The position numbers were made by a program, and so were the translations under genes. From Vicinamibacterales bacterium (GTDB lineage Bacteria > Acidobacteriota > Vicinamibacteria > Vicinamibacterales > UBA2999), in NCBI GenBank assembly GCA_030680175.1, contig JAUXWO010000061.1, positions 1 to 50,594 of the forward strand: 50,594 nt of DNA, read 5' to 3'. Positions 1-50,594 of this stretch are shown in pieces (position 1 is the stretch's first letter; each line of letters opens with the position of its first letter). The notes under the pieces were generated by a model. That model had not been told where the DNA came from. It saw only the letters and a program-made list of their open reading frames with translations, and did not search any database.

Positions 1-593
1 TCGAGCAGGCGGTCGCCAACGCGATCTCCAACGCCAAGCGCAACGGGATCAACAACGCGAAGTTCTTCGCCGGCGACGTGCGCCTGGCGCTCCCCGCCGG
101 CGAAGAGCACGAGCGGGAGGCCCTCGTCGCGCTCGTGCGCGCGGCGCGCGACGAGATCGCCGCGCGCGCCGGGGTCACCGCGCCCCCGGTGCTGACGCTG
201 ACGTTCCATCCGAGCGTCGATGCCTTCGGCCGCGCGACGGGGCAGCCGTGGTGGGTGTCGGCGTCGACACGCGGCGCCCGCATCGACCTGCTCCCGCTGG
301 CGCTGCTGCGGCAGCAGGGCCAGGTCGAGCGCACGATCCGGCACGAGGTGGCGCACGCGCTCGTCGACGGCGCGCTCACGGGCAAGCCGCTCTGGGTCCG
401 GGAAGGCGCCGCGATCCACTTCGCCGATCCCGCATCCTCGAACGCCGAGCGGCCGCCCCGCGTGGATTGCCCGTCGGATCTCGAGATCACGCGCCCTGTC
501 TCAGCCGGCGCGCAGCGCGACGCCTACGGCCGCGCCGCGCAGTGCTTCGAGCGCCAGCTGGCGGAGGGGCGGAGTTGGCGGGAGGTACGGTAG
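1..593 (+). CDS. Partial gene: gluzincin-like (peptidase MA-type) C-terminal domain behind an RNA-methyltransferase-like stretch
   Basis: The frame is open from the window edge to TAG at 591-593, so the start lies outside. The last ~170 residues look like a degenerate zinc-peptidase (peptidase MA-like) domain. IRHEVAHALVDG resembles an HExxH helix with Val in place of the second residue of the exact motif context, followed by PLWVREGAAIHFAD, where the Glu is a candidate third ligand. The first 25 residues in the same frame (EQAVANAISNAKRNG, then FFAGDV) instead match the SAM-binding region of TrmA/RlmD-type m5U RNA methyltransferases. The two parts meet near position 78, where a GTG could also serve as a start. 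It may be a natural fusion, a deletion product or an assembly chimera at a contig edge. It converges on pilT with a 47-nt gap. The peptidase-like assignment is moderate and the methyltransferase piece is only a motif match. Confidence 0.55.
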   Translation, partial: EQAVANAISNAKRNGINNAKFFAGDVRLALPAGEEHEREALVALVRAARDEIAARAGVTAPPVLTLTFHPSVDAFGRATGQPWWVSASTRGARIDLLPLALLRQQGQVERTIRHEVAHALVDGALTGKPLWVREGAAIHFADPASSNAERPPRVDCPSDLEITRPVSAGAQRDAYGRAAQCFERQLAEGRSWREVR

Positions 594-641
594 GCGACCG
601 AGAGCCGATCGCTGATCGCGGCGTTCGCCGAAGGCGAACGC
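594..641. terminator. Convergent gap with perfect hairpin and short heptamer repeat
   Basis: The gap between the two convergent stop codons holds a perfect 9-bp stem (GCGTTCGCC, loop GAA, GGCGAACGC) at 621-641, whose last base touches the pilT stop codon. There is no T-run, so a bidirectional rho-independent terminator is only likely. The bases before it (596-615) are a short GATCGCT-type heptamer repeat identical at 19 of 20 positions to the sequence just after the msrQ stop. Confidence 0.5.
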
Positions 642-1780
642 TACACTCCCTGCGCTCGGAGTGCGCCTTCCAGTTCGTCGGGGTGGCCGGCGCGCATCAT
701 CGCCTCCGCGCGTGCGATGGCGCCGTCCACGACCAGCCGCGCCAGCGAATCCTCCATCGTCAGCGATCCCTGCTTGCGCGTCATCGTGATTTCCTGGTGC
801 AGGTGCTGCAGGGTGTTGCGGCGGATGTGCTGGCGCGCGCCGTAGCTCACAACCAGGATCTCGGCGGCCGGCACACGGCCGCCGTCGGGGCGCGGGATGA
901 GCGCCTGCGTCACGACTGCGGCGAGCGCCAGGGCCAGCTCCTGACGGATCGTGTTCTGCCGCTCGTTCGGAAACGAGTCGCAGACGCGCGCGACCGTCGC
1001 CGCGACGTCGGTCGTGTGCAGGCTGCTGAAGACGAGGTGGCCGGTTTCGGCGGCGGCCAGCGCAATCCGCATCGACTCGGCATCGCGCATCTCGCCGATC
1101 ACCAGCACGTCGGGCGCCTGCCGGACGGCGGAGCGGAGCGCGGTCGGAAAGTCCGGCGCGTCGATGCCGATCTCCACCTGCTCGATGACGCTGCGCGCGT
1201 GCGTGTGCTCGTACTCGATCGGGTCCTCGACTGTGATCACGTGCCTGGCATCACGCTGGTTCACCTCCTCGACGAGGGCCGCGAGGGTGGTGGTCTTGCC
1301 CGAGCCCGTCGGGCCGCCGACCAGGACCAGCCCCCGTGGCAGCCGCGAGAGGGCCTCGATCTCCGGCGGGAGCTGCAGATCAGCCAGTCGTGGCACGCGC
1401 ACGGGCAGCACGCGGATGGCTGCGGCCGCACGCCCGCGCTCGCGATGCAGGTTCACGCGGAAGCGTCCGAGCTGCGGCAGGCGCAGCGATGCGTCGGCCA
1501 CGCCGGACTGGAGGAACTGCTGCCGCGCGTGCGGCGGCAGGAGCGGGAGGACGGCGTCTTCGATGTCGGTCCCGTCGAGCACATCGCCCGGGAGCCGCGT
1601 GACGGCGCCATCGATGCGCACCGCCGGCGGGCTGCCGGCCACGAGCAGCAGGTCGCTGCCGTGGCGCTCGACCACGGTGGCGAGGAGGGCCTCGACGGGA
1701 ACCGCGCCCTCGACGAGCCCGCCGCCGGTCGAGGCGTGCAGCTCGTTGATCAGCGCGTCGATGTCATCGCGGTCGTTCAT
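641..1780 (-). CDS. pilT: PilT-family twitching motility ATPase
   Basis: This 379-residue hexameric secretion-type ATPase of the PilT/PilU branch normally powers retraction of type IV pili at the inner membrane. The N-terminal PilT fold is recognisable (ALLATVVERHGSDLLLVAG). Walker A is GPTGSGKTTT, with the Lys near residue 162. It is followed by the Asp-box region ITVEDPIEYEH, the Walker B region DVLVIGEMRD and the His box GHLVFSSLHTTD. The length is normal for the family. The ATG at 1780 is chosen because it overlaps the stop of the upstream gene (ATGA), implying translational coupling. It is the last gene of the DUF1175/alpha-2-macroglobulin operon, an unusual place for pilT, since no other pilus gene is in the window. 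A PilZ protein lies at the far end (47.6 kb), but no link is shown. Confidence 0.9.
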   Translation of the reverse strand: MNDRDDIDALINELHASTGGGLVEGAVPVEALLATVVERHGSDLLLVAGSPPAVRIDGAVTRLPGDVLDGTDIEDAVLPLLPPHARQQFLQSGVADASLRLPQLGRFRVNLHRERGRAAAAIRVLPVRVPRLADLQLPPEIEALSRLPRGLVLVGGPTGSGKTTTLAALVEEVNQRDARHVITVEDPIEYEHTHARSVIEQVEIGIDAPDFPTALRSAVRQAPDVLVIGEMRDAESMRIALAAAETGHLVFSSLHTTDVAATVARVCDSFPNERQNTIRQELALALAAVVTQALIPRPDGGRVPAAEILVVSYGARQHIRRNTLQHLHQEITMTRKQGSLTMEDSLARLVVDGAIARAEAMMRAGHPDELEGALRAQGV

Positions 1781-2508
1781 GCGCCCCTTTGCCGCGTCAG
1801 CGTGCGAGTGACCGTGCCGCAGACCAGGGCGAGGCCGATGGCGGCGACCAGGCCCACCAGCATCAGACGCGCGCCAACGATGGCTGGCTCGACCCAGGTG
1901 GAAGGGAGCCCGGTCAGGGGGCGGGTCGCGAACTGCCAGGGCAGCGCGACGAGCAGGACCATCCAGAGCGTGGCCAGCGCCAGCACCCGCGGGGCGAGGA
2001 CACGACCGAGGCCCGATGGCCCGATGAGCCCGCGTACGCCGGCCTCGAGCCATCCCGCGAACAGGCCGAGCGCGACGACCGGCGTGAGCACCCACTGCAC
2101 CCAGAATGTCACCGCCCGGATGCCGCGGAAGACGGGGGCGATGTCGGCCCAGTTGAAGGTGGCGATGAACCATGCCGCGATCTCGCCGCTCCGCGCCACC
2201 GTCCAGGCCGCGCCGCGCGCGGCCGCCCACCAGACGAGGGCGCCGATGAGCAGCGTGGCCACAAAGGCCGGCAGCGCATGGAGGCCGTCGACGACGGTCG
2301 ACGGCAGGCCCCGTGGTCCGGTCCACGCCCGAAGCGCCCCCGTGGCGCTGATGCTCGCCACGGCGAGCATCGCGACGACGAGCATCGCCGAGGCCGCGAG
2401 CATCGAGAGGTTCGACTCGGGGGTGTACAGGAACGTCCAGTACAACCCCGCGATCAGCACGGCGCCGGCGATGAGCCAGACGACGCTGGCGGCGAGGGGG
2501 CGGGTCAC
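1777..2508 (-). CDS. Hypothetical polytopic membrane protein
   Basis: This 243-residue protein has about six hydrophobic segments. The first two are near the N-terminus (ASVVWLIAGAVLIAGLYW, then AASAMLVVAMLAVASI), further segments lie around FVATLLIGALVWWAA and WVLTPVVALGLFAGW, and the last is near LMLVGLVAAIGLALVCG. No family is recognised. The GTG start at 2508 is preceded by GGAGG at good spacing and overlaps the TGA of the alpha-2-macroglobulin gene (GTGA). Its own TGA overlaps the pilT ATG. Overlaps on both sides argue that it is made together with the macroglobulin and PilT, possibly as an inner-membrane partner. That role is inference. Confidence 0.75.
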   Translation of the reverse strand: MTRPLAASVVWLIAGAVLIAGLYWTFLYTPESNLSMLAASAMLVVAMLAVASISATGALRAWTGPRGLPSTVVDGLHALPAFVATLLIGALVWWAAARGAAWTVARSGEIAAWFIATFNWADIAPVFRGIRAVTFWVQWVLTPVVALGLFAGWLEAGVRGLIGPSGLGRVLAPRVLALATLWMVLLVALPWQFATRPLTGLPSTWVEPAIVGARLMLVGLVAAIGLALVCGTVTRTLTRQRGA

Positions 2509-5500
2509 TGGCGTCCTCCGGTCACCGGCACGGTCAAGGTGAGCGGCTCCGACGAGGCCGTGACGTCCGGGACGTACATCGGCGCGATCTGTGCCGGCCG
2601 CGCGCGGAAGGTGCCGGCGGAGGTGACGCGGACGAGGTAGCGGTACTCGTAGCGCCCCTCGGTGAAGTCCTCCTGGAAGAAGACCGTCTGCTGATCGCGG
2701 TATTCGACGCGCGATCCCCACGACCACACGCCCGGCGTCTCGAGCGGGTAGGCCGTGTCGTCCTGCACCGCCTCGACGCCGGCCGGCAGCGGATCCTCGA
2801 GGACCAGATAGCGCCAGTCGCGCGCACCGGCGGCGACGAGGCGGACGCTCAGGATGTCGCCGGTGTTCGCCGTGCCCGTGAACGGCGTCTCGCGATAGAC
2901 GATCCGGCCCTCCACGCGCACGGGCACGAGGCGCGCGTACTGGCGGCTGAGCGCCAGCTCCCGCGTGCCGGTCCGTGCCGCGGCGCCGCGTGTGTCGTAG
3001 TACTCGGCGGTGGCCGACCAGTAGAGCGCGCCGCCACCGCGCTTGGTGATCGTGATGTCGTTGGCGCCGGACCGCGCCGGGATCGTCAGCATCAGCGGGT
3101 CGGCGGCCGCGAGGCTGGCGGCGGTGAACGCGCGGGTGCCGGCCGCCACGCCGTTGACGCGCACGTCGACGCTGAACGGCGACGGGAACTCGCCGCGCGC
3201 GCGCATGTACTCGAGCAGGCCGTAGATCGCCATGGCCGTCTGCTTGGTGCTGCCCCAGGCGCCGCCGCGGCGGTTGAGCAGCAGCCACCGGACGGCGCGC
3301 TCCATCAGCGCGCTGCCCGGGTCGCGATGGACGAGGGCCTGGACGGCGAACGCCGTCGCCTCCACGCTCGTATCCACCGCGTCGAAGAGGAGCGGGTCGT
3401 CCGCGACGGACCACCACGCCAGATCGCCGCGCGTCTCGGCCTCGTCCGCCAGGCGCCGCGCGAGCGCGTCCCCGCGCGAGTCGTCCGCGGCATCGAGCGA
3501 CAGCAGCAGCAGCGCGCGTCCGTACGCGCTCATGCGCTCGCGCGCGTTCCACAGCTCGTCGAGCGCCGCGCCGTGGTCGTACGTGCCGTTCCGCCCGTCG
3601 GCGTACCACGCCAGCGTCGTCTCCTCGCCGAGCGCCCGGCCCATCACCCACACCATGTAGGCCTTCAGGTCGGGCACGGCGCGCGGATACTCGGCGTGGA
3701 GCATGGCGAGCGCACGGGCGCCGTTCTCCACGCGCCAATTCTCGATCCGGTAACCGGCCCGCCGCGCCTCGAGCAGGCCGTGGATGGCGTAGGCCGTCAT
3801 GAAGGGATGCGTGGCGTCCGCCTTCCACCAGCCCCAGCCGCCCGCATCCTGCTGGTGGTCGTAGAGCCGCCGCAGCCCCTCGGAGACCTGGCGGTCGAGC
3901 GTCCCGAGCCGCTCGGTGGGCAGCAGCTTCAGGTCCGTCAGTGTCCGCGTCACGAGGACGTTCGGCAGGAAGCTCGAGAGCGTCTGCTCCGTGCAGCCGT
4001 AGGGATAGGTCGTGAGGAAGTCGAGCGCGCCGAGCAGCGACCCGGCCATCGACGGGGCGAGCGCCACGCGCAGCACGCGTGAGGCCTCGTTCGACGAGGC
4101 CGGCACGTCGATCGTGCGCGCGGCCTCGCCCTCGCCCGTGATCGACCCGGCGACACCGGCCTCGCGGCGCAGGCCGTACGGCAGCACCGGGAACGACAGC
4201 CGCAGGGCATCGCTCCCCGGCCTCGTGCGCGCCGTGGCGGTCACGCTCGCCTGGCCGACGGCCGTGGCGGAGACACGCCAGTCGTCGCGCCGCTCGCCGC
4301 CGGAGGCCACCACGCCCTCGGTGGGCGTCGCGTTCTCGAGCCCCGCGAGCCCCTCGGCAGTCAGCGCGACGGTCGCGGCGAGCGCGTCGGGACGGTAGTT
4401 GTGCACGATGGTGGGCAGCACCGCCTCGTCGCCCTCGGTCAGGAACCGGGGCGTGACGACGCGGACGATCAGGTCCTTGGTGGTCGTGGTGCGCGCGACG
4501 GCCACGCCGGCGTGCGTGTCGACGGTGACCGCCCGCGCCGTGAGCCGCCACGTCGTCAGGGCATCGGGATAGCGCACGCTGATGCGTCCTTCACCGTTGG
4601 CGTCGGTCACGAGATCGGCGACCCAGTGGATGGCGTCGGGGAAGTCCTCCCGCACGCGCGGTTGTGCCGGCGGATCGCCCTTGAAGTCGGCGAGCGAGAA
4701 CGGCCGCCGCCCACGACGCGCCAGCTGCAGCTCCTCACGGCCCGAGTAGCCGATGAAGTAGTAGTAACGCGAGAAGGACGTGCCGACGCGGCTGTATTCG
4801 CGGCGATGGAAGACGCGCACCGGGTCCGGCGTGTCGTCGGCCTTCACGCCGTACACCGCCTCGTCGATCACGGCGAGGCTCACCTGCGCGCGCACGGGCG
4901 CGCCCGAGGCGTCCGTCACCTGCACGAGGAAGCGGCCGGGTTCCTGCGGGCGGGCCACCGCCTGCTCCGGCGTCACCGTGATCGTCAGCGTCCGGTCGAC
5001 GGGCGGCACGACGAGCCGGCGTTCTGCCTGGTGCAGCCGTCCGTCGCGCAGGTAGGTCACGTGGACGTAGATGTCGCCGACATCGCCAGCGTCGATCGGC
5101 ACCTCGATGGCGTCGGCCGCCGCCGGCCGCATCAGCCGGTACCACGAGACGTGCTGGCCCTCCTTGCTGACGAGCACCGGCCCGGTGATCGTCTCGCCGC
5201 GCACCATCAGCCGGGCGGTGTCGCCCGGCGTGTACGTGCGCTTGTCGGCGAGCAGCTCGAGGTAGCGGTCGCCCTCAGCGGCGGTGTCCGTGGCGCCGGG
5301 CACCCAGAGCCACGCCTGCGCGGTGACGTCGCGATCGCCGGCGCGGGCCGTCGTGGTGACGCGATAGGTCCCCGGCTGAGGCGGCACGGCGATCGGGGCC
5401 GTCGCCTGTCCCGTGGTGTCGGTCGCCGCCGTGGACTCGCCCGCGGGCGTGGCCTGCGGATCACCGTAGTAGCCGTTCGGGTACGTGATGCGCTCGACGA

Positions 5501-7196
5501 CGACGCGGAGGGGCACGTTCGGGCGCGGCTCGCCGGCGTAGTCGACCGCGCGGACGAAGGCGCGCGCCTGGCCGCCGGCGCGGAACACGTACCGATCGAG
5601 GTCGGTGACCAGAAGGAAGTCCGCGTAGGTGGCGTGCGCGACGGCCTGGCCCGACACCTCGCGCCGGCTGGCGTCGGTCACCTGCGCCTCGATGCGCATG
5701 GAGTAGTCGCGGCCCTGCGTGTCCACTGCCGCCGGCATGCGGATCTCGGCGCGGCCCTGTGCGTCGAGGCGCAGGGTGCCCTCGAGCCGCTGCTCGCCGC
5801 CATACCAGAACGTGCTCTCGCCGCCGTCGAAGCCGTCGCTCCATCGGAACGGCGAGTAGTAGGGCTGCTGATTGACGACCCACCGCACCTGCGCGTGGGC
5901 GACCGGCTGCCCGAAGAAGTACCGGGCCTCGATCGTGGCAACGACCTCCGTGCCCTGGCGCACGAACCGGGACGCGGGCGTCACGCGGACGTCGTACTCC
6001 GGCTTTCGGTACTCCTGCACCTCGAACGCGCCGGTCGCCTGCTCGTCGCCCGCGTTGATGCGCACGGCGTAGTAGCCAAGCGCGGCCGACGAGGGAATCG
6101 GCACGTCGGCCGACACCGCGCCGAATTCATCCACCCGCGCCTGCCGCCGCAGCAGCACCTTGTCGTTCGGGTCGCTGACGACGATCTCGGCCTCCGGCCG
6201 GCCGAAGGGCTGGATCGCGTCGCGCTCGCGCCACCGCAGGACGCCCTTCAGGTGGACCGTATGGCCGGGACGGTAGATCGGCTTGTCGGTGTAGACGAAG
6301 GCGACGAGCTGGCGTGCGGGCTGCTCGAAATACCACGCCCCCGGGTCCGTGGCGGCCACCTGCTCGCCGCAGCGCACGAGGCCGAGCACCGTGCCGCGGG
6401 TCTCGCCGCCAAGCGCGGCTTCGTAGAGCCCGTCCTCGGACGTGCGGCCTTCCATCAGCGTCCGCTGCGACTCGATGACCTGGGTCTCGCAGTCCGCCTG
6501 CGGCTCGCCCGTGTAGCGATCCGCGGCGAACATCACGATCTGTCCGGGCGCCACCTTCGTCACCACCCCGAGGTCCGAGACGATCACGACGGTGTAGGCC
6601 TTCAGCAGTCCGTTCACGGCCTCGACGACGTAGACGCCGGCGGTGGTGACGTCGAGCGGGATGCGGCGCATCTCGGCATCGCGGTAGTCAGGCAGAAGCT
6701 CGCGCCAGGAGGTGACGAGCTGGTCCGGGTTGAGGAGCGGGACCTGCGCGAAGGTGTTCACCTGCAGCGTCATGCGCTGCGAGACCTGCCGCTCCTCCTG
6801 CTGGTCGCGGCGCGCGACCCGGTACGCGCGGCTCACCTGGCCGCGGAAGAACGCGCGGATCGTCCGTCGCTGCCCGGCCTTCCACTCGGCGATGCGCTCG
6901 AGCGTACTGCGCTCCTGCGGCACCTGCGGCGCGTCGCTGCCGAGCTGATGCGGGTCGCGCAGCGACTGGAAGAAGGCGAGGGGATCGCGCACGCGGTAGA
7001 CGCGGAAGTCGAGCGAGGTGATGCGACGGAACGTCAGATAGAACGCCGGCCGCTCGCGCGTGGTGAAGACCTCGCCGCTCGACAGCGAAAACGCCGGCCG
7101 CGCATCCTCGACCGGCTGCGCGGCAGCCGGGGCGGCGAGCGTCGCGAGCGCGACGACGAGCCACCCGATCGATGGGGCGCAGGGACGGCGGATCAT
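2505..7196 (-). CDS. Bacterial alpha-2-macroglobulin (YfaS/MagD-like) with intact thioester
   Basis: This 1563-residue exported protein starts with a signal peptide (LVVALATLAAPAAAQ) and has no lipobox Cys, so a soluble periplasmic form is likely rather than the usual lipoprotein. After an N-terminal region come macroglobulin beta-domains (DKPIYRPGHTVHLKGVLRW is typical of MG1/MG2-type repeats), the A2M region around DAIHWVADLVTDANGEGRIS, and the thioester motif YGCTEQT with Cys near residue 1068. The alpha-alpha toroid of the complement-like domain follows (GGWGWWKADATHPFMTAY). Such proteins trap host or rival proteases that cleave their bait region. E. coli YfaS lacks the thioester, whereas here it is complete. 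The ATG at 7196 overlaps the TGA of the DUF1175 gene, and the yfaT-yfaS pairing is as in enterobacteria. Confidence 0.93.
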   Translation of the reverse strand: MIRRPCAPSIGWLVVALATLAAPAAAQPVEDARPAFSLSSGEVFTTRERPAFYLTFRRITSLDFRVYRVRDPLAFFQSLRDPHQLGSDAPQVPQERSTLERIAEWKAGQRRTIRAFFRGQVSRAYRVARRDQQEERQVSQRMTLQVNTFAQVPLLNPDQLVTSWRELLPDYRDAEMRRIPLDVTTAGVYVVEAVNGLLKAYTVVIVSDLGVVTKVAPGQIVMFAADRYTGEPQADCETQVIESQRTLMEGRTSEDGLYEAALGGETRGTVLGLVRCGEQVAATDPGAWYFEQPARQLVAFVYTDKPIYRPGHTVHLKGVLRWRERDAIQPFGRPEAEIVVSDPNDKVLLRRQARVDEFGAVSADVPIPSSAALGYYAVRINAGDEQATGAFEVQEYRKPEYDVRVTPASRFVRQGTEVVATIEARYFFGQPVAHAQVRWVVNQQPYYSPFRWSDGFDGGESTFWYGGEQRLEGTLRLDAQGRAEIRMPAAVDTQGRDYSMRIEAQVTDASRREVSGQAVAHATYADFLLVTDLDRYVFRAGGQARAFVRAVDYAGEPRPNVPLRVVVERITYPNGYYGDPQATPAGESTAATDTTGQATAPIAVPPQPGTYRVTTTARAGDRDVTAQAWLWVPGATDTAAEGDRYLELLADKRTYTPGDTARLMVRGETITGPVLVSKEGQHVSWYRLMRPAAADAIEVPIDAGDVGDIYVHVTYLRDGRLHQAERRLVVPPVDRTLTITVTPEQAVARPQEPGRFLVQVTDASGAPVRAQVSLAVIDEAVYGVKADDTPDPVRVFHRREYSRVGTSFSRYYYFIGYSGREELQLARRGRRPFSLADFKGDPPAQPRVREDFPDAIHWVADLVTDANGEGRISVRYPDALTTWRLTARAVTVDTHAGVAVARTTTTKDLIVRVVTPRFLTEGDEAVLPTIVHNYRPDALAATVALTAEGLAGLENATPTEGVVASGGERRDDWRVSATAVGQASVTATARTRPGSDALRLSFPVLPYGLRREAGVAGSITGEGEAARTIDVPASSNEASRVLRVALAPSMAGSLLGALDFLTTYPYGCTEQTLSSFLPNVLVTRTLTDLKLLPTERLGTLDRQVSEGLRRLYDHQQDAGGWGWWKADATHPFMTAYAIHGLLEARRAGYRIENWRVENGARALAMLHAEYPRAVPDLKAYMVWVMGRALGEETTLAWYADGRNGTYDHGAALDELWNARERMSAYGRALLLLSLDAADDSRGDALARRLADEAETRGDLAWWSVADDPLLFDAVDTSVEATAFAVQALVHRDPGSALMERAVRWLLLNRRGGAWGSTKQTAMAIYGLLEYMRARGEFPSPFSVDVRVNGVAAGTRAFTAASLAAADPLMLTIPARSGANDITITKRGGGALYWSATAEYYDTRGAAARTGTRELALSRQYARLVPVRVEGRIVYRETPFTGTANTGDILSVRLVAAGARDWRYLVLEDPLPAGVEAVQDDTAYPLETPGVWSWGSRVEYRDQQTVFFQEDFTEGRYEYRYLVRVTSAGTFRARPAQIAPMYVPDVTASSEPLTLTVPVTGGRQ

Positions 7197-7894
7197 CGGA
7201 GGGCGTCCAGGCGGAACACGCCGACGAACTGCGGGTTGGTGGCGTGCGGCCGCCAGCGCGGCGCCGGATGCGCGGCGAGGTCGGCCAGCCGGACCTTGCG
7301 CACCTCGCCGGGATCCCCGTCGCCCGGGCCGGTGTGATAGACGACCCAGTCGGCGGCGTCGCGATCGAAGGTGGACGGGCCGACGAACACCATCAGGTGG
7401 TCGGGTTGTTGCTGCTGCGGCTGGTGGAAGTAGAGCAGGTCGCCGGGCCGCAGCGCGGCGGCGTCGCGCCCGAGCCGCCGGGCGTTGAGCTGGATCAGCG
7501 TGCGCGCGTCGGCGAACTCGGCATAGGCCACGGCAGGTGGGGCGGCGATGCGGAAGAGCGGCCAGCCGCCGGCGGTGGCCTGCGGCGCGCTGCGCACGTC
7601 GGGATAGCGGGGCGTGACCGGCAGGCCGACGCGGCGGGCCCATTCGGGGGTGTGTGCGCGGAGCGCCTCGCGGAAGGCGAACCGAACAAGCGCCGCGCAG
7701 TCGATCACCTCCGGCGCCGCGCGCTCGAACTGCACGTCCGCCAGAAACGTGAACCAGGCGCGGAAGGCCTCGCGGTCCGTCTGGTCGGCCAGCCGGACTT
7801 GCGCGAGCGGCGAGGCGGTAAATGACAGGGCACACAGAAGGACGCCACCGAGGACGCGGAGGGCAGGGGGGCAGCGTCGGGAGTGTGTGGTCAC
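7193..7894 (-). CDS. DUF1175 family protein (YfaT-like), likely periplasmic
   Basis: This 233-residue protein has an N-terminal signal sequence (LGGVLLCALSFTASPLAQ) and matches DUF1175, the family encoded beside YfaS-type alpha-2-macroglobulins. EVIDCAALVRFAFREA (Cys66), RPGDLLYFHQP and PDHLMVFVG (His166) fall in the order and spacing of the Cys/His core of NlpC/P60 papain-fold amidases, with His187 as a possible third residue. A peptidoglycan or peptide amidase role is therefore inferred, not established. The GTG start at 7894 is used because it precedes the signal peptide. A TATACT -10 box lies 24-29 nt upstream at 7918-7923, just next to a heptamer array. It is the first gene of the four-gene coupled operon ending with pilT. 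Confidence 0.85.
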   Translation of the reverse strand: MTTHSRRCPPALRVLGGVLLCALSFTASPLAQVRLADQTDREAFRAWFTFLADVQFERAAPEVIDCAALVRFAFREALRAHTPEWARRVGLPVTPRYPDVRSAPQATAGGWPLFRIAAPPAVAYAEFADARTLIQLNARRLGRDAAALRPGDLLYFHQPQQQQPDHLMVFVGPSTFDRDAADWVVYHTGPGDGDPGEVRKVRLADLAAHPAPRWRPHATNPQFVGVFRLDALR

Positions 7895-7917
7895 GAAGCC
7901 TCGTGGGTACCGAGGCC

Positions 7918-7963
7918 AGTATAGTCAATTCGCGATTCGCGATTCGCCGTTCGCTGTTCGCTG
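7918..7963 (-). promoter_or_regulatory. Predicted -10 box of the macroglobulin operon beside a heptamer array
   Basis: On the minus strand TATACT at 7923-7918 is followed by about 24 nt to the GTG of the DUF1175 gene. The expected -35 position falls inside a short run of GCGAATC/GCGAACA-type heptamers (about 7928-7963) and has no TTGACA match. The remaining gap up to 8027 shows no other feature. Confidence 0.4.
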
Positions 7964-8027
7964 AACCAGGGCAGGCGGACACCCCGCCCTTTCCCGCCAG
8001 CGCGGGCCATAGTACCGTGAACGCCCG

Positions 8028-8690
8028 ATGACCACAGAGGATGAAGCCCGCCTGCTGGCCCTGCTGTCGCACGAGCTGCGCGCGCCGGCGGGCGTGGTGT
8101 CCGGCTACCTGAAGTTGCTCGCGCGCGAGGCGGGCCTCACCGAGCGGCAGCAGACGCTGGTGCAGCAGGCGATGGGGGCCAGCGAGAAGCTCCACGGCGT
8201 GCTCGCGGACCTGCGCGACCTGCTGCGATGCCACGAGGGCGCCCTCCCTCTGGAGCGACGGGCCGTGCCGCTCGAACAGCTCGCGGCCGAGGTGGCGGCC
8301 GCCGCGGCCACGGGCCCCGAGGCGCCTTCGCCCCGCGTCGGGACCCTGCCCAACGTCGTGCTGCAGGTGGACCGCGCCCGGCTGACCGCCGCACTGTCCG
8401 CGATCGTGCGCGCCGCCGGCCGTCCGCTCGGCGCGGCGGCCGTCGTGCACCTGACCGGCACGCTCGACGAGACCCCGGCCGTGCGGCTGCTCATTGCCCC
8501 GGACGGCGCCGGCCAGGACGATGCGCCGGTGGCCGCCCTTGATGAGTCACGCGGGGGCCAGGGTCTGACCCTCCCCCTGGCGCGCGCCATCATCCATGCA
8601 CACGCCGGCACGGTGACCGAGCAGCCCCAGCAGGCGGGTGCCGCTCGCTTCACGGTCGTGCTGCCGCAGGGGCCACACGGTGAACGCTGA
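8028..8690 (+). CDS. Minimal histidine kinase-like protein, degenerate ATPase domain
   Basis: This 220-residue soluble protein begins directly with a HisKA dimerisation helix (LLALLSHELRAPAGVVSGY, candidate His about 15 residues in) and has no sensor or membrane segment. The HATPase part is weak. The position of the N-box reads ALSAIVRAAG without the usual Asn residues, and the G1 region is only APDGAG, although GQGLTLPLARAIIHAHAGTV keeps a G2-like GxGL. It could be a cytoplasmic phosphotransfer protein or an inactive kinase. No response regulator is adjacent. It is divergent from the macroglobulin operon with a ~130-nt gap. No strong ribosome binding site is visible before the ATG. Confidence 0.75.
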   Translation: MTTEDEARLLALLSHELRAPAGVVSGYLKLLAREAGLTERQQTLVQQAMGASEKLHGVLADLRDLLRCHEGALPLERRAVPLEQLAAEVAAAAATGPEAPSPRVGTLPNVVLQVDRARLTAALSAIVRAAGRPLGAAAVVHLTGTLDETPAVRLLIAPDGAGQDDAPVAALDESRGGQGLTLPLARAIIHAHAGTVTEQPQQAGAARFTVVLPQGPHGER

Positions 8691-8914
8691 GAGCTGGGCG
8701 GGGTCGGGGCGGAGTGCGATCGCGAGTTGCGAATCGCGACCTGCGAACAGCGAATAGCGAATAGCGAATAGCGAATAGCGAATAGCGAATTGCGAATTGC
8801 GAATGGCGAATGGCGCTCAGCGAGCGAAGCGGAGTCCGCCTCCGCGGCCGGGGCCGCTTCGGCGAGACCCCGCCGAAGCTCGCAGGCACCCACACGCGAG
8901 CGAAGGCGGGAACG
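8691..8914. repeat. Heptamer array (GCGAATA/GCGAATT type) plus hairpin
   Basis: A 7-nt period repeat covers about 8716-8816 after the kinase stop, with units drifting from GCGATCG and GCGAACA to GCGAATA, GCGAATT and GCGAATG. A perfect 9-bp stem follows at 8856-8879 (GCTTCGGCG, 6-nt loop, CGCCGAAGC). An open frame from the ATG at 8810 runs through this region into the next gene, but it is mostly repeat and hairpin translation and is not taken as coding. Confidence 0.8.
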
Positions 8915-9628
8915 GTGCACGGTAACGAACCGCTCGTCTCGGTCGTAGTGCCCGTCAGGGACGATGCGGCGGCGCTGGCGCACGTGCTCGCGGGTCTGCC
9001 GCCTGTGCAGGACGTGGAGCTCATCGTCTCGGCCACGGCCGAGGACGAGGAGGCGCTGACGGGGCTGCGGGAGACGCGGCCGGACGTGCGGTGGGTGTCG
9101 GGACCGGCAGGACGGGGCACGCAGCTCAACAGCGGCGCGGCCGAGGCCCACGGGCGCTGGCTGTGGTTCGTCCATGCCGACAGCGACGTGCCGCCGGTCT
9201 GGCGCGACGAGTTCGCCCGCCTCGACGGCGAAGACGGTGTGGTCTGGGGCAGCTTCGCGTTCGGCCTGATATCGGCCGCGTGGCAGGCGCGGGCGATCGA
9301 ATGGGCCGTCGGCTGGCGCGTGCGGCTCTTCGGCCTGCCGTACGGCGACCAGGGGATCTTCGTCCGCCGGGCCGTCTTCGAGCGGATGGGCGGGTTCGCG
9401 CCGCTGCCGCTGATGGAGGATGTCGAGTTCGTCCGCCGGCTGCACCGCGAGGGCCGCGCGGCGCATCTAACGGTGACGCTGCCGACAGCGGCCCGCCGCT
9501 GGGAGCGGCAGGGCTGGTGGCGGCGCTCGGCGGCCAATCTGCTGACGCTCGGCCTGTATGCCGCGGGCGTGTCGCCAGAGCGGCTGGCGAGAAGGTACAA
9601 TTCAGGATCCACGCAGTCGAGCCGGTAA
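8915..9628 (+). CDS. TIGR04283-type glycosyltransferase (arsenosugar biosynthesis family)
   Basis: This 237-residue GT2-family enzyme has the N-terminal strand PLVSVVVPVRDDA, the nucleotide-sugar region ending in LWFVHADSDVPP (DxD-like HADSD), and the typical tail LPYGDQGIFVRRAVFERMGGF then LPLMEDVEFVRRL of the TIGR04283 group. That group is named for genes linked to arsenosugar synthesis; the real acceptor is often unknown. The GTG at 8915 is preferred over an in-frame ATG at 8810 because the extra N-terminus would be encoded by repeat and hairpin sequence. Its usual partner (TIGR04282 type) lies 3.5 kb downstream on the same strand. No arsM or radical-SAM gene is in the window, so an arsenic role is unproven. 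Confidence 0.85.
   Translation: MHGNEPLVSVVVPVRDDAAALAHVLAGLPPVQDVELIVSATAEDEEALTGLRETRPDVRWVSGPAGRGTQLNSGAAEAHGRWLWFVHADSDVPPVWRDEFARLDGEDGVVWGSFAFGLISAAWQARAIEWAVGWRVRLFGLPYGDQGIFVRRAVFERMGGFAPLPLMEDVEFVRRLHREGRAAHLTVTLPTAARRWERQGWWRRSAANLLTLGLYAAGVSPERLARRYNSGSTQSSR
9596..9601 (+). promoter_or_regulatory. Candidate -10 box for msrP inside the upstream gene
   Basis: GGTACAAT at the 3' end of the glycosyltransferase gene contains TACAAT (5 of 6 consensus bases) 37 nt before the msrP ATG. No TTGACA-like -35 is seen 17 nt upstream. The leading GG is shared with other candidate promoters in the window. Confidence 0.35.
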
Positions 9629-9637
9629 GGTGTCCCC

Positions 9638-10603
<966 letters not shown>

Positions 10604-10745
10604 TGGGGGGTGGGTAGTGGGTAGTGGGTAGTGGGTAGTGACGCGATTCCACCACCTAGCTACCCACCACCTACTACCTACTACCCACCACCTACTACCT
10701 ACTACCCACTACCTACCACCCACTACCCACCACCCACTACCGCCC
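10604..10745. repeat. Complementary heptamer arrays between msrP and msrQ
   Basis: Immediately after the msrP stop, four GGGTAGT units (about 10607-10640) are followed after ~25 nt by a longer array of the complementary ACTACCC/ACTACCT type (about 10655-10744), ending 4 nt before the msrQ ATG. The two arms can pair into a long hairpin in the mRNA. The array has no stop codons in the msrQ frame and creates a spurious N-terminal extension. Confidence 0.85.
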
Positions 10746-11357
10746 ATGCCCCCTCCGCCCTTCAGTCGTCGAGTGGCGAAGCCGCTGGTCTTTGCCGCGG
10801 CGCTCGGGCCGTTTGTGTGGCTCGTGTACGGGGTCTTTGCCGGGGAGCTGGGCGCGAACCCCGTCGAGACCATCACCAACACGACCGGCATCTGGACGCT
10901 GCGGCTGCTGGTGATCACGTTGGCCATCACGCCGCTGCGGTGGGCCACCGGGTGGAATCCGGTCATCCAGTTCCGCCGGATGATCGGCCTCTTCGCGTTC
11001 TTCTACGGGTCCCTGCACTTCCTGACCTACTTCATCCTCGACCACTCGCTGATGTTCTCCGGCGTCTGGGAGGATGTGGTGAAGCGGCCGTACATCACGG
11101 CCGGATTCACGGCGTTCGTGCTGATGATCCCGCTCGCCGTCACGTCGACGCAGGGGTGGATCCGGCGCCTCGGCGGGCGCCGCTGGAACCTCCTGCACAA
11201 GCTGGTCTACGTGAGCGCCGCGCTCGGCGTGCTGCACTACTGGTGGAAGGTGAAGCTCGACGTCACCGACCCCGCCATGTACGCCGGCCTCGTCGCCGCC
11301 CTGCTCGCCGCGCGCGTGTGGCGGGTGGTGCAGGCACGACGCCAGCGGTCCGCCTGA
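10746..11357 (+). CDS. msrQ: MsrQ, haem-binding membrane subunit of the MsrPQ system
   Basis: This 203-residue integral membrane protein of the ferric reductase-like transmembrane family passes electrons from the quinone pool or flavin to MsrP. Hydrophobic segments include PLVFAAALGPFVWLVYGVFA, LRLLVITLAITPL and AFVLMIPLAVTS. Candidate haem-ligand His residues sit in GSLHFLTYFILDH and in WNLLHKLVYVSAALGVLHYWW. The motif FRRMIGLFAFFY is typical of MsrQ. The ATG at 10746 is chosen because the in-frame sequence upstream only translates the repeat array (Pro/Thr/His-rich). The array may mask or space the ribosome binding site, and no Shine-Dalgarno is apparent. Confidence 0.92.
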   Translation: MPPPPFSRRVAKPLVFAAALGPFVWLVYGVFAGELGANPVETITNTTGIWTLRLLVITLAITPLRWATGWNPVIQFRRMIGLFAFFYGSLHFLTYFILDHSLMFSGVWEDVVKRPYITAGFTAFVLMIPLAVTSTQGWIRRLGGRRWNLLHKLVYVSAALGVLHYWWKVKLDVTDPAMYAGLVAALLAARVWRVVQARRQRSA

Positions 11358-11422
11358 CCGAGAGCTGATCGCTGACAGCCGATAGCTGAGAGCCGACAGC
11401 CGATCGCTGATCGCTGATCGCC
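11356..11422. repeat. Heptamer array (GCCGATC/GCTGATC type)
   Basis: The array starts in the msrQ stop codon and runs to within 20 nt of the next ATG. Its first 20 bases (GACCGAGAGCTGATCGCTGA) recur with one change right after the stop of the leftmost gene (596-615). TTACAGT at 11427-11433 could be a -10 box for an almost leaderless amidohydrolase mRNA. Confidence 0.75.
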
Positions 11423-11440
11423 TGCGTTACAGTGTTGGGC

Positions 11441-13129
11441 ATGCCCACCGCCCTCCGTCGCTGCTTTCTGGCCCTGATCCCCATGCTCTTCGTGTCGGCG
11501 TGCGGCGCCGGTGCGCCCGCGGCCGATCCGTCGATCACGATCGCGCTCGTCAATGGCCGCATCTGGACCGGCGATGCGGCGCGGCCTGCCGCCGAGGCCG
11601 TGGCGATCGCCGGCGATATCATTCGCGCCGTCGGCACCTCCGACGAGATCCGCGCCCTGGCCGGCGATGCCGAGGTGATCGACCTGGGCGGCCAGTTCGT
11701 CACTCCCGGGTTCATCGATACCCACGTGCACTTCCTCGACGGCGGCTTCCGGCTCGCGTCGGTGCAGCTGCGCGACGCCGCGTCACGCGAGGTGTTCGTC
11801 GAGCGCCTGCGCGCCTTTGCGGCGACGGTGCCGGCCGGGACGTGGATCACGGGCGGCGACTGGGATCACACGTTGTGGGGCGGCGAGCTGCCGCACCGCG
11901 CGTGGATCGATGCGGTCACGCCGGATCATCCCGTCTGGGTGAACCGGCTCGATGGCCACATGGCGCTCGCCAACAGCGCGGCACTCGCCGCCGTGGGCGT
12001 GCCCGCCCGCGTGGCCGACATCGCGGGTGGCGAGATCGTGCGCGACCCGGATGGCGCGCTCACCGGCCTGCTCAAGGACAATGCGATGGCGCTCGTCGAG
12101 CGGGAGATGCCGCCGCCGTCCGAGGCGATGCGCGACCGCGCGCTCGAGGCCGCGATGGCCTACGTCGCCGCACAGGGCGTCACCTCCGTTCACCAGATGG
12201 GATCGTGGGAGGATCTCGCCGTGATGACGCGGGCGCATCAGGCCGGCGCGCTTGGCACGCGGATCTATGCCGCCGTGCCGCTCGACACGTGGGCGCGGCT
12301 CGACGAGACGGTGCGCGCCGGCACGTACGGCCCCGATGGCCGGGGTGATGCGTGGCTGCGCATCGGCGCGCTCAAGGGCTTCGTGGACGGCTCGCTCGGC
12401 TCGCACACGGCCGCCTTCCACGAGCCGTTCACGGACACGCCCGGCAGCCGCGGCCTGTTCGTCACCACGCACGAGGATCTCGACGCCTGGGTCCGCGGCG
12501 CCGACAAGGCCGGCCTGCACGTCGCCGTCCACGCCATCGGCGACCGCGCCAACGGCGACCTGCTCGATATCTTCCAGCGCGTGGCGGAGGCGCACGGCGC
12601 GCGCGATCGCCGCTTCCGCATCGAGCACGCCCAGCATCTCGCGCCCGCCGACATCCCGCGCTTCGCCGCGCTCGGCGTCATCGCGAGCATGCAGCCCTAC
12701 CACGCCATCGACGATGGCCGGTGGGCGGAGCGGGTGATCGGCGCCGAGCGGATCAAGACGACGTATGCGTTCCGCGGCCTGATCGACGCGGGCGCGCACC
12801 TGGCGTTCGGCAGCGACTGGTTCGTGGCCCCACCCACGCCGCTCGAGGGCATCTACGCGGCGGTGACGCGCCGGACGCTCGACGACGCCACGCCGGACGG
12901 GTGGGTGCCGGCGCAGAAGATCACGGTGGAGGAGGCGCTCCGCGCCTACACGTACGAGGGGGCGTATGCCTCGTTCGAGGAGGCGACGAAGGGCGTGATT
13001 GCGCCCGGCATGCTGGCGGATCTCACCGTGATGGACCGCGACCTCCGCGAGATCCCGCCGGAGCAGATCCGCGACGCGCGCATCGTGCGGACGATCGTCG
13101 GGGGCCGCACCGTGTACGAGCCGCGCTGA
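11441..13129 (+). CDS. Amidohydrolase 3 family lipoprotein (YtcJ-like)
   Basis: This 562-residue metal-dependent hydrolase of the amidohydrolase superfamily hydrolyses C-N bonds of an unknown amide or formamide-type substrate. It begins with a lipoprotein signal (ALIPMLFVSACGAG), so it is probably anchored in the periplasm. The metal site is visible as FIDTHVHFLDGG, then VAVHAIGDRANG, RIEHAQHLAPAD and the late Asp in HLAFGSDWFVAPP. The domain and length fit YtcJ/AepA-like proteins. ATG at 11441 is preferred to the in-frame GTG at 11432 because it gives a compact n-region before the lipobox. The downstream glycosyltransferase starts 1 nt after its stop, so the two are cotranscribed. Confidence 0.88.
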   Translation: MPTALRRCFLALIPMLFVSACGAGAPAADPSITIALVNGRIWTGDAARPAAEAVAIAGDIIRAVGTSDEIRALAGDAEVIDLGGQFVTPGFIDTHVHFLDGGFRLASVQLRDAASREVFVERLRAFAATVPAGTWITGGDWDHTLWGGELPHRAWIDAVTPDHPVWVNRLDGHMALANSAALAAVGVPARVADIAGGEIVRDPDGALTGLLKDNAMALVEREMPPPSEAMRDRALEAAMAYVAAQGVTSVHQMGSWEDLAVMTRAHQAGALGTRIYAAVPLDTWARLDETVRAGTYGPDGRGDAWLRIGALKGFVDGSLGSHTAAFHEPFTDTPGSRGLFVTTHEDLDAWVRGADKAGLHVAVHAIGDRANGDLLDIFQRVAEAHGARDRRFRIEHAQHLAPADIPRFAALGVIASMQPYHAIDDGRWAERVIGAERIKTTYAFRGLIDAGAHLAFGSDWFVAPPTPLEGIYAAVTRRTLDDATPDGWVPAQKITVEEALRAYTYEGAYASFEEATKGVIAPGMLADLTVMDRDLREIPPEQIRDARIVRTIVGGRTVYEPR

Positions 13130-13130
13130 G

Positions 13131-13850
13131 ATGACGGAGTCGGGCCCCCTCTCCATCATCGTGCTGGCCCGGGCGCCCGACGCGCCGGGCAAGACGCGCG
13201 TGACCGCGTCGCTCACCGCGCCGCAGGCCACGGCGCTGCGCACCGCGCTTCTGACCGATACGCTGGCGGCGGCGGCGGCCTCGGGGGTCCCGGTGGACGT
13301 GTGCTACACGCCCGCAGCGGCGGGCGGCACGCTCGCGGCGCTCGCGGGCGAGGTCCTCGCGGCGCCTGTACGCCTCCGGCCGCAGGGCGAGGGCGATCTG
13401 GGCGCGCGCATGCGGCAGGCCTTCGACGAGGCGTTCGCGGCGGGGCAGGAGCACGTGGTGCTGGTCGGCTCCGATCTCCCCACGCTCCCGCCCTTCCACC
13501 TCACCGATGCGATCGCCGCGCTCACCTCGCCCGCGGATGTCGTGCTCGGGCCGTCCGACGATGGGGGGTACTACCTGGTGGGGGTGTCGCGTTCGCGCGC
13601 GGACGTGGCGCTTGGGGCGCTCTTCACCGGGATCCCGTGGGGCGCGCCTGATGTGCTGGCGCGCACGCTCGAGCGGCTGCGCGAGGCCGGGGTGCGGGTC
13701 GAGCTGGTGGCGCCGTGGTTCGACGTGGACACCCCGGAGGACCTGGCACGGGTGGCCGCGGATCCCCGCGCGGAGGCGGCGCCGCGGACGCGGATGTGGC
13801 TGGCGGCGGCCGCGGTGGAGCGGCAGGCCTCCCCGCGCCAACCTGCATGA
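13131..13850 (+). CDS. TIGR04282-type glycosyltransferase (arsenosugar biosynthesis family)
   Basis: This 239-residue GT-A-like enzyme of the DUF2064/TIGR04282 group has the N-terminal LSIIVLARAPDAPGKTRV, close to the family hallmark KxxxPGxxKTR, then VLVGSDLPTLPPFH and VVLGPSDDGGYYLVGV. It usually sits next to the TIGR04283 enzyme at 8915, but here msrPQ and the amidohydrolase separate them while all five genes stay on one strand. The reaction is not known; transfer to an arsenosugar or to a related small glycoside is a family-level guess. It starts 1 nt after the amidohydrolase stop. The C-terminal ~30 residues are low complexity (Ala/Arg-rich) and poorly supported. Confidence 0.87.
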   Translation: MTESGPLSIIVLARAPDAPGKTRVTASLTAPQATALRTALLTDTLAAAAASGVPVDVCYTPAAAGGTLAALAGEVLAAPVRLRPQGEGDLGARMRQAFDEAFAAGQEHVVLVGSDLPTLPPFHLTDAIAALTSPADVVLGPSDDGGYYLVGVSRSRADVALGALFTGIPWGAPDVLARTLERLREAGVRVELVAPWFDVDTPEDLARVAADPRAEAAPRTRMWLAAAAVERQASPRQPA

Positions 13851-13906
13851 AAGACGGCGGAATTTCGTGCCTCTGCCTCGTCTGTGTTACACTTGGGTTT
13901 CCTTGT

Positions 13907-13983
<77 letters not shown>

Positions 13984-14003
13984 TCGCATTCATCTCTTCC
14001 TTA

Positions 14004-14036
14004 CCCGGCGCTTCCCCAAGAGGCGCCGGGTTTTTT
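14004..14036 (+). terminator. Rho-independent terminator after tRNA-fMet
   Basis: An 8-bp G+C stem (CCCGGCGC with GCGCCGGG), a loop of about 11 nt and a run of six T residues lie 20 nt after the tRNA CCA end. It is the only classical stem plus T-run noticed in the window. Confidence 0.93.
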
Positions 14037-14191
14037 CGTGTACGCGGGGAGGCAGCGGCAGTCGCGCACGACGTCGACGCGTGTGTTCAGTCGTTTGGGC
14101 CATCAGCCGTGACCTTATTGGGAGGTTCGTGCACGACCGCGGCCGCAGGGTGCTACTGTCGGGAAGACACGATCAATAACAGGAGCTCCAC

Positions 14192-14902
14192 ATGCGTTAT
14201 CTGTCGATCGTCGTTCTTGCCTCGTGCTCCATGGTCGCCTGTGCCGGGGAATCCACTCCGGACGCTGCCAGGCCGGCTGACCCTGCCGTCGCCACCACCG
14301 CCCCTTCCATCGACGAGCTGATGACCCGTGTGTTCAGCAACGAGTACGCGACCGCATCCGTCGTGACGCTGGCGCCGGGGCAGGTCCTGCCGGCGCACAG
14401 CGGCGGCCCACGCGCCCTCTACGCGCTGAGCGACTACACGATCCGCTTCACGCAGGGGGGGCAGACGAGTGAGTCGTCGTGGAGCGTCGGGCAGGCCCAC
14501 TTCCACGACGCCGGAGAGCACTCGATCGAAAACATCGGCGCCTCCGAGGCGAAGTTCCTCGTGGTCGCGCGGACGGCGCAAGCGCTGGCGTCCGCGCCGG
14601 CGCACGATGAGCCCCCGGCAGGCTCGGCCTCGGGCCCCACGCGGCTGCCGCTCGACAATGCGGACGTGCGGGTGTCGGAAGTCCGCCTTCCCGCGGGGAG
14701 CACCCTGCCGCGCCATCATGGCCTTGCGCGCGTCGTGTATGCGCTGACCGACTACACACTCAGCTACACGTCAAACGATGCGGAGCCCGTGGTGAACTCG
14801 TCTACCGCCGGGCAGGCGCACTGGCATGACGCCGACGAGCATCTGATCGTCAACACCGGCACGACCGACGCGCGCTTCGTGCTCGTGCAGTTCAAGCGCT
14901 GA
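14192..14902 (+). CDS. Bicupin lipoprotein
   Basis: This 236-residue predicted lipoprotein has a lipobox (CSMVACAG) and two tandem small cupin domains. The repeats are obvious: LPAHSGGPRALYALSDYTIRF with GQAHFHDAGEHSIEN, then LPRHHGLARVVYALTDYTLSY with GQAHWHDADEHLIVN. Each second motif offers His residues suited to a metal site (HFHDAGEH, HWHDADEH). The first domain lacks one of the His of the first cupin motif (AHSG against RHHG). Substrate and reaction are unknown; a metal-binding or small-molecule sensor/isomerase role is possible. AGGAG lies 6 nt before the ATG, and an extended -10 (TGCTACTGT) lies at 14151-14159. It follows the tRNA terminator and is probably monocistronic. Confidence 0.85.
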   Translation: MRYLSIVVLASCSMVACAGESTPDAARPADPAVATTAPSIDELMTRVFSNEYATASVVTLAPGQVLPAHSGGPRALYALSDYTIRFTQGGQTSESSWSVGQAHFHDAGEHSIENIGASEAKFLVVARTAQALASAPAHDEPPAGSASGPTRLPLDNADVRVSEVRLPAGSTLPRHHGLARVVYALTDYTLSYTSNDAEPVVNSSTAGQAHWHDADEHLIVNTGTTDARFVLVQFKR

Positions 14903-14912
14903 CGGGAAGACG

Positions 14913-14948
14913 GACCGGGCGGCGCCCTCGGTGTGCGCCGTCCCGGTC
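14913..14948. terminator. Hairpin in convergent gap
   Basis: GACCGGGCGGCGC pairs with GCGCCGTCCCGGTC (one bulged T) around a short loop, between the convergent bicupin and DksA-like genes. It lacks a T-run on either strand, so it is at most a weak or rho-assisted bidirectional terminator. Confidence 0.5.
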
Positions 14949-15015
14949 ACGCCAGCCACCCGGGAAGCGCCGTGCCCAGCGGCCGGCGACGAGCCTTGCG
15001 CCGCCGGGCGCGCGG

Positions 15016-15444
15016 CTACTTCTGCAGTCCGCTCGCCTGCGAGAACAGCGCGAGGCTCGAGTCCTGGCGCGCCACGCGCTGCAGGCGCGAGTGGACCTGC
15101 TCGTGGGCCTCTTCGCACGACGTGCACCGGGTGGCGAAGGGGAGCGCCTTCAGCCGCGCCAGCGCGATCTCATCCCCACACTCGCTGCAGTCGCCGTACG
15201 TGCCGCTGTCGAGCCGGCTCGCGGCCTCGTCGATCCGGCTCAGCGTGTCGGCCTTCAGCTGCAGCAGGGCGAAGGCGACGTCCTTCGAGATGGTGGCGTC
15301 GGAATGGTCGAATTCGTCTCCCGCGTCGTGATCCCGGTTCGTGCGCTCATCGCGGAGGCGCCGCTGCACGTCTTCCTGCAACTCGCGCCGGCGCTCGGCA
15401 AACAGGGCGCGCAGCTGCGCCTCCCGGGTCATCTTGTTCGGCAT
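15016..15444 (-). CDS. DksA/TraR-type C4 zinc-finger protein
   Basis: This 142-residue protein has a long N-terminal helical hairpin (AQLRALFAERRRELQEDVQRR) and a C-terminal four-Cys zinc finger (CSECGDEIALARLKALPFATRCTSC; Cys86, 89, 107, 110). This is the layout of DksA-family proteins, which insert into the RNA polymerase secondary channel and modulate promoters with ppGpp. The coiled-coil tip carries an acidic stretch (AGDEFDHSDA) that could correspond to the functional tip Asp pair of DksA, though the match is loose. AAAGGGGGG precedes the ATG by 3 nt. It is divergent from the ZIP transporter gene. Confidence 0.88.
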   Translation of the reverse strand: MPNKMTREAQLRALFAERRRELQEDVQRRLRDERTNRDHDAGDEFDHSDATISKDVAFALLQLKADTLSRIDEAASRLDSGTYGDCSECGDEIALARLKALPFATRCTSCEEAHEQVHSRLQRVARQDSSLALFSQASGLQK

Positions 15445-15561
15445 GGTCCCCCCTTTCGTCTGAGCAGCATGACGGGCGCGGCGAGGCCGGTCTGTTCCAG
15501 AGTGAACAGGGCCCGAATCGCCGTGCAGGGCGCGGGTGCCCGGACGTGATATGACGGAGGC

Positions 15562-16374
15562 ATGCTCGACGTCTTTGCCACGTGGCCTGCGGTCTGGCAG
15601 GCCCTGGCCGCCACCCTCTTCACCTGGGGCCTGACCGCCCTCGGCGCCGCCGTCGTCTTCCTGTTCAAGGACGTCAGCCGCACGTTCCTCGACGCCGCGC
15701 TGGGCTTCACGGCCGGCGTCATGATCGCCGCCAGCTTCTGGTCGCTGCTGAACCCGGCCATCGCCCTCTCCGAGGAGATGGGCATGGTGAAGTGGGTCCC
15801 ACCCCTCATCGGGTTCCTCGCGGGCGCCTTCACGATGCGCCTCGTGGATTACATCCTGCCGCACGTGCACCTCTTCGGCCGCCTGTCGGAGGCCGAAGGG
15901 GTGAAGACGCCGTGGGGCAAGTCCACGCTGCTCGTGCTGGCGATCACGCTGCACAACATCCCCGAGGGGCTTGCGATCGGTGTGGCCTTCGGCGCCGTGG
16001 CCGCCGGCTACGAGTCGGCCACGCTCGGCGCCGCCATCGCGCTGGCGGTCGGCATCGGCATTCAGAACGGCCCGGAGGGGACGGCGATCGCCGTGCCGCT
16101 GCGCCGCGAGGGGCTCTCGCGTTTCAAGGCGTGGTGGTACGGCCAGCTGTCGGCGGCGGTCGAGCCGGTGGCGGCCGTCATCGGGGCGCTGGCGGTCACG
16201 ATGATGCGGCCCCTCCTGCCGTACGCGCTGGCGTTTGCCGCCGGCGCGATGATCTTCGTCGTCGTCGAGGAAGTGATCCCCGAATCGCAGTCCGGCGGCA
16301 ACAGCGACCGCGCCACGCTCGGCGCGATGATCGGGTTCGCCGTGATGATGACGCTCGACGTCGCGCTCGGGTGA
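15562..16374 (+). CDS. ZIP family divalent metal transporter (ZupT-like)
   Basis: This 270-residue inner-membrane protein has about eight hydrophobic helices. The ZIP signature LHNIPEGLAIG (His near residue 131) is in TM4, and the paired motif GIQNGPEGTA (Gln168-Glu172) in TM5 has Gln in place of the common His. A short variable loop follows VDYILPHVHLFG. It probably imports Zn2+, Fe2+ or Mn2+. GGAGG ends only 1 nt before the ATG, too close for normal pairing, so the true signal may be the ACGGA just before it or translation may start differently. Just downstream begins the triple 107-bp repeat. Confidence 0.92.
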   Translation: MLDVFATWPAVWQALAATLFTWGLTALGAAVVFLFKDVSRTFLDAALGFTAGVMIAASFWSLLNPAIALSEEMGMVKWVPPLIGFLAGAFTMRLVDYILPHVHLFGRLSEAEGVKTPWGKSTLLVLAITLHNIPEGLAIGVAFGAVAAGYESATLGAAIALAVGIGIQNGPEGTAIAVPLRREGLSRFKAWWYGQLSAAVEPVAAVIGALAVTMMRPLLPYALAFAAGAMIFVVVEEVIPESQSGGNSDRATLGAMIGFAVMMTLDVALG

Positions 16375-16393
16375 GCGGCGGAACGCGCGTCCG

Positions 16394-16721
16394 CTAGTGG
16401 AGTGTCGTTGACGAAGAACTACCGGGCCGCCCGCTGGGCGGCCCGCAGAATCGCGGTCACGCACAGGCGCTGGTAGTACCTCTTCAGTCGATACACGCCA
16501 CTAGTGGAGTGTCGTTGACGAAGAACTACCGGGCCGCCCGTTGGGCGGCCCGCACAATCGCGGTTGAGCAGAGGCGCTGGTAGTCCCTCTTCAGTCGATA
16601 CACGCCACTAGTGGAGTGTCGTTGACAAAGAACTACCGGGCCGCCCGTTGGGCGGCCCGCAGAATCGCGGTTGAGCAGAGGCGCTGGTAGTCCCTCTTCA
16701 GTCGATACACGCCACTAGTGG
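16394..16721. repeat. Three tandem copies of a 107-bp palindromic element
   Basis: Units start with CTAGTGG at 16394, 16501 and 16608, and a fourth CTAGTGG closes the array at 16715, so the period is exactly 107 bp with few substitutions. Each unit has a central perfect 10-bp stem (CGGGCCGCCC / GGGCGGCCCG, 3-nt loop) and imperfectly complementary ends (AGTGGAGTGTCG...; ...CGATACACGCCACT). The array lies between convergent genes, and its last CTAG supplies the TAG stop of the glucan synthetase. An inverted single copy is at 26896-27008. It resembles a REP/BIME or MITE-like element; no transposase is in the window. Confidence 0.92.
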
Positions 16722-19700
16722 GGCCGCGCCGTGTCTGAATTGCCCAGCACGATCACGACCTGGTGCGCGCCGCCGTCGTCATGGAGCGGGATCGCCCGCG
16801 GGTCCACGGCGACGCCGTCGAGCGTCGCGGACCGCACGCCGCGGTGCTGGCGCTCCGGGTTCTGCACCGCGATGTGGTACGCGCTGGCGCCGTACCGCCA
16901 GTCGATCGCGTAGGCCGTCCACATCGCCGGGATGCACGGGTCCATGCTGAACGTGTCGCCGTGGCGGCGCAGCCCGAGCAGGCTGTCGGTGGCCGCCTGG
17001 TACATCCATCCGGCCGAGCCGGTGTACCAGGTCCACCCCCCGCGACCGACGTGCCGTGGGTGCGCGTAGACGTCGGCGGCCACCGCGTACGGCTCGCCCT
17101 TGTACCGCTCGACCTCGTCAGGGGTCCGGGCGTGGTTGATCGGGTTGAGCATGTGGAAGAGCTCCATGGCCTCGTCGCCCAGGCCCTGGCGCGCCAGGGC
17201 CATGACCGCCCACAGCGCCGCATGGGTGTACTGCCCGCCGTTCTCCCGCACGCCCGGGAGATAGCCCTTGATGTAGCCGGGGTCCTGCGGCATCCGATCG
17301 AAGGGCGGCGTCAGCAGCAGCACGATCTGCGCCTCGCGACGCACCAGGTGCGTGCGCACGGCATCCATCGCCCGCTCGGCGCGCGTGGGGTTGGCGGCCC
17401 CCGAGAGCACGGCCCACGACTGCGTCAGCGAGTCGAGCTTGCACTCCATGTTCTGCACGGAGCCGAGCGGTGTGCCATCGTCGAAGTAGGCGCGGCGGTA
17501 CCAGCCGCCGTCCCACGCCAGCTCCAGCATCCCCGTGAGCCAGCGGGCCTGGCTGCGATAGCGCTGCGCCAGGTCCTGTCGGTCGCGCGCCTCGCACAAG
17601 CCGGCCGTGTCGTTGAGCACGACCACCAGGAACCACCCGAGCCAGACGCTCTCGCCACGCCCCTCGACGCCGACGCGGTTCATCCCGTCGTTCCAGTCGC
17701 CGGAGCCGATGAGGGGCAGCCCGTGCGCGCCGTAGCGCAGCGCATGGTCGATGGCGCGACACATGTGGTCGAAGAGCGACGATGCGGTGGACGAGACGGA
17801 GGGCAGGGCGTACACCTCCTGCTCGTCCGGGGCGAGTGGCGGCGACTCGAGGAACGGGACGATCTCGTCGAGGACCGCCCCATCGCCGGTGTGCCGGACA
17901 TACGCCGCCGCCACGTACGGGAGCCACAGCAGGTCGTCGGAGCAGCGCGTCCGTGTGCCGCGTCCGGCCGGCGGGTGCCACCAGTGCTGGACGTCGCCTT
18001 CGATGAACTGCCGCGAGGCGGCGCGCAGGAGGTGGGCCCGGCAGAGGTCGGGCCGTGTGTGCATCAGCGAGAGCATGTCCTGCAGCTGATCGCGAAAGCC
18101 GTACGCGCCCCCGGGCTGCGACGGGCCGCTGCGCGCCCAGATCCGGCAGCTCAAGGTCTGGTACTGGAGCCAGCGGTTCACGAGCAGATCGAAGGAATCG
18201 TCGGGCGTGTGCACCTGCACCACGCTGAGCGTCTCGTCCCAGAAGCGTTCGACGCGCGCGAGCGACGCGTCGACCTCCGCCAGCGCGCTGTAGCGGGCCG
18301 CGAGTCGTGACGCCGCCGCGGCATCAGGGGCCTGGCCGAGGACAAAAGCCACACGCCGCGACTCGCCGGCCGGGATCTCGATGGGGACCTGCAAGGCACC
18401 GCACGGGTCGAGTCCGGCGCCTGACCGGCCCGCGAGGGACCCGCGCGCGAGCGCGGCCGGCCGCGCCAGCGTGCGGTTGCGGCCAATGAACTCCGTCCGG
18501 TCGCACGTGTGGCCGCTGGCGGCCTCGGTGGCGTGCCAGAAGGCCACGCCCTCCCGGAACTCCTCGTTGTACGGGTTCCGGGCCAGGAGGGCGCCGGTGG
18601 TCGCGTCGACCTCCGTGACCACGAAGCGATGGTCATCGGATCGCGGCGGGCCGAGGCGCCACTCCACGTAGCCGAAGACGCTGAGGCGGCGCGGCGTGGT
18701 CCCCGTGTTCGTCAGCGTGAGCACGGCGAGCTTCACCGGATCACCGGTGTCGACACACACCGCCAGCTCCTGCGTCAGGCCGCGTGTCGCGTGCTGAAAC
18801 CGTGTCAGCCCGGCCGCGTGCCGGACGACCCAGCGCCCCCCGGCATCGCCGCGGCCGAGCGGCGCCGGCGTCGCGCTCCAGGCCGCGCCCGTCTCCTCGT
18901 CACGCAGGTAGATCGCCTCGCCCGTGGGATCGGTGACCGGATCGTTGGCGAAGGGGGTCAGGCGGTTCTGCCGGCTGTTGCCGGCCCACGTGAACGCGGC
19001 GCCCGTGCTGCTCACGATGGTGCCGAACTCGGGGTTGGCGATCACGTTCGACCAGGGCAGCGGCGTGTCGCGGTCGCCCTCCAGCACCACGACGTACTCC
19101 CGTCCGTCCGGCGTGAACCCGCCGAGCCCGTTCTCCATCACCAGCGGCGGCACGGGCACCGAGGTGGTCGCCGGCGCCGGGCGCCCGGGGTCCGTCAGTG
19201 GCGTCGCCTCGTGCGCGTCGTACAGCCAGGGTGCGGCGCGATGCAGCTGAGGCGAGAGGCTGCCCAGGTCGCCGCGCAGCACGACACGCGCGGTCGCGCA
19301 CAGGAGATGGCGATCGGCGTCGGGCATGCCCTCCGACCGCAGCAGGAAGATGCCGCCCGGCGTGTCCTGCCACCCGGCCCAGCTCGGGTCCCGCACGAGC
19401 CCCATGAGCAGGCCCTGCACCTCGTCGAGGTAGTCGGCCGGATGTTCGTTCAGGATCACCACATCCGCGCGCAGGTCCTTGACGCGCCAATGCTCCTGGG
19501 CGAGGAGGAGCTGGCGCACCAGGGGGATCGCGCCCGGCTCCGACAGGCGCACCAGCACGATCGGCACATCCCCCGAGATCCCGTAGCCCCAGAGCTGCGG
19601 CTGTGCGAGCGTATTGCGCGCGAGATCCTCGGCGCTGATGCACGAGGCGTCATCGCCGAACACGCGCGAGGCGACGCGTGCGAAGAGCATCGCGTGCGCA

Positions 19701-22700
19701 TCGGTGATGTCCAGGTGCTGCAGGGTGATCCGCGCGTGGGTGAAGGCCATCGCGAAGGCGCGCGAGGCGGCGCTGCCATCCCGGTACTTGCTCACCATCG
19801 CGCGCGCCGTGTCCCGGTCGGCCGCGACCCCGGTGGCGAACGTCACGCGCACCGACGCCCCGGGGGGCAGGCGCACGCGATCACGCAAGGCCGCCACCGG
19901 ATCCAGGACCGCGCCGGTGGTCCCGGACAGCGGCCGGCCCTCGAGGGCCACCGGGTTGGCCAGGGAGCGTCCGCGGCCGAGGAACAGGGCGCGATCGGTC
20001 TCCCACTCGACGGCGCCGCCGAGCCGGTTGTCGACGCCGAGCACGTGAAAGCCCCAGATCGGCGCCTCGTCGATGCCGCGTGGACGACGGCTGAAGAGGA
20101 GGCCGGCGTTCTGCGCATCGTGCTCGGTCTCGACGAACAGCTTCCCGAACGCCGGGTGCGCCTCGTCATCCTCGGGACGGCCCAGGACGATCTCCGCGTA
20201 GCTGGTGACCTCGATCTCCCGCGGCCGATGGCCGTGATTGACGATCGACAGGCGCCGGACCTCCACGTCGTCCTCGGGCGACACCGCGATCTGGAGTTCG
20301 GTCTCGAAGTCGCCGTCGCGGCGGCGGAACGTGGCTTTGTCGAGCTCGAACGTCACCTCGTACTCGTCGGGCTCGCGGCCCGCGGGCAGGTAGGTGGGCG
20401 ACCACACCTCGCCGGACCACGGGTCGCGCAGGTAGATGGCGTACGCCACCGCATCCGAGGTCCGGTCCTCGCGCCGGCGCGTGACCGCACGACCGTGCCA
20501 CATGCTGTACCCGCCGCCGGCATGCGTCACGGCGGTCGTGTAGCGGCCGTTCGACAGGAAGTGCGTGTGCACGCTGGTCGTGTGCGGCGTGCGGTACTGC
20601 CGCGAGGCGAGCACCGGCGCGGAGGGCACGAGCGCCGCCCCTTCCGCCGGCCGTGGTTCGGAGAGGATGGCCTCGCGCGGCACGCGCTCCTGCAGCAGGA
20701 GCTCGGTGGCCTGGATGCGCGGGTCCGCATGGAACCGGGCCACGAACACGTCGGCGTGGAGGACATTGGCCAGCGCCACCAGCGACATGCCCTGATGGTG
20801 GGCGAAGTAGGCGCGCACGATCTCCGGCTGATCCGCCGCGGTCGCGGCGATGGCCGTCTGAGGACGCGGGCCGTAGTCGATCGATTCGTAGTACCCGAAG
20901 CGCCCTTCGGCGCCGTCGCGGGTGAGTCGCGCGAAGTTGGCCGCCGCGGCCGCCGGGTCCACGAGGCTCGCCAGCGCGGTGGCGTACGGGGCGACGACGA
21001 GGTCGTCGCCGAGGCCGCGGGCGAGTCCGAGCCCCGGGACGCCGAACGCCTTGTACTGATAGGTGCCGGCGCGATCGGTCAGCGGGTGCGCCGATTCAGA
21101 GACGCCCCACGGGATCCGCCGTCGCGTGCCGTAGTCCATCTGCCGTGCGGTGCTGGCGCGGCAGCTCTGATCCAGCAGCGTGCCGGGAAAGCTGCGCATC
21201 AGGAGCAGCGGCATCAGGTACTCGAACATCGTGCCGCCCCACGACATCAGCGTGGCGCGGCCGTCGATGTTCGTCACGAGGCGGCCGAGGTGGAACCAGT
21301 GGTGCTGGGGCACGTCGTCCTTGGCGATGGCGATGAAGCTGGCCAGGCGCGCCTCGGACGCGAGCAGGTCGTAGAACGATGCGTCAGGGCGCCCGGGGCC
21401 GTCGGCACTCGCGAGCCGATAGCCGATTGTGAAGATGCGCCGGCGGCGATCGTAGAGGAAGTCGAAGCGCATCTGATCGAAGAGGCGGGAGGCGCGGCTC
21501 GCGAGCGCGTGCAGCGCGGCCGTCGTCCGCGGGGGGGGCGCCTGCGGCCGGACCGAGGCCACGGCCTCGGCCAGGGCGTGCGTCCAGAAGGCGAGGTCGT
21601 CGGGCACGGAGGCCGGGGGGCCGGCCGGGCTGATCACCACCGTCTCGGCAAGCTCGTGGCCCAGCGGGGTCAGTGGCGCCGGGTCGCCGGTCTCGAGTGC
21701 CCGCCGTGCGGCGGTCGCGGTCTGCCGGGCCAGGGACGTGAGGTGGGCCGCGAGCGGCCCCTCCCCGTTGCTGGCGTCCGCCGTGGAGGCGGCGCGCGCC
21801 AGGACCTCCGCGGTGTCGATCACGCCCGCGAGGCGCCGCGCCTCGGTCTGCGGCGTGTCACCGATCTGCCGCAGGCCTTGCGCCAGGGCGATCAGCGCCC
21901 CGGCCAGGTTGCCGCTGTCGACCGTCGAGACGTAGTGCGGCCGCAGGGGCGCCAGCGTCGTCGTGTCATACCAGTTCAGGACGTGGCCCTCATAGCGCTC
22001 CAGCCCCTCGATGGTCGTCAGCATCCGATCGAGCCGCTCGGCCATGGCCCCTGTCGACAGATACCCGAGGTCGTGCGCGGCCAGCGTCGAGAGCAGGCCC
22101 ATGGCGATGTTGGTGGGCGAGGTGCGCAGGGCCAGTTGCGGCGCGTCGCCACTCTCCTGATAGTTGTCGGGCGGCAGCCACGCGGTCTCCGCCGTGACGA
22201 ACGTCTCGAAGTACCGCCAGGTGGTCCGGGCCGTGCGACCGAGCAGGGCGCGCTCGTCGTCGGTGAGCGGCCGCTGGCGCAGCCGGGCCGGCAGGCTGAG
22301 CCAGTACGCGGCGGCCGGCGCCAACGCCCACAGGATCAGCAACGGCGTCGCGGCGGGCAGGGCGCCCGGCTGCACGACCGCGACGAGCAGCGCCACGCCG
22401 CCGGCGAGGAGGGGGCTGGCGGCCATCTGCCCGGCCACCCGCCGCACGCCCTTGTGGCCGGCCAGTCCCATCGATCGGGCATCGACGACGGCGGCGGTCT
22501 CCCACTCGAGGAGCCGCCGCCTGGTCAGCACCAGGCGCACGAGCGTCACGACGATCGCATGCGTCGTCCGCCAGGCGTTGTAGGCCAGGAACGTCAGGCC
22601 GAGCACGACCTGCGCGACGGCGGTGGCCGCGTCCTCGCGGAGATTGCGCCAGAAGACCGGAAACGACTGCGCGCGTCGCGGGCCGACGACCAGGCGTCCG

Positions 22701-25225
22701 ACGAGCGGCAGGAGCTGTGACGCCAGGACCACGAGCACGGCGCTCATCCAGTACCAGCGCGGGCCGGGCAGCACCGTCCACGCCGCCACGAGCATCAGCA
22801 GCAGCGTGGGGGCGACGAGGCTCCGCCGCAGGTTGTCGAGGATCTTCCACCGTCCGATGATCGGCAGCGGATTCGGCCGGAGGCCGTGGCGCGACGGGAC
22901 CCACGGAAAGAGCCAGGCGAGGATCTGCCAGTCGCCGCGAATCCAGCGGTGCTGCCGGCGCGCGTGCGCGAGCACGCTCGACGGGTACTCATCGACGAAC
23001 TCGACGTCGGACACGAGGGCCACGCGCGCATGGAGCCCCTCGAACAGGTCGTGGGACAGCAGCGCGTTCTCCGGCACGGCGTTGTCCAGGGAAGCCGTGA
23101 ACGCGTCGACGTCGTAGAGCCCCTTGCCCGTGAAGATGCCTTCGTTGAAGAGGTCCTGGTACGTGTCGGACACCGCCGTGGTGTAGGGGTCGACGCCCGT
23201 GTGGCCGGAGTACAGCCGGGCGAACAGCGATCCGGCCGCGCTGGCGAACGTGACGCTCACCCGCGGCTGCAGGATGCCGTAGCCGTCGGTGACGAGGCCG
23301 GTCGCCGGGTCGAGCGTCGGGCGGTTCAGTGGATGGATGATGATGCCGATCAACTGCCGCGCGACGTCACGTGGGAGGCGCGTGTCGCTGTCGAGCGTGA
23401 TGCAGTAACGCACCTCCGGGAGGATCGAGACATCGCCCACCTGGAGGACGAAGCTCGTGTCGGTGGCGCCGCGCAGCAGCCGGTTGAACTCCTCGATCTT
23501 GCCGCGTTTGCGTTCCCATCCCATCCAGAGGCCTTCCCGCGCGTTCCAGTGGCGGGTGCGATGGAACAGGAAGAATCGGTCGGGGCGGCCGCCGCCGTGC
23601 CGGGCGTTGAGGGCGTCGATGCCGGCATGCGCCGCCGCGAGGATGCCGGCGTCGTCAGGCAAGGTCTCGGTGGAGGCGTCGGGGAGATCGGTCAGGAGCG
23701 CGAAGTGCACGTGCGGGTCCACGTTGCCGAGGGCCTGCACCTCCAGGTGCGCCAGCAGGGCCTCGACGCGCGCCACGCTGTCGAGCATGGTGGGGACGAT
23801 CACCATCGTGCGCGCGTCGACGGGCACGGTGGCGAGATCGAGCCGCGCCAGGCGGCGCGGGGGAATCACGTTGCTGATGATCCGCTGCAGGATCTGGATC
23901 GCCAGCTCGCTGGCCGGGACGACCGACAGGAGCGCCACCGCGATCAGGAGGCCGCCGCGCCAGCCGTGCTCGTACGCGACCGCAAGCGCGACGGCCACCA
24001 GCGCACCGGTGCCGAGCGCGATGGTGCCGAGGTAGCCGGGGGTCGCATACCGGAAGAACCACCGGCGAGCCCGGCCGACCAGGCGGGGATGCCAGCCGAG
24101 CCCCTGCTCGAATGCCTGCCGTCCGCCGCCAATCAGGTAGTAGCCGACGTGCGCCCCGCGCTCGTCGGGTGCCCGCTCGGCGACCCGCCGTGCGCGTTCC
24201 ACGCTCTTCAGGGCCAGCCGCAGCTGGGCATCGCCCGTCGGCTCGGCCAGTTCTTCCACGGCATGGCGATACCGATCGCGGCTCCGGAAGTCCATCCGGC
24301 CGTAGACGCCGGCCGGGTCCCGCTGGAGCACCTGCTCGACGAGGCTGACGCTCTCGAAGAACTCCGTCCAGTCGAAGGTCGAGATGATGCGCAGGCTCTC
24401 GATGAGGCTGGACATGAAGGCCTGCTCGGTGGCTTCATGGCGCCCTTCGGTGCGGATCGCCTCCTCCAGGGTCTGCCCGGAGGCGGCGAGCGCGGCGTCC
24501 AGGGCGGTCCGGAGCACGCTGGCCGCCGGCCCCTGCTCGCGCGAGTGCTGCAGCAGACGGATCGCGAAGGCCGGATGCACCTCCGCCGGCCACGGGCGGT
24601 GGGTCGCCGTCTGGAAGTAGCTGCTGGCGATCTGATCGGCGTCACGCCGGTGCGCCCGGCTCTCCGCCAGGACGTCGGCCCTGGCACGCAGGTAGTCGAG
24701 CAGCGCGAGCTTGAGCGCACTCGGCCACGCCCAGAGCTCGCCCATGGTCAGGGGCGTCACGGACTGGAAGGCCGTGATGAACCGATGCAGCCGCTGGGCA
24801 TCCAGCCGGCCCGCGCTGCGCCCGATGAGCTCGAGCGCCATGGCGTAGATACGGGGCAGCCCCGCGAACTCGTCAGCCGCCACTCTGGGCAGCCGCTGGT
24901 AGAACGCCGGCGGCAGATCGTTCCGGATGTCGCGGGCGGCGGCCGACACCGTGTGGAAGTTGTCGAGCAGCCATTCAGCGGCTGGCGACGACCGCTCCCC
25001 AGTCCGCGCATCCTCGGTCAGCGTCACATACACGGCCCGGAGGGCCCGCATGTGTCCGTCGAGCCGGTCGAGATGCGGCCGCCCGCGCACGCGTCCCCGC
25101 GTCGCGATCGTCAGGAGCGCGGCGAGGCTGCGCGCATGCTCTTCGAGCGGCTCGATCCCCAGCAGCTCCAGGCTCGTGGGGCGGACGCTCGTGATCTCGC
25201 TGAGGGATTGCGGCATGCTCGTCAT
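16715..25225 (-). CDS. ndvB: Cyclic beta-1,2-glucan synthetase (NdvB/Cgs)
   Basis: At 2836 residues this giant inner-membrane enzyme builds cyclic beta-1,2-glucan, a periplasmic osmo-protectant and surface glycan. In order: an N-terminal helical region, membrane helices, and a GT84 glycosyltransferase domain with LDSDTRLP (Asp612, Asp614) and the product-binding motif [11 protein letters not shown]. More membrane helices follow, then a glycoamylase-like domain ([16 protein letters not shown] and [15 protein letters not shown]). The C-terminal part holds two GH94-type beta-sandwich modules and the phosphorylase catalytic barrel with [10 protein letters not shown] (Asp near 2513), which sets ring size. 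The full Brucella/Agrobacterium architecture is present. The ATG at 25225 gives MTSMPQSLS. The TAG stop lies in the last CTAGTGG of the 107-bp repeat array, adding a terminal His codon. Confidence 0.95.
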
Positions 25226-25318
25226 CGCGTCGAGGGCGGCCGCGCCATGCGCATGAGACGTTGAAGAGCGCGGGCGGCCGCGCCGGCGACACCGCTCAGG
25301 AACGCATGGGGCGTGCGA

Positions 25319-25510
25319 CTACGGCGCGAGCTCCGTTGGTGAGGCCCGCTGTTCAAGCTCGGCGATTCGCGTCCGCGCCTGGCGGCGAAGCGCCGCCCCG
25401 TCCCGCGCGATCGCCGCCTCGCCCTGCCGGCCGAGCTGCGGGCTGCGGCGATCGAGGGCCGCAACGAACTCGTGCAACCGTAGAAGCAGGGCGATGGATC
25501 TGCGCGGCAA
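25319..25510 (-). CDS. Possible small helical protein
   Basis: A 63-residue frame from TTG at 25510 has GGAGG 6 nt upstream. A longer GTG start at 25558 is also open. The predicted peptide is mostly amphipathic helix (SIALLLRLHEFVAALDRR, ARTRIAELEQR) and the third codon positions are strongly G/C, as in real genes here. No family is recognised. It is upstream of and codirectional with the glucan synthetase (gap 93 nt), so it could be a leader gene of that transcript or simply chance. Confidence 0.35.
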   Translation of the reverse strand: MPRRSIALLLRLHEFVAALDRRSPQLGRQGEAAIARDGAALRRQARTRIAELEQRASPTELAP

Positions 25511-25866
25511 GACAGGCCTCCGGAGTGCTTTCGTGAGGCAGACGGCCAGCAGGGCCACAGGGCTCAGGAAGCGGATGTGCCTCTAGAGAATAGTGTCGCG
25601 GGGTGCCGGCAGGGTGTCCCGTATTGGACAGCGCGCGTCACGGAAACGTGGCCGCAGCGCCACCGCATCGCCGGCCGGCCGGCGGGTGGCGCCGCCGACG
25701 CTCGAGGCCATAGACCGCGGAACCCCGCCGGCGGTTGACTCTGGGCCGCGCATGCCGGACGGTGGGCCGTCCCTCGGGTGACATCACGTGACAAGGTGCG
25801 GTCACCGGCCCGCGAAGATAGCTCGCGATATCACCTGAGGGGCCGGCCCTCGTCCGGAGGAATGCG
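25511..25866. other. Intergenic region upstream of cytochrome c gene
   Basis: About 350 nt between divergent genes with no convincing frame. GGAGG at 25856-25860 is the ribosome binding site of the cytochrome gene. TTGACT at 25735 is a possible -35 but no matching -10 is evident. No repeat array is present, unlike most other gaps. Confidence 0.6.
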
Positions 25867-26865
25867 ATGCGGCAGACGGCGTGGATGATCGGGTGCGCGT
25901 GTGTGATGGCGATGGCCGTGGCGCTGGCACAGCCCCAGCCCGGCGCGGCGCCGGCGGACCTGCCGCTGTGGGCGTACGGCTATCCCGCGCCGGGCAGCAC
26001 GCCCGCGCCCGCGCCACCGGCCGCGCAGGACGACGGTGCGCCCAGATCGCTCGCCGGGAGCACGGCCACCTTCACGATGGCCGAGATTCGCAACGGCTAC
26101 GGCCCGGCCGACTGGTTTCCCGGCGACCACCCGCCGATGCCGGAGATCGTGGCGCGCGGGCGCCAGGACGCCGGCGTTCGCGCCTGTGCGCTCTGCCACT
26201 ACCCGAACGGGAAGGGCCGCGCCGAGAACGCGCCGGTCTCGGGCCTGCCGGTGGCGTACTTCATCCAGCAAATGCACGACTACCGCGACGGCCGGCGCCG
26301 GAGTGCGGATCCCAAGAAGAACAACACGAACCTGATGATCGCGATCGCGAAGGCAATGACCGACGACGAGATCCGCGCCGCGGCCGAGTACTTCGGTTCC
26401 ATGCCCTGGACGCCCTGGATCCGCGTCGTCGAGAGCGCCACGGTGCCGAAGACGCGCATCGCCGGCGGGCTGTTCGTCGGCCTGCCCGGTGGGGGGACCG
26501 AACCGCTCGGCCAGCGCATCATCGAGATGCCCGAGGACAACGCGCGGGAGGCGCTGCGCGATCCGCGGTCGGGGTTCGTGGCCTACGTGCCGGTGGGCAG
26601 CCTCGCGAAGGGCGAGGCGCTCGTGACGACCGGCGGCGGCCGGACCGTCGCGTGCGGCGTCTGCCATGGCGCGGACCTGAAGGGGCTCGGCCCCGTGCCG
26701 GGGATCGCCGGCCGATCGCCCAGCTACAGCGCGCGCCAGATGTTCGACATGCAGACGGGGGCGCGGCACGGCCTGTGGGCCGACCTGATGACGCCGGTCG
26801 TGGCGGGGCTGACGGAAGAAGACCTGATCAACATCGCGGCCTACACCGCCTCGCTCACCCCGTAG
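25867..26865 (+). CDS. Exported dihaem cytochrome c
   Basis: This 332-residue periplasmic protein has an N-terminal signal (CACVMAMAVALAQ) and a Pro/Ala-rich linker. Two c-type haem sites follow, CALCH (residues 107-111) and CGVCH (263-267), each within a cytochrome c553-like domain: first RACALCHYPNGKG with LPVAYFIQQMHDYRDGRR, then VACGVCHGADLKGLGP with SPSYSARQMFDMQ. Possible distal Met ligands occur near MHDYRDG and AKAMTDDE. It resembles the two-domain cytochrome c4/c553 family that carries electrons to oxidases or dehydrogenases. GGAGG lies 6 nt before the chosen ATG; an out-of-frame ATG lies 5 nt upstream. No oxidoreductase is adjacent, so the partner is unknown. Confidence 0.9.
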   Translation: MRQTAWMIGCACVMAMAVALAQPQPGAAPADLPLWAYGYPAPGSTPAPAPPAAQDDGAPRSLAGSTATFTMAEIRNGYGPADWFPGDHPPMPEIVARGRQDAGVRACALCHYPNGKGRAENAPVSGLPVAYFIQQMHDYRDGRRRSADPKKNNTNLMIAIAKAMTDDEIRAAAEYFGSMPWTPWIRVVESATVPKTRIAGGLFVGLPGGGTEPLGQRIIEMPEDNAREALRDPRSGFVAYVPVGSLAKGEALVTTGGGRTVACGVCHGADLKGLGPVPGIAGRSPSYSARQMFDMQTGARHGLWADLMTPVVAGLTEEDLINIAAYTASLTP

Positions 26866-26895
26866 CCCGCGCCGGGCTCCAGGAGCCGCGGCCGT

Positions 26896-27008
26896 CTAGT
26901 GGAGTGTATCGACTGAAGAGGTACTACCAGCGGCTCTGCTCAGCCGCGATTCCGCGGGCCGCCCAACGGGCGGCCCGGTAGTAGATCGTCAACGACACCC
27001 CATTAGTG
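26896..27008. repeat. Single inverted copy of the 107-bp element
   Basis: From CTAGTGG at 26896 to ATTAGTGG at 27002-27009 the sequence is the reverse complement of the unit at 16394-16714, with small changes. The CGGGCCGCCC-type hairpin is at about 26955-26978 (GGGCCGCCC, loop AAC, GGGCGGCCC). It again lies between convergent genes, and its C-to-T variant end provides the TAA stop of the zinc-ribbon gene. Confidence 0.9.
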
Positions 27009-27446
27009 GGGGAGGCTGTTCGCCTCGAGCCACGGGGCCGTCGGCAGGTAGCCGACGAGGCGCTCGGCCTTGGCCTTGGCCTCTGCGAGGGTGCCTTCCG
27101 CCGACGTGCGGACCAGGCAGAGCCCGCGCACGTCCGCGATCACGATCATCCATCCGGCGTCTCGCCGGTGGAGTTCCGCACGGACGTCTCCGAACGTGCG
27201 CACCGCGTCGGGACCGCCATCCGCCGCCTGATCCGTCCTCGGATGGCGGGCGGGCTTCAGGGGAGCGGTGATCGAAGGGGCGCCGGCCAGCGAGGCCCGC
27301 GCGGGCGGACAGCAAAAATTGCTGTGGCACGTGCCGCACACATAGATCGGATAGGTGGGTCCCTCCAGCGCCACGCGGACGTCGGTGCCGGCGCACACCG
27401 GACACCCGGGTACGGCCACACGATCGACTGCCTGCCGGACCGTCAT
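27003..27446 (-). CDS. Zinc-ribbon hypothetical protein
   Basis: This 147-residue protein has an N-terminal four-Cys knuckle pair (GCPVCAG and VCGTCHSN; Cys15, 18, 37, 40) and a C-terminal alpha/beta segment (AGWMIVIADVRGLCLVRTSAEGTLAEAKAKAERLVGYLP). The start at 27446 is chosen because the in-frame extension upstream to 27845 reads as Arg/Pro-rich non-coding translation. No clear Shine-Dalgarno is seen. The last residues LPH and the TAA stop come from the end of the 107-bp element, just as the glucan synthetase ends PH-stop. The family is not recognised; nucleic-acid or metal binding is possible. Confidence 0.6.
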   Translation of the reverse strand: MTVRQAVDRVAVPGCPVCAGTDVRVALEGPTYPIYVCGTCHSNFCCPPARASLAGAPSITAPLKPARHPRTDQAADGGPDAVRTFGDVRAELHRRDAGWMIVIADVRGLCLVRTSAEGTLAEAKAKAERLVGYLPTAPWLEANSLPH

Positions 27447-27814
27447 ACTTGGCACAGAGGCAAGAACGGTGCCGCTCCCTCGCCTGGCGGCGCGCGGGAT
27501 CTTGCGTGCAATTCCGCAGGGCCTCGGGCCGGCCTGGGGCGGCCTCGCCTTCACACGGGGCGTGAACCGGCACGAACGCCCCGGCTCTGTGCCGGCCCGG
27601 CGCCGCCCGCCATGCGTGCGCGACCACTCGGGGGCCGCTCCCAGCCGTTCGGCAACGGCGGAGAACGCCTCGGGCCCTGCCTCCGTCACACTGCAGAGGA
27701 AACAGGGGCGGACGGATTGATGTTCGCTTTTGTTTCGACTATCGTTGACGCCCCGGGGCGTCGCGCCTGCATCCGGCAGGGCGCGGCGCGGCCCGTCGAC
27801 CAAAGGACGTCCCA
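27447..27814. other. Divergent intergenic region, no gene seen
   Basis: About 370 nt between the zinc-ribbon gene and the exporter operon. Frames on both strands are long only because of high G+C. Apart from the promoter at 27717-27745 nothing is recognised. Confidence 0.55.
27717..27745 (+). promoter_or_regulatory. Predicted promoter of the MacAB-like operon
   Basis: TTGATG (27717-27722), a 17-nt spacer and TATCGT (27740-27745) form a sigma70-type pair in a locally A+T-richer stretch, 70 nt before the adaptor ATG. Confidence 0.5.
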
Positions 27815-29035
27815 GTGAGCGATCTGAAGGAAGAACTCGCCGCACTCCGCATCGAGCGCGAGCCCCATCGTCCCGGCCGCGGCCGGCTGGCCGGCTGGGT
27901 CGTGGTGCTGGCGATTGGGGCCGGCGCCGCGTGGGCCGGCTGGCAGTGGTTCACGCGCGAGCGGCCGCTCGAAGTGGAGGTGGCCTCGGTGACGGAACGC
28001 GCCGCGGGCGCCCAGGCCTCGGTGCTGAACGCGTCGGGTTACGTGACGGCCAGGCGTCGCGCCACCGTATCGTCGAAGATCACCGGCAAGGTCGTCGAGG
28101 TGAACGTCGACGAGGGGATGGCGGTGCGGGAAGGGCAGGTGCTCGCACGGCTCGACGACTCGACGGCGCGGGCGCTGCTGGCCCTCGCCGAGACGCAGGT
28201 CGGCGCCGCGCGGAGCGCGCTCCGCGAGAGTGAAGTGCGGCTGGCCGAGGCGCGGCTCACGCTGGGCCGGCGCGAACAGCTGCGGCGCGACGGGATCGTG
28301 ACGCAGGCGGACGTGGACCAGGCGCAGGCGGAGGTCGATTCCCTCGAGGCGCGGATCGCCGCCGCGCGCCAGCAGGTCGTCGTGGCCGAGAGCCAGGTCG
28401 CGCTGCAGCAGACGGAGCTCGACAACACGGTCATCCGCGCGCCGTTCAGCGGCGTGGCGATCAGCAAGGATGCGCAGCCGGGCGAGATGGTGTCGCCGGT
28501 GTCGGCCGGCGGCGGCTTCACGCGCACCGGCATCTGCACGATCGTCGACATGTCGTCGCTCGAGATCGAGGTCGACGTCAACGAGAGCTACATCAACCGC
28601 GTGGTGCCGGAGCAGGCCGTGACGGCCGTGCTCGACGCGTACCCGGACTTCGCCATCCCCGCGCGCGTCATCACGACCGTCCCGACGGCCGATCGGCAGA
28701 AGGCCACGGTGCTCGTGCGCATCGGCTTCAACGCGCTCGATCCGCGCATCCTGCCCGACATGGGCGTCAAGGTGACGTTCCTGCGCGCGTCGGGCGAGGC
28801 GGATGCCCCCGCGGCCCGCGCCGTGTCGCTCGTGCCGAAGAGCGCCGTCCGGGTCGACAACGGCCAGAGTTACGTGTTCGTCGTGCGGCAGAACGCGGTG
28901 GAGCGTCGCGCCATTCAGACGGCGGGCACCGACGGCGAGCGCCTCGAGGTGACCGCCGGCCTCACCGCCGGCGACCGCGTCGTCGTCGCGCCGCCGCCGA
29001 CCCTCGTCGACGGCCAGTCCATCGTCATCAAGTAG
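27815..29035 (+). CDS. MacA-like periplasmic adaptor (membrane fusion protein)
   Basis: This 406-residue adaptor subunit links an inner-membrane ABC exporter to an outer-membrane channel. A single membrane anchor is near residues 26-45 (AGWVVVLAIGAGAAWAGW). A lipoyl-like half follows (ASGYVTARRRATVSSKI, GKVVEVNVDEGMAVREGQV), then a coiled-coil hairpin (about residues 125-200) and the second half IRAPFSGVAISKDAQPGEMV. Beta-barrel and membrane-proximal domains close it (LVPKSAVRVDNGQSYVFVV). The length is normal for MacA/HlyD types. The ATPase gene starts 13 nt downstream. Substrate unknown; the absence of a TolC homologue nearby means a shared outer-membrane protein or none. Confidence 0.92.
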   Translation: MSDLKEELAALRIEREPHRPGRGRLAGWVVVLAIGAGAAWAGWQWFTRERPLEVEVASVTERAAGAQASVLNASGYVTARRRATVSSKITGKVVEVNVDEGMAVREGQVLARLDDSTARALLALAETQVGAARSALRESEVRLAEARLTLGRREQLRRDGIVTQADVDQAQAEVDSLEARIAAARQQVVVAESQVALQQTELDNTVIRAPFSGVAISKDAQPGEMVSPVSAGGGFTRTGICTIVDMSSLEIEVDVNESYINRVVPEQAVTAVLDAYPDFAIPARVITTVPTADRQKATVLVRIGFNALDPRILPDMGVKVTFLRASGEADAPAARAVSLVPKSAVRVDNGQSYVFVVRQNAVERRAIQTAGTDGERLEVTAGLTAGDRVVVAPPPTLVDGQSIVIK

Positions 29036-29048
29036 GAGCCGAACGGTC

Positions 29049-29738
29049 ATGAGCGCACTGGTTCGCGTCAGCAACCTGCACAAGTACTTCACCCGCGGCA
29101 GCGAACGCATCGACGTGCTGCAGGGCGTGAACCTCGAGATTCCGACGGGCGAGTTCCTGGCGCTGATGGGACCCTCGGGGTCGGGCAAGACGACGCTGCT
29201 CAACATGATGGGCGGGCTCGACCAGCCGTCCGAGGGCACACTGGAGGTGGCGGGCGCGGATGTCGGCCGCATGTCCGGCGGGCAGCTCTCCCGGTGGCGC
29301 GCCGAGCACATCGGGTTCGTGTTCCAGCTCTACAACCTCCTGCCGGTGCTCACCGCCGAGCGCAACGTGGAGTTGCCGCTGCTGCTCACGAAGCTCTCGA
29401 AGGCCGAGCGCCGCAAGCGCGTCGCCATCGCGCTGAAGGTGGTCGGCCTGGCGGAGCGCGCGCGCCACTATCCGCGCCAGCTCTCCGGCGGGCAGGAACA
29501 GCGCGTCGGCATTGCCCGGGCGATCGTGACGGACCCGACGCTGCTGCTCTGCGACGAGCCCACGGGCGACCTCGACCGCAAGGCGGGCGACGAGATCCTC
29601 GACCTGCTGCAGGCGCTCAACCGCGATCACGGCAAGACCATCGTCATGGTGACGCACGATCCGCGTGCGGCCGAGCGGGCCACGCGCACGCTGCACCTCG
29701 AGAAGGGGCTGCTGCTCGAGCAGGGAGCCGCCGCATGA
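29049..29738 (+). CDS. MacB/LolD-type ABC transporter ATPase
   Basis: This 229-residue nucleotide-binding protein has Walker [10 protein letters not shown] (41-49), Q-loop [10 protein letters not shown], signature LSGGQ (145-149, read as LSGGQEQR rather than the usual LSGGQQQR), Walker B LLLCDE (165-170), D-loop GDLD and switch His in MVTHDP. It belongs to the MacB/LolD/FtsE group and should energise the two FtsX-like permeases that follow. Its TGA overlaps the ATG of the first permease (ATGA), indicating coupling. Confidence 0.95.
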
Positions 29739-30883
29739 AGTTCCTGCCCCTGCTCTGGAAGAGCCTCTGGCGCAAGAAGGTCCGCACCACGTTCACGGTG
29801 CTGTCGATCTTCATCGCGTTCGTGCTCTTCGGCCTGCTGATGACGATTCGCACCGCGTTCTCGTTCGGCGTCGACGTCGCGGGGCTGGACCGCCTCGTGC
29901 TGATCCACAAGGTCAGCCTGATCATGCCGCTGCCCGTGTCGTACCTCAACCGGCTGCAGACGACGCCCGGCGTGGAACTGGCGACGCACAACTCGTGGTT
30001 CGGGGGCGTCTACCAGGATCCCGCGAACTTCTTCGCGCAGATCGCGGTCGAGCCCGAGCCGTTCCTGAAGATCTACTCGGAGTTCGAGCTGCCGCCCGAT
30101 CAGTACCAGGCCTGGCTCGCCGATCGGCAGGGGGCGATCGTCGGCGTGGACCTGGCGCGCCGGTTCGGGTGGAAGGTCGGCGATCGCATTCCGCTCATCG
30201 GCACCATCTGGCAGCCGAAGTCGGGCCAGGTGTGGGACTTCAACATCGTCGGCATCTACGACGGCCCGCAGGGCACGGACAAGACGCAGCTCTTCTTCCG
30301 CTACGACTACCTCGACGAGAACCGGGCCGGCGGTGCGGGCCTGGTGGGCTGGTACATCGTCAAGATCGAGGACCCGTCGCGCGCGCAGGAGATGGCGAAT
30401 ACCTTCGACGAGATGTTCGCCAACTCCGCGGCCGAGACGAAGACGACGACCGAGAAGGGGTTCATCGAGGGCTTCGCGAAGCAGGTCGGCGACATCGGCG
30501 CCATCATGATCGCCATCTCGGTGGCCGTGCTGTTCACGATCCTGCTCGTGTCCGCCAATACGATGGCGCAATCGGTGCGGGAGCGCACCAGCGAGGTCGG
30601 CGTCCTCAAGACGCTCGGCTTCTCCAACGCGGCGATCCTGGTGCTGGTGCTCAGCGAGTCGGTGGCGATCGCCGTGCTCGGGGGCGGGCTGGGCCTGCTG
30701 GTGGCGTGGGCGTTCGTCCAACAGGGCGATCCCACCGGCGGCATGCTGCCGATCTTCGTTCTGCCGGCGCGCGACGTCGCCATCGGCGCCGGGCTGATCC
30801 TGCTGCTCGGCATCATCGCCGGCCTGATGCCGGCGGTCAACGCCATGCAACTGAAGATCACCGACGCGCTCCGCAGGGGTTGA
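29735..30883 (+). CDS. FtsX/MacB-type ABC transporter permease (first)
   Basis: This 382-residue protein has the four-helix FtsX/MacB layout. TM1 is near residues 20-40 (LSIFIAFVLFGLLMTIRTA), a large periplasmic domain of about 220 residues follows, then three C-terminal helices (AIMIAISVAVLFTILLVSA, VLSESVAIAVLGGGLGLLVA, VAIGAGLILLLGIIAGLMP). The coupling helix region SEVGVLKTLGFSN is typical. The ATG at 29735 overlaps the ATPase stop. It couples with that ATPase and probably pairs with the second permease at 31121 as a heterodimer, since both lack an ATPase domain. Confidence 0.92.
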   Translation: MKFLPLLWKSLWRKKVRTTFTVLSIFIAFVLFGLLMTIRTAFSFGVDVAGLDRLVLIHKVSLIMPLPVSYLNRLQTTPGVELATHNSWFGGVYQDPANFFAQIAVEPEPFLKIYSEFELPPDQYQAWLADRQGAIVGVDLARRFGWKVGDRIPLIGTIWQPKSGQVWDFNIVGIYDGPQGTDKTQLFFRYDYLDENRAGGAGLVGWYIVKIEDPSRAQEMANTFDEMFANSAAETKTTTEKGFIEGFAKQVGDIGAIMIAISVAVLFTILLVSANTMAQSVRERTSEVGVLKTLGFSNAAILVLVLSESVAIAVLGGGLGLLVAWAFVQQGDPTGGMLPIFVLPARDVAIGAGLILLLGIIAGLMPAVNAMQLKITDALRRG

Positions 30884-30891
30884 GAAGAATT

Positions 30892-31095
30892 GCAGATCGC
30901 AGATTGCAGATTGCAGATTGCGAAGGAACAGAAGGCGAATCGCGACTTGCGAACAGCGAGCAGCGAACTAGCGAACTGCGAACTGCGAACTAGCGAAATG
31001 CGAACAGCGAACTGCGAACTGCGAACTGCGAACAGCGAACAGCGAACAGCGAACAGCGAACAGCGAACTGCGAATCGCGAATAGCGAATAGCGAA
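30892..31095. repeat. Long heptamer array inside the exporter operon
   Basis: Starting 9 nt after the first permease stop, about 29 units with 7-nt period fill the gap: GCAGATC/GCAGATT first, then GCGAACT/GCGAACA and finally GCGAATA. The second permease ATG follows 25 nt later, so the array must be transcribed as part of the operon unless it terminates it. It is open in several frames. Confidence 0.9.
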
Positions 31096-31120
31096 GCTCA
31101 GAAACCGGTGCGAGGCAGAG

Positions 31121-32311
31121 ATGTTCAACTGGATCGTTCAAGTCGTAGCCGTGACGGCGCTCAACATCCGTACGATCCCGCAGCGGCTGGGCTCGTCGGG
31201 CGTGGCCATCGTGGGCATCGCGGGCGTGGTGGTGGTGTTCGTCTCGGTGCTGTCGATTGCCCAGGGCTTCACGGCCGCGATGCGCGACTCCGGGTCGCCC
31301 ACGCGGGCCATCGTGATGCGCAGCGGCGCCGACAGCGAGATGACGAGCGGGCTCGGCGGCACGGAGGTCGACCTCATCAAGCAGGCCCCGGGCATCCGGC
31401 GTGACGGCCAGACGGCGGTGGCGTCCGGCGAGCTGTTCGTCATCATCGACCTGCCCAAGCGGTCGACGGAGTCGGCGGCCAACGTGCCGATGCGCGGGAT
31501 CGAGCCGGTGTCACTCCAGGTGCGCGAGGAGGCCCGGATCATCGAAGGCCGGATGTTCGAGTTCGGCACCAACGAGATCGTCGTCGGCCGCGGCGCGAGC
31601 GTCCAGTTCGCCGGCCTCGAACTTGGCGGCGAGGTCCGATCGGGCCAGAACACGTGGCGCGTCGTCGGGATCTTCGAGGCCAATGGCGGCGTGTCTGAGA
31701 CCGAGATCTGGGTGGATGCGCGCGTGCTGCAGGGCGCCTATCGCCGGGGCAACTCGTACCAGACCGTGCTCGTGCGGCTCGACGCCAGCGACACCTTCGA
31801 GGTGTTCCGGGACTGGCTCACCTCGAACCCGCAGCTCAACGTCCAGGTGCGGCGCGAGACGGAGTACTACGCCCAGCAGTCGCGGGCGCTGAGCGGCCTC
31901 ATTCAGGGCGTCGGCTTCGTCATCGCCTTCCTGATGGGCATCGGCGCGGTGTTCGGAGCCATCCTGACGATGTACACGGCGGTGTCGACGCGGTCGCGCG
32001 AGATCGCGACGCTGCGGGCGCTCGGCTTCAATGCGACGGCCGTGGTCGTGTCGGTGCTGGCGGAATCCGTGGTGCTCGGGGCGATCGGCGGCGCCATCGG
32101 CGGGGTGGGCGCCTACCTGGCCTTCAACGGCTACCAGACGTCGACGATGAACTTTCAGACGTTCAGCCAGGTGGCCTTCGCCTTCCAGGTGACGCCAACA
32201 CTGCTCGTGACGGGTCTGATCTACGCCCTCCTGATGGGCCTGGTCGGCGGCCTGTTCCCGGCGGTGCGCGCCGCGAGGCTCCCGATTCCGTCGGCGTTGA
32301 GGGAGCTCTAG
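31121..32311 (+). CDS. FtsX/MacB-type ABC transporter permease (second)
   Basis: This 396-residue paralogue of the preceding permease has TM1 at GVAIVGIAGVVVVFVSVLSI, then a long periplasmic domain with the beta-rich GTNEIVVGRGASVQFAG and VRSGQNTWRVVGIFEANG segments. The last three helices lie in IQGVGFVIAFLMGIGAVFGA, SVVLGAIGGAIGGVGAYLAF and LVTGLIYALLMGLVGGLFP. The coupling element is REIATLRALGFNA. It ends in PSALREL, as is typical of the family. It should form a heterodimeric exporter with the permease at 29735 and the ATPase at 29049. Nothing in the sequence reveals the substrate. Confidence 0.92.
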   Translation: MFNWIVQVVAVTALNIRTIPQRLGSSGVAIVGIAGVVVVFVSVLSIAQGFTAAMRDSGSPTRAIVMRSGADSEMTSGLGGTEVDLIKQAPGIRRDGQTAVASGELFVIIDLPKRSTESAANVPMRGIEPVSLQVREEARIIEGRMFEFGTNEIVVGRGASVQFAGLELGGEVRSGQNTWRVVGIFEANGGVSETEIWVDARVLQGAYRRGNSYQTVLVRLDASDTFEVFRDWLTSNPQLNVQVRRETEYYAQQSRALSGLIQGVGFVIAFLMGIGAVFGAILTMYTAVSTRSREIATLRALGFNATAVVVSVLAESVVLGAIGGAIGGVGAYLAFNGYQTSTMNFQTFSQVAFAFQVTPTLLVTGLIYALLMGLVGGLFPAVRAARLPIPSALREL

Positions 32312-32315
32312 CGGG

Positions 32316-32347
32316 GGTGCCGGAGTGCCGAGGTGCTCGGGCACCTC
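32316..32347. repeat. Left inverted repeat of the ADOP gene, with hairpin
   Basis: The 21 bp at 32316-32336 (beginning GGTGCCGGAG) recur exactly, inverted, at 34962-34982. The end of this copy pairs with following bases as GAGGTGC, loop TCGG, GCACCTC (32330-32347), a hairpin suited to stopping transcription between the convergent genes. Confidence 0.8.
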
Positions 32348-32364
32348 CTCCTCCGCACCTCCTC

Positions 32365-34854
32365 TTATTCCTCCCTGAGCGCCACCATCGGGTCGACGCG
32401 CGATGCCCGGCGGGCCGGCAGGTAGCCCGCGGCGAGCGCGGCGCTGCCGAGCAGCGCTGCCGAGAGGACGACCATCGTGCGGTCGGTGGCGGCGAGGCCG
32501 AAGAGCAGCGAGTCGATGAAGCGGCCAGCGCTGAGCGCGGCGGCCGCGCCGGCGACGAGGCCGGCCAGCGTGATCGCCACGACGTGCCCGAAGACCTGGC
32601 GCATCACCCGCGCAGGCGGTGCGCCGAGCGCGATCCGGATGCCGATCTCGTTGCGGCGCCGCGCCACCGAGTACGACATCACCCCGTACAGGCCGATGGC
32701 GGCCAGCAGCAGCGCGAGCCCGCCGAAGAACGCCGCGAGCAGGGCGATGGCGCGCTCCTGCGTGACGGCGGCCGACAGGTCCTCCTCGAAGGTGCGGAAG
32801 TCCACCACGGCCTCGCCATCCACCGACGCGATCGCCTGCAACACGGTCGTCCGGAAGGCGTTCGGCGGACCCGCCACGCGGACGCTGAACCGCGTCGACG
32901 AAGACGCCGTGGCCGCCTGCGACCAGGCCGTGTACATCGTCGGGGGAGCCGGCTCGCGCAGTGACAGGTACTTGGCATCCGCGACGAGGCCGACGATCTC
33001 CAGCGTCTCGGCCCGTTCGCCCATGCCTGTCGTGAACGTCCGGCCCAGCGGGTGCTCGCCGTGCAGGAACTTCGCCGCAAAAGCCTCGTTGACGAGCGCC
33101 ACCTTCGGCGATGCCGCCACGTCGGTCTCCGCGATATCGCGTCCCGCGAGAATCGGCGTCCCCAGCGTCGCGAAGAAGCCGGGCGTGACGCGATTGAAGT
33201 GCGCGATGCGGTCGCGCTCGGGCGCGTCGTAGCCCGGCACCGCGATCAGGTTGTTCCAGGTCATGCCCGCGATCGGCGTGACGACCGAGATGGCGGCGGC
33301 CTCCACGCCCGGGGCCGCGAGCACCGCCTCGCGGATCCGCTCGAAGTGGGCGGGACGCGCCGTGTCCTCGAGGCCGCTCCGCCTGAGGTCCACCTGCGCG
33401 ATGAGGACGCGGCTCGTCTCGAAGCCCATCTCCTGCGTCGTGAGGGTGACCAGCGTCCGCGTGAAGAGGCCCGCGCCGAACACCAGCATGAACGAGAGCG
33501 CCACCTGCAGCGCGACCAGGCCATGGCCGAGGCCGAGGCGTCCGCCGCTCGTGACGACGCCCCGCGCGTGATCTTTGAGGGCCGCGGCCGGCGCCAGACG
33601 CGTGGCGCGCAGGGCGGGGACGACGCCGAAGAGCAGGCCCGTGAGGAGGCCCACGCCCGCCGTGAAGCCGAGCACACGCCAGTCGAGCGCCAGATCCAGG
33701 ACAACGAGGCTGGCGCGGGTGGAGATGAGCGCGACGAGCGCACGCGACCCCCACAGCGCCAGCATGATCCCGAGGCCCGTGCCGAGGCCCGCCAGGACGA
33801 GGCTCTCGACGAGCAACTGCCGCGCGATCTGCACGCGCGAGGCGCCGAGCGACAGCCGCACCGCCAGCTCCTTGCGCCGCGCCGCCGACTGCGCGAGGAG
33901 CAGATTGGCCATGTTGGCGCACGCGATGAGGAGCACCAGCGCGACGACCCCGAGCAGCACGAACAGGGGCTGGCTGTACCGTTCGCGCAGGTTCGAGAGC
34001 CCCGTCGCGGCGGGGCGCAGGTGGAAGGGCTCGGCGAGGTACCGTGTCTGATCCTCCGGCCGGTAGTGCTCCGGCATGGTGGCCTCGCGGAGGCTGGGCC
34101 GCATCGCCTCGAGGCGTGAGGCCGCCTGCGTCTCCGTGTCTCCAGGCGCCAGACGCGCCAGGACCCGGAGCCACCACATGCTCCGCATGTCGAGTCCGCT
34201 CTCGGCGCCACGGATGAGGGGCTCGGCGCCGAGCGGGATGGCGACGTCGAACGTCCGGCCGACCTCGATGCCGAGGAACCCCGGCGGCGAGACCCCGACG
34301 ATCGTGAACGCGTGGCCATCGAGGGAGATCGGCCGGCCGAGGATGTCGGGGGCGCCGCCGAACTCGCGCTGCCAGAAGCCGTGACTGATCACCGCGACCG
34401 GACCGTGCACGCCGCCGCCACGACGGTCATCGTCCTCCGTGAAGGCGCGCCCGAGGTGGGGGATGACGCCCAGCGTAGCGAAGAACCGGCCGTTCACCAT
34501 CAGGCCGGTGACCGGACGCATCTCGCCGCCGGCGTTCAGGTTGAACCGGGCATTCCCGGCGGCGAGCATCCCGGGGAAGATGTCCTGCCGGTCGCGGAGG
34601 TACTCCCACTGCGGGTTCGTGAAGGAGGTGCGCGCGCCGCCGGACTCGAGCGAGGTGGCCACCTGCACGAGCCGCTCGGGCTGGTGCACGGGCAGCGCCT
34701 TCAGCATCAGCGCGTTGACCAGCGTGAAGATGGCCACGTTGGCGCCGATGCCGAGCGCCAGCGACAGCATCGCGACGCCGCTGACGAGCGGCGTCTGGCG
34801 GATCAGGCGGAAGGCGAAGCGAAGATCCCGCACCAGCGATTCAAGGATGCGCAT
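32365..34854 (-). CDS. ADOP-type FtsX permease (orphan MacB-like permease)
   Basis: This 829-residue protein has the duplicated permease layout of the 'acidobacterial duplicated orphan permease' family, with no ATPase domain. The N-terminal cytoplasmic segment RDLRFAFRLIRQTP is followed by TM1 (VSGVAMLSLALGIGANVAIFTLVNALML, in parts). A periplasmic MacB domain, the central helices with ELAVRLSLGASR, a second periplasmic domain (LVNEAFAAKFLHGEHPLGR) and the last helices with NEIGIRIALGAPPARV complete it. It ends VDPMVALREE. Such genes are multiplied in Acidobacteriota and their partner ATPase is usually unknown. It is oriented against the neighbouring exporter operon and bounded by 21-bp inverted repeats. 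TAA at 32365 is the stop. Confidence 0.92.
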   Translation of the reverse strand: MRILESLVRDLRFAFRLIRQTPLVSGVAMLSLALGIGANVAIFTLVNALMLKALPVHQPERLVQVATSLESGGARTSFTNPQWEYLRDRQDIFPGMLAAGNARFNLNAGGEMRPVTGLMVNGRFFATLGVIPHLGRAFTEDDDRRGGGVHGPVAVISHGFWQREFGGAPDILGRPISLDGHAFTIVGVSPPGFLGIEVGRTFDVAIPLGAEPLIRGAESGLDMRSMWWLRVLARLAPGDTETQAASRLEAMRPSLREATMPEHYRPEDQTRYLAEPFHLRPAATGLSNLRERYSQPLFVLLGVVALVLLIACANMANLLLAQSAARRKELAVRLSLGASRVQIARQLLVESLVLAGLGTGLGIMLALWGSRALVALISTRASLVVLDLALDWRVLGFTAGVGLLTGLLFGVVPALRATRLAPAAALKDHARGVVTSGGRLGLGHGLVALQVALSFMLVFGAGLFTRTLVTLTTQEMGFETSRVLIAQVDLRRSGLEDTARPAHFERIREAVLAAPGVEAAAISVVTPIAGMTWNNLIAVPGYDAPERDRIAHFNRVTPGFFATLGTPILAGRDIAETDVAASPKVALVNEAFAAKFLHGEHPLGRTFTTGMGERAETLEIVGLVADAKYLSLREPAPPTMYTAWSQAATASSSTRFSVRVAGPPNAFRTTVLQAIASVDGEAVVDFRTFEEDLSAAVTQERAIALLAAFFGGLALLLAAIGLYGVMSYSVARRRNEIGIRIALGAPPARVMRQVFGHVVAITLAGLVAGAAAALSAGRFIDSLLFGLAATDRTMVVLSAALLGSAALAAGYLPARRASRVDPMVALREE

Positions 34855-34911
34855 GGCCCTTGGACGGAGGAGAGCGGGGGATGGTTGGGGCGGAGGTGCG
34901 CAGGGGGCCCA

Positions 34912-34982
34912 AGGTGCTCAGGGTGCTCAGGGTGCCCGGAGTGCCCCAGGCAACCGACGTCGCACCTCGGCACTCCGGCACC
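34912..34982. repeat. Period-9 repeat and right inverted repeat of the ADOP gene
   Basis: GGTGCTCAG repeats with 9-nt period at about 34912-34940. The exact inverted partner of 32316-32336 follows at 34962-34982, 6 nt before the osmC stop. The whole gap 34855-34988 between the two minus-strand genes has no frame of interest. Confidence 0.75.
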
Positions 34983-34988
34983 TCTTTC

Positions 34989-35417
34989 CTACGCCAACGT
35001 CGCCTGCACCGTGATCTTCGCGACGGCGGCCAGCGCGCGCGAGACGATGCAGCCCTTCTTCGCGTTCTCGGCGGCCTCGGTGAAGGCGGCCTGGTCAATG
35101 CCGGGGACCTCGCCTGCGACGACGAGGTCGATCTGCGTGATCGTCGGGGCGCCGTCCACCGGGCTCATGTGCACCGTGGCCGTCGTCCGGACGCGGGTGA
35201 CCGGGGTCCCGGCCCGCTCGAGCGCCGCCGACAGCGCCATCGAGAAGCAGCCGGCGTGGGCCGCGGCAATCAGCTCCTCCGGGTTGGTGCCCGACCCGTC
35301 TTCGAAGCGCGACAGGAACGAGAACGGGCCGTCATAGGCGCCGCTGCCGAGCGTCATCCGCCCCGTGCCTTCCTTCAACGTCCCCTGCCACTCCGCCTCA
35401 GATTTCCGTACGGCCAT
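34989..35417 (-). CDS. osmC: OsmC/Ohr-family peroxiredoxin
   Basis: This 142-residue thiol peroxidase for organic hydroperoxides acts in the cytoplasm. The two redox Cys are in AAAHAGCFSMALS (Cys57) and AKKGCIVSRAL (Cys123), in the OsmC spacing. The N-terminal KEGTGRMTLGSGAYDGPFSF and SGTNPEELIAAAHAGC favour OsmC over Ohr. The length is exactly typical. GAGGAG lies 8 nt before the ATG at 35417. It is followed on the same strand by the ADOP gene and preceded by cutA. Confidence 0.94.
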   Translation of the reverse strand: MAVRKSEAEWQGTLKEGTGRMTLGSGAYDGPFSFLSRFEDGSGTNPEELIAAAHAGCFSMALSAALERAGTPVTRVRTTATVHMSPVDGAPTITQIDLVVAGEVPGIDQAAFTEAAENAKKGCIVSRALAAVAKITVQATLA

Positions 35418-35469
35418 GCGTCACACTCCTCGAAACAATGGGATTTAAGGCGAACTCGTAGTCTACCAG

Positions 35470-35505
35470 CAGGCGATCAGCGATCAGCGATCAGCTGTCG
35501 GCGAC
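35470..35505. repeat. Heptamer array over the 3' end of cutA
   Basis: In minus-strand sense GATCGCT units repeat from the last cutA codons across its TGA (35486-35484) to about 35470. The array gives the final residues SPTADR and the stop codon. Confidence 0.75.
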
Positions 35506-35837
35506 CGGCCATCGGCTCCGGGCAGGCTCTCGGCCAGCCACGCCAGGTACGCGTTGCTGCCCCCGGCCACCGGGAGGACCAGGAACTCCGGCACCTCGTA
35601 GGGATGCAGCGCGCGCAGGCGCTCGCTGAGCGGCTCGACGAGATCCTCGCGGGTCTTGATCAGCAGCTGGCACTCGCGGTCCTGCTGGACCTCCCCCTGC
35701 CAGCGGTACACCGACGTGACGCCGCCGATGATGTTCACGCAGGCCGCCAGCCGCTCCTCGACAAGCGTGCGCGCGAGGGCTGCCGCCGCGTCCTCCGCGG
35801 GCATCGTGGTCAGCACGATCACAAAAGTGGACAGCAC
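35484..35837 (-). CDS. cutA: CutA1 divalent-ion tolerance protein
   Basis: This 117-residue small trimeric ferredoxin-like-fold protein is of the CutA family. Recognised parts are LVEERLAACVNIIGGVTSVYRW, then CQLLIKTREDLVEPLSERL and the signature LHPYEVPEFLVLPVAGG. The GTG at 35837 is chosen because GAGGG lies upstream at usable spacing and the frame further upstream translates only repeat (SRLSAL units). The last ~10 residues are encoded by a heptamer array, making the C-terminus a little longer than usual. The promoter at 35855-35883 runs the other way. Role in copper tolerance is historical; the biochemical function is unclear. Confidence 0.9.
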   Translation of the reverse strand: MLSTFVIVLTTMPAEDAAAALARTLVEERLAACVNIIGGVTSVYRWQGEVQQDRECQLLIKTREDLVEPLSERLRALHPYEVPEFLVLPVAGGSNAYLAWLAESLPGADGRSPTADR

Positions 35838-35854
35838 AGCCGTGGGTTTCCCTC

Positions 35855-35883
35855 TTGTACTTCCCGCCACGATGCGGTAATTA
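35855..35883 (+). promoter_or_regulatory. Promoter P1 upstream of the FtsB-like gene
   Basis: TTGTAC (35855-35860), 17-nt spacer, TAATTA (35878-35883). It is the first of three pairs with the same -35 hexamer and spacer; transcription would run through the heptamer array at 35897-35970. Confidence 0.55.
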
Positions 35884-35896
35884 TCGGTGGACGGTG

Positions 35897-35970
35897 AGCC
35901 GAAGGCCGACAGCCGAGAGCCGAGAGCCGAGAGCCGAGAGCCGATCGCCGACAGCCGACAGCCGATCGCC
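35897..35970. repeat. Heptamer array (GCCGAGA/GCCGACA type)
   Basis: About ten 7-nt units (GCCGAAG, GCCGACA, GCCGAGA repeated, GCCGATC) lie between promoters P1 and P2 in the cutA-ftsB divergent gap. Confidence 0.85.
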
Positions 35971-35985
35971 CCGGCTATTTTGCAC

Positions 35986-36014
35986 TTGTACTCGCGCCGA
36001 GATCTTGGTACAAC
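35986..36014 (+). promoter_or_regulatory. Promoter P2 upstream of the FtsB-like gene
   Basis: TTGTAC (35986-35991), 17-nt spacer, TACAAC (36009-36014), the -10 being preceded by GG as in P1 and P3. Confidence 0.55.
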
Positions 36015-36038
36015 AGCGGCGACGGCGCGATTCAGGTC

Positions 36039-36067
36039 TTGTACTTCGCCCGCCGCTCCGGTATTCT
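36039..36067 (+). promoter_or_regulatory. Promoter P3 upstream of the FtsB-like gene
   Basis: TTGTAC (36039-36044), 17-nt spacer, TATTCT (36062-36067). The ATG at 36080 is only 12 nt after the -10 box, so a transcript from P3 would have a 5-6 nt leader. Confidence 0.55.
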
Positions 36068-36079
36068 GACACGACACTG

Positions 36080-36433
36080 ATGGCTACACCCGCCGATCGC
36101 ACGCCCGCCGACGCGTCTGCCCCGAAGCCGGGGCCGGGACGCCGTGGCCGTCGTGTGCTCCGGCTGGTGCTGGCCTTCGTGACCGCGATCCTGCTGATTG
36201 ATGCGACGGTGGGCGAGAAGGGCCTGCTGACGCTGCTCGAGGCGCGCAAGGAGCACGCCGAGGTCGAGCGGTCGCTGATGCGGGCGCGGTCCGAGAATGG
36301 GCGCCTCCGGGAGGAGGCCCGCCGGCTGCGCGAGGATCCCGCCGCCATCGAGGAACTCGCGCGCCGCGACCTCGGCCTCATCATGCCCGGCGAGAAGCTC
36401 TTCATCGTCCGCGACGTCCAGCCGCGGAAGTAA
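36080..36433 (+). CDS. FtsB/DivIC-type septum formation initiator
   Basis: This 117-residue bitopic protein has a basic N-terminus (RRGRRVLR), one membrane segment (LVLAFVTAILLIDATVG), then a coiled coil (EHAEVERSLMRARSENGRLREEARRL in parts) and a short C-terminal part with EELARRDLGLIMPGEKLFIV, close to the FtsB/DivIC consensus. It would act with FtsL/FtsQ in divisome assembly. The ATG at 36080 leaves a normal-sized protein; in-frame codons upstream run through the promoter region and repeat. There is no clear Shine-Dalgarno, consistent with a very short leader from P3. In many Acidobacteria-like genomes this family is near eno, which is not seen here. Confidence 0.85.
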   Translation: MATPADRTPADASAPKPGPGRRGRRVLRLVLAFVTAILLIDATVGEKGLLTLLEARKEHAEVERSLMRARSENGRLREEARRLREDPAAIEELARRDLGLIMPGEKLFIVRDVQPRK

Positions 36434-36603
36434 GCTCGCTGTTCGCTATTCGCTATTCGCTATTCGCTATTCGCTATTCGCTATTCGCTATTCGCTATTC
36501 GCTATTCGCGAAAGCCGAAAGCCGAAAGCCGAAAGCCGACAGCCGATCGCCGACAGCCGATCGCCGACAGCCGATCGCCGACAGCCGACAGCCGATCGCG
36601 ATC
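36434..36603. repeat. Two-sided heptamer array between convergent genes
   Basis: The array starts 1 nt after the ftsB-like stop and ends 1 nt before the VTT gene stop. The left half is GCTATTC repeated about eight times; after a central TTCGCGAA palindrome it switches to GCCGAAA, GCCGACA and GCCGATC units. The switch of strand lets the two halves partly pair, as in a bidirectional hairpin. Confidence 0.9.
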
Positions 36604-36604
36604 G

Positions 36605-37216
36605 TCAGAGCGCTCGGATGACGACGAAGCCGCCGACCAGCAGCAGGAAGAACGCGAGCGCGGCCAGGTCGAAGTGCTTCTCCAGCACGCGGCGGACCGG
36701 CTGGCCGAACAGGCGCAGGATCCCCGCGACAAGGAAGAATCGTCCCGCGCGGCCGAGGACCGAGGCCACGAGGAAGGGCGCGATGGGCATGGCCGTGGCG
36801 CCGGCGGCGATGGTGGCCACCTTGAAGGGGATGGGCGTGAAGGCCGCCGCCACCATGAACCAGGCGCCCCATTCGCCCTGGAAGAGCTCCACGACGCGGT
36901 CCCAATGGCGCTGCGCCCCGTAGAAGTCGACGATGGGCTGGCCGACGGCCGCCATGGCGGCCGCGCCGATCCCATAGCCGATCGCGGCGCCGATGAGCGA
37001 GCCCACCGTGCAGATGAGCGCGGCGCGCAGCCACCACTGCGGCTGCGCCGCGACGATCGCGATGAGCAGCACGTCGGGCGGAATCGGGAAGACCGAGGAC
37101 TCGATCACCGCGATGAGCCCGAGTGCCGCGAGCGCCTGCGGCGACTCCGCCCATCGGATAGTCCAGTCGTAGGTGGCCCGCAGCCACCGGCGAGGCAGAT
37201 TAAGTAGATGCAGCAT
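36605..37216 (-). CDS. VTT-domain (YqaA/DedA-like) membrane protein
   Basis: This 203-residue inner-membrane protein is of the DedA/VTT superfamily, whose members help flip lipids or support membrane energetics. The characteristic loop VFPIPPDVLLIAIVAAQP and the reentrant/second helix GSLIGAAIGYGIG are present, followed by AAAFTPIPFKVATIAAGATAMPIAPFL with the conserved PxP-like turn, and a final helix near the C-terminus (LAALAFFLLLVGGFVVI). Short soluble YqaA-type length. It is codirectional with metB upstream and converges with the FtsB-like gene. Confidence 0.9.
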   Translation of the reverse strand: MLHLLNLPRRWLRATYDWTIRWAESPQALAALGLIAVIESSVFPIPPDVLLIAIVAAQPQWWLRAALICTVGSLIGAAIGYGIGAAAMAAVGQPIVDFYGAQRHWDRVVELFQGEWGAWFMVAAAFTPIPFKVATIAAGATAMPIAPFLVASVLGRAGRFFLVAGILRLFGQPVRRVLEKHFDLAALAFFLLLVGGFVVIRAL

Positions 37217-37345
37217 CTGGTGATGTGGTGATGTCGTGATGTGGTGATCTGGATGTGCGATCGGCGGATGTGGGATCTATTTCAAGATCTGTCGATCGAT
37301 CTACTACCCACCACCCACTACCCACTACCTGCTACCCACCACCCA
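37217..37345. repeat. Repeats between metB and the VTT gene
   Basis: At 37217-37256 there is an 8-nt repeat (TGGTGATG). At 37301-37345, read on the minus strand, GGGTAGT/GGGTGGT heptamers start 1-3 nt after the metB stop, the same arrangement as after msrP. Nothing else is seen. Confidence 0.85.
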
Positions 37346-38509
37346 CTACCCCTTCACCGCATCGAGCGCCTGGGCCAGGTCTTCCTTCAGGTCGTCGATG
37401 TCCTCGATGCCGACCGAGACGCGGACGAGGCCGTCGGTGATGCCGAGGGCGGCGCGCCGCTCGGGGGGGACCGACCCGTGGGTCATCATCGCGGGGTGCG
37501 AGATGAGCGTCTCGACGCCGCCGAGGCTCTCGGCGAGCGCCATCAGCCGCACGCGGCCGAGCAGGGTGCGCGCGGCCTCGAGCGATCCGAGGTCGAACGA
37601 GATCAGGCCGCCGAACCCGCGCATCTGGCGCGCCGCCAGTGCGTGGTGCGGGTGCGAGGGCAGGCCCGGGTAGATCGTCTTCTTCACCTTCGGATGCGCG
37701 TCCAGGAACTGCGCGAGCGCGAGGCCGTTCTCGTTCGTCTTCTCCATCCGCACGGTCAGCGTCTTGGTGCCGCGCAGGATCAGCCAGCTGTCCATCGGCC
37801 CGAGGATGGCGCCCGCCGCGTTCTGCACGAAGCGCATCCACTCCACGTCATCGTCATGCTTGAGGATGACGATGCCGCCGACGCTGTCGCTGTGGCCGTT
37901 GAGGAACTTCGTCGTGCTGTGGACGACGAGATCCGCGCCGAGCGCGAGCGGGCGCTGGAGGTAGGGGCTGGCGAACGTGTTGTCGACGACGACGCGGACG
38001 CCGCGTTCGTGCGCGATGGCCGAGGCGGCCGGGAGGTCCGTGACGCTCAGCATCGGGTTGGTCGGCGTCTCGATGAACAGGTACTTCGTCTTCGGGGTGA
38101 TCGCCGGGCCGATCAGGTCGAGGTTCGACGTGTCCACGTACGAGAAGTCGAGGCCGAACTTCCGGCGCACCTTCTCGAACAGGCGGAACGTGCCGCCGTA
38201 GGTGTTATCGCTCACCAGCACGTGGTCGCCGGCCTCGAGGCGCGTGAGGATCGCGTCGATGGCGGCCATGCCCGACGCGAATGCGAAGGCGGCCGTGCCG
38301 CCCTCGATGGCGGCCACGTTGCGCTCGAGCGTCATGCGGGTCGGGTTCTGCGTCCGCCCGTACTCGTAGCCCTTGTGCTGGCCCAGTCCCTCCTGGACGT
38401 ACGTGGAGGTCTGGTAGATCGGCGTGATGATGGCGCCCGTCGCGGGGTCGGGTTCCTGGCCGGCGTGGATGCAGATGGTGCTGAAACGGGCGTGTTCGTT
38501 GAGCTTCAC
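37346..38509 (-). CDS. metB: PLP-dependent cystathionine gamma-synthase/lyase
   Basis: This 387-residue gamma-family PLP enzyme forms cystathionine from an acyl-homoserine and cysteine, or cleaves it. The fold is clear: N-terminal arm FSTICIHAGQEPDPATGAI, PLP phosphate site AFASGMAAIDAI, DNTF near residue 176, and the Schiff-base Lys201 in VHSTTKFLNGHSD. The C-terminal SLGGVETLISHPAMMTH is also typical. Synthase and lyase activities cannot be separated with certainty from sequence. GTG start at 38509 with AAGG 4 nt upstream. Divergent from the SpoIIE-type gene with a 73-nt gap, too short for a riboswitch. Confidence 0.92.
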   Translation of the reverse strand: MKLNEHARFSTICIHAGQEPDPATGAIITPIYQTSTYVQEGLGQHKGYEYGRTQNPTRMTLERNVAAIEGGTAAFAFASGMAAIDAILTRLEAGDHVLVSDNTYGGTFRLFEKVRRKFGLDFSYVDTSNLDLIGPAITPKTKYLFIETPTNPMLSVTDLPAASAIAHERGVRVVVDNTFASPYLQRPLALGADLVVHSTTKFLNGHSDSVGGIVILKHDDDVEWMRFVQNAAGAILGPMDSWLILRGTKTLTVRMEKTNENGLALAQFLDAHPKVKKTIYPGLPSHPHHALAARQMRGFGGLISFDLGSLEAARTLLGRVRLMALAESLGGVETLISHPAMMTHGSVPPERRAALGITDGLVRVSVGIEDIDDLKEDLAQALDAVKG

Positions 38510-38535
38510 AGCCCTTCACGATACTCTGATATGAT
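38505..38535 (+). promoter_or_regulatory. Extended -10 promoter for the phosphatase gene
   Basis: TGATATGAT at 38527-38535 is an extended -10 (TGN plus TATGAT, 5 of 6). TTCACA at 38505-38510 is a possible -35 with a long 19-nt spacer. The start codon follows at 38583. Confidence 0.5.
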
Positions 38536-38582
38536 TTCGCGACGCAAACATCGCGCCCCCGCGCGGTAGGCCCGCGCCGTCC

Positions 38583-40811
38583 ATGGCAGCTTCCGCCCGA
38601 TCCCCCGCGCAACTTCCCGGAGACGTGCCGTCGCGATCCGCGATCGTGCGCCGCTGGTGCCTGCACGCCTGGCCGGGGCGCCTGCTCATCGCCGGCGCCG
38701 CGCTCAAACTGCAGGCGGTGCTCGCCGGGCTCGTCGTCGCGCCGCTGCCGTCGCTGCTCGACGCCCTCGGCACCCTCGGCAGCCTGCTGCTCATCATCAG
38801 CCTGGCGTACGTCTCGGCCCGCGGGCTCGTGTGGGCGAAGCGCCGGCTCCTGTGGCGGGTCCGCCGCAAGCTCATCCTCTCGTACGTCTTCATCGGCTTC
38901 GTGCCGAGCCTGCTCATCATCCTGTTCTTCCTGTTGAGCGGGCTGCTGCTGTTCTTCAACGTGAGCGCCTACCTGGTGCAGTCGCGTGTGGCGAACCTCA
39001 CCGACCAGGCGCGCTTCCTGGCCGGCGCGACGATGGTCGAGCTGCAGCGCAGCACGACCGCCGAGGCCGTGCGCGAGACGCTCGAACGCCGGCAGGCGAG
39101 CACGGAGCCGCGCTACCCCTTTGTGTCGGCGACCGTCGTGCCCGTCAGCCACCTGCGCTGCGAGGCCCCGCCCTCGCGCCGGGTGCGCCTGGCGGAGACG
39201 CTGCCGCTGGCCCTGCCGCTCATGACCGGCCCCTGGGCGCACCTCGACGCGCCCGCCGCCGTCCCCGGCTGGATCACCTGCGAGGGCTTTGGCGGCCTCC
39301 TGGCCTACCGCGCCACCCCGGCCGATGGGGCCGACGGGACCGGCGACACGCGGCTCGTGGTCCGCGCCGTGGCGGTGCCTGACATGCCCGAGCCGCGCTG
39401 GGCCGTGGTTCTCGACCTGCCCCTCTCGCTCGACGTGGAGGCGCGGCTCCACGAGGAGACGGGCATCCGCCTCGGCGACATCTCGACGATGGGGCTGGCG
39501 GCGGAGCGGCCGGTGCTGCTGGCCGGACGTGCCCTCGAGGCGAGGCCGGCCCTGGCGGCCGGCGACAGCGCGCTGTCGGAACTCGGCGGCCGGTGGGTGG
39601 CCTTTGTCGAATACCGCGACTGGGTGAGCGGGCAGGCCGGCACGGCCAGCCTGCAGATTGCGCTCAGCGTCTGGGACATCTACACGCGGCTCTCGACGAT
39701 CTCCGCCGCGCAGTTCGGCGCGCTCACTTTCAGCCAGGTGCTCCTGCTGCTGCTGGCCGTGGTCGGCATCCTGTTCCTCGTCATCCAGGGCGTGGCGCTC
39801 ATCCTCGGGCTGATGCTGGCGCGCCAGATCACCGGCGCGGTCCACGACCTCTTCACCGGGACGCAGCACCTGCGCAATCGCGACTTCGAACACCACATCC
39901 CCGTGCGGGCCCGCGACCAGCTCGGGGAGCTGGCCGAGTCGTTCAACCTGATGACCGGCGAGGTCACGACGCTGCTCCGCGAGATGGCCGAGAAGGGCCG
40001 CATGGAGCAGGAGATGCTGGCCGCGCGCGAGATCCAGCAGCGGCTGCTCCCGAGCGGGCCGCTGAGCGTCCCCGGCCTGGCCGTGAACGCGTTCTGTGAA
40101 CCGGCGCGCGAGGTAGCGGGGGACTACTACGACTTCCTGCCTATCACCGACACGATGCTCGGCGTCCTCATCGCCGATGTGTCGGGCAAGGGCCTGGCGG
40201 CCGGCCTCTACATGGCGCAGCTCAAGGTGATCGTGCAGTCGCTCGCGCGCGTGCACCACGAGCCGCGCGACTTCCTGATTGCCGTCAACCGCGTCGTCGC
40301 GGGCAACATCGACCAGCGCAGCTTCATCACGATGGCGTACGCCGTCATCGACCTGGAGCGCCGGACGATGACCGTCGCGCGGGCGGGGCACTGCCCGCTG
40401 CTGCACGTGCCGATGGGCCCCCCGGGGACCATGCGGAAGGCCCAGCTCATCGCGCCCGACGGCCTCGTGCTCGGGCTCCAGATCGACGAGGGACAGATGT
40501 TCGACGGCATGCTGCAGGAGACGACCGTGCCCCTCGCCGCCGGTGACGTGATCGTCCTCTTCACCGACGGCATCAGCGAGACGATGAACGCGGCGTTCGA
40601 CTGCTTCGGCGAGGCGCGGCTGGCGACGCTCTTCGAGCAGTACGCGCACCTGCCGTTCGATCAGCTGCGATCGTACATCTCGGCGGAGCTCAAGGCATTT
40701 GCGGCCGGCGCCGACCAGCACGACGACATGACGATGATCCTGCTGCGCGTCGAGGACCTGGCGAAGGCCGGGGGCGCGGCGGACGCCGCGCGCGCCTCCG
40801 GGGTCGTGTAA
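38583..40811 (+). CDS. Membrane SpoIIE/PP2C-type Ser phosphatase with HAMP domain
   Basis: This 742-residue protein has N-terminal hydrophobic segments (SLLLIISLAYVSARGLVW; LSYVFIGFVPSLLIILFFLLSG in parts), a ~260-residue extracytoplasmic sensor region and a membrane helix near residues 380-405 (VLLLLLAVVGILFLVIQGVA). A HAMP linker follows (HDLFTGTQHLRNRDFEHHIPV), then a coiled coil (EMLAAREIQQRLLP) and the PP2C-like domain. Metal-site motifs are AREVAGDYYDFLPI, VLIADVSGKGLAAG, VLFTDGISETMN and QHDDMTMILLRV. It probably dephosphorylates an anti-sigma antagonist in a partner-switching pathway; no such partner is nearby. rnc starts 4 nt after its stop. Confidence 0.92.
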   Translation: MAASARSPAQLPGDVPSRSAIVRRWCLHAWPGRLLIAGAALKLQAVLAGLVVAPLPSLLDALGTLGSLLLIISLAYVSARGLVWAKRRLLWRVRRKLILSYVFIGFVPSLLIILFFLLSGLLLFFNVSAYLVQSRVANLTDQARFLAGATMVELQRSTTAEAVRETLERRQASTEPRYPFVSATVVPVSHLRCEAPPSRRVRLAETLPLALPLMTGPWAHLDAPAAVPGWITCEGFGGLLAYRATPADGADGTGDTRLVVRAVAVPDMPEPRWAVVLDLPLSLDVEARLHEETGIRLGDISTMGLAAERPVLLAGRALEARPALAAGDSALSELGGRWVAFVEYRDWVSGQAGTASLQIALSVWDIYTRLSTISAAQFGALTFSQVLLLLLAVVGILFLVIQGVALILGLMLARQITGAVHDLFTGTQHLRNRDFEHHIPVRARDQLGELAESFNLMTGEVTTLLREMAEKGRMEQEMLAAREIQQRLLPSGPLSVPGLAVNAFCEPAREVAGDYYDFLPITDTMLGVLIADVSGKGLAAGLYMAQLKVIVQSLARVHHEPRDFLIAVNRVVAGNIDQRSFITMAYAVIDLERRTMTVARAGHCPLLHVPMGPPGTMRKAQLIAPDGLVLGLQIDEGQMFDGMLQETTVPLAAGDVIVLFTDGISETMNAAFDCFGEARLATLFEQYAHLPFDQLRSYISAELKAFAAGADQHDDMTMILLRVEDLAKAGGAADAARASGVV

Positions 40812-40815
40812 CGGC

Positions 40816-41763
40816 ATGGGCAGCCTGACCGTCGTCTTCCGCACGCGTTCGGACATCGAGGCGAGCATCGTGCAGGGCCTGCTCGAGAGCCACGGGATCG
40901 ATGCGATTCAGACCGCGGGGCCGCCGCCCGGCGTGTTCGCGTTCACGACGGGCCCCCTCGGCGAGACGCGCGTGTCGGTGCGGGAGGACGAGGCCGAGGA
41001 GGCCGTCCGGCTGATCGAGAGCCACCGCGAGCAGGTGGGCGGCGGCTTCGTCATCCCCGCGCCCCAGCAGATGGCGGCGCTCGAGGCGCGCCTCGGCTAC
41101 CGCTTCCGCGACCGCGGGCTGCTCGAGCATGCGCTGACGCACCGGTCGAAGGCCGCCGAGGATCCGAGCGGCGGCGTGGTGGACAACGAGTCGCTGGAGT
41201 TTCTCGGCGATGCCGTCCTCGGCTTCGCCGTGGCCGACCTGCTGTGCCGCGAGTTCCCGGACTCCCGCGAGGGCTACAAGTCGAAGGTGAAGTCGGCGGT
41301 CGTGTCGACGGCCTCGCTGGCGGAGGGCGCGCGGCGCCTGGGGCTCGGCGACCACCTCATCCTGGGACGGGGCGAGGAGAAGACCGGCGGGCGGAAGAAG
41401 CCCGCGCTGCTGGCTGACACGTACGAGGCGCTGATTGCGGCGATCTACCTGGATGGCGGGCTGGTGCCGGCGCGCGCGTTCATCGAACGGGAGATCGGCC
41501 CGCTGATCCGGGACGCCCGCGGCCCCGGGTACGTGAACCGCGACTACAAGTCCACGTTGCAGGAGCGCCTGCAGACACGCGGTGGTCCGCTCCCGTCGTA
41601 CCGCATCGCGGCCGAAATCGGACCGGACCACGTGAAGCAGTTTCACGTGGAGGTGCGTGTGGGCGACGAGGTGATTGCGGAAGGGGTGGGGCGGACCAAG
41701 AAGGACGCGGAACAGGAAGCGGCTCGCGCTGCTCTCGCAGCGCTCGCCGATCGTAGATTGTAG
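40816..41763 (+). CDS. rnc: Ribonuclease III with N-terminal DUF2007-like domain
   Basis: This 315-residue endonuclease cuts double-stranded RNA in rRNA and mRNA processing. Residues ~1-75 (LTVVFRTRSDIEASIVQGLLESHGI ... TRVSVREDEAEEAVRLIES, in parts) match the small DUF2007 ferredoxin-like module, an uncommon addition. The RNase III domain starts near 84 and contains the signature NESLEFLGD (124-132) and ADTYEALIAAIYLDGG with catalytic-type Asp201 and Glu204. The dsRNA-binding domain (from ~240) has VGRTKKDAEQEAARAAL. Standard RNase III is about 225-250 residues, so the extra length is the N-terminal module. It starts 4 nt after the phosphatase stop. Its last codons and TAG are inside a heptamer array. 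Confidence 0.95.
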   Translation: MGSLTVVFRTRSDIEASIVQGLLESHGIDAIQTAGPPPGVFAFTTGPLGETRVSVREDEAEEAVRLIESHREQVGGGFVIPAPQQMAALEARLGYRFRDRGLLEHALTHRSKAAEDPSGGVVDNESLEFLGDAVLGFAVADLLCREFPDSREGYKSKVKSAVVSTASLAEGARRLGLGDHLILGRGEEKTGGRKKPALLADTYEALIAAIYLDGGLVPARAFIEREIGPLIRDARGPGYVNRDYKSTLQERLQTRGGPLPSYRIAAEIGPDHVKQFHVEVRVGDEVIAEGVGRTKKDAEQEAARAALAALADRRL

Positions 41764-41843
41764 ATGGCAGAATGCAGATTGAAATCTTCGGCGATCCTGC
41801 TCCGACCAATCTTCAATCTGCGATCTTCGTTCTTCAATCGATT
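41752..41843. repeat. Inverted heptamer arrays joining two convergent stop codons
   Basis: GTAGATT, GTAGATG, GCAGAAT, GCAGATT units begin in the last rnc codons. From the other strand, GATTGAA, GAACGAA, GATCGCA, GATTGAA units begin in the last codons of the ATPase gene. Each array supplies the stop codon of its gene, and the two are oppositely oriented and partly complementary. Confidence 0.8.
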
Positions 41844-42964
41844 TCTATAATGCCCCAGCCGCCCTTGCGGTCGCCGGCGGCGGCGGCCATGGCGAGCGAG
41901 GGTTCGCCGTGCGGGAGGCGCGCGGCGGCGTAGGCCTGCACCTCGCGCGCGACCTCGTCGACGCTCGGCGGCACCGGCCGCGCGTGCAGGCTCACCCAGA
42001 GGCGGAGCAGGGGGTCGGCGAAGCTGTACCGCTTCTGGCGCGACACGACCAGGTCGACGTCCTCGAGCCACGAGAGGTAGTCCTTGGTCGAGCCGGGCGT
42101 CCGGTGGAGGCGCACCGCGATCTCGGTGAGGGTGAGCGGCTCCTCGTCGGCGAGGATCTCGAGGATGGCCTTGAGCGCGCCGTAGCCGCGCGCGCGGTGC
42201 AGCCGCAGTTCGTAGCGGTACCCGCACCAGGCGGTGAGGGCGCCGTCGGTCGTGAGCAGCGCCGTGAGCGCGCTGATCGGGTCGCCGCCGCGGCCGCTCA
42301 TGCTCGCCGTCGCGTCGCCGATCGCACGGACGTAGGCGGCGCGGCCATCGGCCAGCGCGTGCACGGTCTGGCCCAGGAATTCACGATCGTCGGCGGCGGC
42401 CTCGCCCATCGGCGGCAACATGGCCGACACCTCGGCGGGGGCGAGCGCCGGCAGGTGGATCACCTCGAAGCGCGCCATGCCGTCGCGCAGGAGCCGGTGG
42501 GCGCGCGCGACGTAGCGGCTGGTGAGCACGAAGCGGTTGCCGCTCTCGGCCAGCGCCTGCAGCAACTCGCGGAGCACGTGCCGCAGGCCCGGGAAGCTCT
42601 CGAACGTCCGGAGCTCCAGCACCTCGTCGAGCAGGAATACCGCCGGGCGATCACCGGTCGCGCGGACGCGCGCCAGGAACGCGAGCGTCTGATCGAACGC
42701 GTCGCGTGCGGAAGCGGGCGACGGGTCGGCGCCCCACGCAAACGGCGTGGACCGCACGACCGCCCCCAGAAAGCGTTCGGGGGTGCTGGCGGCGCGCTCC
42801 ACGTCGACGTACTGGCAGACGTCGCGCCCCAGCCGATCGGCGAGCGCATGCAGCAGGGTCGAGCGCCCCGTGCCGCACCCGCCGATGACCACGGGGATGC
42901 GTGCCGGTGTCGCCTCGAGCGCCGACAACACCCGCCGTTCCAGGCCCGCGTGTGGCGCCATCAT
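41834..42964 (-). CDS. Archaeal-type AAA ATPase with C-terminal winged helix
   Basis: This 376-residue STAND-like ATPase has Walker A GGCGTGRST (28-36), Walker B VFLLDE (109-114) and a sensor-like FVLTSRYVARAH. The C-terminal region GALKAILEILADEEPLTLTEIAVRLHRTPGSTKDYL is winged-helix-like, followed by SFADPLLRLWVSLHAR, the last typical of the ATPase_2/DUF234 group. The start ATG overlaps the hutU stop by 1 nt (TGATG), so it is translationally coupled to urocanase. Possible roles are regulation of histidine catabolism or an unrelated passenger function; both are inference. Its last codons (GIIEID) and TGA lie in the edge of a heptamer array. Confidence 0.8.
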   Translation of the reverse strand: MMAPHAGLERRVLSALEATPARIPVVIGGCGTGRSTLLHALADRLGRDVCQYVDVERAASTPERFLGAVVRSTPFAWGADPSPASARDAFDQTLAFLARVRATGDRPAVFLLDEVLELRTFESFPGLRHVLRELLQALAESGNRFVLTSRYVARAHRLLRDGMARFEVIHLPALAPAEVSAMLPPMGEAAADDREFLGQTVHALADGRAAYVRAIGDATASMSGRGGDPISALTALLTTDGALTAWCGYRYELRLHRARGYGALKAILEILADEEPLTLTEIAVRLHRTPGSTKDYLSWLEDVDLVVSRQKRYSFADPLLRLWVSLHARPVPPSVDEVAREVQAYAAARLPHGEPSLAMAAAAGDRKGGWGIIEID

Positions 42965-44628
42965 CACCGTGTCTCCTGCATGGGAATTCGCACGCCTCGT
43001 GCCTCCGCTGTCTGAATCGCCTCGGGGTACCCGGCATCGGCATGCCGGATGACGCCCATGCCGGGGTCGCACGTCAGCACGCGTTCGAGCCGCCGGTCGG
43101 CGTCCGCGGTGCCATCGGCGACGATCACCATGCCGGCGTGAATCGAGTAGCCGATGCCGACGCCGCCGCCGTGATGCAGCGACACCCAGGTCGCCCCGGC
43201 CGACGCGTTCAGCAACGCGTTCAGGATCGGCCAGTCGGCGATGGCATCGCTGCCGTCGCGCATGCCCTCGGTTTCCCGGTTCGGCGACGCGACCGAGCCG
43301 GCGTCGAGGTGGTCACGGCCGATCACGATCGGCGCCGAGATCCGCCCCTCGCGCACGAGCTGGTTGATCCGGAGCCCGAACCGCGCCCGTTCGCCGTAGC
43401 CGAGCCAGAAAATCCTGGCGGGCAGCCCCTGGAAGGCCACGCGTTCCTGCGCCATCCGGATCCATCGGCACAACGGGGCGTTGTCATGAAACATCTCGAG
43501 CGCCGCGTCGTCCGTGACGCGGATGTCTTCCGGGTCGCCCGACAGCGCCGCCCACCGGAACGGCCCCTTGCCTTCGCAGAAGAGCGGCCGCACGTACTCG
43601 GGGACGAACCCCGGGATGCGGAACGCGTCGGTCACGCCGGCGCGCACGGCCTGGGCCCGCAGGTTGTTGCCGTAGTCAAACGTCACGGCCCCGCGCGCCT
43701 GCAGGGTGAGCATCGCCTCGACGTGCCGTCCCATCGCCGCGACGGACCGGCGCTCGTACTCGGCCGGGTCGGACGCGCGGAGCGCATCGGCGGCCGCGAG
43801 CGAGAGCCCGTCGGGGACGTACCCGGTCAGGGCATCGTGCGCGGACGTCTGATCCGTGAGCACATCGGGGGTGAGGCCGCGGCGGACGAGTTCCGGCAGG
43901 ATCTCGGCCGCATTGCCCTCGAGCCCGATCGAGCGCGCCACCTTCGCGGCCTGCCAGCCGGCGACGCGGGCCAGCGCCGTGTCGAGGTCCGTCGTGGCCT
44001 CGTCGAGGTATCGCGTCTCGAGCCGGCGCGTGATGCGGTGCGGGTCCACCTCGATGACGAGCGCGACGCCCTCGTTCATCGTGACCGCGAGCGGCTGGGC
44101 GCCGCCCATCCCGCCGAGCCCGGCCGTGACGGTGAGCCGGCCGGCCAGGCTGCCGCCGAAGTGGGCGCGGGCCAGCGCCGCGAGCGTCTCGTAGGTGCCC
44201 TGCAGGATCCCCTGCGTGCCGATGTAGATCCAGCTGCCCGCCGTCATCTGCCCGTACATCGTCAGGCCGCGGTCCTCGAGATCGCGGAACGTCTCCCAGG
44301 TCGCCCACTTGGGGACGAGATGGCTGTTGGCGATGAGGACGCGCGGGGCGTCGTCGTGCGTGCGGAAGATACCGACGGGCTTGCCCGACTGCACGAGCAG
44401 CGTCTCGTCGTGCTTCAAATCGCGCAGCGACCGGACGATGGCATCGAAGGCGTCCCAGCTGCGCGCGGCGCGGCCGGACCCGCCGTAGACGACCAGATCG
44501 TCAGGCCGCTCGGCGACGTCGGGGTCGAGGTTGTTCATCAGCATTCGCAGCGCGGCCTCCTGAGGCCAGCCGTGGCACGAGAGCGTGGTACCACGTGGGG
44601 CGCGAATGGTGCGGGCTGCGGTGGTCAT
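42964..44628 (-). CDS. hutU: Urocanate hydratase (urocanase)
   Basis: This 554-residue NAD+-dependent enzyme of histidine degradation converts urocanate to imidazolone propionate. Conserved blocks are [55 protein letters not shown] (NAD site), [20 protein letters not shown] and [17 protein letters not shown]. The block [16 protein letters not shown] has Phe407 where the classical bacterial signature has Cys (Cys410 of Pseudomonas putida); other urocanases, as I recall the human one, also lack this Cys. The length is normal. It has its own promoter candidate behind hutH, and its stop overlaps the ATPase start. hutI and hutG are not in the window. Confidence 0.95.
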
Positions 44629-44670
44629 GTCGTGCAGTGAAGCGAACGGGGGGCGCGGAGCGAAGATAAG

Positions 44671-44699
44671 AAACTAAGCACCGTGCGCTCGCTTGTCAA
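44671..44699 (-). promoter_or_regulatory. Predicted promoter between hutH and hutU
   Basis: On the minus strand a perfect TTGACA (44699-44694), 17-nt spacer and TAGTTT (44676-44671) stand 42 nt before the hutU ATG, in the locally A+T-richest part of the gap. It could drive hutU and the ATPase independently of hutH. Confidence 0.6.
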
Positions 44700-44729
44700 A
44701 CTGAAAATGGATCATGCGGGATCCGGAAA

Positions 44730-47602
<2,873 letters not shown>

Positions 47603-47614
47603 CGCGCGCGGCGG

Positions 47615-48280
47615 TCAGTGGCGCTTGTGGCGCTCGGTGAAGCCGCTCAGGGCTTCGGCGTTCGCGTTCAGCAGGTCGACGCCGGCGCGGTAGCGCGTGG
47701 GCAGGCCCTTCGGCATCTCGAACGACGCCCACGCCACCGCGCCGCTGCACCGGATGACGCCCTGGCCGTCCGACAGCGCGAGCCGGACGCGCTGATTCGG
47801 CTTCAGCACCGTGCCCGACACCACCTGGGCGCCCACCACCGACAGATCCACCAGGATCGCCGTGTTGCCGTCGATGAGCACCTCGACGCCGTCCGCGATC
47901 CGCACACGCGGCGCGCGGCGCGTGCCCGTCTGGTCGAGCGCGGCCTTCGGTTCGTCCACGGCCACGGCCGTGGCGGCGTGCACCGGACGCTTCGGGGCCG
48001 CGGCCACGCGTGAGAACTCGCTGTCGTGGGCGACGATGCGGACCTCGCACTCGGCGAGGTTGGGGTCGTCCTTGATCCGGTTGATGAGCGCCGTGCCGCG
48101 CGACGAGGTGGAGAACTCGCGCTCGAGCGCGATGATGCGGGGCCGCTGCCGGATGATGTGGTCGAGGGCTTCGAGCGCGTCCGAGTCCGGGAAGCTGTGC
48201 ATCTCGGCGCCGGACTCGAGGCGGTCCTGCAGGCTGGGAAGGGCGTCGGCGGGCCCGATGATCACGATGCTCGACGACAC
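47615..48280 (-). CDS. PilZ protein with receiver-like N-terminal domain
   Basis: This 221-residue protein has an N-terminal alpha/beta part (SSIVIIGPADALPSLQDRL, IIALEREFSTSSRGTALI) that looks like a response-regulator receiver without the phospho-acceptor Asp: the end of the third strand reads ALE (Glu53). The C-terminal half is a PilZ domain with RRAPR (121-125) and DLSVVG (145-150), the two c-di-GMP-binding motifs. It may act as a c-di-GMP effector independent of phosphorylation, an inference. The GTG at 48280 has GAGG upstream at good spacing. It is convergent with purA, 12 nt between stop codons. Confidence 0.85.
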   Translation of the reverse strand: MSSSIVIIGPADALPSLQDRLESGAEMHSFPDSDALEALDHIIRQRPRIIALEREFSTSSRGTALINRIKDDPNLAECEVRIVAHDSEFSRVAAAPKRPVHAATAVAVDEPKAALDQTGTRRAPRVRIADGVEVLIDGNTAILVDLSVVGAQVVSGTVLKPNQRVRLALSDGQGVIRCSGAVAWASFEMPKGLPTRYRAGVDLLNANAEALSGFTERHKRH

Positions 48281-48430
48281 GATGGCCTCAAGTGTAGCAG
48301 AACCTCCGCACCCGCCGGCCGGCCGGCGGCCCCTGGCGCCGCCACACGGTGCCGCAGGTCGCACGGGTTCGTCAAGGTCATCCGGCCGGGGGCGCCTGGC
48401 CGGCCCCGGCACGGTCTGACCGGCCCGTCG
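48281..48430. other. Gap between ppk and the PilZ gene
   Basis: The gap follows the ppk stop on the minus strand and precedes the PilZ gene. It contains GCCGGCCGGC-type palindromes near 48315-48330 and a GCCGGGG/CCCCCGGC-like stem near 48385-48410. These are possible terminator-like structures without T-runs. No frame or heptamer array is evident. Confidence 0.5.
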
Positions 48431-50594
48431 TCAGTCGAGTCCGGGGTCGTGCGTCGTGTACCAGTCCAGCAGGGAGTGCTGGGCGTTGAGCGGCGCCAGG
48501 CCGTCGGGGGGCAGGCACGGCCGGTACGAGCCGTCCGTGTCGAGCGCCCACGCGCGATGCGTATCGAGCAGGAGCGATTCGAGGACGGTGTCGCGCAGGT
48601 GGCGCTTGATCGCCGGATCCGTGATCGGCACGAGCACCTCGACACGCCGGTCGAGGTTCCGCTCCATCAGGTCGGCGCTGCCGAAGTAGACATCGTCGTC
48701 GCCGCCGTTCTGGAAGTAGTAGACGCGCGAGTGCTCCAGGAAGCGGCCGACGATGGCGCGGACGCTGATCGTCTCGCTGATGCCGGGGATGCCCGGGCGC
48801 AGGCAGCACACGCCGCGGACGATCATGTCGATGCGGACCCCGGCCTGCGACGCCCGGTAGAGGGCCTTGATCGTCGGCTGGTCGGCGACGGCGTTGTTCT
48901 TGATGATGATGCGCGCGGGGCGGCCGGCGCGCGCGTGATCGATCTCGCGATCGATCAGCGCCAGGAAGCTCGTCCGCAGTCCGGTCGGCGCCACGAGCAG
49001 CGCGTGGTAGGACCGCTTGCTCGAGTAGCCGGTCAGGACGTTGAAGACCTCCGTCACGTCGTCGACGATGTGCGGGTCGGCGGTGAAGAGGCCGAGGTCC
49101 GTGTAGACCTGCGAGGTGACGCGGTTGTAGTTGCCGGTCGCGACGTGCGCGTAGCGGTGGAGGCCGTCGCCTTCCTTGCGGACCACGAGGCACAGCTTGC
49201 AGTGAACCTTCAGGTTCACCAGCCCGTAGACGACGTGGATGCCGGCGGCTTCCAGCCGGGTGGCCCACGCGATGTTGTTGCGCTCGTCGAAGCGCGCCTT
49301 GAGCTCCACCAGCACGGCGACCTGCTTGCCCTGCTCGGCGGCCTGGATGAGGAGATCGACGAGCGGGGAGTTGGCGCCGATGCGGTAGAGCGTGATCTTG
49401 ATCGTGATCACGTGCGGGTCATCGACCGCCGCGCGCAGGAACGTCTCGACGGAGGTGAAGGAGTCGAACGGATGGTGGACGAGGAAGTCCTGGTCCGCGA
49501 TCTGCTCGAAGACGGTGTCCGCATCGTCAGGCGCCCAGAGGGTGCGCGGGGAGAACGCGGGGTCCTTGAGGGCGGGGCGGTGCAGCTTCGTCAGCGCGTG
49601 CCAGTCGCCGAAGCCCACGCGATCCGACGTGCGGGTGACGACGTCCTCGTCCACCTCGAAGTTCTCGATCAGAATGCTCAGCACGCGGCGCGGCATGTCG
49701 GACTCGACCTGCAGCAGCGACGGCGCGCCGTAGCGGAGCTGCTTCAGGCCGCGGTCCACCGTCTCGAGGAGGTCGTCGGCTTCGTCCTCCTGGATCACCA
49801 TGTCGGTATCGCGGATGACCCGGAACAGGTGCGCGCCCTCGACCTGCGTGCCGGGGAAGAGCTCGTGGATGTTGCGCCGGATGACGTCCTCGAGGAAGAC
49901 GTACGCGAGGCCGGGCCGCGGCGACAGGCGGTCGGGCAGCGGGATGAACCGCGGGAGCATGCCCGGCACCTTCACGCGCGCGAACTTCGTGCGGCCGCTG
50001 TGGCGGACCCGCACGGCGAAGTTCATGCTGAGGTTCGAGATGTAGGGGAAGGGATGCCCGGGGTCGAACGCGAGCGGCGTCAGGACCGGGAAGATCTCGG
50101 CCTTGAAGTACTCCGCCAGGTGGGTGTCGATGGCCGGCGTGTAGTCGGCCGGATCGAGGAAGTGAATGCCCTCGGCGCCGAGCAGGGGCCTGAGCGCGTC
50201 GGTCCAGCACCGCGTCTGCGCGGTCAGCTGCGCGAGGGCGCGCGCGCGGATCGCCTCGAGCTGCTGCTCGGTGTTCAGCCCGTCGATCGACACGTCCTCG
50301 ATGCCCGCGCGGAGCTTCTTGAGGATCGTCGCGACGCGCACCATGAAGAATTCGTCGAGGTTGGTGCCGGTGATGGCGAGGAACTTCACGCGCTCGAGCA
50401 GCGGGTGGAAGGGGTCCTGCGCCTGCGCGAGCACGCGCTCGTTGAAGGCCAGCCAGCTCAGCTCGCGGTTGATGTAGAGCGCGCGGTTGCCGAGATCCGC
50501 GGGGTCGAGCTTCGCCCAATCGATGGCGGGCAGGCCCGGGATCGCGGCCGCGTCCCCGCGCGCCTTGCGGCGGCGGCGGGGCGGCGGCGGCGCC
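48431..50594 (-). CDS. ppk: Polyphosphate kinase 1, 5'-truncated by the window edge
   Basis: 721 codons are visible and no start codon is found before the window edge, so the N-terminus (a short Arg/Ala-rich lead) lies outside. The enzyme polymerises the ATP gamma-phosphate into polyphosphate at the membrane. Recognised parts are the N-terminal YINRELSWLAFNERVLAQAQ, VKFLAITGTNLDEFFMVRV, HHPFDSFTSVETFL and KARFDERNNIAWATRLEAAG. The active-site block RYAHVATGNYNRVTSQVYTD has the candidate phospho-His, and FGSADLMERNLDRRVEV is further on. All four domains appear intact. No ppx gene is in view. Confidence 0.96.
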   Translation of the reverse strand, partial: APPPPRRRRKARGDAAAIPGLPAIDWAKLDPADLGNRALYINRELSWLAFNERVLAQAQDPFHPLLERVKFLAITGTNLDEFFMVRVATILKKLRAGIEDVSIDGLNTEQQLEAIRARALAQLTAQTRCWTDALRPLLGAEGIHFLDPADYTPAIDTHLAEYFKAEIFPVLTPLAFDPGHPFPYISNLSMNFAVRVRHSGRTKFARVKVPGMLPRFIPLPDRLSPRPGLAYVFLEDVIRRNIHELFPGTQVEGAHLFRVIRDTDMVIQEDEADDLLETVDRGLKQLRYGAPSLLQVESDMPRRVLSILIENFEVDEDVVTRTSDRVGFGDWHALTKLHRPALKDPAFSPRTLWAPDDADTVFEQIADQDFLVHHPFDSFTSVETFLRAAVDDPHVITIKITLYRIGANSPLVDLLIQAAEQGKQVAVLVELKARFDERNNIAWATRLEAAGIHVVYGLVNLKVHCKLCLVVRKEGDGLHRYAHVATGNYNRVTSQVYTDLGLFTADPHIVDDVTEVFNVLTGYSSKRSYHALLVAPTGLRTSFLALIDREIDHARAGRPARIIIKNNAVADQPTIKALYRASQAGVRIDMIVRGVCCLRPGIPGISETISVRAIVGRFLEHSRVYYFQNGGDDDVYFGSADLMERNLDRRVEVLVPITDPAIKRHLRDTVLESLLLDTHRAWALDTDGSYRPCLPPDGLAPLNAQHSLLDWYTTHDPGLD

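Follow-up and report, generated by a model that had tools for sequence, protein, structure and literature searches.

A TTGTAC element before ftsB in Vicinamibacterales as a candidate divergent promoter class

Bidirectional promoters of bacteria have been described by Warman, Grainger and colleagues; they report a shared −10 element and starts 7–25 bp apart (PMC12825309, PMC10268837). Leaderless genes have been reported to carry a TANNNT box at about 12 bp 5′ of the start codon (PMC3160421). The element described here lies before the division gene ftsB in the order Vicinamibacterales and is compared with both. In the literature searched, whose coverage leaves out most subscription papers, no description of it or of its controlling factor was found. 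Judged from its sequence and distribution, it would be a dedicated, partly symmetric divergent promoter class of Vicinamibacterales, used above all by ftsB and most likely read by an alternative sigma factor, an explanation given about an even chance of being correct.

Three TTGTAC units in the cutA–ftsB gap

The window, that is the whole stretch of 50,594 nt that was analysed, contains the divergent genes cutA and ftsB with a gap of 242 nt between them; all three units lie inside this gap on the same strand (Table 1). An earlier note had described three tandem promoters here, and its reading of the letters is accurate: three TTGTAC hexamers, each with a preceding C, are followed after 17 nt spacers by second boxes with GG in front of each, a heptamer array separates the first unit from the second, and the downstream gene is indeed a division gene, a member of the DivIC/FtsB family. 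P2 is also an inverted repeat, TTGTAC-N16-GTACAA (35986–36013), and is thus legible on both strands. P3 holds a conserved position adjoining the ftsB start codon, with its second box ending 12 nt upstream of the ATG, and no Shine-Dalgarno sequence is evident by eye before ftsB.

Table 1. Positions in the window of the TTGTAC units, neighbouring sequence features and flanking genes
Feature	Position	Strand	Description
cutA	35484–35837	−	Divergent from ftsB; PF03091, E 6e-39
P1 box read on the minus strand	35854–35859	−	TACAAG, −10-like; 16 nt to the presumed cutA GTG
P1	35855–35883	+	Distal unit; TTGTAC (35855–35860), N17, TAATTA (35878–35883)
Heptamer tandem array	35896–35970		GAGCCGA-type; between P1 and P2
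GGCTATTTTGCAC	35973–35985	+	Directly 5′ of the P2 TTGTAC; read from sequence
P2	35986–36014	+	Middle unit; TTGTAC (35986–35991), N17, TACAAC (36009–36014)
P3	36039–36067	+	Proximal unit; TTGTAC (36039–36044), N17, TATTCT (36062–36067)
ftsB/divIC	36080–36433	+	Septum formation initiator; PF04977, E 3.3e-17

Tandem arrays of 7 nt units, belonging to several unit families, occur in the window at 7928–7954, 8722–8815, 10610–10741, 11358–11418, 30889–31095 and 35472–35516. Further 7 nt arrays are the one within the cutA–ftsB gap, one directly 3′ of ftsB (36436–36595) and one at 37303–37351. Additionally, a 107 bp unit is present in 3.1 copies with 95 % matches (16394–16721).

Three exact repeats had been called unlikely by chance, and window shuffles, whole-genome pattern counts and a profile all agree. 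TTGTAC-N17-TA has four matches in the window against 0.01 expected from the shuffles; the fourth is P2 read on the minus strand, a consequence of its inverted repeat. CTTGTAC-N15-GGTA has three matches in the whole genome (4,984,022 bases), all in the cutA–ftsB gap, and TTGTACT-N16-TA has four, three in the gap and one on contig C65, with two for the reversed control pattern. A 31 nt element profile, for which 150 of 716 first-look candidates were scored, reported exactly P1–P3 at E≤10 in the same 4.98 Mb.

The earlier note had gone on to propose one sigma factor using TTGTAC, together with a genome scan as a check. The boxes are non-random, conserved, promoter-shaped and located before a division gene, and this part of the proposal stands; a general −35 is not found. 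The profile is without a further site and the sole other exact TTGTACT-N16-TA is the one on C65, so TTGTAC is not a general sigma −35 in this genome. The scan likewise yields no general TTGTAC promoter consensus, with profile matches at the ftsB locus only. Across 264 kb of stretches from the genome plus the window, in which rough calling gave 188 genes and 127 upstream gaps, TTGTAC occurs in the upstream gaps once in the forward and three times in the reverse orientation, and TTGACA seven and three times. No clear ordinary promoter consensus came from these 127 gaps, the genes being too few.

Conservation before ftsB and occurrence elsewhere

The element is conserved within the order Vicinamibacterales. 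A search for FtsB succeeded in 52 of 59 genomes, the window's own included, and order-wide in 141 of 162 (E≤1e-8). The upstream sequences oriented and scanned number 110, comprising 30 loci (own included) and 80 regions fetched from part of the order-wide hits; 17 more regions were fetched in a later sample. A small inserted gene is present in 19 of the 110 and these were counted apart, leaving 91. TTGTAC-N17-TA units are carried by 49 of the 91 and total 89, against a mean of 0.07 and a maximum of 2 in first-order Markov shuffles of the same sequences. When spacers of 10–25 nt were compared, 17 nt gave the 89 units, 16 nt none, 18 nt two, 21 nt eleven, 23 nt five and the others 0–2. The conserved word before ftsB is TTGTAC, not the TTGACA-like −35 of the RpoD housekeeping promoter.

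Families differ in how regularly they carry the unit. Within f1, the home family of the window, 22 of the 23 sequences without the small gene have it and 18 have at least two; the sole exception (L020) has a run of N at that place. Not one of the 16 f1 sequences with the inserted gene has a unit. Family f5 carries it in 15 of 18 sequences without the small gene. The unit is absent from 42 of the 91, including all examined members of f3, f11 and f14 and the cutA-linked ftsB copies of f8; it is altered in f4 and in cutA-linked copies of f15. Several f8 and f15 genomes have two ftsB copies, with differing upstream arrangements. Outside the order, no clustered sites were noticed by eye among the matches listed in a phylum-wide pattern scan of 297 genomes. 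One genome from another family of the phylum (G149) has at least 13 identical copies of CTTGTACTCATACGTAAAGGCTCGTA scattered on one contig, with 45 matches in all; this is an interspersed repeat unrelated to the arrays described here.

Comparison among relatives also indicates that three equivalent tandem promoters, as first proposed, is too simple a description, since the copies differ in conserved ways. The commonest form of the element is cTTGTACT-N15-(G/C)TAyNNT, and many second boxes are TAnnnT; the invariance of TTGTAC in the 56 aligned sites is a product of selection, these sites having been chosen with TTGTAC. For the gene-proximal copy of f1, 19 of 22 sequences show TATTnT in the second box, frequently as CTTGTACTCG..CGAAACGCGCTATTnT. 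A form like CTTGTACTTCG.CCGAAACTGCGGTACAAc is common for the middle copy, which is frequently palindromic (GGTACAAc), its TACAAC/G second boxes being without the final T expected of a −10 box. The distal copy frequently ends in GCTATTTA, with the next TTGTAC 10 nt further. The second-box form of the GGCTATTTTGCAC site, TATTTA/TATTTT with its first base 10 nt ahead of TTGTAC, is seen again in relatives. A CTATTTT/CTATTTA box is also seen shortly 5′ of TTGTAC, even without an earlier TTGTAC, in f6, f10 (L113, L121, L122, L129, L141) and f1. Most second boxes of f5 read GTACTGT or GTACCGT. One genome (that of L018) has six units, some of them with overlapping boxes. P1 and P2 are 131 nt apart in the window; in relatives the majority of adjacent copies are spaced by 20–57 nt and a few by 70–127 nt.

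At the thresholds used, the element is nearly confined to ftsB and insertion sequences. Of 88 distinct sites, 56 went into the profile, hand-picked to thin near-identical ones. In 59 genomes at E≤0.3 it gave 60 matches, 50 at ftsB and 10 elsewhere (own count). In 162 genomes at E≤0.02 it gave 56 matches in 35 genomes, own included; 51 are at ftsB, many of them training sites that match by construction, and those outside the training set come from six genomes (G334, G339, G414, G415, G416, G419). No other recurring host gene with the element appeared in the 162 genomes at E≤0.02, in larger searches whose stricter filters and scoring of part of the candidates may let weak sites elsewhere escape. 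The ftsB matches outside the training set and this lack of a second host gene supply the independent support for near-confinement. Three of the five non-ftsB matches are located by transposase-like genes according to family matches: a DUF4096 transposase (G036:C306), a DUF4096 protein (G010:C47) and a protein with DUF6444 over the cut-off and zf-IS66 below it (E 2.8e-5), as in L154 (G333:C77). The other two resemble these by eye, one being a short remnant like the G036 match (G039:C2) and one, at a contig end, resembling IS4-type starts (G368:C87).

Exact TTGTACT-N16-TA is no more frequent than its reversed control in most genomes; the clustering at ftsB stands out. Twenty stretches were fetched around other pattern matches, one of which is the ftsB of G042. 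IS4-type proteins follow the boxes in L148 and L164 (NF033592, E 1.8e-24 and 3.3e-26, both short of the curated cut-off); L148 has no Pfam match, and L151 is 67 % identical to it. An IS66-type protein follows in L154 (PF03050, E 5.8e-9) and, more weakly, in L261; DUF4096 (IS4/5 type) proteins follow in L150 and L158, and L157 presumably encodes a helix-turn-helix (HTH) protein resembling IS630. Other stretches gave no identification or resemble other genes (e.g. L156, L161, L162, L165, L167), and L149, L159, L160 and L166 are contig-end fragments. The presumed start codon falls 5–8 nt after the TAnnnT position in 9 of 12 insertion-sequence sites and 20–23 nt after it in three, sites and start codons being hand-chosen and the start in L158 opening only 8 codons, so that another start is likely there. 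Near-confinement to one host gene suggests control of division at septum formation in this lineage, and hints that the element before ftsB is a dedicated switch for cell division. Its occurrence ahead of several unrelated transposases points to an effective host promoter.

Candidate readers and competing explanations

If the element is a promoter, P3 would be the core promoter of ftsB, with a leader that is very short or absent, and P1 and P2 would be further upstream copies of the same boxes. From the end of the second box to ftsB the distance is 8–10 nt in 23 of 49 sequences, and in f5 the start is a GTG 8–10 nt on in 13 of 15, by a measure that takes the nearest in-frame start and so favours short distances. 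TTGTAC becomes GTACAA on the minus strand, with a −10 box of TACAA type inside it; a second box beginning with GTAC would there end in a −35-like GTAC. From these reverse readings of both boxes, the element would be partly symmetric and could therefore also start transcription towards cutA.

In many relatives the distal TTGTAC gives, on the other strand, a TACAAG/TACAAC box near the start of cutA. Of the 42 unit-bearing sequences linked to cutA, 20 have such a left box 4–11 nt away from a candidate in-frame start of cutA. Counting the outermost unit and the nearest start only gives 15 of 42; the other five belong to genus g21, where the box touches one start candidate and is 4 nt from another, and are thus ambiguous. 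Both starts are near boxes (cutA 4–11 nt, ftsB 6–12 nt) in 8 of the 42 (L018, L031, L075, L077, L078, L083, L092, L095), under a permissive rule taking the nearest distance across all units and start candidates. Five of the eight are clean single-unit f5 sequences (L031, L075, L078, L083, L092) in which the whole gap is ~43–50 nt. Among ftsB copies with neither cutA nor the small gene detectable beside them, 7 of 17 and 7 of 10 in two samples carry one to three units, and 10 of 17 and 3 of 10 have none; because such copies carry units, cutA is not the only reason for TTGTAC.

An alternative sigma factor, and not RpoD, would most likely bring RNA polymerase to these boxes, and transposases of several unrelated insertion sequences presumably exploit the same boxes. 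What speaks for a basal promoter is the rigid spacing of the boxes, their direction, their place ahead of start codons and their occurrence before transposases of unrelated kinds. A narrower version, in which an ftsB-devoted class has a dedicated sigma factor, each box serves as −35 one way and −10 the other, gaps of ~43–50 bp drive near-leaderless cutA and ftsB, and insertion sequences have adopted the element for their transposase, appears doubtful as a whole.

The genome has 30 Sigma70_r2 matches, 28 of them over the cut-off and RpoD among them, and these offer alternatives to RpoD. Region 4.2 of this RpoD (L229) is taken to match the E. coli sequence, with a canonical −35-reading helix. 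No unit was found on the scanned strand of the fetched sigma-like loci or at such loci in the genome-wide profile, so no sigma factor is visibly autoregulated by the class. A general sigma regulon, with sites before several host genes, was not found, the profile reporting the ftsB locus only in this genome; profile scans of the own genome and of the 59 and 162 genomes do not support one. A reader need not track with ftsB arrays, because G036 has insertion-sequence sites and its cutA-linked ftsB is without a unit.

A small protein with the core VKTTVELPGELWRAAKIRAMDERSDLRSVLIRALEEYL is encoded directly 5′ of ftsB in 19 of the 110 sequences (L005, L011–L016, L019, L030, L068–L070, L072, L074, L087, L094, L098, L102, L132), all of them without a TTGTAC unit. 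It has no Pfam match at E≤0.01 and is presumed to be ribbon-helix-helix-like. This small KTTVELP protein was rejected as the reader of the boxes: it is not in the window's own genome and is present in 19 of 59 genomes (E≤0.01). Strong matches to it are mostly at ftsB places without TTGTAC sites, and it seems to be an alternative arrangement at the same place before ftsB. One genome has two ftsB copies, one of each upstream kind (G004:C80, G004:C228). In L014, the sequence 5′ of the small gene, TTGACAGTAATACGGTAATACGGTATAAT, is a consensus-like promoter overlapping tandem TAATACGG repeats.

Possible, though on balance somewhat improbable, is that the units form an operator array. A dimeric or tetrameric transcription factor would then recognise GTAC-cored half-sites in pairs spaced by two turns of the helix (TTGTAC-N16-GTACAA and variants), and would repress or activate an ordinary RpoD promoter that serves ftsB and cutA and is located in the same sequence. 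GTAC is the core of both boxes, and distances between GTAC cores peak at 20 nt (55 pairs), followed by 33 nt (19), 53 nt (16) and 13 nt (10). Half-site pairs are inverted in f10 and direct in f5 (TTGTAC..TTGTAC) and f4 (GTACAA..GTACAA), and some copies also conserve the spacer, with CCGAAA frequent. A bound dimer is favoured by the shared cores, the differing orientations of the half-sites, the conserved spacer and the TACAAC boxes; for sigma regions 4 and 2, the CCGAAA spacer and the GTAC core in both boxes are less fitting than for a DNA-binding protein that acts as a dimer. The lack of sites in the f1 gaps with the inserted, regulator-like small gene points the same way. However, unrelated insertion sequences carry both boxes similarly near the presumed transposase start, which fits a basal promoter more. 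Factors acting at a single locus are, moreover, usually encoded nearby, and no regulator was found among the six neighbouring proteins tested. NikR-type operators are wide dyads of the form 6-N16-6, a similar geometry; NikR was rejected as the reader, PF08753 being absent from the own genome and present in 1 of 59 genomes searched.

Both starts lying close to boxes, especially in the five clean f5 gaps, could also reflect ordinary RpoD promoters kept by descent, with TTGTAC as a compromise between a −35 (TTG) one way and a −10 (TACAA) the other and no special factor involved. Bidirectional RpoD promoters are known (PMC12825309, PMC10268837). Against this, TTGTAC is kept at several ftsB copies without adjacent cutA and at insertion-sequence promoters. 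In addition, a genome with the small gene inserted (G008) has TTGACA-N17-TATAAT upstream (L014, by eye), from which it follows that a canonical promoter is used there. An RpoD compromise of this kind is thus considered quite improbable.

A methylation-gated promoter, in which GTAC as a DNA methyltransferase target would couple ftsB and transposase expression to passage of the replication fork, would account for GTAC recurring in both boxes and has precedents in division and transposition (CcrM/GANTC gates ftsZ and Dam/GATC gates IS10), but is very improbable, as the proximal second box in most f1 copies is TATTnT, without GTAC, and GTAC shows no clear avoidance or enrichment in the sampled genome (observed/expected 0.85).

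Comparison with described systems

Read as a dedicated divergent promoter class, the element shares with sigma-70 (RpoD) promoters the two boxes, the 17 nt spacer and, in many copies, a TAnnnT-like second box, and differs from them in having TTGTACT in place of TTGACA and some second boxes without a final T. The P2 form has the half-site spacing of NikR dyads, whereas the half-site differs and the genome is without NikR.

Like the leaderless genes in that account, ftsB has a TAyNNT box shortly before its start and, by eye, no evident Shine-Dalgarno sequence. Unlike them, it has TTGTACT at a fixed 17 nt further 5′; the distance from box to start mostly exceeds theirs by a few nt, and the class hardly extends beyond ftsB and transposases. 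With the bidirectional promoters the element has in common a symmetric sequence and, as predicted here, divergent starts from one DNA element. It would differ from them in that each cutA–ftsB box would serve as −35 one way and −10 the other, with outward starts ~40 bp apart; if true, such a layout would broaden the range of bidirectional promoters known so far.
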